Source: Candidatus Psyllophila symbiotica
GTDB taxonomy: Bacteria > Pseudomonadota > Gammaproteobacteria > Enterobacterales > Enterobacteriaceae_A
Assembly: GCA_030849345.1 (NCBI GenBank)
Contig: CP102983.1
Location: 1-64,000 of the forward strand
DNA length: 64,000 bases
Reading direction: 5' to 3'
Position numbers and translations under genes: made by a program. The notes beneath the pieces are model-generated. The model did no database searches, had not been told where the DNA came from, and saw nothing but the letters and a program-made list of their open reading frames with translations. Positions 1 through 64,000 of this stretch are shown piece after piece. Positions within the stretch are counted from its first letter, which is position 1; every line of letters starts with the position of its first letter.

Positions 1-1659
1 ATGAATTATCAAGTTTTAGCGCTTAAATGGAGACCTAAATTTTTTAAAGATGTTATTGGTCAAGAGCATATTTTAATATCTTTAATAAATAGTTTTTTAT
101 TAAATAGAATACATCATGCTTACATTTTTTATGGAACTAGGGGTGTTGGGAAAACAACAATTGCACGTTTATTATCAAAAAGTTTAAATTGTTTAAAACA
201 TATTTCATATAATCCATGTGGTTATTGTAATAATTGTAAACAAATAGATAATGGTGTTTTTATTGATTTAATTGAAATAGATGCTGCTTCTAAAACAAAA
301 GTTGAAGATACAAGAGATATATTAGATAATATATATTATAAACCTATACAAGGTCGTTTTAAAATTTATATTATAGATGAATTTCATATGCTTTCACATT
401 ATAGTTTTAATGCTTTATTAAAAACTTTAGAAGAACCACCAAAACACGTTAAATTTTTATTAGCAACTACAAATATTAATAAAATACCTGAAACAATTTT
501 ATCACGTTGTTTTAAATTTAATTTAAAAAAAATTAAACAAAAACAAATTTATTATCAATTAAAAAAAATTTTAAAAATTGAAAAAATAAAATTTGATATA
601 AATTCATTAAAAAGTTTAGCTTATGCTGCAAATGGAAGTATGAGAGATGCATTAACATTAACTGAACAAGCTATTGTTATTGGAGAAGGAAAAATAAATA
701 TAAATATTATAAATAATATGTTAGGATTTTTAAATGATGAATATCCTATATATATATTAGAACTAATTGTAAATAATAATATTAATAAAGTTATGGATTT
801 AATTTTAAAATTATCCTTAATTAATATAGACTGGGATAATTTATTAATTGAAATATTAACAATTTTACATAACTTATTAATTATGAATTTATTAAATAAA
901 AATAAATTTGATGATAAATATATAAATATTAAGTATCGTTTATATAATTTATATAATATTTTACCAATTAAAATTATAAAATTATATTATAAAATTATTT
1001 TATTAGGTAGAAAAACATTAATATATTCTCCAAATAAAAAAATAGGTTTTGAAACTATTTTACTTGAAATTTTAGCAATTAATTTTAAAAAACCTAAAAT
1101 TTTTTTATTAAATAATAAAAAAAAAATTTTTTATATTAAATATAATATTAAAAAAAAAAGTAAAAAAAATTTATTTTTTTTTTTAAGTTTTATATATATT
1201 AATAAAAAAAATTTTTTATTAATTAATACTATATCTTTTAATATTAAAAAAAAAATAATTGATATAATAAATTTTAATATTAAAATAATATTATTTAATA
1301 ATATTATATATAATTACTTTAATAATTTAAAATATAAATATATATATATTAATATAAAAATAAAAAATATAATATTAAAAATTAAAAAAAAAGTAAAATT
1401 TATAATTTTAAATTTTAATTATATTAATAATGAAAATTTCAAATATTATTTAAATGATATAAATATTAAAATTAAAAAAATATTTAAAAAAATAATAAAA
1501 TTATTTTTAATAAAATATAAAAATATTTATAATAATTATTTTAATTTAATTAATAAAAATAATATAAAATATATGTCATTAATAGATAAAATAAAAAAAA
1601 AAAAAGAAATAAAAAAAATAAAACTTTTATTTAATATTAAACTAAATAACAACAATTAA
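1..1659 (+). CDS. dnaX: DNA polymerase III clamp-loader subunit tau/gamma
   Basis: ATPase motor subunit that loads the beta sliding clamp. The sequence shows the Walker A motif GTRGVGKTT at residues 45-53, the four zinc cysteines C64, C73, C76 and C79 at the same positions as in E. coli, a DEFHMLS Walker B box, and the SRC sensor. The first 370 residues are well conserved. The rest, corresponding to tau domains IV-V, is degenerate and Lys/Asn/Ile-rich. Length is 552 residues against about 643 in E. coli. The ATG is the very first base of the window. A run of ten A followed by G at 1150-1160 could give a short gamma form by slippage (see findings). holA and holB, encoding partner subunits, are also in this window. 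Confidence 0.95.
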   Translation: MNYQVLALKWRPKFFKDVIGQEHILISLINSFLLNRIHHAYIFYGTRGVGKTTIARLLSKSLNCLKHISYNPCGYCNNCKQIDNGVFIDLIEIDAASKTKVEDTRDILDNIYYKPIQGRFKIYIIDEFHMLSHYSFNALLKTLEEPPKHVKFLLATTNINKIPETILSRCFKFNLKKIKQKQIYYQLKKILKIEKIKFDINSLKSLAYAANGSMRDALTLTEQAIVIGEGKININIINNMLGFLNDEYPIYILELIVNNNINKVMDLILKLSLINIDWDNLLIEILTILHNLLIMNLLNKNKFDDKYINIKYRLYNLYNILPIKIIKLYYKIILLGRKTLIYSPNKKIGFETILLEILAINFKKPKIFLLNNKKKIFYIKYNIKKKSKKNLFFFLSFIYINKKNFLLINTISFNIKKKIIDIINFNIKIILFNNIIYNYFNNLKYKYIYINIKIKNIILKIKKKVKFIILNFNYINNENFKYYLNDINIKIKKIFKKIIKLFLIKYKNIYNNYFNLINKNNIKYMSLIDKIKKKKEIKKIKLLFNIKLNNNN

Positions 1660-1713
1660 TTTAATATAATTTATATATTTTTAATAATTTTAAAATATAG
1701 TCAAATATTAATT

Positions 1714-2382
1714 TTAAATTAAATTAAGTTGATTACGCATTTGATCTATTGTTAATTTATAATTATTACTTTTAAATATAGCAGTTCCTACTACAAAAAT
1801 ATTAGCACCCATTTTTGCAATTTTTAAAATATTATTTATATTAATACCTCCGTCAACTTCTAAATCAATATTATATCCACTATTATCAATAATTTTTTTA
1901 GTTTTTTTAATTTTATTTAAAATTTTTTCAATAAATTGTTGCCCACCAAAACCTGGATTAACTGACATTAATAATATTGTATCAATTTTGTTAATAATAT
2001 ATTTTAAACAATTTAATGATGTTTCTGGATTAATAACTATACCTACTTTACAATTATTTTTTTTAATTAATTGTATAGTTTTATTTATATTATTTGTTGT
2101 TTCTGGATGAAAAGATATAATATTTGCTCCAGCTTTTATAAATTCTGGTATTATTCTATCAACTGGTTTAACCATTAAATGAATTTCTATATTTGTTTTA
2201 ATACCATAATCTCTAATAGCCTTACATATTATAGGACCAAATGTTAAATTTTTAACATAATGATTATCCATAACATCAAAATGTAACATATTTGCCCCTG
2301 AATTTAAAACATTTTTAACATCTTTACCTAATCTTGCAAAATCTGCTGATAATATAGAGGGTGAAATTAAAAACTTTTTCAT
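1714..2382 (-). CDS. rpe: ribulose-phosphate 3-epimerase
   Basis: Interconverts ribulose 5-phosphate and xylulose 5-phosphate in the non-oxidative pentose phosphate pathway; cytosolic TIM barrel. The sequence has SILSADF at the N terminus (residues 9-15), the metal ligands in HFDVMD (H34, D36), IHLMV, the [10 protein letters not shown] phosphate-binding loop and LEVDGGI with the catalytic Asp near 176. Full family length at 222 residues. A purine-rich GGAG lies just upstream of the ATG. It stands alone between the convergent dnaX and the co-directional greA. Rpe can supply pentose phosphates for nucleotides and for riboflavin synthesis (ribulose 5-phosphate is the RibB substrate). Confidence 0.96.
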
Positions 2383-2437
2383 TTTTTTTTCTCCATAATA
2401 AATATTTATAAATATTTAAAATTTTTTTAAAATTAAA

Positions 2438-2914
2438 TTAAATATATTCTATTTTTAAAATTTTGTATTTTATTTTACCTATTGGTGTTTTTATATATAT
2501 AATAGTATTTTTTTTTTTTCCTATTAAATTACGAGCTATAGGTGAATATACTGAAATTAATTTTTTTTTAATATTTGATTCATTATTACAAACTATACGA
2601 TATTTTAATTTTTTTTTTGTATTTAAATTTATAATAGTTACAGTAGACCCAAATATAATTATACCTTTATTTTTAATTTTAGTAATATCTATAATTTTAG
2701 AATATGCTAATTTAAATTCAAATTTTTGAATTTTATTTTCAACAAAATTTTGTTGTTCACGAGCTGCATGATATTCTGAATTTTCTTTTAAATCACCATA
2801 TTTTCTTGCTTTTATAATTTCATTTATTATTTTAGGTCTTATTTTATTTTTTAAATAATTTAATTCTTTTTTAATTTTTTTAAAACCTTGAATTGTTATT
2901 AATGTTTTTTTCAT
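2438..2914 (-). CDS. greA: transcript cleavage factor GreA
   Basis: Rescues backtracked RNA polymerase by stimulating transcript cleavage. The 158-residue length matches the family. The N-terminal coiled coil carries the diagnostic segment GDLKENSEYHAAREQQ (about residues 40-56) with the acidic tip, followed by an FKBP-like C-terminal domain including VYSPIARNLIGKK. Retention of GreA while nusA is missing from its usual place beside infB is typical of partial erosion of transcription factors. The frame on the opposite strand at 2463-2729 is only its shadow. Confidence 0.95.
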   Translation of the reverse strand: MKKTLITIQGFKKIKKELNYLKNKIRPKIINEIIKARKYGDLKENSEYHAAREQQNFVENKIQKFEFKLAYSKIIDITKIKNKGIIIFGSTVTIINLNTKKKLKYRIVCNNESNIKKKLISVYSPIARNLIGKKKNTIIYIKTPIGKIKYKILKIEYI

Positions 2915-3038
2915 ATTTTTAAAATTTAAATTATTTTATTAATTTAATAATATTTTTTAAAAAAAAATTTAAAATATTTTAATAAATTTAAATAATAATT
3001 TAATTAAAATAAAATAATAACTTTAATAGGATTATTTT

Positions 3039-3296
3039 ATGTATAATTTTTTATTAATATTTTTTATTATAATATCAATTATTATTAATGTTTTTATTAT
3101 ATTACAAAATAATAAAAATAATACATATAATAAAAAAAAAAAAACAATTTATTCAAAAAATAATATTAATAAAATAATATTTTTTTTAATAACTTTATTT
3201 TTTTTTATTAATTTATTAATTACAAATATTAATATTAAAAATTTTAAATTATATAAAAATAAAGAAAATATAATTAATTCTAATATAATTAATTAA
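3039..3296 (+). CDS. secG: preprotein translocase subunit SecG
   Basis: Small inner-membrane subunit of the SecYEG translocon. The protein has 85 residues with two hydrophobic segments (about 3-21 and 47-64) separated by a polar Lys/Asn loop, and begins MYNFLL like enterobacterial SecG (MYEALL). The second segment ends in TNINIKNFK, resembling the LGNINSN region of E. coli SecG. Sequence similarity alone is weak, but the position directly upstream of infB-rbfA-rpsO-pnp matches the enterobacterial secG neighbourhood. A good AGGA ribosome-binding site precedes the ATG by about 8 bases. Confidence 0.82.
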   Translation: MYNFLLIFFIIISIIINVFIILQNNKNNTYNKKKKTIYSKNNINKIIFFLITLFFFINLLITNINIKNFKLYKNKENIINSNIIN

Positions 3297-3398
3297 TTTT
3301 AAAACAAATATTATAATATTTAAATTAAATTTTAAATTAAATAATATATTTATAATATAAATTTAATATTTTAAAATTATTTATTTAATTAATTAAAT

Positions 3399-5194
3399 AT
3401 GATTATTAAAAAAAAAAAAAAAATATAATAATAAAAAAATTTTAATTTCAAATAAAAATAAATATATTAAATATTATAATAAATATAAATTTAATATTAT
3501 TATATATAAAAATACTTATTTATTAAAATTAATAAATATAATTAAAATAAAATATAATAAATTAATAGAAAAATTAATTCAATATAAAATTATAATAGAT
3601 AAATATATTATTAAAAAACAAAAAATATATTTTATTTTAAAACATTTTAATAATAAAATAATTTTATATAATAATATCTTTAAAAAAAATATTAATAAAA
3701 TAAATAAAATTAAAAATATAAAATTTAAAAAAAAAATTCCCATTGTTACAATAATGGGACATGTAAATCATGGTAAAACAACTTTATTAGATTATATTAG
3801 ATCTACAAAATTAGTATCACAAGAATCAGGAGGAATTACTCAACATATTGGTTTTTATAATATTAAAACTAAATATGGAATTATTACTTTTTTTGATACA
3901 CCAGGTCATGAAGTATTTACTTCAATGCGTAAAAGAGGTGTTAAAAACACTGATATTGTAGTTTTAGTAATTGCTATAAATGACGGTGTTATGCCTCAAA
4001 CAATAGAAACAATAAAATATATCAAAAGTTTAAATATTCCATTAATTATTACAATTAATAAAATAGATAAAATTAATTATAATACAAATATTATTAAAAA
4101 TGAATTAGCGAAATATGAAATTATATCTGAAAAATGGGGTGGGGAAACACAATTTATAAATATTTCTGCTAAAACTGGTAAAGGAGTTAAAAATTTGATT
4201 AAAGCAATTTTATTACAATCTGAAATATTAGAATTAAAAGAAAAAAAAAAAAAAATATCAGAAGGTGTTGTTATTGAATCATATTTTGATAAAGGAAATG
4301 GACCTATTATTACTGTATTAATAAAAAAAGGATTTTTAAATATTGGAGATATAATTTTATATAATTTAGAATATAGTAAAATAAAATATATGTATAATTC
4401 TTTTGGTAAAAAAATAAATTACGCTAGAACTTCTTTACCTGTTGAAATAATAGGGATGACTACTATACCTAAAAATGGTGATAAAGTATATTTTTTAAAA
4501 AAAAAAGAACATAAAGATATTTTAATAAATAAAACAAAATTAATTATTGAAAAAAAAAAAAAAAAAAAAAATTAATTTAAATTTAAATAATTATAAAATA
4601 TTAAAAATAAATATTATATTAAAATCAGATACTTTAGGTTCATGTGAAGTTATTAAAAAAGAATTATTAAAATTATCTAATGAAAAAATAAAAATTAATA
4701 TTATTAATTTTGGAATAGGTAATGTTTCAGAAAGTGATTTAATTATGGCTTTAAATAATAAATCAATTATAATATGTTTTAATGTACATAAAGATTATTC
4801 TGTACGTAAAATATTTAATTTTGAAAATATTGATATTCGTTATTATTCAATTATATATACATTAATTAATGATATTAAAAAAGAAATAAAATTATTAATA
4901 CCTAAAAATAAAATTGAAATAGTTGGTTTAGCTAATATAATTAATGTGTTTAAATCTGAAAAAATTGGTTTTATAGCTGGTTGTATAATAATAAATGGTA
5001 TAATTAAAAAAAATGATCAAATTAGAATTTTACGTAATAATAAAATTATACATATAGGAAAAATAAAAACATTAAAACATTTTAAAGAAAATGTAAAAGA
5101 AGTAAGTAATGGTATGAAATGTGGTATTTATATTAAAAATTTTAATAATTTTAAAATTAAAGATAAAATTGAAGCTTTTAAATTAATTAATTAA
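3399..5194 (+). CDS. infB: translation initiation factor IF-2, interrupted by two poly(A) frameshifts
   Basis: GTPase that places initiator tRNA on the 30S subunit. The conserved part reads through three frame segments. The ATG at 3399 is followed by a run of 16 A (3408-3423) and a stop. The next frame stays open from about 3424 to 4575 and holds the pre-G domain, the G1 motif GHVNHGKTT, DTPGHE and NKIDK, then runs into 22 A (4550-4571) and a stop. A third frame (to 5194) carries the C-terminal domains, beginning ILKSDTLGS and including CGIYIKNFN. Removing one A (or adding two) at each tract gives one protein of about 598 residues, lacking most of the long N-terminal region of E. coli IF-2 (890). 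Both tracts fall in Lys-rich stretches. The gene is essential, so transcriptional or ribosomal slippage is likely; assembly error in the homopolymers is the alternative. Confidence 0.85.
3408..3423 (+). repeat. poly(A)16 tract, first frameshift site of infB
   Basis: Sixteen consecutive A follow ATG ATT ATT. Read as written, the start codon frame ends at TAA 3426-3428. The downstream infB frame is reached with 15 A. No Shine-Dalgarno sequence is evident, so the true start could instead be a non-ATG codon downstream. Confidence 0.8.
4550..4571 (+). repeat. poly(A)22 tract, second frameshift site of infB
   Basis: Twenty-two consecutive A encode the Lys-rich linker between the IF-2 G domain/domain 2 half and the C-terminal half. 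As written the upstream frame reads Lys codons, AAT, then TAA at 4573-4575. With 21 A the two halves join in frame. Confidence 0.9.
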
Positions 5195-5221
5195 TAAAAA
5201 ATATTAAATAAATAAATATTT

Positions 5222-5590
5222 ATGTTTAAAAAAAAAATACGTATTAAAAAAATAGAACAACAAATATATAAAATTATTTCTATAATATTACAACAAAAAA
5301 TAAAAAATTCAAAAAAAATTATTTTTACTGTCACAAATGTTTTATTAAACAATAATTTAATGTATGCAAAAATTTATATTACTATATTAAATTGTGTTTT
5401 AAAAAGTCAAAAAAAAATTGAGGAAAAAAAATTAATTAAAAAATTAAAAAATTATTCTAAATATATACGTTTTTTATTAAGTAAATTTGTAAACTTAAAA
5501 TTAATACCAAATTTAATTTTTATTTATGATAAATCTTTTAAAAATAATTTATATATATCAAATTTAATAAATAATAATTTTAAAAAATAA
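5222..5590 (+). CDS. rbfA: ribosome-binding factor A
   Basis: Helps mature the 30S subunit by acting on the 5' end of 16S rRNA. At 122 residues it is near the usual 130. The start resembles RbfA (RIKKIEQQIYKIISIILQQKI, where E. coli has RVAQEMQKEIALILQREI), and the KH-like fold ends in IPNLIFIYDKSF, matching the family signature RLRFEVPELRFVYDES. The identification is supported by its place directly after infB, as in E. coli. truB, which normally separates rbfA from rpsO, is absent. Confidence 0.85.
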   Translation: MFKKKIRIKKIEQQIYKIISIILQQKIKNSKKIIFTVTNVLLNNNLMYAKIYITILNCVLKSQKKIEEKKLIKKLKNYSKYIRFLLSKFVNLKLIPNLIFIYDKSFKNNLYISNLINNNFKK

Positions 5591-5660
5591 TATTTTATAA
5601 TTTTAAAATTATTATTTGTTTAAAATTTCATATTAATAAAATTTATAAGCTTTAATATTT

Positions 5661-5873
5661 ATGGAAAAAAAAAATAATTATATAATAGAACAAATAAATA
5701 TATTAAATAAAAAAATTAAAAATTTAAAAATTCATTTTTTAATAAATAAAAAAGATCAACATAGTCGCATAGGTTTATCAAAAAAAATTATGTATCGTAA
5801 AAAAATATTGAAATATTTTAAAAATAATAATTTTAAAAAATATACAAAATTTTTTAAAAAAAATACTTATTAA
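5661..5873 (+). CDS. rpsO: 30S ribosomal protein S15, N-terminally short
   Basis: Primary 16S rRNA-binding protein. The core motif HFLINKKDQHSRIGL (residues 25-39) matches the universal S15 signature HKKDHHSRRGL, followed by the C-terminal helix with KYTKFFKK. The 70-residue frame lacks about 18 N-terminal residues (helix 1) compared with the 89 residues of E. coli. In-frame TAA at 5646 prevents upstream extension. A run of ten A at 5665-5674 just after the ATG would, with one A fewer, link to another upstream frame, so poly(A) slippage is possible but unproven. It sits upstream of pnp as in E. coli. Confidence 0.88.
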   Translation: MEKKNNYIIEQINILNKKIKNLKIHFLINKKDQHSRIGLSKKIMYRKKILKYFKNNNFKKYTKFFKKNTY

Positions 5874-5943
5874 TATTTTATAAACTATATATATTTAATA
5901 AAATTTAAAATTAAATAATATATTTTAATAAGGATAAAATTAT

Positions 5944-8034
5944 TTGAATAAATTACATGAATTAAAATTTAAATATGGTCAAAATAAAATTAAAATTACG
6001 ACAGGTTTAATTGCAAAACAAGCTAACGCTGCTGTAACTGTTAACATAGATGAAACAGTTGTATTAGTTACTGTTGTAAGTAATAAAATAGAAAATAAAG
6101 ACCAAAATTTTTTTCCTCTTACAGTTAATTATCAAGAAAGATCATATGCTTCAGGTAAAATACCAGGTAGTTTTTATAGACGTGAAAGTCGTCCTAATGA
6201 AAGAGAAATTATAATTTCAAGATTAATTGATAGATCTATTAGACCATTTTTTTCTAAAAATTTAAACTTAGAAATTCAAATAATAGCTACTGTTATTTCA
6301 TTAAATCCTTCAATTAATACAGATATTCCTGCAATAATAGGTGCATCAGTTGCATTATCATTATCTGATATACCATTTTCTAACCCATTTGGTGCTGCTC
6401 GGGTAGGTTATATTAATAATAAATATGTATTAAATCCAACTATAAAAGAATTAAAAAAAAGTGATTTAAATTTAATTGTTTCTAGTACTTCAAAAGCAAT
6501 TTTAATGGTTGAATCTGAATCAAATTTAATAAATGAAGATATAATATTAAATGCTATTATTTATGGATATGAAAAACAACAAATTATTATTAATAATATT
6601 AATGAATTTACAAAAAAATTTGGAAAAACAAAAATAAAATATAAAAATAATGAAATAAATTATTCTTTAAATAAAAAATTATTAAATTTATTAAAATATA
6701 ATTTAAATAAAATTTATAATATTAAAGAAAAAAAAATAAGAAAATTAAAATTTGATGAAATTAAAGAAAATATTTTAAAAAAAATAATTTTAGAAAATGA
6801 TAAATTAAATATTATAGAAGTTGAACAAATTTATTTAAGTATTTTAAAAAAAATAATACGTGATAAAATTACAAATACTAATCAAAGAATAGATGGACGT
6901 AAAATAGATGAAATACGTGATATAAATGTTAAAATAAATATATTACCTCGTATTCATGGATCAGCTTTATTTACTAGAGGTGAAACTCAAACTTTAGTTA
7001 CTGTTACTTTAGGAACTGAAAAAGATGCACAAAATTTAGATGAATTAATATGTGAAAAAATTAATTATTTTATATTTCATTATAATTTTCCACCATATTC
7101 TGTTGGAGAAATAGGTATATTATCACTGCCAAAAAGAAGAGAAATAGGACATGGTTATTTAGCTAAAAAATCAATATTACCTGTAATGCCAAAATTTAAA
7201 AATTTTCCTTATACTATTAGAGTTGTATCAGAAATTACTGAATCTAATGGTTCATCTTCTATGGCTTCAGTTTGTGGTGCTTCATTAGCTCTTATGGATG
7301 CTGGTGTTCCAATTAAATATCCAATAGCTGGAATTGCAATGGGTTTAATTAAAAATGAAAATAATTTTATTATTTTAACTGATATTATGGGAGAAGAAGA
7401 TAATTTAGGAGATATGGATTTTAAAATTTCGGGTAGTTATAATGGTATTACGTCTTTACAAATTGATATAAAAATAGAAGGTATTGATAAAAAAATTATT
7501 AAAGAAACTTTAAATAAAGCAAAAATTGCTAGATTATATATTTTGAATAAAATGTCTAAAATTATAAATAATCCTAAAAATGAAATTTCAAAATTTGCTC
7601 CTAAAATAAATATTATAAAAATTAAAAAAAATAAAATTAAAGATTTAATTGGAAAAGGAGGTTCAGTAATACGTTCTATTACTGAAAAAACAGGTGCTAT
7701 TATTGAAATAGATAATGATGGAACAATTAAAATTTATTCTAATAATTCAGAACAAATGAATTTTGCAATTAATAAAATTAAAAAAATAACTTCTGAAATT
7801 GAAGTAGGTAATATTTATAAAGGAAAAGTAACTAAAATTGTAGATTTTGGAGCTTTTTTATCAATTAATGGTTATAAAGAAGGATTGGTGCATATTTCTC
7901 AAATTACTAATAAATATGTTAAAAATGTATCTGATTATTTAAAAATTAATCAAGAAATTTTAGTAAAAGTAATAGAAATAGATAATCAAGGTAAAATAAA
8001 ATTAAGTATAAAAGATACATTAACTAAAAAATAA
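5944..8034 (+). CDS. pnp: polyribonucleotide nucleotidyltransferase (PNPase)
   Basis: 3'-5' phosphorolytic exoribonuclease of RNA turnover. Two RNase PH domains are complete, including ETQTLVTVTLGT and GDMDFKISG, followed by a KH domain (IGKGGSVIRSITEKTGA) and an S1 domain (GNIYKGKVTKIVDFGAFLS). The 696-residue length compares with 711 in E. coli. The start is TTG at 5944: the next ATG lies deep inside the first PH domain, and AAGGAT at 5930-5935 sits 8 bases upstream, an ideal ribosome-binding site. The intact KH and S1 domains suggest selection for full RNA decay function. Confidence 0.97.
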   Translation: MNKLHELKFKYGQNKIKITTGLIAKQANAAVTVNIDETVVLVTVVSNKIENKDQNFFPLTVNYQERSYASGKIPGSFYRRESRPNEREIIISRLIDRSIRPFFSKNLNLEIQIIATVISLNPSINTDIPAIIGASVALSLSDIPFSNPFGAARVGYINNKYVLNPTIKELKKSDLNLIVSSTSKAILMVESESNLINEDIILNAIIYGYEKQQIIINNINEFTKKFGKTKIKYKNNEINYSLNKKLLNLLKYNLNKIYNIKEKKIRKLKFDEIKENILKKIILENDKLNIIEVEQIYLSILKKIIRDKITNTNQRIDGRKIDEIRDINVKINILPRIHGSALFTRGETQTLVTVTLGTEKDAQNLDELICEKINYFIFHYNFPPYSVGEIGILSLPKRREIGHGYLAKKSILPVMPKFKNFPYTIRVVSEITESNGSSSMASVCGASLALMDAGVPIKYPIAGIAMGLIKNENNFIILTDIMGEEDNLGDMDFKISGSYNGITSLQIDIKIEGIDKKIIKETLNKAKIARLYILNKMSKIINNPKNEISKFAPKINIIKIKKNKIKDLIGKGGSVIRSITEKTGAIIEIDNDGTIKIYSNNSEQMNFAINKIKKITSEIEVGNIYKGKVTKIVDFGAFLSINGYKEGLVHISQITNKYVKNVSDYLKINQEILVKVIEIDNQGKIKLSIKDTLTKK

Positions 8035-8044
8035 AATAATATAT

Positions 8045-9106
<1,062 letters not shown>

Positions 9107-9120
9107 TTATTAAATTATTT

Positions 9121-11964
9121 TTATTTAAAAATAATAATTTTTTTAATTAATTTATTTTTATTTTTATTTAAATACATAAAAAAATTTTTTCTATTAGTAA
9201 TTATTATTTTTGGTGCATTATTAATAAATTTTTTATTATTTAATTGTAATTTTATTTTAAAAATTTTGTTATTTATTTTTTTAATTTTATTTTTAATATA
9301 ATTTAATTCAATATTTTTATTAATAAATTTTAATGGTAATAAAATTTCATTTCCATTTATTTTTTTACTAAAAAGAAATGGATTTTTTTTTTTTTTTTTT
9401 AATATTTTTATTTTTTTTAAATTTGTTATTTTTATTATAAATTTTTTATTATTATTAATTAATTTAATATATTTTTTTTTAATATTATAAAATAATATAT
9501 TTATTTTTTTTTTATTTTTAATACATATTTTTATTTTTATTTTTCTTATAGATATAATAATATTTTTAATCCATATTAAATTATTTATATCTTTTTTATT
9601 ATAAATATTAATATTATATTTAGGGAAAGACTTTAACATTATAGTATTATTATTATTATTATTATTATTATTTATAATTTTTATAATTATTTGCCAAATA
9701 TTTTCTGTAATAAAAGGTATTATAGGATGTGTAATTCTTAATAATTTTTCAAATATATAAATTAAAGTATAATAATTACTAAATTTTTCCTTTAAATTTC
9801 CATATTTTAAAATTATTTTTGAAAATTCTATATACCAATTACAAAAATCATTCCAAATGAATTCATATAAAATATTAATTGCTATATCAAATCTATAATT
9901 ATTTAATGATATACAAAAATCTTTAATCATTATATTTAATTTAATTTGTATATAACGATCAAATAAAAAAAATTTATAATTGTAAATATTTTTATAATTA
10001 TTGTTATATTTTTTATAATAAATAATAATAAATTTATAAGCATTTAAAAATTTATTATAAAAATTTTGACATTTATTTAATTTATTAAAATTTAAAAGTA
10101 TACATCTATTTGTATTTGATATACTTGATAAAAATAATCTTAAAACATCAGCACCATAAGATTTAATGTTTTCTGAAAATTGACAATTTATATTTTTTTT
10201 AATTTTTATTATTTTATTTTTATTAATAATATTTTTTGTTTTTTTTTTAATGAGATTTTTTAATGTAATTCCTTCAATTATATCTATTGGGTCAATAATA
10301 TTACCTTTAGATTTTGACATTTTTTTTTTATTAATATCACATATCAAACCAGTTATATAAATTAATTTAAAAGGAATTTGAGCATCACCATTTTTTTTTT
10401 TAATAAAAAACATTGTTAACATAATCATTCTTGCTATCCAAAAAAAAATAATATCAAAACCACTAAAAATTATATTTGTTGGATGAAAATATAATAAAGT
10501 TTTAGTTTTTTTAGGCCAACCTAAAGAAACAAATGTCCATAAACTAGAAGAAAACCATGTATCTAATACATCATTATCTTGTTTTAATATAATATCTTTA
10601 TTAATTAAGTTTTTTTTACGTATTTCAATTTCATTATTACCAACATAAATTTTACCATTTTTATCATACCACGCTGGTATTCGATGCCCCCACCATAATT
10701 GCCTAGATATACACCAATCTTGTATATTTTTCATCCAACCAAAATACATATTTTCATATTTTTTTTGTAAAAATTTTATTTTTTTTTTTTTAACTGCGTT
10801 AATTGCATTTTTTGACAAAATATAACTTTTTAAAAACCATTGATCTGTAAAAATGGGTTCAATAACAACATTTTGTCTATCACTATATGGAATATTAATT
10901 TTACAATTTTTAACTTTATTTAATAAACCTAATAATTTAAGATTTAAAATTATTAATTTTCTAGCATTATATAAATTTAAATTTCTAAATTTTTTTGGAA
11001 TAAAAGTTAAAAAATTATTATTAAATTTAATTTGTTTAATTATTTTTGATTTATTTAATATTTTACCTTTTAATGATAATATATTTAATATATCTAATTT
11101 ATGTTTTTTTGCAATTTCATAATCTTGAAAATCATGACCTGGTGTTATTTTAACACAACCACTACCTTTTTTAATATTAACATATTTATCAGATATAATA
11201 GGTATATAACGATTAATTAATGGTACAATTGCTTTTTTTCCTATTAAATTTATATACCTTTTATCTAATGGATTTACTGCTAAAGCAGTATCTCCTAAAA
11301 TTGTTTCAGGTCTTGTAGTAGATACTATTATATATGGTTTTCCATTTAATGTTTTTAAATTTTTTTCTAAAGGATATTTAAAATACCAAATATTACCTTT
11401 TGTAATTTTGTATTTTACTTCTAAATCAGATATTACAGTATTTAATTTAATATTCCAATTTACTAATTTTTTTCCTTTATATATTATTTTTTTATTAAAT
11501 AAACTTATAAAAATTTTTTTAACTGCTATCGAAAAATTATTATCCATTGTAAATATTTCTTTAGTCCAATCAACTGATATACCTAAACGACGTATTTGAT
11601 TATTTATAATATTAACAATTTTATTTTTCCATAACATAGTTTTTTTAATTAATATATTATTTGAATATTTTTTTTTTGACATTATTATTTGAGTAGCAAT
11701 ACCAGCATGATCTGTACCTACTTTTAATAAAACATTTTTACCTTTCATTCTATTATATCTTGCAGTAATATCTATAATAGTTTGTTGTAAAGCGTGTCCT
11801 ATGTGTAAATTTCCTGTAATATTTGGAGGAGGTATAATAATACAAAAATTTTTTTTATTTATTTGATTTATTGGTTTAAAATAACCATTTTTTTCCCAAA
11901 AAATATATGTTTTTTTTTCTTTATTTTTAAAATTATTTAAAATATTTATATTAATTTTTAACAT
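9121..11964 (-). CDS. valS: valyl-tRNA synthetase
   Basis: Class I synthetase charging tRNA-Val. HIGH is at residues 54-57, and KMSKSKGN is present. The CP1 editing domain keeps TTRPET and the GHDFQDYE segment, so post-transfer editing of Thr appears intact, unlike LeuRS in this same window. Length is 947 against 951 in E. coli; the C-terminal third (anticodon and coiled-coil domains) is heavily Lys/Asn-substituted and includes an A18 homopolymer in frame (9383-9400 on the plus strand). Two tRNA-Val genes (TAC, GAC) are in the window. Confidence 0.97.
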   Translation of the reverse strand: MLKININILNNFKNKEKKTYIFWEKNGYFKPINQINKKNFCIIIPPPNITGNLHIGHALQQTIIDITARYNRMKGKNVLLKVGTDHAGIATQIIMSKKKYSNNILIKKTMLWKNKIVNIINNQIRRLGISVDWTKEIFTMDNNFSIAVKKIFISLFNKKIIYKGKKLVNWNIKLNTVISDLEVKYKITKGNIWYFKYPLEKNLKTLNGKPYIIVSTTRPETILGDTALAVNPLDKRYINLIGKKAIVPLINRYIPIISDKYVNIKKGSGCVKITPGHDFQDYEIAKKHKLDILNILSLKGKILNKSKIIKQIKFNNNFLTFIPKKFRNLNLYNARKLIILNLKLLGLLNKVKNCKINIPYSDRQNVVIEPIFTDQWFLKSYILSKNAINAVKKKKIKFLQKKYENMYFGWMKNIQDWCISRQLWWGHRIPAWYDKNGKIYVGNNEIEIRKKNLINKDIILKQDNDVLDTWFSSSLWTFVSLGWPKKTKTLLYFHPTNIIFSGFDIIFFWIARMIMLTMFFIKKKNGDAQIPFKLIYITGLICDINKKKMSKSKGNIIDPIDIIEGITLKNLIKKKTKNIINKNKIIKIKKNINCQFSENIKSYGADVLRLFLSSISNTNRCILLNFNKLNKCQNFYNKFLNAYKFIIIYYKKYNNNYKNIYNYKFFLFDRYIQIKLNIMIKDFCISLNNYRFDIAINILYEFIWNDFCNWYIEFSKIILKYGNLKEKFSNYYTLIYIFEKLLRITHPIIPFITENIWQIIIKIINNNNNNNNNTIMLKSFPKYNINIYNKKDINNLIWIKNIIISIRKIKIKICIKNKKKINILFYNIKKKYIKLINNNKKFIIKITNLKKIKILKKKKKNPFLFSKKINGNEILLPLKFINKNIELNYIKNKIKKINNKIFKIKLQLNNKKFINNAPKIIITNRKNFFMYLNKNKNKLIKKIIIFK

Positions 11965-12054
11965 TAAATTCCAATTTTAAATATTAATTTAATTATAAAT
12001 TATTTTATAAATATATTATTTAAATTAAATTAATAGTTTTATATTTTAAATTTA

Positions 12055-12693
12055 TTATTTAGAAACTATTACTAATGCAGGTCTTAATAAACGATTATGT
12101 AAAACATAACCATTTTGCATAATATCAATAACTAAATTAGCTTTAACATTATTTAATTTTATTATACCTATAGCTTGATGATGTATAGGGTTAAATTTAA
12201 TTTTAGTTTTATTAATAATTTTGATTCCATATTTGTTTATTAAATAAATTATAGTTTTTAATGTTAGTTCGATACCTTCTATATATGAAAATAATTTAGT
12301 ATTATTTTTATTTAATAAATTAGTAGATCTTTCTAAATTATCAATAACTGGTAATAAATCTTTAATGAAATTTTCTAAAGCAAATTTATATGTTTTTTCT
12401 ATATCAATTAAAGAACGTTTTTTAATATTTTCAATTTCAGCTTTATATCTTAAAAAAATATTATGTTCTTTAATTTTATTATTTTTAATATATAATTTTA
12501 ATTCTTTTAAATATTTAGCATTAATTTTATTTTGTTTTTTAATAATTAAATATTTTTTATTAATATCTAAATATTTTTTTTTAATATCTAAATCTTTTTT
12601 TTTAATATTTAAATTTTCTTTTTCAATATCTAAATTTTCTTTTTCAATATCTAAATTTTCTTTTTTAATATCTAAATTTTTTTTTTCAACCAT
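12055..12693 (-). CDS. grpE: nucleotide exchange factor GrpE with heptad-repeat N terminus
   Basis: Nucleotide exchange factor of DnaK. The central part shows LRYKAEIENIKKRS (where E. coli has LRVKAEMENLRRRT), then FIKDLLPVIDNLERS, and the C-terminal beta domain ends NGYVLHNRLLRPALVIVSK, all diagnostic. The protein has 212 residues against 197 in E. coli. The extra length is an unusual N-terminal run of seven copies of a 7-residue unit of type NLDIxKE (residues 6-54). This has the period of a coiled coil and would extend the long paired helix of the GrpE dimer. dnaK and dnaJ are not in the window. Confidence 0.95.
   Translation of the reverse strand: MVEKKNLDIKKENLDIEKENLDIEKENLNIKKKDLDIKKKYLDINKKYLIIKKQNKINAKYLKELKLYIKNNKIKEHNIFLRYKAEIENIKKRSLIDIEKTYKFALENFIKDLLPVIDNLERSTNLLNKNNTKLFSYIEGIELTLKTIIYLINKYGIKIINKTKIKFNPIHHQAIGIIKLNNVKANLVIDIMQNGYVLHNRLLRPALVIVSK
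12532..12678 (-). repeat. seven tandem 21-bp repeats encoding the GrpE heptads
   Basis: Seven in-frame copies of a 21-bp unit encode NLDIKKE, NLDIEKE, NLDIEKE, NLNIKKK, DLDIKKK, YLDINKK and YLIIKKQ. Copies at the 5' end of the gene are nearly identical and diverge towards the 3' side, suggesting recent expansion by slippage or unequal exchange. Confidence 0.92.
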
Positions 12694-12789
12694 AAAATCT
12701 TATAAAATATGTTTATAAATTTAAATATTTTAATTTAAAATATTTATAATTTTAAATTATTATTAAAATAATATTTATTTTTAAAATAT

Positions 12790-13770
12790 ATGTTTAAACA
12801 AAAATTATATCCATGGTTTAAATATATTTATAAAAAAATAATTATATATTATAAAAAAAAAAAAATTAAAAATACTCTTTTTATATATAATTTAAATAAT
12901 ATTGGTTGTGAAGTTTTATTTCAAAAAATAATTTTATGGTTATTTTGTAAAAATAAAAATGAAAAAAATTGTGGTATATGTTATAATTGTAATTTAATTT
13001 TGACAGAAAATCATCCAGATCTTTTAGTAGTTAATAAAAAAAAAACTGAAAAATTTATTGATATTAATTATATAAATAATTTAATTGATTATATTAATAT
13101 AAAATCTCAAGTAAATAATATTAAAGTAATATATTTTCCTAAAATTGAGTTATTAAATAAAATCGCAATTTTTAAATTATTAACTATATTAAAACAAAAA
13201 AAAAAAAAAATTTTTTTTATAATACAATGTAATAAATTTTCGAATTTAATTTTAAATATAAAAAAAATTTGTTTTTGTTTAAATTTAAATTTACCAAAAG
13301 AAGAAATTAGTATAAATTGGTTAAAAAAGAAATATTCAAATATTTATAAAATAAAAACTGCTTTATATTTAAATAATTATTCACCATTATTAGCTTATGA
13401 AATGTTAAATTCTAATATATGGAAAGATAGAAATAAATTATTTAATTTAATAAATAATTGTTTAATTAATAAAAAAATTTTTTTTTTTTTTAAAATAATT
13501 AAATTTAATAATTTAAAACAATATATATATTGGATATATACATTATTAATTGATTTAATTAAGTTTAAACAAAATTGTAAATATTATATTATAAATAAAG
13601 ATAAAATAAAAATAATAATTAATTTATCTAATTATATAACTTTACCAAAATTATTTTTTTTAATTAAAAAAATTAATATTATTCAATATAAATTAAAAAT
13701 TATTAAAAAAGTTAATATTAAAATTTTATTATTAAAACAATTAATATTTTTTATAAAATATTTAAAATAA
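12790..13770 (+). CDS. holB: DNA polymerase III clamp-loader subunit delta'
   Basis: Stator subunit of the clamp loader. The diagnostic feature is the zinc-binding stretch CGICYNCNLILTENHPDLLVV (about residues 58-78), matching the HCxxCxxxxxxxHPD region of delta'. Start residues KLYPWFKYIYKKI resemble E. coli MRWYPWLRPDFEKL. Length is 326 against 334. The C-terminal half is very diverged and Ile/Lys/Asn-rich. It stands alone here between the divergently read grpE and a non-coding region. Confidence 0.85.
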   Translation: MFKQKLYPWFKYIYKKIIIYYKKKKIKNTLFIYNLNNIGCEVLFQKIILWLFCKNKNEKNCGICYNCNLILTENHPDLLVVNKKKTEKFIDINYINNLIDYINIKSQVNNIKVIYFPKIELLNKIAIFKLLTILKQKKKKIFFIIQCNKFSNLILNIKKICFCLNLNLPKEEISINWLKKKYSNIYKIKTALYLNNYSPLLAYEMLNSNIWKDRNKLFNLINNCLINKKIFFFFKIIKFNNLKQYIYWIYTLLIDLIKFKQNCKYYIINKDKIKIIINLSNYITLPKLFFLIKKINIIQYKLKIIKKVNIKILLLKQLIFFIKYLK

Positions 13771-14230
13771 TATAATTATAATATTATTTGATATTATTTA
13801 TTAAAAAACATAAATAGTTATTTTAATATAAAATAACCTAATATATTTATATTATATATATAAAAAATTTAAAAATTAATAATAAATTAAATATTTATAT
13901 AATTTTATAATTTATAAAAATACAAAATTTTAAATATTTTAATTAAAATTTTAAGTAAATAATTAAAATAATAAAAATAAATATTATAATTTTAAATATT
14001 TAATTATAAAAATATTTATTATTATTATTTATTTTAAAATATAAATATTTATATTTTTTATTATATCTAAATATGTAATTAAAACTTTATAATATTATTT
14101 ATAATTAATAAAATAATTATAAATTAATAAATTAATTATTAAATTTTAAAAAATTATTATAATATTATAAAATATAAATTATTTTATTTTAAAAAATTAA
14201 AATAATTTAATTATAAAAACATTAAATATA
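13771..14230. other. intergenic desert, no gene seen
   Basis: About 460 bases, almost pure A/T, between the holB stop and the groEL terminator. I see no open frame with recognisable residues, no tRNA and no structured RNA. It is probably the eroded remnant of lost genes. Confidence 0.7.
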
Positions 14231-14252
14231 AACCCTGGTAAATTCCAGGGTT
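14231..14252 (-). terminator. Rho-independent terminator of groES-groEL
   Basis: Perfect 8-bp inverted repeat AACCCTGG / CCAGGGTT with a 6-base loop, followed on the minus strand by a T-rich tract. It lies about 50 bases past the groEL stop. Its G/C-rich stem is conspicuous in this AT-rich background. Confidence 0.85.
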
Positions 14253-14300
14253 AAAATTAATTTATTCATAAATTTATTTTATAAATTAAATAAATTTATT

Positions 14301-15947
<1,647 letters not shown>

Positions 15948-15962
15948 TTAATATTTAATATT

Positions 15963-16256
15963 TTAATTTTCTATAATTGCTAAAACATCATCTTCAGACA
16001 TAATTAATATTTCTTCATTATTAATTTTTTCAGATTTTATATTATATCCATCATTAAATATAATAATATCGCCTACTTTTATATCTAAAGGTCTAACAAT
16101 ACCATTATCTAAAATTTTACCTTTACCTACAGATAAAACTTCGCCTCTTGTTGATTTACCTATTGTTGTGCTTGTTAAAACAATACCACCAGGTGATTTC
16201 ATTTCTAATTCTTGACGCTTAACTATAATACGATCATGTAATGGTTTTATTTTCAT
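15963..16256 (-). CDS. groES: 10 kDa co-chaperonin GroES
   Basis: Lid of the GroEL chamber. The 97 residues are full length, with [14 protein letters not shown] at the start, the mobile loop SPGGIVL at about residues 21-27, and [14 protein letters not shown] at the end. First gene of the groES-groEL operon. An AGGAA ribosome-binding site lies about 6 bases upstream of the ATG. Confidence 0.98.
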
Positions 16257-16305
16257 TAATATATTCCTATAATAATTTTATAATAATTTTTTTTTTTAAA
16301 AATTA

Positions 16306-16333
16306 ATTGAATAATTATTTTTAATATTGTCAA
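16306..16333 (-). promoter_or_regulatory. candidate promoter of groES-groEL
   Basis: A perfect TTGACA at 16333-16328 (minus strand) is followed at about 17 bases by a weak -10-like TCAATT. I see no sigma-32 type element (CTTGAA ... CCCCAT), so the operon may be read constitutively. The -35 match is seen; the -10 assignment is uncertain. Confidence 0.3.
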
Positions 16334-16471
16334 AAAAAATAACAGTTTTTAAAAATACATTTAAAGAGTTGTTTTAAATAATATAATATATTAAATTATT
16401 TTATTTATCAAATAATTTAAATATATTATATAATATTATTTAATATATTAATTTAAAAAATATTAAATTAA

Positions 16472-18310
16472 TTAAAATAAATATTTTTTAAACCAAATTA
16501 TTATAATAGATATTGCGACTGGAGTAATACCAGATATTTTTTGAGCTAATTTTATAGTTTTAGGTTGATATTTATTTAATTTTAAAATTACTTCATTTGA
16601 TAAATTTTGAATTTGAAAATAATTAAAATTTAAAGGTAAAATTATATTTTTATATTTTTTATTTTTTAAAATTGTTTTATTTTGTTGAATAATATAACCT
16701 TCATACTTTATTTGTATTTCAATTTGTTTATAAATTTGTTTATATATATAAGATGGTGAAAATTTTTTAATTGTAGTTAATTTATTATATGTTATTTTTG
16801 GCATTCTTAATAAATTAAAACCATTTTTTTTTTTAATATTATTTTTATTAATATATATAAATTTATTTTTAAATTTTTTTATTTCTTTATAAATTTTTTT
16901 TTTTTTTTTACAAAAAAAATTCCATCTAAAATCATTAATTAAACCTAATTTTCTACCTTTAGGTGTTAATCTAAAATCTGCATTATCTTCTTGTAATTGT
17001 AAACGATATTCTGCTCTTGAAGTAAAAATTCTATATGGTTCTTTTGTTCCTAAATTAATTAAATCATCAATTAATACACCTATATAACCATCTTTTCTTT
17101 TAATTATAAATGGTTTTTTTTTAAAAATATATAAACTAGCATTTATTCCAGATAATAAACCTTGTGCGGCTGCTTCTTCATATCCTGTAGTTCCATTTAT
17201 TTGCCCAGCAAAAAATAAACCATTAATATATTTACTTTCTAATGTTAACTTTAAACCTCTAGGATCTAAAAAATTATATTCAACAGCATAACCAGGTTTT
17301 AAAATTTTTGCTTTTTCTAAACCACATATTGAATGAATAATTTTTAATTGAATTTTAAATGGTAAATTAGTTGATATTCCATTTGGATAAATTTCGTTAC
17401 TTAAAATTCCCTCAGGTTCTAAAAAAATATTATGTGTTTTTTTATTTTCAAATCTTATAACTTTATCTTCTATTGATGGACAATATCTTGGTCCATTGCC
17501 TATTATATTTCCATTATAAGAAGGACTATATTTAATATATTTCCTAATTATGTTATGAGTTTTTTCATTTGTATTAGTAATATAACATTTAATTTGTTTT
17601 ATATTATTTTTAATATTATTTAAAAATGAAAATTTAGGTTTAAATAAATCACCATATTGTTTTTTTAAAATTTTAAAATTAATAGAATTATATTTTATTC
17701 TAGGTGGAGTACCTGTTTTTAAACGTTTAATTTTAAACGGTAAATTACTTAAAAATACAGATAATGAATTAGATGATTTATTTCCTATACGACCATAATT
17801 ATATTTATTTTTACCTATATATATATTACCATTTAAAAAAGTACCAGTACATATAATAATAGATTTAGAATAAAATTTTAAATTCATTTTAGTAATAATA
17901 CCAATTACATATTTATTTTTAATAATTAATTTTTTTACAGAATTTTGAAAAATTGTTATATTATTTTCATTATTTAAAGAATTAATAATTGTATTTTTAT
18001 ATAAATTTCTATCTATTTGCACACGAGTTGATTTAACTGCATATCCTTTACTAAAATTTAATATTTTAAATTGAATTCCTGAAATATCAGAAGCTTTTGC
18101 CATTAAACCTCCAAGTGCGTCAATTTCTTTAACTAAATGACTTTTACCTATACCTCCTATTGAAGGATTGCATGATAATTCACCTAAAGTATTTAAATTA
18201 TGTGTTATTAATAAAATTTTACATCCCATACGAGCAGCTGCCATTGCCGCTTCAGTACCTGCGTGTCCTCCTCCTATAATAATAATATCAAATTTTTTAG
18301 AATAAATCAT
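16472..18310 (-). CDS. mnmG: tRNA U34 carboxymethylaminomethyl synthase subunit MnmG (GidA)
   Basis: FAD enzyme that, with MnmE (also here), modifies U34 of tRNAs reading split codon boxes. The FAD fold [14 protein letters not shown] is at the N terminus, with the family signatures [24 protein letters not shown] and [19 protein letters not shown]. An upstream in-frame ATG at 18352 would add 14 hydrophobic residues, but the ATG at 18310 gives [15 protein letters not shown], aligning with E. coli MFYPDPFDVIIIGGG, and has TTGGAA 8 bases upstream, so I chose it (612 residues). Confidence 0.96.
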
Positions 18311-18463
18311 TTTAATTCCAATATTTTTAATAAATATAAATTTAATATACAAATATTAAAAAAATAATAATTTTTATTATATATAAAATAAATTTTAATA
18401 GATTAACAATATTAAATAATATATATATTGATTTTAAAATTTTAAAATATTAAATTTCAAAAA

Positions 18464-18537
18464 GGAGCGGTAGTTCAGTTGGTTAGAATACCTGCCTGTC
18501 ACGCAGGGGGTCACGGGTTCGACCCCCGTCCGTTCCG
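18464..18537 (+). tRNA. tRNA-Asp(GTC)
   Basis: Acceptor GGAGCGG pairs with CCGTTCC, anticodon loop CTGTCAC gives GTC, and the T arm has GGGTTCGACCC. Discriminator G73 as in E. coli. No encoded CCA. It lies directly upstream of ribD on the same strand. Confidence 0.96.
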
Positions 18538-18570
18538 TTTAAATAATTTTAATTAATTAATTTTTAAAAT

Positions 18571-19698
18571 ATGAATAAAAATAATATATATAATAAAATT
18601 CAATTTAAAATTGATAAATTATATATAAATCGTGCTTTACAAATATCATATATAGGTAATTTTACTTCTATGCCTAATCCAAGTGTTGGGTGTATAATAG
18701 TTAAAAAAAAAAAAATTATAGGCGAAGGTGTTCATATATTTTTAAGTGGTCCGCATGCTGAAATTAATGCTTTGAGAGATTCAAAAATTAATGTTAAAAA
18801 TTCTACAATGTATATAACTTTGGAACCATGTAGTTATTATAATAATACACCACCTTGTGTAAAAGCTATTATTAATTCCGGAATAAAAAGAGTTGTTATA
18901 GCTATAAAAGATCCAAATCCTAAAATTTTAGATAATAGTTATAAAATTTTGAAAAATAATAATATTAAAATTACTTATATTAAAATAAAATCTACAAATA
19001 AAAGTAATATAGGTTTTTTTAAAAGAATGATAATAGGAATTCCATATATTACTTTAAAATTAGGTATTTCAATAGATAGTAAAATTGCATTATTTTCTGG
19101 AATAAGTAAATGGATAACTTCTTTAAAATCAAGAATAGATGTACAAAATGTAAGAATTCAAAATACAGCTATTATTAGCACTAGTAATACAATATTGTTT
19201 GATAACCCATCTTTAAATATAAATTTCAAATATATTAATAAAAAAATTAAAACAATATATCCATTTAAAAATTTAAAACAACCAATAATAATTATAATTG
19301 ATAGTAAAAATAAAATAAAGTTAAAACATAAAATAATAAATACAAATAGAGAAATTTTATTAATACGCTTAATTAAAGATAATAAAATTTGGCCTAAAAA
19401 TGTACATCAAATAATTTTTAAAAAAAAAATTAATTTAAAAATATTAACTTTATTTTTAGGTAAAATTAAAATAAATAATATTTTATTTGAAGTTGGATCT
19501 AAATTATCAGGTTCTTTATTAAAATTAAAGTTAATAGATAAATTAATTTTATATGTATCTCCTAAAATTTTAGGTAATAAAAGTTTAAGTATTTTTAATT
19601 TACCAAAATTAAAAACAATATTAAATAAAAATTATTTTATTTTTAAAAAAATTAAAAAAATTGGTGAAGACATAAAAATAATATTAAAAAAAAAATAA
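18571..19698 (+). CDS. ribD: bifunctional riboflavin deaminase/reductase RibD
   Basis: Second and third steps of riboflavin synthesis from GTP. The deaminase half has the zinc site H62-A-E64 and C87...C96 (EPCSYYNNTPPC), with PNPSVGC upstream. The reductase half begins near residue 160 with LGISIDSKIAL and SKWITS. At 375 residues it slightly exceeds E. coli (367). It precedes ribH by 26 bases, the enterobacterial order; nrdR and nusB, its usual neighbours, are absent. ribB is elsewhere in the window; ribA and riboflavin synthase are not seen here. Confidence 0.97.
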   Translation: MNKNNIYNKIQFKIDKLYINRALQISYIGNFTSMPNPSVGCIIVKKKKIIGEGVHIFLSGPHAEINALRDSKINVKNSTMYITLEPCSYYNNTPPCVKAIINSGIKRVVIAIKDPNPKILDNSYKILKNNNIKITYIKIKSTNKSNIGFFKRMIIGIPYITLKLGISIDSKIALFSGISKWITSLKSRIDVQNVRIQNTAIISTSNTILFDNPSLNINFKYINKKIKTIYPFKNLKQPIIIIIDSKNKIKLKHKIINTNREILLIRLIKDNKIWPKNVHQIIFKKKINLKILTLFLGKIKINNILFEVGSKLSGSLLKLKLIDKLILYVSPKILGNKSLSIFNLPKLKTILNKNYFIFKKIKKIGEDIKIILKKK

Positions 19699-19724
19699 AT
19701 TTAATATAATAAGTAAGATAAAAT

Positions 19725-20198
19725 ATGAAAATTATTAAAGGTGATTTTTTATCACCTGAAAGTTATATAGCGATTGTAGTTGCACGTTTTAATGATTTTA
19801 TAAATAAAGTATTATTAAATGGAGCTATAGAAATTTTAGAAAGAATAGGGCAAATATCAAATAAAAATATTACTATTGTTTGGGTACCAGGAGCTTACGA
19901 ATTACCTTTAATATCTCAAATATTATCAAATTCTAAAAAATATAATGCAATAATAGCTTTAGGTACAATTATTAAAGGAAATACATCACATTTTAATTAT
20001 GTATCAAATTCAGTAAGTACAAGTATTAATAATGTTATTTTAAAAACTGAAATACCTATTATATTTGGTATTTTAACAACTAATAATATTGAACAAGCTA
20101 TTAATAGAGCTGGATGCAAATCTGGTAATAAAGGTTCTGAAGCAGCTTTAAATGCATTAGAAATGATAAATATTATTAATAAAATTAATAATATTTAA
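19725..20198 (+). CDS. ribH: 6,7-dimethyl-8-ribityllumazine synthase
   Basis: Penultimate step of riboflavin synthesis, forming an icosahedral capsid in many bacteria. The sequence has IAIVVARFNDFI, VPGAYELP, ALGTIIKGNTSHF (substrate binding with the conserved His) and NRAGCKSGNKGSEAALNALEM. Full length (157). It shares a transcription unit with ribD, with a GTAAGA sequence upstream of the ATG. Confidence 0.97.
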   Translation: MKIIKGDFLSPESYIAIVVARFNDFINKVLLNGAIEILERIGQISNKNITIVWVPGAYELPLISQILSNSKKYNAIIALGTIIKGNTSHFNYVSNSVSTSINNVILKTEIPIIFGILTTNNIEQAINRAGCKSGNKGSEAALNALEMINIINKINNI

Positions 20199-20284
20199 TT
20201 ATTTTTAAAGATAATATAAGTACTAATAATTAATATATAATTATATTATTAAATATAAATAAAATTTTGAAATATACATATTTA

Positions 20285-20356
20285 AGCGGGAGACGGGAAT
20301 TGAACCCGTGATCTCAACCTTGGCAAGGTTATATTCTACCACTAAACTACTCCCGC
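20285..20356 (-). tRNA. tRNA-Gly(GCC)
   Basis: Acceptor GCGGGAG/CTCCCGC, anticodon GCC in CTTGCCAAG, T arm CGGGTTCAATTCCCG, discriminator U as in E. coli. No encoded CCA. Confidence 0.96.
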
Positions 20357-20392
20357 ATTTATTATATAATTTAATTATTTTTTAAAAAAAAA

Positions 20393-20413
20393 ATATATAT
20401 ATATATATATATT
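20393..20413. repeat. (AT)n simple repeat
   Basis: About ten AT dinucleotides in the spacer between tRNA-Gly and the peroxiredoxin gene. No function inferred. Confidence 0.8.
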
Positions 20414-20489
20414 TTAATTAAGTAGTTATTTAATAAAATTTAAAAATTAAATGTTTATATTTTTTAAAAAAATAAAATATATTTTAAAA

Positions 20490-21092
20490 TTATAATATGT
20501 TTAAATTTTTATTTAAAAAATTTTTTATTCCTTCAGAAGAAGGTATAATTGCAGGTTGACCTTTTTTCCATTGAGCTGGACAAACTTCACCATATTTTTC
20601 ATGAAATTGTAATGCATCTATAATTCTTATAATTTCATCTATATTTCTACCAATTGGTAAATCATTTACCATTTGTGTTTTTATTATTCTTTCTTTATTA
20701 ATTATAAATGTAGCTCTAAGTGCAACTCCAAGTGTAGGATGTTCAATATCATAAATTTTTTGAATTTTTCTTTTTATATCAGAAATCATAATATATTTTA
20801 CTTTACCTATCCCTCCTTCATTAATTGGAGTATTACGCCATGCATAATGTACAAATTCTGAATCTAATGATATACCAATTAATTTAACATTTCTTTTTTT
20901 AAATTCATTAAAACGGTTATTAAATGCTATTAATTCTGATGGACAAACAAATGTAAAATCCATAGGCCAAAAAAATAAAATTGCATATTTATTATTAATA
21001 TAATTTTTGAAATTAAAATCATTAATAATTTTATTATTTTCTAAAACAGCAGACGCAATAAAATTCGGTGCTTTACAATTTACTAAAGACAT
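20490..21092 (-). CDS. 2-Cys peroxiredoxin (AhpC/TSA family)
   Basis: Thiol peroxidase reducing hydrogen peroxide and organic peroxides. The peroxidatic Cys50 lies in PMDFTFVCPSE, and the resolving Cys171 in GEVCPAQW, so this is a typical 2-Cys enzyme working as a dimer. A conserved Arg occurs in ALRATFII. 200 residues, full length. It resembles the AhpC/TsaA-type peroxiredoxins kept in other insect symbionts. No ahpF or thioredoxin gene is in the window, so the reductant partner is unknown. A purine-rich GGAAAG lies upstream of the ATG. Confidence 0.93.
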   Translation of the reverse strand: MSLVNCKAPNFIASAVLENNKIINDFNFKNYINNKYAILFFWPMDFTFVCPSELIAFNNRFNEFKKRNVKLIGISLDSEFVHYAWRNTPINEGGIGKVKYIMISDIKRKIQKIYDIEHPTLGVALRATFIINKERIIKTQMVNDLPIGRNIDEIIRIIDALQFHEKYGEVCPAQWKKGQPAIIPSSEGIKNFLNKNLNIL

Positions 21093-21173
21093 TTTCTTTC
21101 CTTAAAATTAAAATAATTTATTTAAATAACTTAATTAATATGAATTTAATGTTATAATAAATATATTTAAAAA

Positions 21174-21338
21174 TTATAATATTTTTTTACCTTTATAAAA
21201 TTTTTTAGTAGTAATGTGATGTCTTAAATGAGTTTCTCCTGTTTTTATATCAATAGATAATAATTTTATATTTAATTTATTATGTGATCTTCTTTTACCT
21301 CTTTTAGAACGAGATATTTTATGTTTTGGAACAGCCAT
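21174..21338 (-). CDS. rpmF: 50S ribosomal protein L32
   Basis: 54 residues starting MAVPKHKISRSKRGKRRSH, then GETHLRHHITTKKFYKGKK, matching L32 throughout. The usual family length is 57. It follows rluC on the same strand, as in the enterobacterial rluC-(maf)-yceD-rpmF order, with the intervening genes lost. Confidence 0.96.
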   Translation of the reverse strand: MAVPKHKISRSKRGKRRSHNKLNIKLLSIDIKTGETHLRHHITTKKFYKGKKIL

Positions 21339-21427
21339 ATTTTAACCTAATTAATAAAATTGTATTCAATATATTTATATTTAATAATTTTATTAAATAT
21401 AATTATTTAAAATAATATTTAATAAAT

Positions 21428-22303
21428 TTATTTTAATTTTTTTAAAAAATAATATAAATCAAAATCGATATTAGATATTATTTTAATATATTTTTTATTA
21501 TTAGGATGTCTAAAAAAAATTTTAATAGCATGTAAAAATAATCTGTTTTTTTTATTATTTATATTTTTATTATTTGATAAATTTTTATTATATATTTTAT
21601 CAAATAAAATTGGTTTATTAACATATGAAGTATGAATTCTAATTTGATGTTTATATCCTGTAATTGGTAAAACTTTTAATAAAGTATTAAATTTATAATA
21701 TTTGATTATTTTAAATAATGTTTTAGTATATTTACTATTTTTAATGTTTTTTTTAATATTAAATTCTGTAATTAAATTTTTTTTTTTCCATTTACCATTT
21801 ACTAAAGATAAATATTGTTTTTTAATATTTTTAAAATACATTTCTTTATTTAAAAAAGTTAATGATTTTCTATTTTTTGCTATTAATAAAATTCCAGATG
21901 TTTCACGATCTAATCTATGTACTAACTCTAAGTAATCTTCTTTTTTTCTTAAAATTCTAATACTTTCAATAATTCCACATTTAATATTACTTCCACCATG
22001 AACAGCAATTCTAGTTGGTTTTTTAATTATTAAAATATCTTTATCTTCATAAATTATATTTTTTTCTAAATTATTTAAATAAAATAACTTAGATTTATTT
22101 TTAATTTCTTTAATACGTAATATATCATTATATTTTAATTTATAAAAAAATTTAACGCGTTTTTTATTTATTCTTATACTACCTTTTCTTATAATTTTAT
22201 AAATATTATTGTTATTTTTATTTTTTAATATTTTTTTTAAATAATTATCTATTCTTTGATTACTTTCATTATTAATTTTTATAAATTTTATTTTTTTATT
22301 CAA
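21428..22303 (-). CDS. rluC: 23S rRNA pseudouridine synthase RluC
   Basis: Modifies U955, U2504 and U2580 of 23S rRNA in E. coli. An N-terminal S4-like domain (QRIDNYLKKIL, KGSIRINKKRVK) is followed by the catalytic domain with VHGGS and the active-site LVHRLDRETSGILL, then GYKHQIRIHT. 291 residues against 319. The S4 domain text and the neighbour rpmF favour RluC over RluD. Confidence 0.92.
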   Translation of the reverse strand: MNKKIKFIKINNESNQRIDNYLKKILKNKNNNNIYKIIRKGSIRINKKRVKFFYKLKYNDILRIKEIKNKSKLFYLNNLEKNIIYEDKDILIIKKPTRIAVHGGSNIKCGIIESIRILRKKEDYLELVHRLDRETSGILLIAKNRKSLTFLNKEMYFKNIKKQYLSLVNGKWKKKNLITEFNIKKNIKNSKYTKTLFKIIKYYKFNTLLKVLPITGYKHQIRIHTSYVNKPILFDKIYNKNLSNNKNINNKKNRLFLHAIKIFFRHPNNKKYIKIISNIDFDLYYFLKKLK

Positions 22304-22403
22304 TATAATTCCAAAACATTTATATTTAAAATTTTTAAAATATATATTTATAATAAATTTAATTAATTTTTAAATATAATATAAATTTTGAAAGTATTAT
22401 AAA

Positions 22404-22613
22404 ATGTCTAAAATTTGTTATATAACTAAAAAAAAACCTATTTTTGGAAATAATAGATCTCATGCAATGAATGCTACTAAAAAAAAATTTAATTTAAATT
22501 TACATAATCATAAACTTTGGGTGTCAAAAAAAAAAAAATATTTTAATTTTAAAATTACAAAAAAGGGTTTTAAAATTATTAAAAAAAAAGGAATAAATTT
22601 TTTTTTAAATTAA
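22404..22613 (+). CDS. rpmB: 50S ribosomal protein L28
   Basis: 69 residues beginning MSKICYITKKKPIFGNNRSH (E. coli [20 protein letters not shown]), with NLHNHKLWV. The C terminus is about 8 residues shorter than in E. coli. First gene of the rpmB-rpmG pair. Confidence 0.95.
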   Translation: MSKICYITKKKPIFGNNRSHAMNATKKKFNLNLHNHKLWVSKKKKYFNFKITKKGFKIIKKKGINFFLN

Positions 22614-22636
22614 TTTAATTATTTAAGGAATAATAT

Positions 22637-22801
22637 ATGGCTAAAAATATTAGAATTAAAATTAAATTAAATTCTTCATATGGAACTGGTCATTTTTATA
22701 CTACTACTAAAAATAAAAAAAAAATGAATAAAAAAATTGTTTTTAAAAAATTTGATCCTATAATAAGAAAACATATTTTTTATAAAGAATGTAAATTATA
22801 A
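22637..22801 (+). CDS. rpmG: 50S ribosomal protein L33
   Basis: 54 residues: [19 protein letters not shown], then [13 protein letters not shown] and [15 protein letters not shown], the complete L33 pattern. It lies 23 bases after rpmB with a TAAGGAA ribosome-binding site 8 bases before the ATG. A bidirectional terminator follows. Confidence 0.96.
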
Positions 22802-22820
22802 TTAAAATAAATAATTATTA

Positions 22821-22842
22821 AAAGCCCGAAACAACGGGCTTT
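22821..22842. terminator. bidirectional terminator between rpmG and the cold-shock gene
   Basis: Perfect 8-bp inverted repeat AAAGCCCG / CGGGCTTT around AAACAA, flanked by A on one side and T-rich sequence on the other. It serves the convergent rpmG (plus) and csp gene (minus). Confidence 0.88.
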
Positions 22843-22855
22843 ATATTAATATTAA

Positions 22856-23065
22856 TTATAATGTTGTTACATTTATAGCAGATGGTCCTTTTTGTCCTTC
22901 TTGAATTTCAAATTCTATATTTTGACCTTCAGCAAGTGTTTTAAAACCACTTCCTTGAATAGCAGAAAAATGTACAAATACATCTTTACTACCATCTGAT
23001 GGTGTAATAAATCCAAAACCTTTTGATTCGTTAAACCATTTAACTTGACCTCTCATTTTTGTCAT
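22856..23065 (-). CDS. cspE: cold-shock-like RNA-binding protein (CspE/CspC type)
   Basis: Small beta-barrel RNA chaperone. The 69 residues contain RNP1 KGFGFITP and RNP2 VFVHFSAIQ, and [14 protein letters not shown] at the start. It is nearly identical to enterobacterial CspE/CspC, and less AT-biased than its neighbours. Whether it is the CspE or CspC orthologue cannot be settled from sequence alone. An AAAGGAAA ribosome-binding site precedes the ATG. Confidence 0.93.
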
Positions 23066-23121
23066 TTTATTTCCTTTAAATATTTTTAAAATATTAAATT
23101 TAAAAAAATAAATTTAATTAA

Positions 23122-23194
23122 TGAGTGATGGAGGAATTGAACCTCCGACCATCTCCGTGTAAAGGAGAAACTCTACCATCTGAGTTAATCACTC
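23122..23194 (-). tRNA. tRNA-Val(TAC)
   Basis: Acceptor GAGTGAT/ATCACTC, anticodon TAC in TTTACAC with stem CTCC/GGAG, T arm GGAGGTTCAATTCCTCC, discriminator A. No encoded CCA. Closely resembles E. coli tRNA-Val(UAC). Confidence 0.95.
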
Positions 23195-23378
23195 CAAAAT
23201 TTATAAATATATTATAAATGAAATTTTTAAAATGTCAAATTTTTTTTTATATTTAAATAATTAAATTTAAAATAATTTAATTTAATTATAATTATTTTTT
23301 TTTTAAAATAAAATTATAATAAAAATATTATTTAATAAATAAATATTTAAATAATTTTAATTAATAAATAGGTTTATA

Positions 23379-24566
23379 ATGATAATAAAACCAAGATTTA
23401 AAAAATTTTTTTGTATTACTTCACATCCGATAGGATGTGAATATAATATTTATAATCAAATTAATTATGTTAAAAAAAGACATAATTTTATTAAAAATGG
23501 ACCAAAAAAAGTATTAATTATAGGTTCTTCATCAGGATTTGGGTTAGCATCTAGAATAGTTACTGCGTTTGGTTTTGAAGCTAAAACAATAGGAGTATTT
23601 TTAGAAAAAAAAAATTTTTTTTTAAATTTTTCAAATGAAGGTTGGTATAATGTTGCATCATTTAATAAATTTGCTAAAATTTTAGGTTTATATGCTAAAA
23701 ATATAAATTGTGATGCTTTTTCAGATGAATGCAAAAATAAAGTTATTAATTTAATTAAAAAAGATTTAGGTAAAATTGATTTAGTTATTTATTCTGTATC
23801 TACAAAATATAAAATATTAAAAAATAATAAAGTAATTAATGCTGTAATTAAACCAATTAAAAAACAATATACAAATAAAACTATTAATATAACTAAAACT
23901 AAAATTTTAAAATCAACAATACAAGCAGCTAACAATGAAGAAATAAAAAATACAATATCAGTTATGGGAGGTTCAGATTGGGAATTATGGATGTTAAAAT
24001 TAAAAGAAGCTAATGTTCTAGAAAATGAAGTTATATCAATTGCATATTCTTGTATAAGTAATACGATAATAACACCAATATATAAAAATGGAACATTTGG
24101 TTTAGCTAAATCTGATTTTAATCGTTCTGCTATTAAAATAAAAAAAATTTTAAAAAATTTAAATGCAACTGTAAATGTAGTAATTTTAAAAACTACAATT
24201 ACAAAAAGTAATTATTTAAATCCTTATATGAATTTATATATTTCTATTCTTTATAAAGTAATGAAAGAAAAAAATTTACATGAAGATTGTATAGGTCAAA
24301 TATTTCGTTTAATGACTACATGTTTATATAATAAATATTGTAAAACTGATAAATATAATAGAATACGTATGGATAATTGGGAACAACAAAAAACAGTTCA
24401 AAATAAATGTAAAAAAATATGGTCAACAGTTAATTCAAATAATTTTAAATATAATACAGATTATTTTAGTTGTAAAAGAGATTTCTTACGTTTATTTGGT
24501 TTTCGTTTTCCTGAAATAAATTATAAAGTTAATGTTAATACAAATGTTAATTTAGATATTATATAG
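23379..24566 (+). CDS. fabV: trans-2-enoyl-ACP/CoA reductase FabV
   Basis: Last reductive step of each fatty acid elongation cycle, NADH dependent. The start MIIKPRFKKFFCITSHPIGC matches the FabV N terminus, and the nucleotide fold has IGSSSGFGLASR. The active-site Tyr-x8-Lys is Y235 and K244, exactly the FabV spacing and numbering. GGSDWELW and the C-terminal FLRLFGFRFPE are also present. Full family length (395). This is the FabI-unrelated enzyme found in Vibrio, Pseudomonas and Yersinia. The gene ends in TAG, one of two such cases here. It should supply acyl chains for lipoate and biotin as well as lipids (inference). Confidence 0.95.
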   Translation: MIIKPRFKKFFCITSHPIGCEYNIYNQINYVKKRHNFIKNGPKKVLIIGSSSGFGLASRIVTAFGFEAKTIGVFLEKKNFFLNFSNEGWYNVASFNKFAKILGLYAKNINCDAFSDECKNKVINLIKKDLGKIDLVIYSVSTKYKILKNNKVINAVIKPIKKQYTNKTINITKTKILKSTIQAANNEEIKNTISVMGGSDWELWMLKLKEANVLENEVISIAYSCISNTIITPIYKNGTFGLAKSDFNRSAIKIKKILKNLNATVNVVILKTTITKSNYLNPYMNLYISILYKVMKEKNLHEDCIGQIFRLMTTCLYNKYCKTDKYNRIRMDNWEQQKTVQNKCKKIWSTVNSNNFKYNTDYFSCKRDFLRLFGFRFPEINYKVNVNTNVNLDII

Positions 24567-24704
24567 AAAATAAAAAAATTTGTATTTTAAAATAATTTAT
24601 TTTAAAATTTAAATTAATTAAAATATTAAATTTTTTTATTTATCAGAATATTAATCTAAAATATTATAGAATTTTATAATTATTATATTTTAAAATAAAA
24701 TTTA

Positions 24705-24793
24705 GGTGAGATAGCCTAGTGGTTTAAAGCGCTCCTCTGCTAAGGGAGTATACATTATAAATAGTATCCGGGGTTCGAATCCCCGTCTCACCT
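24705..24793 (+). tRNA. tRNA-Ser(GCT)
   Basis: Acceptor GGTGAGA/TCTCACC, anticodon GCT in CTGCTAA, a long variable arm typical of Ser, and GGGGTTCGAATCCCC. The discriminator reads T where E. coli has G73. No encoded CCA. It is followed 5 bases later by tRNA-Arg, as in the E. coli serV-argV cluster. Confidence 0.95.
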
Positions 24794-24798
24794 TAATT

Positions 24799-24872
24799 GC
24801 ATCTGTAGCTCAGTTGGATAGAGTACTTGGCTACGAACCGAGCGGTCGAGGGTTCGAATCCTTCCAGATGCA
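24799..24872 (+). tRNA. tRNA-Arg(ACG)
   Basis: Acceptor GCATCTG/CAGATGC, anticodon ACG in CTACGAA with stem TTGG/CCGA, T arm AGGGTTCGAATCCTT, discriminator A. An A34 that must become inosine implies a need for TadA. No encoded CCA. Confidence 0.96.
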
Positions 24873-24911
24873 ATTTAAAATAATTTATTTTATTAAATTA
24901 ATAATTTAAAT

Positions 24912-25262
24912 ATGCATAAAAATATTATTAAAAATTTTTTAACTTTTTATATTAATAAAACTTCAATTAAAAAAATAAAAACTATTATTAAAAAAAAAAA
25001 ATTAAGAATTTTTGTTAAAGGTGGAGGATGTGGTGGTTTAAAATATGGTTTTATGTTAGTTAAAAAAAAAAATGAAAAAGATTTTTGTATAATTAAAAAA
25101 AAAATAATAATATTAATTGATTCTATTAGTTTTCAATATTTATCTGGTAGTTATTTATTTTATAAACATTATTTAGAAGAATCAAAATTTATTATTAAAA
25201 ATTCAAATATTAAAACAACATGTCATTGTGGTTCTTCAATTAATTTTATTAAATTAAATTAA
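24912..25262 (+). CDS. erpA: A-type iron-sulfur cluster carrier ErpA
   Basis: Delivers Fe-S clusters to target enzymes. The three ligands are C40 in GGGCGGLKYGF and C104/C106 in TTCHCGSS. 116 residues, against 114 in E. coli ErpA. The segment ISFQYLSGSYLFYKHYLEESKF matches ErpA ([22 protein letters not shown]) better than IscA. LipA and BioB in this window are 4Fe-4S radical SAM enzymes and plausible clients (inference). Confidence 0.88.
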   Translation: MHKNIIKNFLTFYINKTSIKKIKTIIKKKKLRIFVKGGGCGGLKYGFMLVKKKNEKDFCIIKKKIIILIDSISFQYLSGSYLFYKHYLEESKFIIKNSNIKTTCHCGSSINFIKLN

Positions 25263-25282
25263 ATTAAATTTAAAATTATTAA

Positions 25283-26542
25283 TTATTTAATTTTAATTTT
25301 TAATTTAATAAATTTATTGATTATATTAATTATTATAATTAATAAAGTTTTAATATATCCTTGTATCTTAATTTGATGCATTTTATGTAATAAAATATAT
25401 ATAAAATGTGCAATTTTTCCTTTTATTATTATATTTTTATTTATTAGTTTTATTATTAAATAACCAATTGTATAAAATTTAGATAAAGATATTATAGTTC
25501 CGTAATCATTATATTTATATAAACTTAGTGGTTTATTATTTAAAATAGATAAAATATTTTTAAAACATAAATTTGCCATTTGATGAGCTGATTGAGCACG
25601 TGACGGAACAAATTTATTGTTACCTATTTTTAAAGATGCACAATCTCCAATAGCAAAAATACTTTCATTTAATGTAGTTTGTAAAGTTGGTTTAATTAAT
25701 AATTGATTAATTTTATTAATTTTTAATCCATTTATATTTTTTATAAAACATGGCGCTTTAATACCAGCTGCCCAAATTATTAAATTAGCATTTATAAAAA
25801 TATTTTTATTAGTTTTTAAACCATATTTATATACATATGTTACTATAGTTTTATTTATAATAATAATTCCAATTTTTTTAAGTTTATTATATACATTATA
25901 TGAAATTTTAGGTGGTAATAAAGAAAGAATATTTTTACCAGCTTCTATAATTATAATATTTATTATTTTTTTATTAATATTATAACCATATTTTTTTAAT
26001 TCTTTAATTAAATTTGCAATTTCAGCAGATAATTCTATCCCTGTTGCACCTCCTCCTACAATAATTATTTTTTTTTTTTTTTTATTACTTAATAAAATAT
26101 TAAATATTTTTTTATGTAATAACATTGCTTGTTTAATATTATCTAAAAAAAAACAATTTTGTTTTACTCCTGGTATATTAAAATCATTAGATATACTACC
26201 TAATGAAATAACTAATATATCATATTTTAGTTTTTTTTTTTTATAATTTAAATTTTTTTTATATTTATATATTATATATTTTTTATATTTATTAATATTT
26301 ATTAAATATCCTAATTTAAAATTATATTTATTAATATACGCATGATCATTAAAATTAATTGTATTTGTATTAGCATCTAAATAACCTGTTGAAATTTCAT
26401 GCAATATAGGTTTCCATATATGATATGAATTTTTATCTATTAATGTTATATTTACTTTATGTTTTATTTTATGACTTAAAAGTTTAGTTAATTCTAAACC
26501 ACTAATTCCACCACCTATTATTACTATATTTTTTTTTTTCAT
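25283..26542 (-). CDS. ndh: type II NADH:quinone oxidoreductase
   Basis: Single-subunit, non-proton-pumping NADH dehydrogenase at the membrane surface. It has two nucleotide-binding folds: FAD GGGISGLE at residues 9-16 and NADH VGGGATGIEL near 160. The FAD-binding AIGDCASL and the quinone-site AQSAHQMA segment follow. The C terminus is amphipathic and hydrophobic, fitting membrane attachment. 419 residues against 434. It can regenerate NAD for pyruvate dehydrogenase without complex I. Confidence 0.93.
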   Translation of the reverse strand: MKKKNIVIIGGGISGLELTKLLSHKIKHKVNITLIDKNSYHIWKPILHEISTGYLDANTNTINFNDHAYINKYNFKLGYLININKYKKYIIYKYKKNLNYKKKKLKYDILVISLGSISNDFNIPGVKQNCFFLDNIKQAMLLHKKIFNILLSNKKKKKIIIVGGGATGIELSAEIANLIKELKKYGYNINKKIINIIIIEAGKNILSLLPPKISYNVYNKLKKIGIIIINKTIVTYVYKYGLKTNKNIFINANLIIWAAGIKAPCFIKNINGLKINKINQLLIKPTLQTTLNESIFAIGDCASLKIGNNKFVPSRAQSAHQMANLCFKNILSILNNKPLSLYKYNDYGTIISLSKFYTIGYLIIKLINKNIIIKGKIAHFIYILLHKMHQIKIQGYIKTLLIIIINIINKFIKLKIKIK

Positions 26543-26680
26543 TTAAATTTCCTTTTTTTATTTATTTTATTATAATAATTTATTATTATTTAATTTAAAA
26601 TTAAAATGTTTTATATTTATAATAAAATATAATATTAATAAATTTAAATATATATAAAATTAAAAATTATTGGTTATTTT

Positions 26681-26821
26681 ATGAAATATACTTTTCAACC
26701 TTCTATTTTAAAAAGGAATAGAAAATATGGATTTAGAACTAAAATGTCAAATAAAAATGGTCGTAAAATTTTATCAAAAAGAAGACATAAAGGTAGAAAA
26801 AAATTAATTTCATATAAATAA
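26681..26821 (+). CDS. rpmH: 50S ribosomal protein L34
   Basis: 46 residues: [19 protein letters not shown], then [21 protein letters not shown], the complete L34 pattern and exact E. coli length. It starts the rpmH-rnpA-yidC-mnmE cluster that flanks the origin in many bacteria; dnaA is not adjacent. Confidence 0.97.
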
Positions 26822-26826
26822 TTAAA

Positions 26827-27168
26827 ATGATAAATTTTATTCTAAATAAAGATTTAAAAATATCAAATAATAATTTAATATTAAATTTTAAAAAGTCAAC
26901 TTCATATAATAATAAATATTTTAATGTTATTAAAATTTTTAATAATTTAGAATATGCAAGATTAAATATAATTATTAATAAAAAACATATTAAATATTCG
27001 CATGACAGAAACCGTTATAAAAGAATAATAAAAGAAAGTTTTCGTATTAATAAATATTTGTTATCTTTATCAGATTTTATTATATTTTCAAAAAAAAAAT
27101 TAAATAAATTAAGTAATTATAAATTTATTATAAATTTAAATAAAATTTGGACTTTTAAAAATTATTAA
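26827..27168 (+). CDS. rnpA: ribonuclease P protein component
   Basis: Protein subunit of RNase P, partner of the rnpB RNA encoded at 47955-48266. The 113 residues contain the RNR signature in SHDRNRYKRIIKESFR (about residues 59-74). It starts 5 bases after rpmH, as in the usual operon. yidD, normally between rnpA and yidC, is absent. Confidence 0.93.
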   Translation: MINFILNKDLKISNNNLILNFKKSTSYNNKYFNVIKIFNNLEYARLNIIINKKHIKYSHDRNRYKRIIKESFRINKYLLSLSDFIIFSKKKLNKLSNYKFIINLNKIWTFKNY

Positions 27169-27199
27169 TTTAATAAATTTAATTAATGAGAAATAAATT

Positions 27200-28780
27200 T
27201 TGATTATAAAACAAAAAATATTAATAATAATTTTATTTTTTTTTTTTTTAATTATACCAAATATATTTAGTAATATAGAAAAACAAAAAAAATATTTTAA
27301 AGAAAATTTAAATAATAATATTAATTTAAAATATAGTAGTATTATAAATAATGTAAATCAAAATTACAAAAAAATTAAAATAGAAAATGATGTACTATCT
27401 TTAATTATTAATACTAATGGTGGTATAATAGAAGAAGCTAAATTATTAAAATATAAAAAAGAATTAAATTCATCAGAATTATTTAAAGTTTTAGAAACTA
27501 ATAATAAATTTATTTACCAAATTAAAAATGGTTTAATTAAAAAACAATATATATTTAATAATTTTAATAAAATAATTAATCCAAAATTTAAAGTTGAAAA
27601 AGAAAAAAATAGTATAATTAATAATAAAAATTATATTTCTGTTCCAATGTATTATAAGGATAATAATAATAATATTTTAATTAAAACATTTATATTAAAA
27701 CGTAATTGTTATAAAATTAAAATAATTGATACATTTATAAATAATAATATAACACCTATTAAATTAAGTTATTTTGGACAAATTAAACAAAATATAAATT
27801 TACCTAAATATATAAATAATAATATAATTAATAAAAATTTTAGAGGAATAGCTTATTCATTAAATTCAGAAAAATACAAACAAATAACTTTTAAAGATAA
27901 TATTAAATTAAATATAAATTTTAAATATGGTTGGATAGCAATGTTACAAAAATATTTTGTAACATCTATAATGCCAATTAATAAAATAAATAAAGTTTTA
28001 TATAACGAAAAAATAAACCATAATATATACACAATTGGATTACAATCTAATTTTATAAATATTAAACCTTTTGAAATTAAAAATTATAAAACAGCATTAT
28101 GGATAGGTCCTAAATTACAAAATGATATGGAAATATTATCACCTTATTTAATTAAAACAATAAATTATGGATTTTTATGGTTTATTTCTAAACCTTTATT
28201 TAAAATATTAGTATTAATAAATAATATAATTAATAATTGGGGTTTTTCTATAATATTAATAACGGTTTTTTTACGTATTATTATGTTACCCATATCTAAA
28301 TTTCAATATATTTATTTAAAAAAAATAAAAATGTTAAATCCAAAAATAAAAAAAATTAAAAAAAAATATAAAAATAATTCTCATATATTAAATTCAAAAA
28401 TATTAAAATTATATAAAATTAATAATATTAAACCATTATTAGGTTTAATACCTTTATTAATACAAATGCCAATATTTTTATCATTATATAATATTTTAAT
28501 GGAGTCTGTTGAATTAAGACATACTAAATTTTTATTTTGGATAAATGATCTTTCATCAAAAGATCCATATTTTATTTTACCAATATTATTAAGTTTAACT
28601 ATGTATTATACACAAAAAACTTCTTTTATAAATAAAAAGGATTCATTTAATAAAAATATAATAAATTATATTCCAGTTTTTATAAGTATTTTATTTTTTT
28701 GGTTTCCTTCAGGTTTGATTATTTATTATATAATAAATAATATTTTTATTATTTTACAACAAAAAATTTATTTTAAATAA
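27200..28780 (+). CDS. yidC: membrane protein insertase YidC
   Basis: Inserts inner-membrane proteins with or after SecYEG. It has an N-terminal membrane anchor (residues 4-22), a large periplasmic domain with GWIAMLQKYFV, then the insertase core with five membrane segments, including NWGFSIILITVFLRIIMLP, LGLIPLLIQMPIFLSLYN and FWFPSGLIIYYIINN. 526 residues against 548. The start is TTG (27200), preceded by TGAGAAA; no earlier in-frame ATG fits. It lies between rnpA and mnmE. Confidence 0.95.
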   Translation: MIIKQKILIIILFFFFLIIPNIFSNIEKQKKYFKENLNNNINLKYSSIINNVNQNYKKIKIENDVLSLIINTNGGIIEEAKLLKYKKELNSSELFKVLETNNKFIYQIKNGLIKKQYIFNNFNKIINPKFKVEKEKNSIINNKNYISVPMYYKDNNNNILIKTFILKRNCYKIKIIDTFINNNITPIKLSYFGQIKQNINLPKYINNNIINKNFRGIAYSLNSEKYKQITFKDNIKLNINFKYGWIAMLQKYFVTSIMPINKINKVLYNEKINHNIYTIGLQSNFINIKPFEIKNYKTALWIGPKLQNDMEILSPYLIKTINYGFLWFISKPLFKILVLINNIINNWGFSIILITVFLRIIMLPISKFQYIYLKKIKMLNPKIKKIKKKYKNNSHILNSKILKLYKINNIKPLLGLIPLLIQMPIFLSLYNILMESVELRHTKFLFWINDLSSKDPYFILPILLSLTMYYTQKTSFINKKDSFNKNIINYIPVFISILFFWFPSGLIIYYIINNIFIILQQKIYFK

Positions 28781-28816
28781 ATATAAATTTAATTTAATTT
28801 AAAATATCTTAAAAAT

Positions 28817-30175
28817 ATGAATAATTATAATACAATTATAGCTCAAGCTACGCCTATAGGTAGAGGTGGAATAGGAATTGTTCGTATTTCTGGTTTAAAT
28901 AGTAAAAAAATTTCTTTTTTAATATTAAAAAAAACTCTTAAACCAAGGTATGCTAAATACACTTCATTTTATGATTTTAATAATAAAATTTTAGATAAAG
29001 GAATTGCTTTATGGTTTCCTAAACCAAATTCTTTTACTGGTGAAGATATTTTAGAATTACATTGTCATGGCGGACCTATTATTATTAATTTATTAATTGA
29101 AACTATTTTAAAAACAAAACAAGTACGTATTGCTAAACCAGGTGAATTTTTAAAACGTGCTTTTTTAAATAATAAATTAGATTTAATTCAAGTAGAAGCT
29201 ATTTATGATTTAATTAATACTAATTCTATATTAGCAGCTAAATTAGCTATTAAATCAGTAAGCGGAGTTTTTTCTATTAAAATAAATAATATTATTAAAT
29301 TAATTAATAATTTAAGAATAAATTTAGAAACACAAATAAATTTTACAAATGAAAATATAAATATGTTTACTAAAAAAGAAGTTAAAAAATATTTAAATAA
29401 TATTATTAAAAATATTAATAATATATTAAAAAATTCAATTAAAGGTTATATGTTAAGAGAAGAAAAAAAAATAGTTATATTTGGTTTACCTAATGTAGGT
29501 AAATCAAGTTTAATTAATATTTTATCAAATGATAAAGTTTCAATAGTAACTAAATTTTTAGGTACTACTAGAGATATAATAAAACAAAATATTGAAATTA
29601 ATAATATTCAAATTAATATAATTGACACAGCTGGTTTAAGATTAACTAAAAATAAAATAGAAAAAATTGGAATTAAAAAAACTATAAATATAATAAAACA
29701 ATCTGATCATTTATTGTTTTTAATAAGTTCTATTAAAAAAAAAAATTTTTTAAATTTAAAATATGATTTTATTAAAAAAATTCCAAATAATTTACCTATC
29801 ACAGTTATTAGAAATAAAATTGATTTAACAAAAGAATTGCCAGGAATATTTTTATTAAAAAATTATACTTTAATATGTTTATCAATAATTAGTTTAGATG
29901 GTATTATATTATTAAAAAAACATTTAAAAAAAATAGTTTTAAATAATAATTTTACAGAAAGTATTTTTTTTTCGCGTTTAAGGCATTTAGAATTATTAAA
30001 AAAAGCAAAATATTATTTAATAAAATCTAAAAAAAAAATAAAATATATGTTTTATAAAGAATTATTAGCAGATAAATTAATATTAGTTAATAATGAATTA
30101 AATAAATTAATTGGTATTAAAAAAGATCAAAATATAATAAATGAAATTTTTTCAAATTTTTGTATTGGTAAATAA
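28817..30175 (+). CDS. mnmE: tRNA modification GTPase MnmE
   Basis: Works with MnmG on U34 of tRNA. The N-terminal folate-binding domain begins TIIAQATPIGRGGIGIVRISG, the inserted G domain has GLPNVGKSSLIN, GTTRD, DTAGL and NKID, and the last residues CIGK preserve the catalytic Cys. 452 residues against 454 in E. coli. Last of the rpmH-rnpA-yidC-mnmE cluster. Confidence 0.97.
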   Translation: MNNYNTIIAQATPIGRGGIGIVRISGLNSKKISFLILKKTLKPRYAKYTSFYDFNNKILDKGIALWFPKPNSFTGEDILELHCHGGPIIINLLIETILKTKQVRIAKPGEFLKRAFLNNKLDLIQVEAIYDLINTNSILAAKLAIKSVSGVFSIKINNIIKLINNLRINLETQINFTNENINMFTKKEVKKYLNNIIKNINNILKNSIKGYMLREEKKIVIFGLPNVGKSSLINILSNDKVSIVTKFLGTTRDIIKQNIEINNIQINIIDTAGLRLTKNKIEKIGIKKTINIIKQSDHLLFLISSIKKKNFLNLKYDFIKKIPNNLPITVIRNKIDLTKELPGIFLLKNYTLICLSIISLDGIILLKKHLKKIVLNNNFTESIFFSRLRHLELLKKAKYYLIKSKKKIKYMFYKELLADKLILVNNELNKLIGIKKDQNIINEIFSNFCIGK

Positions 30176-30292
30176 TTTTTTTTATAAATTATTTAATTAA
30201 TATTTTTGTCTTTAACTAATATATATATATATATAACATAATATACTTTTTAAATTATTGTTTTTTTAAAATAAATAAAAAAGGGTATTGTT

Positions 30293-30946
30293 ATTAAAAC
30301 ATTATTTTTAAATTTTAAATCTAAAATTAAACGTGTTAAAAAAGCAATAAAATCATTAAAAAAAAAAAATGGTATAATTTTAATTGATGATAAAAATAGA
30401 GAAAATGAGGGAGATATTATTTTTGCTGCTGAAAATATAACAATACCTCAAATGGCTTTAACTATTAGAAATTGTAGTGGAATTGTTTGTTTATGTATAA
30501 CTGAAAAATTAAGGAAAAAATTTTTTTTACCAATGATGGTTATTAAAAATTCTAGTAAATTTCAAACTCCTTTTACTATAAGTATTGAATCAAAGAAAAA
30601 TGTTACTACTGGTGTATCAGCTCATGATCGTATTAATACAATTAAAACTATTTTATATAATAATAAAAATTTTTGTTTTAATATGCCAGGTCATATTTTT
30701 CCTTTATGTGCAAATCCTGGTGGGTTATTAATTAGACGTGGTCATACTGAAGCAACAATAGATTTATTGAATTTATCAGGATTTAAAAAAATTGGAGTAT
30801 TATGTGAATTAACAAATAAAGATGGAAGTATGTCAAAAATAAAGGAAATTATTATTTTTTCTAAAAAAACAAAAATGCCTATATTAACTATAGAAGATAT
30901 TATTATTTATATGCATTACAAAAAAATATTTAAAAATTTTTTTTAA
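30293..30946 (+). CDS. ribB: 3,4-dihydroxy-2-butanone 4-phosphate synthase, ATT start
   Basis: Makes the four-carbon unit of riboflavin from ribulose 5-phosphate. Motifs: DDKNRENEGDI, GIVCLCIT, TGVSAHDR, PGHIFPLCANPGG, RRGHTEATIDL and GVLCELTNKDGSM. The first ATG in frame (30452) lies after the essential acidic loop, so it cannot be the start. The frame is open from 30275 with no ATG, GTG or TTG. ATT at 30293 sits 7 bases after AAGGG (30281-30285) and gives 217 residues, the E. coli length, with the N terminus (TLFLNF...) aligning without gaps. No FMN riboswitch is visible upstream. Confidence 0.9.
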   Translation: MKTLFLNFKSKIKRVKKAIKSLKKKNGIILIDDKNRENEGDIIFAAENITIPQMALTIRNCSGIVCLCITEKLRKKFFLPMMVIKNSSKFQTPFTISIESKKNVTTGVSAHDRINTIKTILYNNKNFCFNMPGHIFPLCANPGGLLIRRGHTEATIDLLNLSGFKKIGVLCELTNKDGSMSKIKEIIIFSKKTKMPILTIEDIIIYMHYKKIFKNFF

Positions 30947-31019
30947 AAAATATTATATTTTAATAATTTAATATTATTAATAAATAAATGTTAATTTATT
31001 TTTTATAAATTTTAATTAT

Positions 31020-31460
31020 ATGTTATTAAAATTAATTTATTATCCTAATAAAAAATTAAGAGAAAAATCAAAAAAAGTAAATAAAATAAATTTTAAAATT
31101 AAAAATATTATATATAATATGTTTAAACTTATGTATAAAAAAAAAGGTATAGGTTTAGCTGCAATTCAAATAGGGATTAATAAAAAAATATTTATAATTG
31201 ATATTTCTAAAAATAATAATAAAAAATTAATTTTTATAAATCCAAAAATTTTAAAACAAAAAGGTAAAATATTTTTAAATGAAGGTTGTTTATCTATACC
31301 TAATTTTTTTGGTACAATAAAGAGATATTCATATATTAAAATAATGGCATTAAATTTAAATAATAATGTATTTATATCTAAATTTATTAATATTAAATCA
31401 GTATGTGTACAACATGAAATAGATCATTTAAATGGTAAATTATTTATTGATTTTTTATAA
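31020..31460 (+). CDS. def: peptide deformylase
   Basis: Removes the formyl group from nascent N-terminal Met. The three metal-site motifs are GIGLAAIQIG (about residue 42), EGCLSIP (metal Cys) and QHEIDH (metal His pair). It ends at 146 residues, shorter than E. coli (169), mainly by loss of the C-terminal helix after the active site. The usual neighbour fmt is not here; rsmA lies 1.4 kb away on the other strand. Confidence 0.95.
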   Translation: MLLKLIYYPNKKLREKSKKVNKINFKIKNIIYNMFKLMYKKKGIGLAAIQIGINKKIFIIDISKNNNKKLIFINPKILKQKGKIFLNEGCLSIPNFFGTIKRYSYIKIMALNLNNNVFISKFINIKSVCVQHEIDHLNGKLFIDFL

Positions 31461-31463
31461 TAA

Positions 31464-32855
31464 CTAAAATTCTATTGAATTAGGTGTTCTAGGAAAAGGT
31501 ATAACATCTCTGATATTTTTTAATCCAGTTATATAACTTAAAATACGTTCAAAACCTAAACCAAATCCAGAATGGGGTATTGAACCATATTTTCTAATAT
31601 CTCTATACCACCAATATTTTTTTTTTATTAATTTAGATTCTTTTATTCTTTTATCTAATATATTTAATTTATCTTCACGTTGTGAACCTCCAATTATTTC
31701 ACCAATTTCAGGAACTAAAATATCCATATTAGATACAGTTTTATAATCTTTATTAATTTTCATATAAAATGATTTAATATATTTAGGATAATTTTTAATT
31801 ATTACTGGTTTTTTAAAATATTTATCAGTTAAATAACGTTCATGTTCAGAAAATATATCTAATCCCCATTTTACAGGAAATTTAAAATTAATATTTGATT
31901 TTAATAAAATTTTAATTGCTTCACTATAATCAATTTGTTCAAATTTATAATATATAAAATTAATTAAATGATTAATTTTTTTTTTATTAATTTTATTATT
32001 TAAAAAATATAAATCATCATATCTTTTATTTAAAATTTTTTTTAAAATATATTTTAACATATTTTCAGAAAGATTTATTATATCTTTTAATGTAGCAAAT
32101 GCAATTTCTGGTTCAATCATCCAAAATTCTGATAAATGTCTACTCGTATTTGAATTTTCAGCACGAAAAATTGGTCCAAAAGTATAAATTTTGGAACAAG
32201 AACATGCATAAGTCTCAGCTGTTAATTGACCAGATACTGTTAAAAATGTTTTTTTACCAAAAAAATCTTTTTTATAATTAACATTACTATTATTATATGG
32301 AATTTTATTAAAATTTAAAGTTGATACTTTAAACATATTACTATAACCTTCTGTATCAATACAAGTAATTAAAGGTGTTGCAATCCACAAAAAATTATTT
32401 TTATGTAAATATTTATGTATTGATTGCATTAAAGTATGTCTTATTCTAGTAATTGCACTTATTAAATTTGTTCTAGGTCTTAAATGAGCAATTTCTCTTA
32501 AATATTCTTTACTATGATACTTTGATGTAATTGGATATTTTTTTAAATTTTTAATTAAACCAACAATTTTAATTTTAATTGCTTTTATTTCAAAATTTTG
32601 TTTTTTTCCTATAGATAAAGTTAATAAACCTATAATTTCAACTGAATAGCCAATTTTTAAATTTAAAATATCATTATAATTTTTTATTTGTTTATTTATA
32701 ATAATTTGACATGGTTTTAAACATGAACCATCATAAATTGAAATAAATAATATTCCTTTTTTTGAGGTTCTTTTTGTTTTTATCCAACCATTAATTATTA
32801 TTTTTTTATTTATTTTTTTAAAACCTTGTATTATTGAATTAATTGTTACATTCAT
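31464..32855 (-). CDS. asnS: asparaginyl-tRNA synthetase
   Basis: Class IIb synthetase. It has an N-terminal OB fold with GWIKTKRTSKKGILFISIYDG, then the catalytic core with TVSGQLTAETYA, FGPIFRAENSNTSRHLSEFWM (motif 2) and GFGLGFERIL (motif 3), ending FPRTPNSIEF. 463 residues against 466. It stops with TAG three bases after the convergent def stop. High Asn codon usage in this genome makes this enzyme heavily loaded. Confidence 0.97.
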   Translation of the reverse strand: MNVTINSIIQGFKKINKKIIINGWIKTKRTSKKGILFISIYDGSCLKPCQIIINKQIKNYNDILNLKIGYSVEIIGLLTLSIGKKQNFEIKAIKIKIVGLIKNLKKYPITSKYHSKEYLREIAHLRPRTNLISAITRIRHTLMQSIHKYLHKNNFLWIATPLITCIDTEGYSNMFKVSTLNFNKIPYNNSNVNYKKDFFGKKTFLTVSGQLTAETYACSCSKIYTFGPIFRAENSNTSRHLSEFWMIEPEIAFATLKDIINLSENMLKYILKKILNKRYDDLYFLNNKINKKKINHLINFIYYKFEQIDYSEAIKILLKSNINFKFPVKWGLDIFSEHERYLTDKYFKKPVIIKNYPKYIKSFYMKINKDYKTVSNMDILVPEIGEIIGGSQREDKLNILDKRIKESKLIKKKYWWYRDIRKYGSIPHSGFGLGFERILSYITGLKNIRDVIPFPRTPNSIEF

Positions 32856-32896
32856 AATTTTTAATTTTAAATAATAATATTTTAAATATTGTAAAA

Positions 32897-33715
32897 TTAT
32901 ATTTTAAAATATTTATTTTTATAAAAAAAATTAATTATAATAAAATTAGTTAATAAACAAAATTCAGATAATCTAATATTTTGTGGTCTAAAATTAGGAT
33001 TTATTTTTATTAATTTAAATTGTTTTATTGTAAATATTTTTTTTAAATTTTTTTTTATTTTTTTTCTACATTGTTTAAAAGATTTTTTAATTATTAATAT
33101 TAAAATACTAATATTATTTACAAAATATTTTTTAATATATGGTTTTAAAACTAAAAAAATAGATTTTATTTTAGGTATAGGTATAAAAGATTTTTTTGAT
33201 ATTTCAAATATAGGTATAATATTATAAAAATATTTAATAATAATACTAATTCTTCCATTTTTAATATTTATAATTTTATTTGAAAATTCTTTTTGTAATA
33301 TTATATATATACATTTTATATAATATAAATGTTTAATAATATAAAAAATAAAATTAGTTGTTATATTATATGGTATATTACCTATAAATTTAATTAAATA
33401 ACCTAATTTTTTAATTAATTTTGATAAATTAATTTTTAATATATTTTTTTTATAAATTATTATTTTTTTTTTTTTAAATTGTAAATATTTTTTTAAAAAA
33501 TTAATTAAATTTAAATCAATTTCAATTAAAATAATTTTATATATATTTAAAATTATTAATTTTGAAAATATTCCAAAACCAGGACCTATTTCTATTAATA
33601 TATCTGTTTTTTTAATTTGAATAATATAAATTATTATATTATTTATATATAAATTATTTAAAAAATTTTGACTTAATTTTTTATTAGGAATAAATTTTTT
33701 TATAATATTTAACAT
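32897..33715 (-). CDS. rsmA: 16S rRNA dimethyladenosine methyltransferase
   Basis: Methylates A1518 and A1519 of 16S rRNA (KsgA). It begins with FIPNKKLSQNFL (family KKRFGQNFL), then the SAM site VLIEIGPGFG in the form DILIEIGPGFGIFSK, and GNIPYNIT as the catalytic NxPY. 272 residues against 273. The C terminus is diverged. Neighbours apaH and pdxA of the E. coli locus are absent. Confidence 0.93.
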   Translation of the reverse strand: MLNIIKKFIPNKKLSQNFLNNLYINNIIIYIIQIKKTDILIEIGPGFGIFSKLIILNIYKIILIEIDLNLINFLKKYLQFKKKKIIIYKKNILKINLSKLIKKLGYLIKFIGNIPYNITTNFIFYIIKHLYYIKCIYIILQKEFSNKIINIKNGRISIIIKYFYNIIPIFEISKKSFIPIPKIKSIFLVLKPYIKKYFVNNISILILIIKKSFKQCRKKIKKNLKKIFTIKQFKLIKINPNFRPQNIRLSEFCLLTNFIIINFFYKNKYFKI

Positions 33716-33840
33716 TTAATTTATAATTTTAATAATTTAATTTATAATTAATTATTTTATTTTTTAAATTTTATAAATATACTTTTAAATTAAATTAATA
33801 AATTTTATAAATATAATATTATAAATAAATTTTTATAAAA

Positions 33841-33914
33841 TGCGTCTGGGTGGAATTGAACCACCGACTTTCATTGTGTCAAAATGATACTCTAACCATC
33901 TGAGTTACAGACGC
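33841..33914 (-). tRNA. tRNA-Val(GAC)
   Basis: Acceptor GCGTCTG/CAGACGC, anticodon GAC in TTGACAC with stem TCATT/AATGA, T arm GGTGGTTCAATTCCACC, discriminator A. No encoded CCA. Very close to E. coli tRNA-Val(GAC). Confidence 0.95.
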
Positions 33915-33950
33915 TATAAATAATTTAAAATTATTAAAATATTTATAAAT

Positions 33951-33976
33951 ATTATATTATATTATATTATATTATA
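33951..33976. repeat. (ATTAT)5 simple repeat
   Basis: About five perfect copies of the pentamer ATTAT upstream of tRNA-Val(GAC), in otherwise featureless spacer. Confidence 0.85.
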
Positions 33977-34299
33977 AAATAAAAAATATTAAATGAAATA
34001 CATTTTTAATAATAAATTAATTAAAAATAAAAAAATATAAAATAAATTTAATAAATTTTTTAAAATATATTAATAATAAATTAATATTTTAATATATATA
34101 TTTTTTATTATAAATATATAAATTAAATTTAAAATATTTTAATAAATTAAAATTATTAGTATAAATATATTATTATATAATTTATAATTTAAAATATTAA
34201 ATTAATAAATTTAAAATATTAAATAATAAATAATTATTAATATAGTTTAATTTAATATAATATTAATTAATAAAATTTATAAATTAAATAGGTAATATT
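33977..34299. other. intergenic region before lipA, no gene seen
   Basis: About 320 bases of nearly pure A/T with no recognisable coding segment or RNA. lipB, which precedes lipA in E. coli, is not detectable here. Confidence 0.65.
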
Positions 34300-35166
34300 T
34301 TGATTATTATAAAAAAACCAAATTGGATTAAAATTAAAATAAAAAAAAAAAAAAAAAATATTAATAATATTAAAAATATTTTTATTAAAAATAATATTAA
34401 TTCAGTTTGTAAAGAAGCTAAATGCCCTAATTTATATGAATGTTTTAATAAAGGTGTTTCGACATTTATGATTTTAGGAAATATTTGTACTAGAAATTGT
34501 AATTTTTGTAATATTAAAAAAGGTAGACCAAAAAAAATAAATTTAAATGAACCTAAAAAGTTATTAAAAGTTATTAATTATATTAAATTAAAATATATTG
34601 TAATAACATCTGTTAATAGAGATGATTTAATTGATGGCGGAGCTAAACATTTTTATAATTGTATCAAAAAAATTAAAAAAAATAAAAATATTATAATTGA
34701 AATACTAGTTCCAGATTTTCGTAATTGTATGAATAATGCTCTGAAAATATTAAATTTTAATAATCCTAATATATTTAATCATAATTTAGAAACTACATTT
34801 AATGTTTACAATAAAATTTTATTAAATTCAAAATATAAAAGATCATTAAAACTTTTAAGAAAATTTAAAAATATACAATCTAAAATTCCAACTAAATCTG
34901 GTTTAATGGTAGGTTTAGGTGAAAAAATCATCGAAATTTTCGAGACTTTTTATGAATTAAAAAATAATGGAGTTAATATAATTACTATAGGTCAATATTT
35001 ACAACCAAGTTATAAACATATAAATGTTAAAAAATATATTAAACCAAAACAATTTAATATTTTTAAAATAAAATTATTAGAAATGGGTTTTAATTATGCA
35101 TTCTGTGGACCCTTTGTTCGATCATCTTATAATGCAGATTTTCAATATAATGAATATAAAAATTAA
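34300..35166 (+). CDS. lipA: lipoyl synthase
   Basis: Radical SAM enzyme inserting two sulfurs into protein-bound octanoate; needed for AceF. The auxiliary cluster ligands are C37, C42 and C48 (CKEAKCPNLYEC), the radical SAM ligands C63, C67 and C70 (CTRNCNFC), and the C-terminal RSSY motif is present (VRSSYNAD). 288 residues against 321, shortened at the N terminus. The start is TTG, with AATAGGT about 7 bases upstream. An in-frame run of 18 A (34341-34358) falls in the dispensable N-terminal part. Confidence 0.96.
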   Translation: MIIIKKPNWIKIKIKKKKKNINNIKNIFIKNNINSVCKEAKCPNLYECFNKGVSTFMILGNICTRNCNFCNIKKGRPKKINLNEPKKLLKVINYIKLKYIVITSVNRDDLIDGGAKHFYNCIKKIKKNKNIIIEILVPDFRNCMNNALKILNFNNPNIFNHNLETTFNVYNKILLNSKYKRSLKLLRKFKNIQSKIPTKSGLMVGLGEKIIEIFETFYELKNNGVNIITIGQYLQPSYKHINVKKYIKPKQFNIFKIKLLEMGFNYAFCGPFVRSSYNADFQYNEYKN

Positions 35167-35288
35167 TATAATTTTGAAATATTACATTTTATAAAAAAGT
35201 ATTAATTTTAATATTTATTTAATAAATTAAATTAATAAAAATATTTTATTAATTTAACATATTTATTTAATTTAATAATACATTAAAT

Positions 35289-37100
35289 TTAAATAATTTT
35301 ACGATTCATTATATTACAAATTTGTTTATAATTTAGTGTTTCATATTTAATTAAAGCATCTTTCATAGAATATAAAATATCTATATTTTTAATTAATAAA
35401 TTACGAGCTTTAATATAATTTTTTTCTATTATTAATTTTATCTCTTGATCTATCATATATAATGTTGCATCTGATATATATTTTGTTGTTATTTTATTAT
35501 TTTCTAAAAATATTGAATCATTTGTTTCATTATTATATAAAAGAGGTCCTAATTTTTCAGAAAAACCCCATTTAGTAATCATATTTCTTGCAATTAAAGT
35601 AGCTACTTTTATATCATTATAAGCTCCAGTTGATATATTTTTTTTACCATATACTAATTCTTCAGCTATTCTTCCACCATATAAAGTAGATATTTGACCA
35701 TTTAATTTTTTTAAATTTTCATTTATAGAATCAGATTTAGGAATAAAACAAGTTACTCCTAAAGTATAACCTCTAGGTATAATAGTAACTTTATGTATTG
35801 GATCATGTTTAGGAATTAAATAACCTATAATAACATGTCCTGATTCATGAAATGCTATTAATTCCTTTTGTTTATTTGTCATTACCATAGAATTTCTTTC
35901 AACACCCATAATAATTTTATCTTTTGATTTTTCTAATTCATTCATAGTGATTTTTTTTTTTTTTAAACGAACAGTTAATAAAGCAGCTTCATTAATTAAA
36001 TTTGATAAATCTGCTCCTGAAAATCCAGGAGTACTTCTAGCAATTAAAGATAAATCAACATCATTTGATATAATTACATTACGTGTATGTATTTTTAAAA
36101 TTTCTTCTCTTCCTTTTATATCAGGTAAATTAATATATATTTTTCTATCAAAACGTCCTGGTCTTAATAATGCATTATCTAACATATCTGGTCTATTTGT
36201 TGCCGCGATAATAATAACATTTTGATTAATTTCAAAACCATCCATTTCAACTAATAGTTGATTTAATGTTTGATCTCTTTCATCATTTCCTCCATTTATC
36301 CCTATTCCTCTTTTTTTACCAACAGCATCTATTTCATCAATAAAAATAATACATGGTGTATTTTTTTTAGCTTGATCAAACATATTTCTAACTCTAGAAG
36401 CACCTACTCCTATAAACATTTCTACAAAATCTGATCCAGAAATTGAAAAAAATGACACATTTGATTCACCAGCAATAGCTTTAGCTAATAAAGTTTTTCC
36501 AGTACCAGGAGGTCCAATCATTAAAACACCCTTTGGAATTTTACCCCCTATTTTTTTAAATTTATTAGGATATTTTAAAAAATCAATAATTTCACTTATT
36601 TCTTCTTTAGCTTCATCGCAACCAGCTATATCTTTTAAAGTTATTTTAATTTTATTTGATTTTGATAATTTACTCTTATTTTTATTAAAAGATATTGCTT
36701 TTTTACTACTATTATAGATTTGTTTTGTAAAATATATCCAAAAACAAATAAATAATAATATTGGAATCCAAGATGAAATTATTGTTATTATTATATTATT
36801 ATTACTTTTATTATGTTCTTGTCCTATAATTTTGACATTTTTAATTAATAATGTATCTAATAATTTATTATCATCTATTGGTATATAAGTATTATAAATA
36901 TCATTATTTTTTTTAATAACATTAATTTCTTTATCATTAATTTTAACTTCTTTTATTTTATTTTGTGTCAGTTCTGTTATAAATTTAGAATATTCAATAT
37001 AATTATTATTATATGATTTATAAATTACATTTTGTATAAAAAACATTATAAAAAAAATTATAAAAACATAAGCTATTATTTTTTTTATTATTTTTTTCAT
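35289..37100 (-). CDS. ftsH: membrane-anchored ATP-dependent zinc metalloprotease FtsH
   Basis: Quality-control protease of the inner membrane. It has two membrane segments (about 5-24 and 103-124) around a periplasmic domain, an AAA+ domain with GPPGTGKT and the [11 protein letters not shown] Walker B region, the second region of homology with RPGRFDRK, and the zinc site HESGH in [13 protein letters not shown]. 603 residues against 644; the C-terminal tail is shortened. It follows rlmE by 22 bases, as in E. coli. Confidence 0.97.
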
Positions 37101-37122
37101 TTTTTTTTCCTTTTATTTAAAT

Positions 37123-37746
37123 TTATTTAAATTTTTTTATAAATTTAAACTTAAAAGCAATTATATATACTTCTTTAGAATTTGAATGTGAAGAAATTGG
37201 TTTAAATATTTTTATTTTTTTAAACATATTTAAAATATATTTAATATAATATTCATAATTATTACCTTGAAATATTTTAATTATACATATACCACCTTTT
37301 TTTAATATATTTTTAATAATTTTTATTACTAATTTTATTAAATTAATTGATTTTGGAATATCAATTGAAGATATACCACTTATATTAGGTGAAATATCTG
37401 ACATTACAATATTAACACTATTATAACCTATATAATTAGTTATTTTATTAATAAAATTAACATTTAAAATATTTTCTACAATACATATTACATTTTTAAT
37501 AGGATTTATTTTTTTAATATCATAAGCAATAACATAACCATTTTTACCTATTTTTTTACTTGCATATTTCGACCAACCTCCAGGTGCAGCTCCTAAATCA
37601 ACTACAATCATATTGGGTTTAAATATTTTATAATGTTTTTGAATTTCTGAAATTTTAAACCAAGCTCTTGATCTTAATTTTTTTTTTTTTACATAATAAA
37701 TATATTTATCTTTAAAATTTCTTTTTAACCAATTATTTTTAATCAT
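37123..37746 (-). CDS. rlmE: 23S rRNA 2'-O-methyltransferase RlmE
   Basis: Methylates U2552 of 23S rRNA (FtsJ/RrmJ). It has KLRSRAWFKISEIQ, the SAM-binding motif VVDLGAAPGGWSKYA, MSDISPNISG with the catalytic Asp, IKIFQG with the catalytic Lys, and SKEVYIIA. 207 residues against 209. First gene of the conserved rlmE-ftsH pair. Confidence 0.96.
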   Translation of the reverse strand: MIKNNWLKRNFKDKYIYYVKKKKLRSRAWFKISEIQKHYKIFKPNMIVVDLGAAPGGWSKYASKKIGKNGYVIAYDIKKINPIKNVICIVENILNVNFINKITNYIGYNSVNIVMSDISPNISGISSIDIPKSINLIKLVIKIIKNILKKGGICIIKIFQGNNYEYYIKYILNMFKKIKIFKPISSHSNSKEVYIIAFKFKFIKKFK

Positions 37747-37858
37747 ATATATATATATTAAAATTTAAAATATTTATTATAATTCAAAAAAAAATATAAG
37801 TCAATAGTTATATTTAAAAATATTAAAAATTAATTATAAATTTATAGGTATTAAAAAA

Positions 37859-39511
37859 ATGAAAAAAATAAATAAAAATAATTTCATAATAAATATTATT
37901 AAAAAAGATTTATTAAATAAAAAATATAAAATAATAAAAACTAGATTTCCTCCAGAACCAAATGGTTATTTACATATAGGACATGCTAAATCTTTATTTT
38001 TAAATTCGTATATATCAAAAAAATATAACGGTATTTTTAATTTACGTTTTGATGATACTAACCCAATTTATGAAAATATTAAATATATTAAATCTATTAT
38101 AGAAGATATTAAATGGTTAGGTATAAAAATTAATAATATTTATTATACTTCAAATTATTTTAATAAAATATATAAATATGCAATTATATTAATTAAACAA
38201 AATTTAGCTTATATTGATAAATTATCTAAAAATAAAATTAAAAAATATAGAGGTACTTTAATTAATTTAGGAAAAAATAGTCCTTATAGAAATCAAAGTA
38301 TAAAAAAAAATTTAAAAATATTTAAAAAAATGAGAAAGGGTTATTTTTCAGAACAATCATTATGTTTACGTGCTAAAATAAATATGTCTTCTAACAATAT
38401 AATAATGAGAGATCCAATATTATATAGAATTAAATATAATTTACATCATCAAACTATTAAAAAATGGTGTATTTATCCAACTTATGATTTTTCACATTGT
38501 ATTTCTGATGCATTAGAAAAAATTTCACATTCATTATGTACATTAGAATTTATAGATAATCGTACTTTATATAATTGGATAATTAAAAATATAAAAATTA
38601 AATTTAACCCTTGTCAATATGAGTTTTCAAAATTAAATTTAACATTTTCTATTTTATCAAAAAGAAAATTGAAATTTTTAGTTAATAATAAATTTGTAAA
38701 TGGTTGGAATGATCCAAGAATGCCTACTTTATCAGCTTATAAAAGAAGAGGTTATGATAATAATGCTATTATTTCTTTTTTAAAAAATATAAATATAAAT
38801 AAACAAGAAAATATAATTGATATAAATGTATTAGAATCTTATATTCGAGACAATTTAAATATTAATGCTTTACGTATAATGGGAGTATTAAATCCATTAA
38901 AAATAATTTTAATAAATATGTTAAAACATACTGAAATGATTTTAATGTTAAATCATCCCAAAAAACAAAAAATGGGTTTTCGTTTAGTTCCATTTCATTA
39001 TAAAATTTATATTGAAAGATCAGACTTTAAAGAAAAAAAAATTAAAACATATAAAGGATTAATTTTGGGAGATAAAATAAGATTAAGAAATTCTTATATA
39101 ATAAAAGCAAAAAAGATTATTAAAAATATTTGTGGTATTATTAAAATTATATTTTGTCATTATTATTCAAATACTTTAAATAAAAATCAAAATGGTTATA
39201 AAAAAACTAATGTTATTCATTGGGTTTCAAAACAATATTCTATAATTATTAATGTAAATTTATATAATTATTTATTTAAAAAATCTAATATTATTAAAAA
39301 AAAAAATTTAATTAAAGAAATAAATCCATTTTCTTTAATTATTAAAAATTGTTATGTTGAACCTAGTTTATTTTATTATAATAAAAAAAAAAAATATCAA
39401 TTTGAAAGAATAGGTTATTTTTATATAGATAATAATAAATATAAATATAATTTAATTTTTAACAGAATAATTACATTAAAAATAAAAAATAAAAATAATT
39501 ACATTAATTAA
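37859..39511 (+). CDS. glnS: glutaminyl-tRNA synthetase
   Basis: Class I synthetase. The HIGH box reads PPEPNGYLHIGHAKS (about residues 34-48), with RFDDTNP, and the KMSKS equivalent is LSKRKL. GWNDPRMPTLSAYKRRGY is a GlnRS signature that separates it from GltX. 550 residues against 554. A direct GlnRS means tRNA-Gln is not charged through amidation. Confidence 0.96.
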   Translation: MKKINKNNFIINIIKKDLLNKKYKIIKTRFPPEPNGYLHIGHAKSLFLNSYISKKYNGIFNLRFDDTNPIYENIKYIKSIIEDIKWLGIKINNIYYTSNYFNKIYKYAIILIKQNLAYIDKLSKNKIKKYRGTLINLGKNSPYRNQSIKKNLKIFKKMRKGYFSEQSLCLRAKINMSSNNIIMRDPILYRIKYNLHHQTIKKWCIYPTYDFSHCISDALEKISHSLCTLEFIDNRTLYNWIIKNIKIKFNPCQYEFSKLNLTFSILSKRKLKFLVNNKFVNGWNDPRMPTLSAYKRRGYDNNAIISFLKNININKQENIIDINVLESYIRDNLNINALRIMGVLNPLKIILINMLKHTEMILMLNHPKKQKMGFRLVPFHYKIYIERSDFKEKKIKTYKGLILGDKIRLRNSYIIKAKKIIKNICGIIKIIFCHYYSNTLNKNQNGYKKTNVIHWVSKQYSIIINVNLYNYLFKKSNIIKKKNLIKEINPFSLIIKNCYVEPSLFYYNKKKKYQFERIGYFYIDNNKYKYNLIFNRIITLKIKNKNNYIN

Positions 39512-39564
39512 CAAATATTAATATTAATTTTTTAAAATATTAAATATTTATAAAGTAAAATAAA

Positions 39565-40224
39565 ATGGAAATAAAAAGACAAATAATTTTTGATACGGAA
39601 ACAACAGGTTTAAATAAATTTGGTTTACCTTATTTAGGTCATCGTATTATTGAAATTGGAGCAATAGAATTAATAAATAGAAAATTTACTGGTAAAATTT
39701 TTCATTCATATATAAAACCTAATAGATTAATTGATGCAAAAGCATTTTCTATACATGGGATTAGTAATGAATTTTTAAATAATAAAAAAAAATTTTCAGA
39801 TATAGCAAATGATTTTTTAAAATTTATCAAAAATACAGATTTAATAGCTCATAACGCAATGTTTGATGTTAACTTTATAAATTATGAATTTTCTTTATTA
39901 AATAAAAAAATTCCAAAAATAGAAAATTTTTGTAATATAATTGATACTTTATCTATAGCACGTAAATTATTTCCTGGAAAAAATAATAGTTTAAATGCAT
40001 TATGTAAACGTTATGAAATTGATAAAAGTAAACGAATTTTCCATAGTGCTTTAGTTGATGCTAAATTATTATCAAAAATTTATTTATTTATGACTGGAGG
40101 TCAAAAATCTTTAAAATTAGATAAATATAATTTATATAAAAAAAAAATATCAAAATTTACTAATATAACATATGCTAATAAAGAAGATATTTTAAAACAT
40201 TTTTTTTTTTTAAAATTTAATTAA
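39565..40224 (+). CDS. dnaQ: DNA polymerase III proofreading subunit epsilon
   Basis: 3'-5' exonuclease of the replicase. Exo I is FDTETTGLN with D10 and E12, Exo II HNAMFDVNF, and Exo III HSALVDAKLL (the HxxxxD form). The residues needed for activity are all there, so proofreading seems intact despite the extreme base bias. 219 residues against 243. The C-terminal segment that binds the polymerase subunit is diverged but present. Confidence 0.95.
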   Translation: MEIKRQIIFDTETTGLNKFGLPYLGHRIIEIGAIELINRKFTGKIFHSYIKPNRLIDAKAFSIHGISNEFLNNKKKFSDIANDFLKFIKNTDLIAHNAMFDVNFINYEFSLLNKKIPKIENFCNIIDTLSIARKLFPGKNNSLNALCKRYEIDKSKRIFHSALVDAKLLSKIYLFMTGGQKSLKLDKYNLYKKKISKFTNITYANKEDILKHFFFLKFN

Positions 40225-40238
40225 ATAAATTATTTAAG

Positions 40239-41645
40239 TTAATTATTTTTAAAGTTATATATTATATTAATTATTTGGTTAATACGATATAAAACGGTTT
40301 TTTTTTTAATTATATATATAATATCATTTATATTTGGAGTTTTTATATTACCAGTGATAATAATACGTAATGGCATACATATTTCATACATTTTTAATTT
40401 AAATTGTTTTTTAATTTTTAAAATTATTAAATTAATATTATTATTATTCCAAAATTTATTTTTTTTGAATTTATTATAAATAATTATTAATATTTTATAA
40501 ATATGTTTAAATTTTAAAATTTTTTTAAACATAAAATAATTTAATAAAATTTTTTTTTTATATATATATTTAAATAATTTAACCATTTCAATTAAATTTT
40601 TACAACGTTTTTTAAATAATTTAATAACACTTTCTATTTTTGGTATTTTATTTATATTTAAATTAATATTATCTATATATGATAATATTTTTTTTTTAAT
40701 TTTAACAATAGGCATTTTTTTCATATAATTTTGATTTAACCAATTTAATTTTTTAATATCAAAAATACTATTTGATTTAATAAAATTTTTAAAACTAAAA
40801 CATTTTTTCATTTCATTAATTGTAAATATTTCTTTATTTTTATATGACCATCCTAATTTTAATATATAATTAATAATAGCTTCAGGTATATATCCTTTTT
40901 TTTTATATTCATTTATATCATTAATACAATTTCTTTTTGAAAGTTTTTTTTTATTTTTATCTAAAATTATTGATACATGTGCATATTTTGGAATTTTTTG
41001 ATTTAAAACTTTAAATATATTAATTTGTCTTGGAGTATTATTTATATGTTCAACACCTCTAATAATATGAGTAATATTCATATTTATATCATCTATAACA
41101 GAACTAAAATTATAAGTAGGAATACCATTTTCTCTACAAATTATTAAATCATCTAATTCTTTATTATTTATTTTAATTAATCCTCTTATTTTATCATTAA
41201 AAATTACAAAACCATTATTAGGATTACGAAAACGTATTACATATTGTTTTTTTTTTTTAATAAAATTAGTACAAAATTTATCATAACGTGGTTTTATTTT
41301 ATTTTTAATTTGATAATTTCTTAATAAATTTAAACGATTTTTTGAACAATAACATTTATATGCATTTCCATCATTTAACATTTTTTTAATAATTAACATA
41401 TATTTATAAATATTATTTGTTTGAAAGAATGGATCTTTATCCCAATTAATATTTAACCATTTTAATCCATTAATTATAGAATTAATTGATTTATTATTTG
41501 AACGATAAATATCAGTATCTTCCATCCTTAATATAAATAAACCCTTATTACGACGACTAAATAACCATGAATATAATGCTGTTCTTACTCCACCAATATG
41601 TAAAAACCCAGTTGGACTTGGTGCAAATCTAGTTATTATTTTCAT
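40239..41645 (-). CDS. gltX: glutamyl-tRNA synthetase
   Basis: Class I synthetase. It begins ITRFAPSPTGFLHIGGVRTAL (written MKIITRFAPSP...), with FILRMEDTD, and the KMSKS equivalent KKLSKRNC. CYCSKN is the remaining part of the zinc region. 468 residues against 471. The C-terminal anticodon-binding part is Lys/Ile-rich and diverged. Confidence 0.96.
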   Translation of the reverse strand: MKIITRFAPSPTGFLHIGGVRTALYSWLFSRRNKGLFILRMEDTDIYRSNNKSINSIINGLKWLNINWDKDPFFQTNNIYKYMLIIKKMLNDGNAYKCYCSKNRLNLLRNYQIKNKIKPRYDKFCTNFIKKKKQYVIRFRNPNNGFVIFNDKIRGLIKINNKELDDLIICRENGIPTYNFSSVIDDINMNITHIIRGVEHINNTPRQINIFKVLNQKIPKYAHVSIILDKNKKKLSKRNCINDINEYKKKGYIPEAIINYILKLGWSYKNKEIFTINEMKKCFSFKNFIKSNSIFDIKKLNWLNQNYMKKMPIVKIKKKILSYIDNINLNINKIPKIESVIKLFKKRCKNLIEMVKLFKYIYKKKILLNYFMFKKILKFKHIYKILIIIYNKFKKNKFWNNNNINLIILKIKKQFKLKMYEICMPLRIIITGNIKTPNINDIIYIIKKKTVLYRINQIINIIYNFKNN

Positions 41646-41763
41646 AAATTATCTTATTTATAATTTTAAAATTATATTTTAAAATTATTTAATTAATAAA
41701 TATTTTAAAATTAAATATAATAAAAATAAATATTTTTAATTTAATTATTTAAATTTTAAATTT

Positions 41764-42657
41764 TTAAATAATATTATAATTTATTAATTTATTGTTTTTA
41801 ATACCAATACATATGTTTTTATAACCTTTATATATTAATTTAATTGCATAAGTACCCATACTATACCCTAAAATTCTATCATATACTACAGGTTTTCCTC
41901 CTCTTTGAATATAACCTAAAATAACTGTTTTTATTTGTTTTTTAATTTTTTTTTTAATATATTTAGAAAATTTTTGAATATTATAAATATTTTCAGTAAT
42001 AATTATGATTGCATTTTTTAACCCATTTAATATTTTTAATTTAATTTCATTAATTAAATTATTAATATTAAATTTAATTTCAGGAATTATAAAAAATTCA
42101 CATTTTCCAGCAATAGCTGCCGCTATTGTTAATTTACCACAATTTCTTCCCATAACTTCAATTATAAAAATACATTCATGTGAATAAGCAGTATCACGTA
42201 TATTATCTATTGATTCTACTATAGTATTTAAAGCAGTAAAATACCCTATAGAATAATCTGTATATAAAATATCATTATCAATTGTTCCAGGTAAATTTAT
42301 ACAAGAAATTTTTTTTTTAATTAAATATTTAGAACCAATATATGTTCCATTACCGCCTATAATAATTATTGAATTAATTTTTTTTTTTTTTAAATTATTA
42401 ATAGATTTACATATAATATTTTCATTTTTAAATTTTTTAAATCTAGAAGATCCTAAAAATGTACCACCATTATTATTTAAATTTAATAATTTATAATTTT
42501 TAATTTGTATAATTTTATTTTCATATAAACCTTTATAACCATTAAAAATACCAAAAATATTAAATTTATATATAAAAGCAGCATTTAAGACACCATTAAT
42601 AATATAATTCATACCAGGTGAATCACCACCACTAGTTAATATACCAATATTTTTCAT
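41764..42657 (-). CDS. pfkA: 6-phosphofructokinase with Asn at the Mg-ligand position
   Basis: Committing step of glycolysis. It has LTSGGDSPGMN at the start, PGTIDND with the catalytic Asp127-type residue, EVMGRNCGKL, and GYIQRGG. At residue 103 the motif reads GGNGTYIGS, whereas ATP-dependent PfkA has GGDGSYMGA; Asp103 helps bind Mg-ATP in E. coli. Gly104, which favours ATP over pyrophosphate, is kept. 297 residues against 320; the C-terminal tail is short. An AAGGATT ribosome-binding site lies upstream. Activity may be altered (inference). Confidence 0.94.
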   Translation of the reverse strand: MKNIGILTSGGDSPGMNYIINGVLNAAFIYKFNIFGIFNGYKGLYENKIIQIKNYKLLNLNNNGGTFLGSSRFKKFKNENIICKSINNLKKKKINSIIIIGGNGTYIGSKYLIKKKISCINLPGTIDNDILYTDYSIGYFTALNTIVESIDNIRDTAYSHECIFIIEVMGRNCGKLTIAAAIAGKCEFFIIPEIKFNINNLINEIKLKILNGLKNAIIIITENIYNIQKFSKYIKKKIKKQIKTVILGYIQRGGKPVVYDRILGYSMGTYAIKLIYKGYKNICIGIKNNKLINYNII

Positions 42658-42761
42658 TTTAAAATCCTTTTTAAATTACAAAATTATTAATTATATATAA
42701 TAAATTTTTAATTTAAATTTTATTATAAATATATTTAAAATTAATAATTTTTTAAAAAAAA

Positions 42762-43832
42762 ATGAGTATAAATAATTTATTAAATTTTCAAATTCAAAAA
42801 ATTATTAAAAAATTTATTTATATTAAAAAAAAAAATAAATATATTATAAAAAAAAAAAATATTAAATTAATTTATATAAAATTTAAAAATATAATTTTAT
42901 TTAATAAAAATAATTTTTATACAAAATTAACAAAAAAATATTATTTAATTAAAAATTTTTTAAATAAAATTAAATTTTTAAAAAAAAATATATATGATAA
43001 TATTGAATTATTAGATATATATAATCAAACAAAAGATATTGAAATTATATATTATATTAAAAAAAAAAATATTAAAATAAATAATATAATTAAAAAATTA
43101 GAAAATATATGTATATTTACAGGAAAAAATGATAAATTAAGTTGTTATTTAAATATTAAATCAGGCACTGGAGGTATAGAATCACAAGATTGGTGTAATA
43201 TTTTATTAAAGATGTATTTAAAGTGGGCTGAAAAAAAAAACTTTAAAATTAAATTTGTAAAAGAATCAATTGGTAATATTAATGGTATTAAATCAATAAC
43301 GATTAAAGTTATTGGAAATTATGCTTATGGTTGGTTACGTACTGAAACTGGTATACATAGACTAGTTAGAAAAAATTTATTTAATAAAAAAAGACATACA
43401 TCTTTTGGTTCAGTTTTTGTATATCCTATAATTAAAAAAAATATTAATATAAATATAAAAAAAACTGATTTACGTATAGATTGTTATAAATCTTCTGGTT
43501 CAGGAGGTCAACATATAAATAAAACTGAATCAGCTGTAAGAATTACGCATTTACCTACTAATTTTATTACACAATGTCAAAAAACTCGTTCTCAATATAA
43601 AAATAAAATTACAGCTATTAAAAAATTAAATATAAAATTATTAAATTTTACATTTAAAAAAAAAAAAAAAAATAAAAAATCTATTTCTTGGGGTAATCAA
43701 ATTAGATCATATTTTTTAGATAACTCTTTTATTAAAGATATGAGAACTAATTTAAAAATTAATAATATAAAATATGTATTAAATGGAAATTTAGATTTTA
43801 TAATTATAAAAAATTTAAAGGCTGAATTATAA
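42762..43832 (+). CDS. prfB: peptide chain release factor 2 with atypical stop-recognition motif
   Basis: Releases peptides at UAA and UGA in standard bacteria. It has the RF2-type segment GGIESQDWCNILLKMYLKWAE, YGWLRTETGIHRLVR, and the catalytic GGQ in SSGSGGQHINKTES. The stop-recognition tripeptide, SPF in RF2, reads NLF at residues 205-207 (RKNLFNKKRH). The frame is continuous: the UGA-dependent programmed frameshift near codon 26 of E. coli prfB is absent. 356 residues against 365. The N-terminal domain is degenerate. It is followed by lysS after 1 base, the E. coli order. Confidence 0.95.
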   Translation: MSINNLLNFQIQKIIKKFIYIKKKNKYIIKKKNIKLIYIKFKNIILFNKNNFYTKLTKKYYLIKNFLNKIKFLKKNIYDNIELLDIYNQTKDIEIIYYIKKKNIKINNIIKKLENICIFTGKNDKLSCYLNIKSGTGGIESQDWCNILLKMYLKWAEKKNFKIKFVKESIGNINGIKSITIKVIGNYAYGWLRTETGIHRLVRKNLFNKKRHTSFGSVFVYPIIKKNININIKKTDLRIDCYKSSGSGGQHINKTESAVRITHLPTNFITQCQKTRSQYKNKITAIKKLNIKLLNFTFKKKKKNKKSISWGNQIRSYFLDNSFIKDMRTNLKINNIKYVLNGNLDFIIIKNLKAEL

Positions 43833-43833
43833 A

Positions 43834-45309
43834 ATGATTATTAAAAAATTTTTAAATATAAATTATAAAATTAAAAAATTATATATTATAAAAAAAAAAA
43901 AAAAAAAAAATTTTTTTATAAATATTAATACATCTATTCAAATTAATAAAAAATATTATAATAAAGATATTAAAACTTTAAAAAAAATTAATAAAAAAAT
44001 TGTTATTGCAGGTAGAATTATAAATAAAAGAATAATGGGTTCAGCAACATTTATTAAAATAAAAGATATGTGGGGTTATATTCAATTATATATAACAAAA
44101 AATAATTTTTCTTATCATTTATATAAAAAAAAAATAATCAAATGGAATTTAGGAGATATTTTAGGAGCTAAAGGTATATTATTTAAAACTAAAACTGGAG
44201 AATTATCTATTTTATGTAAAAAATTATATCTTTTAAAAAAAGCTATACGTATATTACCAAATAAATTTAATAATGTTTTAGATAAAGAAATTATATATAG
44301 ACAACGTTATTTAGATTTAATTATTAATAATAACTCAAATAATATTTTTAAAATTCGTTCTAAAATAATATTATATATTAGAAATTATATGAATATAAAT
44401 AAATTTATTGAAGTAGAAACTCCAATTATTCAAACAATTCCAGGTGGAGCTTCAGCTAAACCTTTTAAAACTTATCATAATGCTTTAAATATTAAAATGT
44501 ATTTAAGAATTTCTCCAGAACTATATCTTAAACGTTTAATAATAGGTGGTTTTGAAAGAGTATTTGAAATTAATAAAAATTTTAGAAATGAAGGTATATC
44601 ATATAAACATAACCCTGAATTTACTATGATGGAAATTTATATGGCATATTCTGATTATAAAATTTTAATTAAATTTATTGAATCTTTATTTAAAAATATA
44701 ATTAAATATACTTTTAATAAAACACAAATATTATATAAAAAATATTTATTTAATTTTAATAAACCATTTAAAAAAATTACTATGTATAATTCAATAAAAA
44801 AATATTATAAACATATTAATTTTAAATATATTTATAATGTTTTTTATCTTAAAAAAATTTTTAAATCTATTAATATTAAAAATAAAAAATATTATAAAAT
44901 TGGAAATTATATTAATAAAATATTTGAAATTATAGTAATACCATATTTAATTCAACCAACATTTATTTTAGAATATCCAATCGAAGTTTCACCTTTATCT
45001 AAAAGAAAATATAATAATCCTAGTATAGCTGATAGGTTTGAACTATTTATTGCAGGTTTAGAAATTTGTAACGGATTTTCAGAATTAAATAAATCAAAGG
45101 AACAATATCAAAGATTTAAAGAACAAATTAAGAATATGAATAATAATAATATAATATTTAAAGATAAAGATTATATAAAAGCTTTAGAATATGGAATGCC
45201 TCCAACTGCTGGTTTAGGAGTAGGTATAGATCGTTTAATAATGATATTAACCAATAGTAAAACAATAAAAGATGTTATATTATTTCCGACAATGCGTAAA
45301 ATTATTTAA
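43834..45309 (+). CDS. lysS: lysyl-tRNA synthetase
   Basis: Class IIb synthetase. It has an OB fold with VIAGRIINKRIMG and KTKTGELSI, motif 1 around EVETPIIQTIPGGASAKPF, motif 2 in FRNEGISYKHNPEFTMMEIY, and motif 3 in GLGVGIDRLIM. 491 residues against 505. A run of 21 A (43890-43910) near codons 19-26 is kept in frame within a Lys-rich leader, so transcripts may carry slippage products. It starts 1 base after prfB and is probably translationally coupled. Confidence 0.96.
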   Translation: MIIKKFLNINYKIKKLYIIKKKKKKNFFININTSIQINKKYYNKDIKTLKKINKKIVIAGRIINKRIMGSATFIKIKDMWGYIQLYITKNNFSYHLYKKKIIKWNLGDILGAKGILFKTKTGELSILCKKLYLLKKAIRILPNKFNNVLDKEIIYRQRYLDLIINNNSNNIFKIRSKIILYIRNYMNINKFIEVETPIIQTIPGGASAKPFKTYHNALNIKMYLRISPELYLKRLIIGGFERVFEINKNFRNEGISYKHNPEFTMMEIYMAYSDYKILIKFIESLFKNIIKYTFNKTQILYKKYLFNFNKPFKKITMYNSIKKYYKHINFKYIYNVFYLKKIFKSINIKNKKYYKIGNYINKIFEIIVIPYLIQPTFILEYPIEVSPLSKRKYNNPSIADRFELFIAGLEICNGFSELNKSKEQYQRFKEQIKNMNNNNIIFKDKDYIKALEYGMPPTAGLGVGIDRLIMILTNSKTIKDVILFPTMRKII

Positions 45310-45405
45310 TAATTAAATTTATTAATTATATTATTTTTAAATATTATATATATTTTTATTATAAATTTTATTGAAAATAATATATTATAAATTATATTTA
45401 AAATA

Positions 45406-45478
45406 AGCGGAATGGAGCAGTTGGCAGCTCGTCGGGCTCATAACCCGAAGGTCGTTGGTTCAATTCCAACTTCCGCAA
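45406..45478 (+). tRNA. initiator tRNA-fMet(CAT)
   Basis: Anticodon arm TCGGGCTCATAACCCGA has the three consecutive G-C pairs that mark initiators, and positions 1 and 72 are an unpaired A/A, preserving the formylation signal in changed form (E. coli C1/A72). T arm GTTGGTTCAATTCCAAC. No encoded CCA. It lies upstream of gyrB. Confidence 0.95.
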
Positions 45479-45526
45479 TTTAATTAAATATATTTTATTT
45501 AGATTTTAATACAATATAAATATTAA

Positions 45527-47932
<2,406 letters not shown>

Positions 47933-47954
47933 AATATTTATAAATTTAAAGTTA

Positions 47955-48266
47955 ATTTTTAAGCCGGGTTCTGTCATGAGTAGTAATTTATCTAGACTAA
48001 TAATTACTTATTAGTTCAAGCAGTTAACCCAGATTTAGTATGAGCCATACAATCTTTACTTAACTTTGCACTAGGTGGAGTTTGCAATATTACAAGTTTC
48101 AAGTGTAATATGTTAAAAACAATTTCACCATATCTATAAAATTTATAGATAGTTTATTTTCTGTTGCACTAGTCGTAATTTAATCTCAGGTATTACCTGA
48201 CACCTTGCTCTTTTAGTGCCCAGACTTTCCTCCTTTATTTAAATAAAAGGCTACTACTTAATTAAC
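47955..48266 (-). ncRNA. rnpB: RNase P RNA (M1 RNA)
   Basis: On the minus strand the universal core elements are in order: GGAGGAAAGTCTGGGC (P4/J region), AGGTGTCAGGTAATACCTG, ACTAGTGCAACAGAAA, CAAACTCCACC, then the 3' half CTTGAACTAATAAG and TGACAGAACCCGGCTTA. The variable helices are AT-rich and shrunken. Ends are approximate. Its protein partner is rnpA in this window. It is needed for 5' processing of all tRNAs listed here. Confidence 0.95.
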
Positions 48267-48306
48267 TTATAAATTATTATAATATAAAACAATAATATTT
48301 ATTTTA

Positions 48307-48486
48307 ATATATTTAAAAATATTTTAAGTATATTATATAATATTAAATATATTTATTAAAATATTTTTAAAAATATATTAAATATTATATAATATTAAAT
48401 ATTATATATATATATTATATATTATTAAATAAATTTATTAAAATGTTTGTTTAAAATATATTAGATATATTATATAGTATTAAATA
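48307..48486. repeat. three imperfect ~42-bp direct repeats upstream of mdfA
   Basis: Copies at about 48307-48348, 48362-48401 and 48444-48486 share a core of the form TTTAAAAATATATTAA followed by TATATTATATAATATTAAATA, linked by TTTATTAAAA. The first two contain the 14-bp palindrome ATATTATATAATAT. The region is otherwise gene-free (48267-48552). It may be a regulatory or decaying sequence; low complexity makes chance similarity possible. Confidence 0.5.
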
Positions 48487-48552
48487 AGATTTTAAAAATA
48501 TTAAAATTAAAATAATATATTAAATAATATTTAAAATTTTAGGATAATAATA

Positions 48553-49773
48553 ATGATTTTAAAAAAAATAAATCGTATAATGTTTCCTGTTAGCTTAGTT
48601 TTATTTGAATTAATAGTTTACGTTACTAATGATATGATGCAACCTGCTATGTTAGAAGTTGTAAAATATTTTCATGTTAGTACAGAATGGATACCAACAT
48701 CTTTAACAGCCTATTTATCTGGAGGTATGTGTTTGCAATGGTTTTTTGGACCATTATCTGATAAATATGGTAGACGACCAATTATGTTTTTTGGTGTTTG
48801 TTTTTTTATTTTTAGTTGTTTATTAATTACTTTAACTATTAATATTAAACAATTTATGTTTGTACGTTTTCTTCAAGGAATGGGATTATGTTTTATTGGA
48901 ACTGTTGGTTATACTACAATACAAGAAACATATGAAGAAAAACGTTGTATTAAATTAATAGCATTAATGGCTAATATAGCATTAGCAGCTCCATTGTTAG
49001 GTCCATTAGGAGGTACTATAATAATTAAAAAATTTCCATGGCAAAAAATGTTTGTTGGTTTTTCATTGGTAGCTTGTATATCACTATTAGGTTTATATTG
49101 CTTTATGCCAGAACCTACAAAAAAAAAAGAAAAGAATATTTCTTTTATTAATTTATTTAAAAATTATAAATTTATATTACAAGATTTTAAATTTTTATGT
49201 GGTGCTTTTTCAATAGGTTTTGCTAATGTACCATTAATTTCATGGATAGCGCTTTCTCCAATAATTTTAGTAAGTAAATGTAAATTAACAATGATTGCTT
49301 ATGCTATTTTACAAATGCCTGTATTTATAGGTTTAATATTAGGAAATGTTTCTTTAGGATTTTTAAGTAAAAAAAATGATTTACAAAATTTAATAACATT
49401 TGCTGGAAAACCATTAGTTGTAGGTTTAATACTTACTGTATTTTCAATATTTATTAAATTTTATTCGTCTTTATGGATTACAGTAAGTTTAGGTATTTAT
49501 GCTTTTGGTTTAGGAATTGCTAATCCTTGTTTAACTAGAGTAACATTATTTTCAAGTAAATTTAGAAAAGGTAGTGTTTCTGCAGTAATGGGGATGATTA
49601 CTATTATGATATTAATTACTAATATTCAACTTGCTAAAACTGTTTTTTTATGGAAAAATGTAATAGCATTTAATATTTTAAATATGTTTAATGGATTTAT
49701 ATGGTTATTTTTTATTGTTTCATTTTTTATACAAGATAAAAAAGAAATTAAATTATTAAAAAATAAAATATAA
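48553..49773 (+). CDS. mdfA: MdfA-type MFS multidrug/proton antiporter
   Basis: Twelve-helix inner-membrane transporter of the major facilitator superfamily. It is collinear with E. coli MdfA from end to end: LVLFELIVYVTNDMMQPAML carries E19 and D27, equal to the proton/substrate residues E26 and D34. Motif A is GPLSDKYGRRP, and R105 equals the essential R112 of motif B. 406 residues against 410. Protein constraint is strong and G/C use is higher than in neighbours. An AGGAT ribosome-binding site (48541-48545) precedes the ATG by 7 bases. It is the only solute transporter in the window. A natural substrate cannot be read from sequence. Confidence 0.93.
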   Translation: MILKKINRIMFPVSLVLFELIVYVTNDMMQPAMLEVVKYFHVSTEWIPTSLTAYLSGGMCLQWFFGPLSDKYGRRPIMFFGVCFFIFSCLLITLTINIKQFMFVRFLQGMGLCFIGTVGYTTIQETYEEKRCIKLIALMANIALAAPLLGPLGGTIIIKKFPWQKMFVGFSLVACISLLGLYCFMPEPTKKKEKNISFINLFKNYKFILQDFKFLCGAFSIGFANVPLISWIALSPIILVSKCKLTMIAYAILQMPVFIGLILGNVSLGFLSKKNDLQNLITFAGKPLVVGLILTVFSIFIKFYSSLWITVSLGIYAFGLGIANPCLTRVTLFSSKFRKGSVSAVMGMITIMILITNIQLAKTVFLWKNVIAFNILNMFNGFIWLFFIVSFFIQDKKEIKLLKNKI

Positions 49774-49790
49774 AAATTGCAACAATCTAT

Positions 49791-49832
49791 TAAATTTTAT
49801 TATATACATAAATTTGTATATAGTAAAATTTA
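49791..49832. terminator. bidirectional hairpin between mdfA and holA
   Basis: An 18-bp inverted repeat (49791-49808 with 49815-49832) with one mismatch and a 6-base loop, pure A/T except for single G/C pairs, between convergent mdfA and holA. It is positioned as a terminator for both genes. Confidence 0.6.
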
Positions 49833-49864
49833 GTAGTTATAAAGTATGTTATTTTAATAAATTT

Positions 49865-50836
49865 TTATTTACATAATAATATAAATAAATTTTTAACTTC
49901 ATTCCAAAATAATAAATTATTATTTGTTTTTATTAATTTTTCAATTTTAATTAATATTATAAATGCATTATTTAAATCATTATATGTTAATTTTTTAATA
50001 ATTTGTATATATAATAAAAAATTATAATTATTAAATTGTTTATTATTTTTTTTTTTATTTAAATTAAATTTAATTTTAATTATGTTAATTAATTCTTTTT
50101 GTAAGATATATAAAAACAACATAGGTTCAAATGATTTATATTTAATATTATTTAAAATATTTAAAGATTTATTAATATTGTTATTAATTAAAATTTTAAT
50201 TAAGTTATTAAATGTAAAATAAGTAGAATTATAAATAATTTTTTTAATATCAATCATATTAATATTTCCATTTGGATATATTAATAATAATAAATCTAAA
50301 AAATTAGATAATTCAAATATATTACCTTCAAAATATTTTAAAAATAAAACATTAAATTTTAAATTTAATTTAAATTTCATTTTTTTTATTAAAAAATTTA
50401 AATAATTTTTAAAATTATAAATATTATTTTTTTTACAATTAATATATATTATAAAATTATAAATATTATTATTAATTAAAAAATTTTTAAAAATATTTGT
50501 TAAATTTGATATAATTAATACTATTATAATATTTTTTTTGAATGAATTAAATAAATTATATATTTGAATAAACATTTCATTATTTATAACATTATTTTCA
50601 AATTCTAAAAATAATATTTTTTTATTTATTAAAAAATTTGTATTATTACAAAAATTAAATATTTTTTCCCAAATTGTATAATTATTTATTTTAATATTTA
50701 TAAATACATTTGTAACATAAATTTTTTTAATTAAATTTTTATTTTCATTAATTAAAAAATAATCATTACCACTAAATAAATATATTTTTTTTTTATTATT
50801 TATTTTAATAATTTTATTAATATTTAAAAAAGTCAT
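49865..50836 (-). CDS. holA: DNA polymerase III clamp-loader subunit delta
   Basis: Opens the beta clamp. Residue identity is low (Asn/Ile/Lys-rich), but the 323-residue length (E. coli 343), the IYLFSGNDYFLINEN N-terminal segment (E. coli LLLGNDPLLLQES) and KYFEGNIFELSNFLDLLLLIYPNG (E. coli CYEGNLLALAQALERLSLLWPDG) identify it. It follows leuS on the same strand, as in E. coli leuS-lptE-holA, with lptE lost. Confidence 0.85.
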   Translation of the reverse strand: MTFLNINKIIKINNKKKIYLFSGNDYFLINENKNLIKKIYVTNVFINIKINNYTIWEKIFNFCNNTNFLINKKILFLEFENNVINNEMFIQIYNLFNSFKKNIIIVLIISNLTNIFKNFLINNNIYNFIIYINCKKNNIYNFKNYLNFLIKKMKFKLNLKFNVLFLKYFEGNIFELSNFLDLLLLIYPNGNINMIDIKKIIYNSTYFTFNNLIKILINNNINKSLNILNNIKYKSFEPMLFLYILQKELINIIKIKFNLNKKKNNKQFNNYNFLLYIQIIKKLTYNDLNNAFIILIKIEKLIKTNNNLLFWNEVKNLFILLCK

Positions 50837-50889
50837 TTTTTTAAATTTAAAATATTTATAATTTTTAATTTATGTATTTTTAAATAAAT

Positions 50890-53364
50890 TTATTTTTTAA
50901 AAATTACATTAAATATTTTTTTTTCAATATATATTATTTTTAAAATATTATTAATATTTTTTTTAAATATTTTTTTTTTTTTAATAATATTAAATATAAA
51001 TTCTTTATTATAATTATATTTAATATTTATTTTAGTATAAAATTTACTATTTATTTGAATAATTATTTTTAATTTTTTAATAATTAATTTTTTATTAAAT
51101 ATAGGCCAAGAAACATAATCAATATCATTTTTTTCATTTAATATTTTCCATGCTTTAAAACATAAATGAGGAATAAAAGGATAAAGTAAACGAATTAATA
51201 CTAATAAACATTCATGTAAAATTAAATTATGTATTTTTTTAATAACAATAAAATAATTTAATATATTTATAAATTTTATTATTTTAGATATAATAATGTT
51301 AAAAGATTGTTTATATTTAATATTATATGTTACTTCATTAATTAATTTATGTAATAAAATTATTATTTTTTTTTGTTTATTATTTAATATTTTAATTTTT
51401 TTTTTTTTTTTTTTTGTTTTAATATGATTAAAAATTATTTTCCAAAAACGTTTTAAAAATTTAAATATACCTATTAATTTAAATTCATTCCATTCTAATT
51501 CAATTTTTATAGGTGCTGCAAAAATTATAAACAATCTAATTGTATCAGAACCATATTTTTTAATAATATTAATTAAATTAATTCCGTTATTTTTAGATTT
51601 AGACATTTTAATCATACCGTTATATTTTATATCATTATTATATTTATCTTTTAATTTTATTTTTTTTTTATTTAAAATTATGTTTATTTTTTTTTTATTT
51701 AACCAAATTTTTTTTTTTGTTTTATTAATATAATAAAAAGAATGTGATAAAACCATACCTTGACAAATTAATTTTTTTACTGGTTCATTGTAATTAATTA
51801 AACCAAAATCTCTAAATATTTTATGAAAAAACCTTAAATATAATAAATGCATAGTAGCATGTTCTATTCCCCCGATATATTGATCAACAGGTAACCAATA
51901 ATTTGCAGAAATTAATTTAATAATATTTTTATTATATTTTAAGCATGTATATCTTATATAATACCAAGAAGATTCAATAAACGTATCTAGTGTATCTATT
52001 TCAAGTTTGGAATATTGATTTTTAATAAACATTTTAGACCAATTCAAATTTAATTTAAAAGGAATTATTAAGTTATTTATATAAATATTTTCAGGTAAAA
52101 TAATTGGCAATTTATTTTGAGATATTGGAACTAAAATGTTATTAAATATATTTATTATAGGTATTGGGTTTCCCCAATAACGTTGTCTAGAAATATTCCA
52201 ATCCATTAAGTTATATAAAATTTTTTTTTTAATTAAACCTAAATGTATAAATTTTTTTAAAATAATTTTTTTTTGTTTTTTAATATTTAATTTTTTAATA
52301 TTTTCTGAAATTTTAAACTTTATTGGAATATTATATTTAATAGCAAAATTTAAATTATCTTTATTAAATTTTGGTATTGCTATATTAGATTTATAAAAAT
52401 TATTTAAATTAAAATTAACAATCCATATAGGTAATTTTATATTTAGAATTGGATGAATTGCAAATAAATTTGTATTTATTCCTTTAGTATTTTTTTTTTT
52501 TTTTTTTTTATATTTATTAATAAATTTATTAATTTTATCATTTTTTTTTGATAATTTTATTGAAATTAAATTATCTATAGAAATAATAATATAAGTTGTA
52601 TATAATAAAAAATCTATTTTATTTATATAAATAATAATTTTTTTAGTATTATTTAAAATATCAAATGAAATTTTAAACTTTATATTTTTACCAATCCAAT
52701 TTTTTTGCATATTTTTAACTTTAATAGGCCAATGTTTTAAATATTTTAAATCATTTAATAATTGTTTAGAATATAAATTAGTTTTTAAAAACCATTGTAA
52801 TAATTTTTTTTTTTTTATTTTATTATCACATCTCCAACAATTATTATTTATTACCTGTTCATTAGCAAGAACAGTTTTATCATGTTCGCACCAATTTATT
52901 AAAGCTTTTTTTTTATAAATAAATTTTTTTTTATATAATTTAATAAAAAACCATTGTTCCCATTTATAATAATTTGGTTTACATGTTATTATTTCTTTAT
53001 CCCAATCATATGAAAATCCTAATAAATTTAATTGTTTTTTCATATTTTTAATATTTTTATAAGTCCATATTGATGGTAAAATTTTTTTTTTAATTGCTGT
53101 TGTCTCTGCTGGTAAACCAAAAGCATCCCAACCAATTGGTTGCATTACATTTTTACCTATCATTCTATTATATCTAGAAATAATATCACCTATAGTATAA
53201 TTTCTAACATGCCCTATATGTAAATTACCAGATGGATATGGTATCATACATAAAACATAATATTTTTTTTTATTATAATTTTCTATAGTTTTGAAAATAT
53301 TTTTTTTGTACCAATATTTTTGAACATTTATTTCTATATTTTTATGTAAATAATTTTTATACAT
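50890..53364 (-). CDS. leuS: leucyl-tRNA synthetase with degenerate editing site
   Basis: Class I synthetase. The synthetic core is intact: PYPSGNLHIGHVRNYT, WDAFGLPAE, MSKSKNNGI, YIGGIEHATMHLLY. 824 residues against 860. The CP1 editing domain is physically present but its catalytic motif TTRPDT (Thr252 in E. coli) reads INKIDF at residues 247-252, and the GHDQRD segment with the essential Asp345-type residue reads KFNKDN (332-337). Editing is therefore probably lost. Two in-frame homopolymers of 20 A occur (51396-51415 and 52490-52509, as T on the plus strand). Confidence 0.95.
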   Translation of the reverse strand: MYKNYLHKNIEINVQKYWYKKNIFKTIENYNKKKYYVLCMIPYPSGNLHIGHVRNYTIGDIISRYNRMIGKNVMQPIGWDAFGLPAETTAIKKKILPSIWTYKNIKNMKKQLNLLGFSYDWDKEIITCKPNYYKWEQWFFIKLYKKKFIYKKKALINWCEHDKTVLANEQVINNNCWRCDNKIKKKKLLQWFLKTNLYSKQLLNDLKYLKHWPIKVKNMQKNWIGKNIKFKISFDILNNTKKIIIYINKIDFLLYTTYIIISIDNLISIKLSKKNDKINKFINKYKKKKKKNTKGINTNLFAIHPILNIKLPIWIVNFNLNNFYKSNIAIPKFNKDNLNFAIKYNIPIKFKISENIKKLNIKKQKKIILKKFIHLGLIKKKILYNLMDWNISRQRYWGNPIPIINIFNNILVPISQNKLPIILPENIYINNLIIPFKLNLNWSKMFIKNQYSKLEIDTLDTFIESSWYYIRYTCLKYNKNIIKLISANYWLPVDQYIGGIEHATMHLLYLRFFHKIFRDFGLINYNEPVKKLICQGMVLSHSFYYINKTKKKIWLNKKKINIILNKKKIKLKDKYNNDIKYNGMIKMSKSKNNGINLINIIKKYGSDTIRLFIIFAAPIKIELEWNEFKLIGIFKFLKRFWKIIFNHIKTKKKKKKIKILNNKQKKIIILLHKLINEVTYNIKYKQSFNIIISKIIKFINILNYFIVIKKIHNLILHECLLVLIRLLYPFIPHLCFKAWKILNEKNDIDYVSWPIFNKKLIIKKLKIIIQINSKFYTKINIKYNYNKEFIFNIIKKKKIFKKNINNILKIIYIEKKIFNVIFKK

Positions 53365-53487
53365 TATTACCTTTAATTTTTTTAATTAAATTTATTTTTA
53401 ATATATAATATTACTTTATTAAAATTATTTTTATAAATTAATAAATATTAAATTATAATAATAAAATAAAATATTAAATAAATTAAG

Positions 53488-54672
53488 TTACATAATAAAA
53501 TTACGTATATCTGATAATATATATTTAATTTGATTAATAAATCTTGCTCCATCTGCACCATCAATTACTCTATGATCAAAAGATAATGAAATTGGTAATA
53601 TTAATTTAGGTATAAATTTTTTTTTATACCATATAGGTTCGATATTAAATTTAGAAACTCCTAATATTGCAATTTCAGGTGAATTTATAATAGGTGTAAA
53701 ATTTGTTGTTCCTATATGTCCTAAACTAGATATTGTAAAGCTACCATTAATAATATCATTTTTATTTAAAAAACCATTTTTTGCTTTTTTTGAAATTTTA
53801 ATTAAAGATTTAGCTATATCTATAATTTTTTTATATTTTATATTTTTAATTACAGGTACTATTAAACCCCTTTTTGTTTCTACAGCAACACCTATATTAA
53901 TATCATTTTTAAGTTTTAAAAATTTACCATCTTCAGATAATGAACTATTAAATTTTGGCATATTATTTAAAGCAATTTCAACTGCTTTTATAATAAAAAC
54001 TAAGGGTGTAATTTTTATATTCTGTTTATTTTTAATTAAAATTATATTTTGTTTTTTTCTAAAAATTTCTAAATCAGTTATATTAATTTTATCAAAAATC
54101 GTTACATGAGGTATTGTAATCCAATTTTTAAGTAAATTTTTACCTGAAATAATTTGTAAATTATTAATTTTAATTTTTTTAGTATTATTAAATTCATTTA
54201 AATTTTGTTGTTTTTGAATATAATTATCATTTAAGTTTAATTGATCTTCTTTTTTTTTAATATATAAATCAATATCTTCTTTAATAATTCTACCTTTTAA
54301 TCCAGTACCATTTATTTTTTTTAAATCAATATTAAATTTTCTAGATAAATTCCTAATTAAAGGACTTGCATGTATTTCTTCATTTGATTCATTATTTTTT
54401 TTATTTTTATTATTAATTAAATTATCTGTTTTTTTTTTAATATTATCATCTAAAATAATAATTGTAGAATTTGTTTTTATTTTATCACCAATATTTACTT
54501 TTATTTCTTTAATTATACCCGATTTTGTAGAAGGAATTTCTAAAGAAGTTTTATCACCTTCTATTGTAATTAAATTTTGATTTTCTTTAATTATATCATC
54601 AACTTTAACAAAAATTTCAGTAACTTCTAATTCGTCTGATCCAATATCTGGAATTTTAATTTCAAATAACAT
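53488..54672 (-). CDS. aceF: pyruvate dehydrogenase E2 (dihydrolipoyl acetyltransferase), single lipoyl domain
   Basis: Core of the pyruvate dehydrogenase complex. It has one lipoyl domain with EGDKTSLEIPS (lipoylated K41), one peripheral-subunit-binding domain (ASPLIRNLSRKFNIDLKKI, GTGLKGRIIKEDI), and a catalytic domain ending SFDHRVIDGADGARF. 394 residues against 630 in E. coli, which has three lipoyl domains. It follows aceE by 7 bases. The E3 gene lpd is not in the window. LipA here supplies the cofactor. Confidence 0.96.
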   Translation of the reverse strand: MLFEIKIPDIGSDELEVTEIFVKVDDIIKENQNLITIEGDKTSLEIPSTKSGIIKEIKVNIGDKIKTNSTIIILDDNIKKKTDNLINNKNKKNNESNEEIHASPLIRNLSRKFNIDLKKINGTGLKGRIIKEDIDLYIKKKEDQLNLNDNYIQKQQNLNEFNNTKKIKINNLQIISGKNLLKNWITIPHVTIFDKINITDLEIFRKKQNIILIKNKQNIKITPLVFIIKAVEIALNNMPKFNSSLSEDGKFLKLKNDINIGVAVETKRGLIVPVIKNIKYKKIIDIAKSLIKISKKAKNGFLNKNDIINGSFTISSLGHIGTTNFTPIINSPEIAILGVSKFNIEPIWYKKKFIPKLILPISLSFDHRVIDGADGARFINQIKYILSDIRNFIM

Positions 54673-54679
54673 TTTTTCC

Positions 54680-57337
54680 TTATAAGTTTCTAGGGTTTTT
54701 TTTTTTAAAATTAATATTAAATTTTAAAAAAGCATTATATAATATAAATTTATCAATTTTATTTAATTTATATAATATATTTAATGATGCAATTATAATA
54801 TAAAAAGAATTAATTTCAAAATAATATCTTAAATTTGATCTACTATCTGATTTACCAAAACCATCAGTACCTAAATTTATATAATACTTATTAGGTAAAA
54901 ACTTAAATATTTGTTCTGAAAATAATTTAATATAATCTGTAGCAGCTATAGTAGGTAAATTATTTAAAATTTTACAAATAAATGGTATTTTAGGTTTTTT
55001 ATTAGGATTTAAAAAATTCCAACGTTCACAATCTTGATTATTTCTAGCTATTTCAGTAAAAGATGTAACACTAAAAATATCAGATGATATATTATATTCA
55101 CATAATAATATATATGCTGCCTTTCTAATATTTCTTAAAATAGCTCCTGATCCTAAAAGTTGAATTTTAATTTTACTTCCTTTTAAACTATCTAATTTAT
55201 AAATACCTTTTAAAATATTATCTTTAATATTATTGTTCATTTTTGGCATATTATAATTTTCATTTGTTACAGTAATATAATAATAAATATTTTCTTTTTT
55301 TTTACCATACATTCGTTTAATACCATTTTGTATAATTATAGATAATTCATATGCATAAGTTGGATCATAAGAAATACAATTTGGTATTGTTAATGAATAA
55401 ATATGACTATGCCCATCTTGATGTTGCAAACCTTCACCATTTAAAGTTGTTCTACCTGAAGTTGCACCAATTAAAAAACCTTTAGCTTGTTGATCTCCTG
55501 CAGCCCATAATAAATCTCCTATTCTTTGAAATCCAAACATAGAATAAAAAATATAAAATGGTATCATTTGTAAACTATGAATACTATAAGAAGTAGCAGC
55601 TGCTAACCATGATGATATAGCTCCAGATTCATTAATACCTTCTTGTAATATTTGTCCATTTTTATCTTCTTTATAATATAAAAAATTATTAATATCTTGA
55701 GGAGTATATTTTTGACCATTAACATTATAAATACTAATTTGTCTAAATAAATCTTCCATTCCAAAAGTTCTAGCTTCATCAGAAATTATAGGTACTAAAT
55801 ATTTTTGAATTGATTTATTTTTAAGTAATAATTTTAAAATTTTAACAAAAGCAGTTGTTGTTGATAATTTTTTTTTTTGTTTTTTTAATAAATTTTTAAA
55901 ATTTAAAATACTAGGAATATTAAATTTATTATTTATATAAATATTTCTATTAGGAATAAATCCATTTAATAATTTTCTTTTTTCTTGAATATATTTATAT
56001 TCTATAGTATTTTTTTTAAATTTAATAAAATTTAGATTTTTGATTTTACTTTTAGAAATATTTAATTTTAAATTTTTTTGAAAATAATATAATTCTTCAA
56101 AATTCATTTTTTTAACTTGATGTACTATATTTTGACTTTCAAATTTTTTGCCCATACCATATCCTTTAATTGTATGTACTAAAATAACAGTAGGTTTATT
56201 ACTATTTACAGCTTTTTTCATAACTGTAAAAATTTTAATAAAATCATGTCCACCTAAATTTAATTTTAAAATTTCATCATCACTTAAATTTTCAACTAGT
56301 TTATATGTTTCTTTATAACGTCCAAAAAAATTTTTACGTATATAAGCACCATCTTTTGTCATTAAATTTTGATAATCACCATCATTAATTTCATTTAATA
56401 AATTTATTAATTTCCCATTTTTATCTTTTTTAAATAATTTATCCCATTTATTACCCCAAATTAATTTTAAAACTTTCCATCCTGCTCCAAAAAAAATACC
56501 TTCTAACTCATTAATAATTTTTCCATTACCATTAATTGGTCCGTCTAAACGTTGTAAATTACAATTTATTATAAATATTAAATTATTTAATTTTTCTCTT
56601 GTCGCAATTGTTAAAGCACCTTTTGATTCAGGTTCATCCATCTCTCCATCACCAAGAAACACATAAACTTTTTGTTGTGATGTTTTTTTTAAAGAACGAT
56701 TTTGAATATATTTTAAAAATTTAGCTTGATAAATAGCATTAATTGCTCCTAAACCCATAGAAACAGTTGGAAATTGCCAAAAATTGGGCATCAATTTAGG
56801 ATGGGGGTATGAACTTAATCCATTTTCAAAAACTTCTTGTCTAAAATTATTTAAATAATTTTTATTTAATCTGTTTTCTAAAAAAGCTCTAGCATAAATT
56901 CCAGGAGATGTATGACCTTGAAAAAAAACAAGATCTCCACTATTTTTATAATTTGAAGCTTTAAAAAAATGATTAAAACAAACTTCATAAAATATAGAAA
57001 TAGATTGGAAAGAAGCTATATGTCCACCTAAATTTATTTTTTTATTATAAGCTTTTAAAACTATCATAATTGCATTCCATCTAATAACAGAACAAATCTT
57101 TTTTTCTATTAATATATTTCCAGGATATTTTAAATCATTTTTATAATTTATTGTATTAACATAATTATTTAATTTAATATTTTCATTTATATTAATATTA
57201 ATATTATATGTATGTTTTATAATTTTATTAATTATAAAATTTAAACGTTTATATCCTTCTTTATTTATAATTGATTGAACTGATTGAATCCATTCATTGG
57301 TTTCTATTGGATCTATATCTTTTTTTTCAATAAACAT
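54680..57337 (-). CDS. aceE: pyruvate dehydrogenase E1 component, homodimeric type
   Basis: Thiamine-diphosphate enzyme decarboxylating pyruvate. It begins with DIDPIETNEWIQSVQSIINKEG after MFIEKK, and has WNAIMIVLKAY, GHTSPGIYARAFLE, the TPP motif GDGEMDEPESKG to NCNLQRLDGP, and GEGLQHQDGHSH. 885 residues against 887 in E. coli, with high identity. First gene of aceE-aceF. With TPP imported or made elsewhere it feeds acetyl-CoA to the FabV-dependent fatty acid pathway (inference). Confidence 0.98.
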   Translation of the reverse strand: MFIEKKDIDPIETNEWIQSVQSIINKEGYKRLNFIINKIIKHTYNINININENIKLNNYVNTINYKNDLKYPGNILIEKKICSVIRWNAIMIVLKAYNKKINLGGHIASFQSISIFYEVCFNHFFKASNYKNSGDLVFFQGHTSPGIYARAFLENRLNKNYLNNFRQEVFENGLSSYPHPKLMPNFWQFPTVSMGLGAINAIYQAKFLKYIQNRSLKKTSQQKVYVFLGDGEMDEPESKGALTIATREKLNNLIFIINCNLQRLDGPINGNGKIINELEGIFFGAGWKVLKLIWGNKWDKLFKKDKNGKLINLLNEINDGDYQNLMTKDGAYIRKNFFGRYKETYKLVENLSDDEILKLNLGGHDFIKIFTVMKKAVNSNKPTVILVHTIKGYGMGKKFESQNIVHQVKKMNFEELYYFQKNLKLNISKSKIKNLNFIKFKKNTIEYKYIQEKRKLLNGFIPNRNIYINNKFNIPSILNFKNLLKKQKKKLSTTTAFVKILKLLLKNKSIQKYLVPIISDEARTFGMEDLFRQISIYNVNGQKYTPQDINNFLYYKEDKNGQILQEGINESGAISSWLAAATSYSIHSLQMIPFYIFYSMFGFQRIGDLLWAAGDQQAKGFLIGATSGRTTLNGEGLQHQDGHSHIYSLTIPNCISYDPTYAYELSIIIQNGIKRMYGKKKENIYYYITVTNENYNMPKMNNNIKDNILKGIYKLDSLKGSKIKIQLLGSGAILRNIRKAAYILLCEYNISSDIFSVTSFTEIARNNQDCERWNFLNPNKKPKIPFICKILNNLPTIAATDYIKLFSEQIFKFLPNKYYINLGTDGFGKSDSRSNLRYYFEINSFYIIIASLNILYKLNKIDKFILYNAFLKFNINFKKKNPRNL

Positions 57338-57540
57338 ATAATAAATACCATTTCAATTAAAATATTATAAATATTATAAATTAAATTATATAATATTATA
57401 TTTAAAAAATATTAACTAAATAATTAAAATATTAGTAAAAACAAATAATATATAATTATATATATTTTATTTTATAATTTTATATTAATAAAATTTAAAT
57501 ATTTAATTTATTAAATAAATATTTATATTATTAATTATTT

Positions 57541-57613
57541 GCCCAAATAGCTCAGTTGGTAGAGCATAGGACTGAAGATCCTTGTGTCCTTGGTTCAATT
57601 CCAAGTTTGGGCA
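57541..57613 (+). tRNA. tRNA-Phe(GAA)
   Basis: Acceptor GCCCAAA/TTTGGGC, anticodon GAA in CTGAAGA with stem AGGA/TCCT, T arm CTTGGTTCAATTCCAAG, discriminator A. No encoded CCA. It stands alone in the spacer upstream of aceE. Confidence 0.96.
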
Positions 57614-57667
57614 TATTTAAATTTATAAAATATTTAAATAAAAAAATAAAATATAAAATAAATAAAT

Positions 57668-58342
57668 TTAAAAATAATTAAAATTTATATATTTCCATAA
57701 TTTTATTTTATTATGTTTTTTAAAATAAGGTATTTCCCCTAAAAAAATAATATTTAAATTTTGTTTTAAAGTATTAATATATTTTTTATGCCAAATATTT
57801 TTATTATTAATATTATTTGCAATCCATCCTTTTAAAATTAATCCTTTTTTTTTAATAGATTCAACAGTTAATAATGCATGATTTATACAACCTAATTTTA
57901 TCCCAACAACTAAAATAACTGAAATTTTTTCTTTAAATACCCAATCTGAAAATTTTTTAATTTTAGATATTGGAGTTAACCAACCACCTATCCCTTCTAT
58001 AATAATTAAATTTGTTTTTTTTTTAATATATTTCAATATTGATGAAATTTTATATAATGATATTGGTTTTTTAATTCTTTCACTAATAATATTAGGTGAT
58101 GTTTTATCTAAAAAATTATATGGATTAATAATATTATAATATAATTGAATATTACTATTTTTTTTAAGTGATAAAGCATCATTATTACGTAATCCATATT
58201 TTGTAATTTTACAACCTGAAGCAATTGGTTTATAACCTACACTATCGAAATTTAATTTTTTAGCTAATTGTAATAACATTATACTTATAAAAGTTTTACC
58301 AACTTTAGTATCAGTTCCTGTAATAAATAAACATATTGTCAA
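57668..58342 (-). CDS. bioD: dethiobiotin synthetase
   Basis: ATP-dependent ring closure to dethiobiotin. It has LFITGTDTKVGKTFIS (P-loop) at the N terminus, YKPIASGC, and IIEGIGGWLTPI. I place the start at TTG 58342, because AAGGGA (58354-58349) lies 6 bases upstream and the resulting 224-residue protein (MTICLFITGTDT) aligns with E. coli BioD (MSKRYFVTGTDT, 225). A TTG at 58360 would add six residues and swallow that ribosome-binding site. It is separated by 114 bases from bioB on the same strand. bioF, bioC and bioH are not seen. Confidence 0.95.
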   Translation of the reverse strand: MTICLFITGTDTKVGKTFISIMLLQLAKKLNFDSVGYKPIASGCKITKYGLRNNDALSLKKNSNIQLYYNIINPYNFLDKTSPNIISERIKKPISLYKISSILKYIKKKTNLIIIEGIGGWLTPISKIKKFSDWVFKEKISVILVVGIKLGCINHALLTVESIKKKGLILKGWIANNINNKNIWHKKYINTLKQNLNIIFLGEIPYFKKHNKIKLWKYINFNYF

Positions 58343-58456
58343 AAAAATTCCCTTAAACAATATTTTTTTGAATTTAAAAATAAATTATATTATTAATTTA
58401 TAAATATTAAATAAATTTAAATATTTTATTTATAATTATTATTATTAAATTTAAAT

Positions 58457-59476
58457 TTAATTATTTAAAGTTGCATCATAAAATTTAATTTCTTTTTTAT
58501 TTATATTTTTATTAATTTTATTAATTTTTATTTTTTTTTTTTCTATTTTTAAACCTAATTTATTTAATAATTTTAAATCTTTATCTTCATTAGGATTTGG
58601 GGTAGTTAATAATTTACATCCATAAAATATTGAATTTGCTCCTGCCATAAAACACATAGCTTGAGTTTGTTCATTCATATTTTCTCTACCTGCTGAAAGT
58701 CGAATATATGATTTAGGTATCATTATGCGCGCAATAGCAATAATTTTAATAAATTCAAATGGATCAATATCTTTATTTTTTTCTAATGGTGTTCCACTAA
58801 CTTTCACTAACATATTAATAGGAATACTTTCAGGAGGTATTTTCATATTTGCTAATTGCATTAATAAAATCATTCTATCTTTAATATTTTCACCTAACCC
58901 TATAATACCTCCAGAACAAACTTTTATTCCAGTTTTTCTAATATTTTTTATAGTATTTAATCTATCTTGATAATTACGAGTAGTAATAATTTTTTTATAA
59001 TATTCAGGAGAAGTATCTATATTATGATTATAATAATCTAAACCAGAATTATATAAAATTTTAGCTTGTTTTTCATTTAAAGAACCTAAAGTCATACATG
59101 TTTCAAGACCAATTTTTTTAACTGTTTTAATTATTTTATTTAAATAAGGCATATCACGTTCTTTAGGGTTTTTCCAAGCTGCACCCATGCAAAATCTTGT
59201 TGCACCGTTTTTTTTTGCTTTAATTGCGGCATCTAAAATTTTATTAATTTTAATTAAACGTTCTTTTTTTAAATTAGTTTTATATCTAGAACTTTGAGGA
59301 CAATATTTACAATCTTCTGGACATGCTCCAGTTTTTATAGATAACAGAGTACTAATTTGTATTGTATTAGGTTTAAAATTTTTTCTATGTATATTTTGGG
59401 CTAAAAATATTAATTCTAATAAAGGTGTATTAAAAAGTTTTTGTGTTTTTTTTGTTGTCCAAATTTTATTATTCAT
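58457..59476 (-). CDS. bioB: biotin synthase
   Basis: Radical SAM enzyme inserting sulfur into dethiobiotin. The 4Fe-4S ligands are C52, C56 and C59 ([11 protein letters not shown]); the 2Fe-2S region includes [25 protein letters not shown], and Arg in RLSAGRENM. 339 residues against 346. An AAGG ribosome-binding site precedes the ATG by 8 bases. It is divergent from bioA as in the E. coli bio locus; here bioF, bioC and the link to bioD have been lost or moved. Confidence 0.98.
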
Positions 59477-59511
59477 TTAAAATGCCTTAATAAATTTATA
59501 TTTAAATATAG

Positions 59512-59539
59512 ATTAATAAACACATATATATACTGTCAA
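59512..59539 (-). promoter_or_regulatory. candidate bioB promoter in the bioB-bioA spacer
   Basis: A perfect TTGACA (59539-59534, minus strand) is followed after 16 bases by ATTAAT (4 of 6 consensus bases). The 93-bp divergent spacer shows no TTGTAAACC/GGTTTACAA operator, so BirA repression is probably absent. The -10 call is tentative. Confidence 0.35.
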
Positions 59540-59569
59540 CTATTAATAATTTAATTATATAATATAATT

Positions 59570-60847
59570 ATGTATATTAAAATAACAAAAACAAAATTTG
59601 ATAAAAAATATATTTGGCACCCATATACTTCAATAATTAAACCATTAAAATGTTATAATATTTTAAATGCAAAAGGATCAATATTAAAATTATCAAATGG
59701 TATTAATTTAATAGATGGAATGTCTTCTTGGTGGTCATGTATACATGGTTATAATAATGTTTTACTTAATAAAGCAATAAATAAACAAATTAAAAGAATT
59801 TCACATATTATGTTTGGGGGATTTAAACATATAGAAGCTATAAAATTATGTAATAATTTAATTAATTTAACACCTAAAAAATTACAATATGTTTTTTTAG
59901 CAGATTCTGGTTCAGTTTCTATAGAAGTAGCATTAAAAATGTCATTACAATATTGGCAAGCAAAAGGTGAATTTAGAGAAAAAATTTTAACAATTAAAAA
60001 TGGTTATCATGGTGATACATTTGGCGCTATGTCAGTATGTGATCCTATAAATTCTATGCATAATATATATCGAAAATATTTACCACAACATATTTTTGCA
60101 GAACCTCCAAAATGTAAATTTAATGAAATATGGAATGAAAATGATATTAACTCTTTTAAATTTTTATTAAAAAAATATTCTAAAAAAATTGCATGTGTTA
60201 TATTAGAACCAATTATACAAGGTGCTGGGGGTATGAAAATATATAACCCAATGTATTTAAAAAAAGTAAGTTTATTATGTAAAAAATATAAAATTTTATT
60301 AATATTAGATGAAATAGCTACAGGTTTTGGACGTACTGGAAAATTATTTGCTTACGAATATGCTGGTATTGTTCCAGATATATTATGTTTAGGAAAATCA
60401 TTAACTGGAGGTTATATGACTTTAGCAGCTACTATTACAACAAAAAAAATAGCATATACAATAAGTAATAGTAAATCAGGTTGTTTTATGCATGGACCTA
60501 CATTTATGGGTAACCCTGTTGCATGTTCAGTAGCAAATGCTAATATAAAAATTATAAATAAAAAAAAATGGATTAAAAAAGTTCAATATATAGAAAATTA
60601 TTTTAAAAAAAAATTAATACCATTAATTAAATCAAATAAAATATTAGATATTAGAATATTAGGTGCAATAGGAATTATAGAAACTATTAATTTTATTGAT
60701 ATTAATAAAATACAAAATTTTTTAATTAATAAAGGTGTTTGGATTAGGCCATTTAAAAAATTGATTTATTTAACACCTCCATATATAATTAAAAAAAGAG
60801 AATTAAGTATTTTAATTAATTCTGTTATATCTATATTTGGTAATTAA
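59570..60847 (+). CDS. bioA: adenosylmethionine-8-amino-7-oxononanoate aminotransferase
   Basis: PLP enzyme that forms 7,8-diaminopelargonate for biotin. It has IWHPYTS at the N terminus, DGMSSWWSCIHGYN (substrate Trp pair), GYHGDTFGAMSV, LDEIATGFGRTGKLFA, and the PLP Lys276 in LGKSLTGGYMTLAAT, then GPTFMGNPVAC. 425 residues against 429. Divergent from bioB over 93 bp. Confidence 0.98.
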   Translation: MYIKITKTKFDKKYIWHPYTSIIKPLKCYNILNAKGSILKLSNGINLIDGMSSWWSCIHGYNNVLLNKAINKQIKRISHIMFGGFKHIEAIKLCNNLINLTPKKLQYVFLADSGSVSIEVALKMSLQYWQAKGEFREKILTIKNGYHGDTFGAMSVCDPINSMHNIYRKYLPQHIFAEPPKCKFNEIWNENDINSFKFLLKKYSKKIACVILEPIIQGAGGMKIYNPMYLKKVSLLCKKYKILLILDEIATGFGRTGKLFAYEYAGIVPDILCLGKSLTGGYMTLAATITTKKIAYTISNSKSGCFMHGPTFMGNPVACSVANANIKIINKKKWIKKVQYIENYFKKKLIPLIKSNKILDIRILGAIGIIETINFIDINKIQNFLINKGVWIRPFKKLIYLTPPYIIKKRELSILINSVISIFGN

Positions 60848-60943
60848 TAAAAATGTAATTAATTTATTTTAATAAAGTACTTAAATAATTTTAAAATATA
60901 TTAATAAATAAAATATAATTTAATAACATACTTTAAGAATATA

Positions 60944-63451
60944 ATGATTAAAAGTTTAAATGAAATTCGCGAAACATTTCTAAAATTTTTTAAATTTAAA
61001 AAACATAAAATTATAAAAAGTAGTAAATTAATTCCAAAAAATGATAATACTATACTTTTTACTAATTCAGGTATGAATCAATTTAAAAATATTTTTTTAG
61101 GTTTAGAAAAAATAAAATATTCTAAAATTGCAACTTCACAACGTTGTATACGAGTAGGAGGAAAGCATAATGATTTAAAAAATATTGGTAAAACTTATAG
61201 ACATCATACTTTTTTTGAAATGTTAGGTAATTTTAGTTTTAGTGATTATTTTAAATTCGATGCTATTAATTATGCTTGGGAATTATTAACTAGTCAAAAA
61301 TGGTTTAATTTACCTAAAAATAAATTATTAGTTACTGTATATTCTTCTGATAAAGAAACATATAATATATGGAATAAATATATTAAGCTTCCTAAAAATA
61401 AAATTATTATAATTGGTGATAATAAAAATATTCCTTTTAAATCAGATAATTTTTGGCAAACAGGCAATAATTATCCATGTGGTCCTTGTACTGAAATTTT
61501 TTATGATAAAGGAAAACATATTAATGGAAATTTACCAGGTAATAATAATATAGGTGATAGATATATTGAAATATGGAATATAGTATTTATACAATTTATT
61601 CTTCAATATAATGGTAATATAAAACCTTTACCATATTTATCTATAGATACAGGTATGGGTTTAGAAAGAATAACATCTATATTACAAGGAGTAAATTCAA
61701 ATTATGAAATTAATTCATTTAAAAAACTAATAAATCAAATATTTAAACTTACAAATAATAAAAATATTAATGTACAATCAGTTTATATTATAGCTGATCA
61801 TATAAGAGCAATAGTTTTTTTAATTTTAGATGGTATTATTCCATCTAATGAAAATAGAGGTTATATATTAAGAAAAATAATAAGAAGAGCATTAAGACAT
61901 GGTAATAAATTAGGTATAAAAAATTTTTTTTTATATAAATTAATAAATTATTTATCAGATTTTATTGGTGATCAATATAAAAATTTTATTATTAATAAAA
62001 AAAAAATACAAAAAATAATTAAATTTGAAGAACAAAAATTTATATATTCTTTAAAAAATGGTTTAAATTTATTAAATTTAGAATTTAAAAAAATTAAAAA
62101 TAATATATTAAGTGGAAATGTAATATTTAATTTATATGATACATATGGTTTTCCTATTGATTTAATTGAAGAAATTTGTATTGAGAAAAATATTAAAATT
62201 GATAAAATTAAATTTAATTTATTAATGAATAAACAACGTTTAAAAACAAAAAATATAAATAAATTTAGAATAAAACAAAAAAAAATAATTAATTATAATT
62301 ATAATAATATTTTAAAAAAAAAATCTTTAAAAATAATAGCTATTTTTTATAAATTTAATTTAATAAATAAAATTTATTATAATGAAAAGTCAATTATAAT
62401 ATTAAATAATAATTATTTATATAACAAAAAAAAAATAGAAATTGGAGATCAAGGTATATTAATAAAATTAAATAATATATTTTTAATATATAATATTAAA
62501 AAATATAATAAAACAATATTATATTTTGGTATTATAATTAAAGGAAAATTTAAAAAAAAAGATTTTATTAAAATTATTATTAATAAAAAAAAACATTATA
62601 GTATTTTAAAAAATCATTCTGTTACACATTTATTATATAATAATTTAAAAGAAATTTTAAATAATAATATTAAAAAAAAAAAAATAAACATAAATTACAA
62701 ATATATAGTATTTGATTTTTTATGTAATAATATTAATATAAATAAAATTAATAATATTGAAAAATTAATTAATAAACAAATAATAACTAACTTACCTGTT
62801 TATAAAAAAAAATTTTTAATAAAATCATGTAAAAAATCACATGTTAATTACATAAATGAAATAGGTATATTTCATATTAAAAAAGAATATTACATTAAAA
62901 AAAATATATATAGAATTATAGCAAATACAAGTATATATTCATTAAATAATTTTCAATTTAAAAATAATATAATTAAAAATATTATGCAAATATTTAATAC
63001 TAATAAAAAAAATATTAATAATATTTTAATTAATTTAAATAAAAAAAAGAAAAAAAATGAAATTCAAATTAATAAATATAATAATTATATATATAATAAT
63101 ATTATTTTTTTTTTATTTAAAAAAATTTTTATATTTAATAAAATAAAATTAATAATAAATAATATTAAAAATATTAATATTAATTTATTAATTAATGCTA
63201 TAAGTAATTTTAAAAAAAAAATAAATCCATTAATAATTATTTTAATAATTAAAAATAAATATAGAAATTATATAATAATTAATATTACATTAAATTTAAT
63301 AAAATATATAAAACTAAATTTAATAATGAAAAATATAATTAAAAATTTAGGTGGTAAAGGTAAAACATCTAAATATTTATTAAATATAGAAATAAATAAC
63401 TTAAGTATAATAACTAAATTTTTAAAAATTATAAAATTAATTTTTATTTAA
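60944..63451 (+). CDS. alaS: alanyl-tRNA synthetase
   Basis: Class II synthetase. The catalytic core is well conserved: LFTNSGMNQFKNIFLG, TSQRCIRVGGKHNDL, RHHTFFEMLGNFSFSDYF, DTGMGLERI. The editing domain keeps its zinc ligands (HSVTH and CKKSHVNYINEIGIF), so mischarged Ser/Gly can probably be cleared. The C-Ala end keeps GGKGKTSKYL in degenerate form. 835 residues against 876. Divergence rises steeply after residue 450. Confidence 0.96.
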   Translation: MIKSLNEIRETFLKFFKFKKHKIIKSSKLIPKNDNTILFTNSGMNQFKNIFLGLEKIKYSKIATSQRCIRVGGKHNDLKNIGKTYRHHTFFEMLGNFSFSDYFKFDAINYAWELLTSQKWFNLPKNKLLVTVYSSDKETYNIWNKYIKLPKNKIIIIGDNKNIPFKSDNFWQTGNNYPCGPCTEIFYDKGKHINGNLPGNNNIGDRYIEIWNIVFIQFILQYNGNIKPLPYLSIDTGMGLERITSILQGVNSNYEINSFKKLINQIFKLTNNKNINVQSVYIIADHIRAIVFLILDGIIPSNENRGYILRKIIRRALRHGNKLGIKNFFLYKLINYLSDFIGDQYKNFIINKKKIQKIIKFEEQKFIYSLKNGLNLLNLEFKKIKNNILSGNVIFNLYDTYGFPIDLIEEICIEKNIKIDKIKFNLLMNKQRLKTKNINKFRIKQKKIINYNYNNILKKKSLKIIAIFYKFNLINKIYYNEKSIIILNNNYLYNKKKIEIGDQGILIKLNNIFLIYNIKKYNKTILYFGIIIKGKFKKKDFIKIIINKKKHYSILKNHSVTHLLYNNLKEILNNNIKKKKININYKYIVFDFLCNNININKINNIEKLINKQIITNLPVYKKKFLIKSCKKSHVNYINEIGIFHIKKEYYIKKNIYRIIANTSIYSLNNFQFKNNIIKNIMQIFNTNKKNINNILINLNKKKKKNEIQINKYNNYIYNNIIFFLFKKIFIFNKIKLIINNIKNININLLINAISNFKKKINPLIIILIIKNKYRNYIIINITLNLIKYIKLNLIMKNIIKNLGGKGKTSKYLLNIEINNLSIITKFLKIIKLIFI

Positions 63452-63471
63452 ATATTTAATTTAAACTAATA

Positions 63472-63556
63472 TACCCGGAGCGGGAATTGAACCCGCATAA
63501 CTATTTATGTTGAGGGATTTTAAGTCCCTTGTGTATACCAATTTCACCACCCGGGC
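63472..63556 (-). tRNA. tRNA-Leu(TAA)
   Basis: Acceptor GCCCGGG/TCCGGGT (with G-T pairs), anticodon TAA in CTTAAAA with stem AGGGA/TCCCT, a long variable arm, T arm GCGGGTTCAATTCCCGC, discriminator A. No encoded CCA. It follows tRNA-Cys on the same strand, as in E. coli cysT-leuZ. Confidence 0.95.
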
Positions 63557-63563
63557 TAAAATA

Positions 63564-63634
63564 AAGCGCGTTCCGGAATTGAACCGGACTACACGGATTT
63601 GCAATCCGCTACATAGCCACTTTGTTAACGCGCT
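63564..63634 (-). tRNA. tRNA-Cys(GCA)
   Basis: Acceptor AGCGCGT/ACGCGCT, anticodon GCA in TTGCAAA with stem GCGGA/TCCGT, T arm TCCGGTTCAATTCCGGA, discriminator U as required for CysRS. No encoded CCA. Nearly identical to E. coli tRNA-Cys. Confidence 0.96.
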
Positions 63635-63793
63635 ATATTTTAAAATATTTTATAAATTATATTATTAAATTTAAAATATTTTTTTAAAATAATTTTATAT
63701 GATTTAAATAAATAATAATACATATAATAATATTTTTTAAAAAAAATAAAATATTAAATTTAATTTTTTAAATTTTAATTATTGAATAATTAT

Positions 63794-64000
63794 ATGAAAA
63801 CTTTTGTAGTTAAAAAAAAAAATTTAAAAAATAATTGGTATATTATTAATGCAAAAAATCAAATTTTAGGACGTTTATCAACTGAAATAGCTAAAAGATT
63901 AATAGGAAAACATAAAACAGAATATACAACAAATTTAGATAATGGTGATTATATTATTGTTTTAAATGCTAAAAAAATTATAGTTACAGGTAATAAAAAA
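63794..64000 (+). CDS. rplM: 50S ribosomal protein L13 (partial, cut by window end)
   Basis: First 69 codons of L13: [41 protein letters not shown], and [18 protein letters not shown] match the family (about 142 residues). The window ends inside the gene. rpsI would be expected next. Confidence 0.96.

Follow-up and report, generated by a model that had tools for sequence, protein, structure and literature searches.

Residue 103 is one of several lesions in the eroding phosphofructokinase of Candidatus Psyllophila symbiotica

Introduction

What does it mean for an insect symbiont when a metal-side aspartate is missing from its only phosphofructokinase (PFK)? The question is raised by pfkA of Candidatus Psyllophila symbiotica strain PSpyc, which lies on the minus strand at 41764..42657 of the window (the whole stretch of DNA that was analysed, the first 64,000 nucleotides of contig CP102983.1) and encodes Asn at residue 103, where E. 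coli PfkA has an Asp that we take to be the Mg ligand. A sequence-only reading of the window had proposed that this substitution might weaken flux at the committed step of glycolysis or shift metal or phosphoryl donor use, as an early sign of glycolysis decay that left carbon entry to the pentose phosphate pathway. It had taken the source for an insect symbiont, which was borne out, as the bacterium lives inside pear psyllids; the host of PSpyc is presumably Cacopsylla pyricola, going by the strain label. In the open-access literature, which excludes most subscription papers and all supplements, we found nothing in print on Psyllophila PfkA and no published text on Asp103 of phosphofructokinase.

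Six genomes (G000 to G005) were compared, comprising the source genome (222,755 bases, one contig), three sister Psyllophila (G001, PSpyr, 221,413 bases; G002, PSpic1, 225,730; G003, PSmelAO1, 237,114) and two same-family genomes of a second genus (G004 and G005). This second genus is probably Ca. Annandia, which adjoins Psyllophila in the placement given in the accessible part of PMC11427311. Residues were surveyed in 53 distinct PFK rows plus the E. coli reference, the rows being the window, 38 loci from a search for relatives, and a further 2 and 12; this set omits some matches of the relatives search, long and distant PFKs among them, and L040 was excluded from counts because it came from the same genome as L032 (PSpyr).

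Gene identity and the residue at position 103

The pfkA open frame of 297 codons was the single PF00365 match in the whole genome (302.8 bits vs. a cut-off of 30.9). It passed the NCBIfam model NF002872 (352.1 bits, cut-off 253), and TIGR02482 (PFKA_ATP), which was the best among the equivalog models listed, gave 338.7 bits, below its cut-off of 371.35; these profile matches mark it as an ATP-type 6-phosphofructokinase. E. coli PfkA (PFK-I, 1pfk) was its best PDB sequence match and aligned without gaps over residues 2-297, and by this alignment residue numbers in the window are those of the literature. Coordinates given below for codons 162, 243, and 249 and for the effector stretch were calculated arithmetically from the start of the pfkA open reading frame.

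Codon 103 (42349..42351, minus strand) reads AAT, and the window motif GGNGT aligns with GGDGS of E. coli, in agreement with the earlier reading down to the numbering. That reading had recommended a comparison with sister symbionts, in which Asn103 was found in 4/4 Psyllophila genomes, encoded by AAT in all of them, and in one of the two same-family genomes (L036). A sequencing or assembly error at this codon, which the earlier reading had named as a possible refutation, is made marginally conceivable by the labelling of a sister record as a metagenome assembly (the source genome is probably likewise), but the identical AAT in four Psyllophila genomes renders it next to impossible. The description of Asp103 as strictly conserved did not survive the survey, in which position 103 was Asp in 46 of the 53 rows and Glu in two (Ca. 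Stammera, L042, and L039), the other five, those of L036 and the four Psyllophila, having Asn. The L039 enzyme, from a genome of 3.2 Mb (G053), reads GGEGS and keeps the other active-site residues tested, making it a natural non-Asp enzyme of interest.

Mg is held less strongly by Asn than by Asp, a general consideration in favour of Asn103 changing the metal (Mn for Mg) or the phosphoryl donor (PPi or ADP). Donor signatures given in the accessible part of PMC11609450 are GGDGSxxG for ATP-PFK, GGDGSxxI for ADP-PFK, and GG(D/E)D(S/T) for PPi-PFK, the last of which tolerates Glu at 103. The window motif, GGNGTYIG, retains Gly104 and Gly108, as in the ATP type, and has lost Asp103; the Asp that PPi enzymes carry at 104 is missing from it, and its Thr in place of Ser at 105 occurs in other PFK rows too. 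With the ATP signature intact save at residue 103, the suggested donor shift could not be upheld, and a change of donor or metal is very unlikely. The change at residue 103 alone is ordinary symbiont erosion.

Substrate and effector sites

The earlier reading had held that the other catalytic residues remain. This was true in part, as Asp127, Asp129, Arg72, Thr125, Arg171, Glu222, and Arg252 were invariant in 53/53 rows, as were PFK positions 11, 72, 125-129, 169-171, 222, and 252, so that the base Asp127 together with Asp129, Arg72, and Arg171 was present in every row surveyed. It did not hold for the whole of the pocket that binds the phosphate of fructose 6-phosphate (F6P), where the window has Cys for Arg at residue 162 (TGT, 42172..42174), Lys for Arg at residue 243 (41929..41931), and Tyr for His at residue 249 (41911..41913), all on the minus strand. 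According to PMC12203962, Arg162 reaches over the subunit boundary to touch the F6P phosphate bound next door. The phosphate is described as coordinated by Arg162 and His249, Arg243 is termed fructose-binding, and residues 161/162 were later deemed nonessential to allosteric coupling (PMC12889660). Arg162 was replaced by Cys or Ser in all four Psyllophila and was Arg in the remaining 49/49 rows. Position 243 was Lys in the window and in PSpyr (L032), and varied in three distant rows as well (Lys, Thr, and Gln, one each), whereas the other two sisters (L033 and L034) retained Arg243. Tyr249 occurred in the window, L036, Ca. Stammera, and two other rows; among the four Psyllophila it was confined to the window, His249 being present in all three sisters, while Arg162Cys and Arg243Lys were shared by the window and PSpyr only. 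Counting Arg252, which we take to be the fourth contact to the F6P phosphate, three of four contacts differed from E. coli in the window, against two in L032 and a single one in each of L033 and L034, and with three of the four altered the window enzyme could be nearly dead.

The effector site was changed too. In the same published accounts, Arg21 and Arg25 are critical to both effectors, and Arg154 and Glu187 touch the effector as well. Within 42496..42597 (minus strand), the stretch with effector-site positions 21, 25, and 54, all three are Asn in the window and Arg in E. coli. Arg54, Asp59, and residues 211-215 were also taken as part of the effector site. Arg21, Arg25, Arg54, Asp59, Lys213, and His215 were substituted in 4/4 Psyllophila; Arg154 and Glu187 were retained in 4/4 and Lys214 in 3/4. 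Because Arg154 and Glu187 are kept throughout the genus, the effector site is not wholly lost and some regulation may remain.

Psyllophila PfkA also lacks the C-terminal tail, of which 22 residues are missing from the window enzyme relative to E. coli. No remnant of this tail was seen in any frame of 41646..41766 (minus strand), which spans the pfkA stop codon and the 118-bp gap to gltX. Among the 53 rows, the tail (at least 18 residues) was missing only from the four Psyllophila and from Ca. Stammera capleta (CP043980.1, 245,897 bp), whose PfkA parallels that of Psyllophila in coming from a small genome with an eroded effector site and a non-Asp residue at 103, and differs in having Glu103 and in keeping Arg162. 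Nine more genomes of small size (rounded, 0.5 to 1.2 Mb) kept Asp103, Arg162, and the tail in 9/9, although in two of them (L081 and L083) residues of the effector site had changed; another three small genomes (G397, G399, and G416) had no PFK match. Since the nine retain all three features, the full substitution pattern is not general to reduced symbionts. A ranking of Asn103 as the main lesion was not supported, the losses of the Arg162 contact, of effector-site arginines, and of the tail being at least as large. More telling than Asn103 is that the whole genus has lost Arg162 and arginines of the effector site, and that the aldolase gene is broken in the source genome (see below).

Phylogeny, selection, and structure

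A tree was built from 24 sequences, E. coli and 23 rows of the survey. In it the Psyllophila rows formed one clade (support 100/100) and the two same-family rows, L035 and L036, another (100/98); 5 of 21 inner branches were well supported, and the placement of Ca. Stammera, on a long branch, was unsure. Codon 103 is GAT in L035, from which AAT is a single G-to-A step. As L035 pairs with L036, Asn103 requires at least two changes, having been either gained twice or gained once and later reverted. By parsimony, Asn103 predates the split of the four Psyllophila and is not recent in the source strain.

Simple Nei-Gojobori estimates of dN/dS were made for 42 window open reading frames of at least 150 aa with a PSpyr counterpart matched over at least 60% of their length. 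The gene for PfkA ranked 23 of 42, with a dN/dS of 0.316, and was thus under ordinary purifying selection between the PSpyc and PSpyr lineages; a ratio of 0.32, taken across a single pair of lineages, is no proof that PfkA works today or that selection continued after the aldolase break. No internal stop was found in the pfkA frame in 4/4 Psyllophila genomes and, together with the ordinary dN/dS, this led us to reject open pseudogenization of pfkA.

The best of five AlphaFold2 models, built from four sequences, had a mean pLDDT of 72.8 (the others 48.8-59.6), and its best Foldseek match was E. coli PFK (2pfk, TM 0.85). The model is consistent with a predicted PFK fold minus the tail; loops 57-71, 170-184, and 248-253 were unreliable, so metal geometry was not read from it.

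Metabolic context

Family searches of the six genomes placed PfkA in a broken pathway. Neither pgi nor transaldolase (PF00923) was found in any of the six (0/6 each), and pgk was found in 0/4 Psyllophila and 2/2 genomes of the second genus; transketolase (tkt), gnd, and pfkA were found in 6/6. Glycolysis decay, which had been suggested from residue 103, was therefore substantiated, but not as an early event, since pgi and pgk went undetected in 4/4 Psyllophila and the aldolase gene fbaA is broken in the source genome; it looks advanced, and residue 103 is a single change among several in an enzyme that is eroding. With pgi missing above PfkA and pgk below it, no ordinary glycolysis is left whose committed step PfkA could catalyse. 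Of the other glycolytic genes, which the earlier reading had also proposed to check, tpiA was open in the source genome. Retention of the oxidative and transketolase parts of the pentose phosphate pathway was supported: besides gnd and tkt in all six genomes, zwf was open in the source genome and the window encodes rpe, a ribulose-phosphate 3-epimerase (1714..2382, minus strand, open frame). Three 20-kb stretches of the source genome, free of N, were read, and open frames in this genome included zwf, tpiA, prs, gnd, tkt, PTS enzyme I, and pta. Apparent truncation of glyQ and ackA there was rejected, as both were open when all frames were read.

Blocks of N occurred in L077 (8001-16000), L078 (8001-20000), L057, and L006, and calling a gene absent is unsafe at those places. 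By search, tpiA was found in 5/6 genomes and zwf in 4/6, with zwf missing from G001 and G002 and tpiA from G002. A patchy loss of these genes was considered and dropped, given the N blocks of L077 and L078 there and a zwf that runs into the block in L077; by gene order, the two misses in G002 probably fall in masked blocks.

TrpA releases glyceraldehyde 3-phosphate, and riboflavin and tryptophan synthesis draw on ribulose 5-phosphate and PRPP. The accessible part of PMC10654072 describes Psyllophila as making most of riboflavin and completing tryptophan synthesis. Vitamin genes expected of Psyllophila were seen in the window, where, named by reading, bioD, bioB, and bioA lie together at 57668-60847 and ribD with ribE/ribH-type genes at 18571-20198. 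Also named by reading, infB (IF-2) at 3754-5194 shows up as two overlapping open reading frames that differ in frame around a run rich in A; a genuine split or frameshift, slippage at that run, or an error in sequencing could each account for this.

A class II aldolase was matched in 4/4 Psyllophila and in 0/2 genomes of the second genus, where the gene may nevertheless be present, since N blocks occur in some genomes. In the three sister Psyllophila, fbaA was unbroken (open frames of 357-366 codons). In the source genome, fbaA lies outside the window (G000:C1 139234-140095, equivalent to L075 9234-10095) and carries a frameshifting internal deletion of 206 bp relative to PSpyr; its 5' part is recognizable for 37 codons, after which the frame is lost and a stop follows, and its 3' part aligns to positions 74-267 of the 277-position profile. 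This 3' part is little changed from PSpyr (dN 0.027, dS 0.131), and the break is therefore either recent or an assembly fault. Two pseudogenes were counted for strain PSpyc in the accessible part of PMC10654072. Unless a class I aldolase exists, the deletion removes the use of the PfkA product.

One reading of these data is that PfkA is dead or nearly so, a protein fossil in which the losses of Asp103, Arg162, and regulatory arginines were neutral in an AT-biased genome once glycolysis had become useless. The pathway is broken above PfkA (pgi) and below it (pgk), the aldolase is broken in the source genome, the G-to-A step at codon 103 fits the direction of such a bias, and the graded number of altered F6P-phosphate contacts across the four Psyllophila suggests that change is continuing. 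Against this stand the frame uninterrupted in 4/4 Psyllophila, the 11 positions taken as chemistry residues that are invariant in 53 rows, and a dN/dS typical among window genes, and we regard a fossil PfkA as possible, if rather unlikely.

Alternatively, PfkA might have been re-specialized as a sedoheptulose-7-phosphate (S7P) kinase that replaces transaldolase via sedoheptulose bisphosphate (SBP) and class II aldolase, the altered 162/243/249 pocket accommodating the longer sugar. Such a role would suit genomes in which transaldolase is missing from all six while tkt, gnd, and pfkA are in all six, and a genus in which class II aldolase was matched in every genome, with an unbroken frame in three; of the positions examined, those changed on the substrate side sit at the sugar-phosphate end. 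PFK has been documented to run an SBP route in cellulolytic clostridia, which likewise have no transaldolase and possess a PFK and an aldolase (as do the sister Psyllophila), and, per the accessible part of PMC7029132, in transaldolase-less E. coli. According to the same text, however, the clostridial enzyme is a reversible, PPi-dependent PFK with good affinity for S7P, the affinity of E. coli PfkA for S7P is very low, and the anabolic direction is argued to need a reversible PPi-PFK, whereas the window enzyme has the ATP-type signature apart from residue 103. The two same-family genomes also have no transaldolase, yet keep Arg162, nothing indicates that Cys162 or Ser162 favours S7P, and the aldolase is broken in the source genome; we consider re-specialization improbable. 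A fuller version is similarly doubtful, in which Psyllophila PfkA would have lost regulatory arginines along with its arginine for the F6P phosphate to become a transaldolase substitute, with aldolase draining S7P and F6P while ribulose 5-phosphate and PRPP feed riboflavin and tryptophan synthesis, a route that PSpyc would just have lost through the fbaA deletion.

Implications

On balance, we favour the reading that Psyllophila PfkA has an eroded allosteric site and F6P clamp yet was kept by selection, acting as a poorly regulated and probably slow ATP-dependent kinase that drains F6P, perhaps S7P as well, from the pentose phosphate pathway and is probably stalling in PSpyc. Asn103 would be one of several substitutions accompanying extreme genome reduction, in the course of which much of the allosteric site and part of the F6P clamp were apparently lost while purifying selection kept the protein. 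From the residues retained we infer that the enzyme most likely still works in this manner, with Asp127 as the base, Asp129, Arg72, and Arg171 serving transfer, and the metal held by phosphates, water, and the neutral Asn103.

Genus-wide, PfkA would no longer open glycolysis. Transketolase would make F6P (and S7P) from the Zwf-Gnd-Rpe branch, and with no pgi, pgk, or transaldolase detected in the genus, the sole exit, as far as searched, would run through PfkA, class II aldolase, and TpiA, delivering triose that, with pgk missing, would not feed normal lower glycolysis. The second-genus genomes G004 and G005 count against this scheme in keeping pfkA with no class II aldolase match, N blocks occurring in some genomes. 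As the aldolase gene is broken in PSpyc, the drain is probably stalling there, and pfkA may be the next gene to be lost.

A network feeding riboflavin and tryptophan synthesis would be compatible with a PfkA under weak regulation that draws off surplus F6P. More broadly, the Psyllophila enzymes show which parts of an allosteric PFK can be lost once its pathway is gone, namely arginines of the regulatory site, the phosphate contact across the subunit boundary, the Asp on the metal side, and the C-terminal tail, while the transfer residues stay unchanged. Natural enzymes carrying Arg162Cys or Arg162Ser together with Asp103Asn offer ready material for testing how far a PFK can be stripped down.
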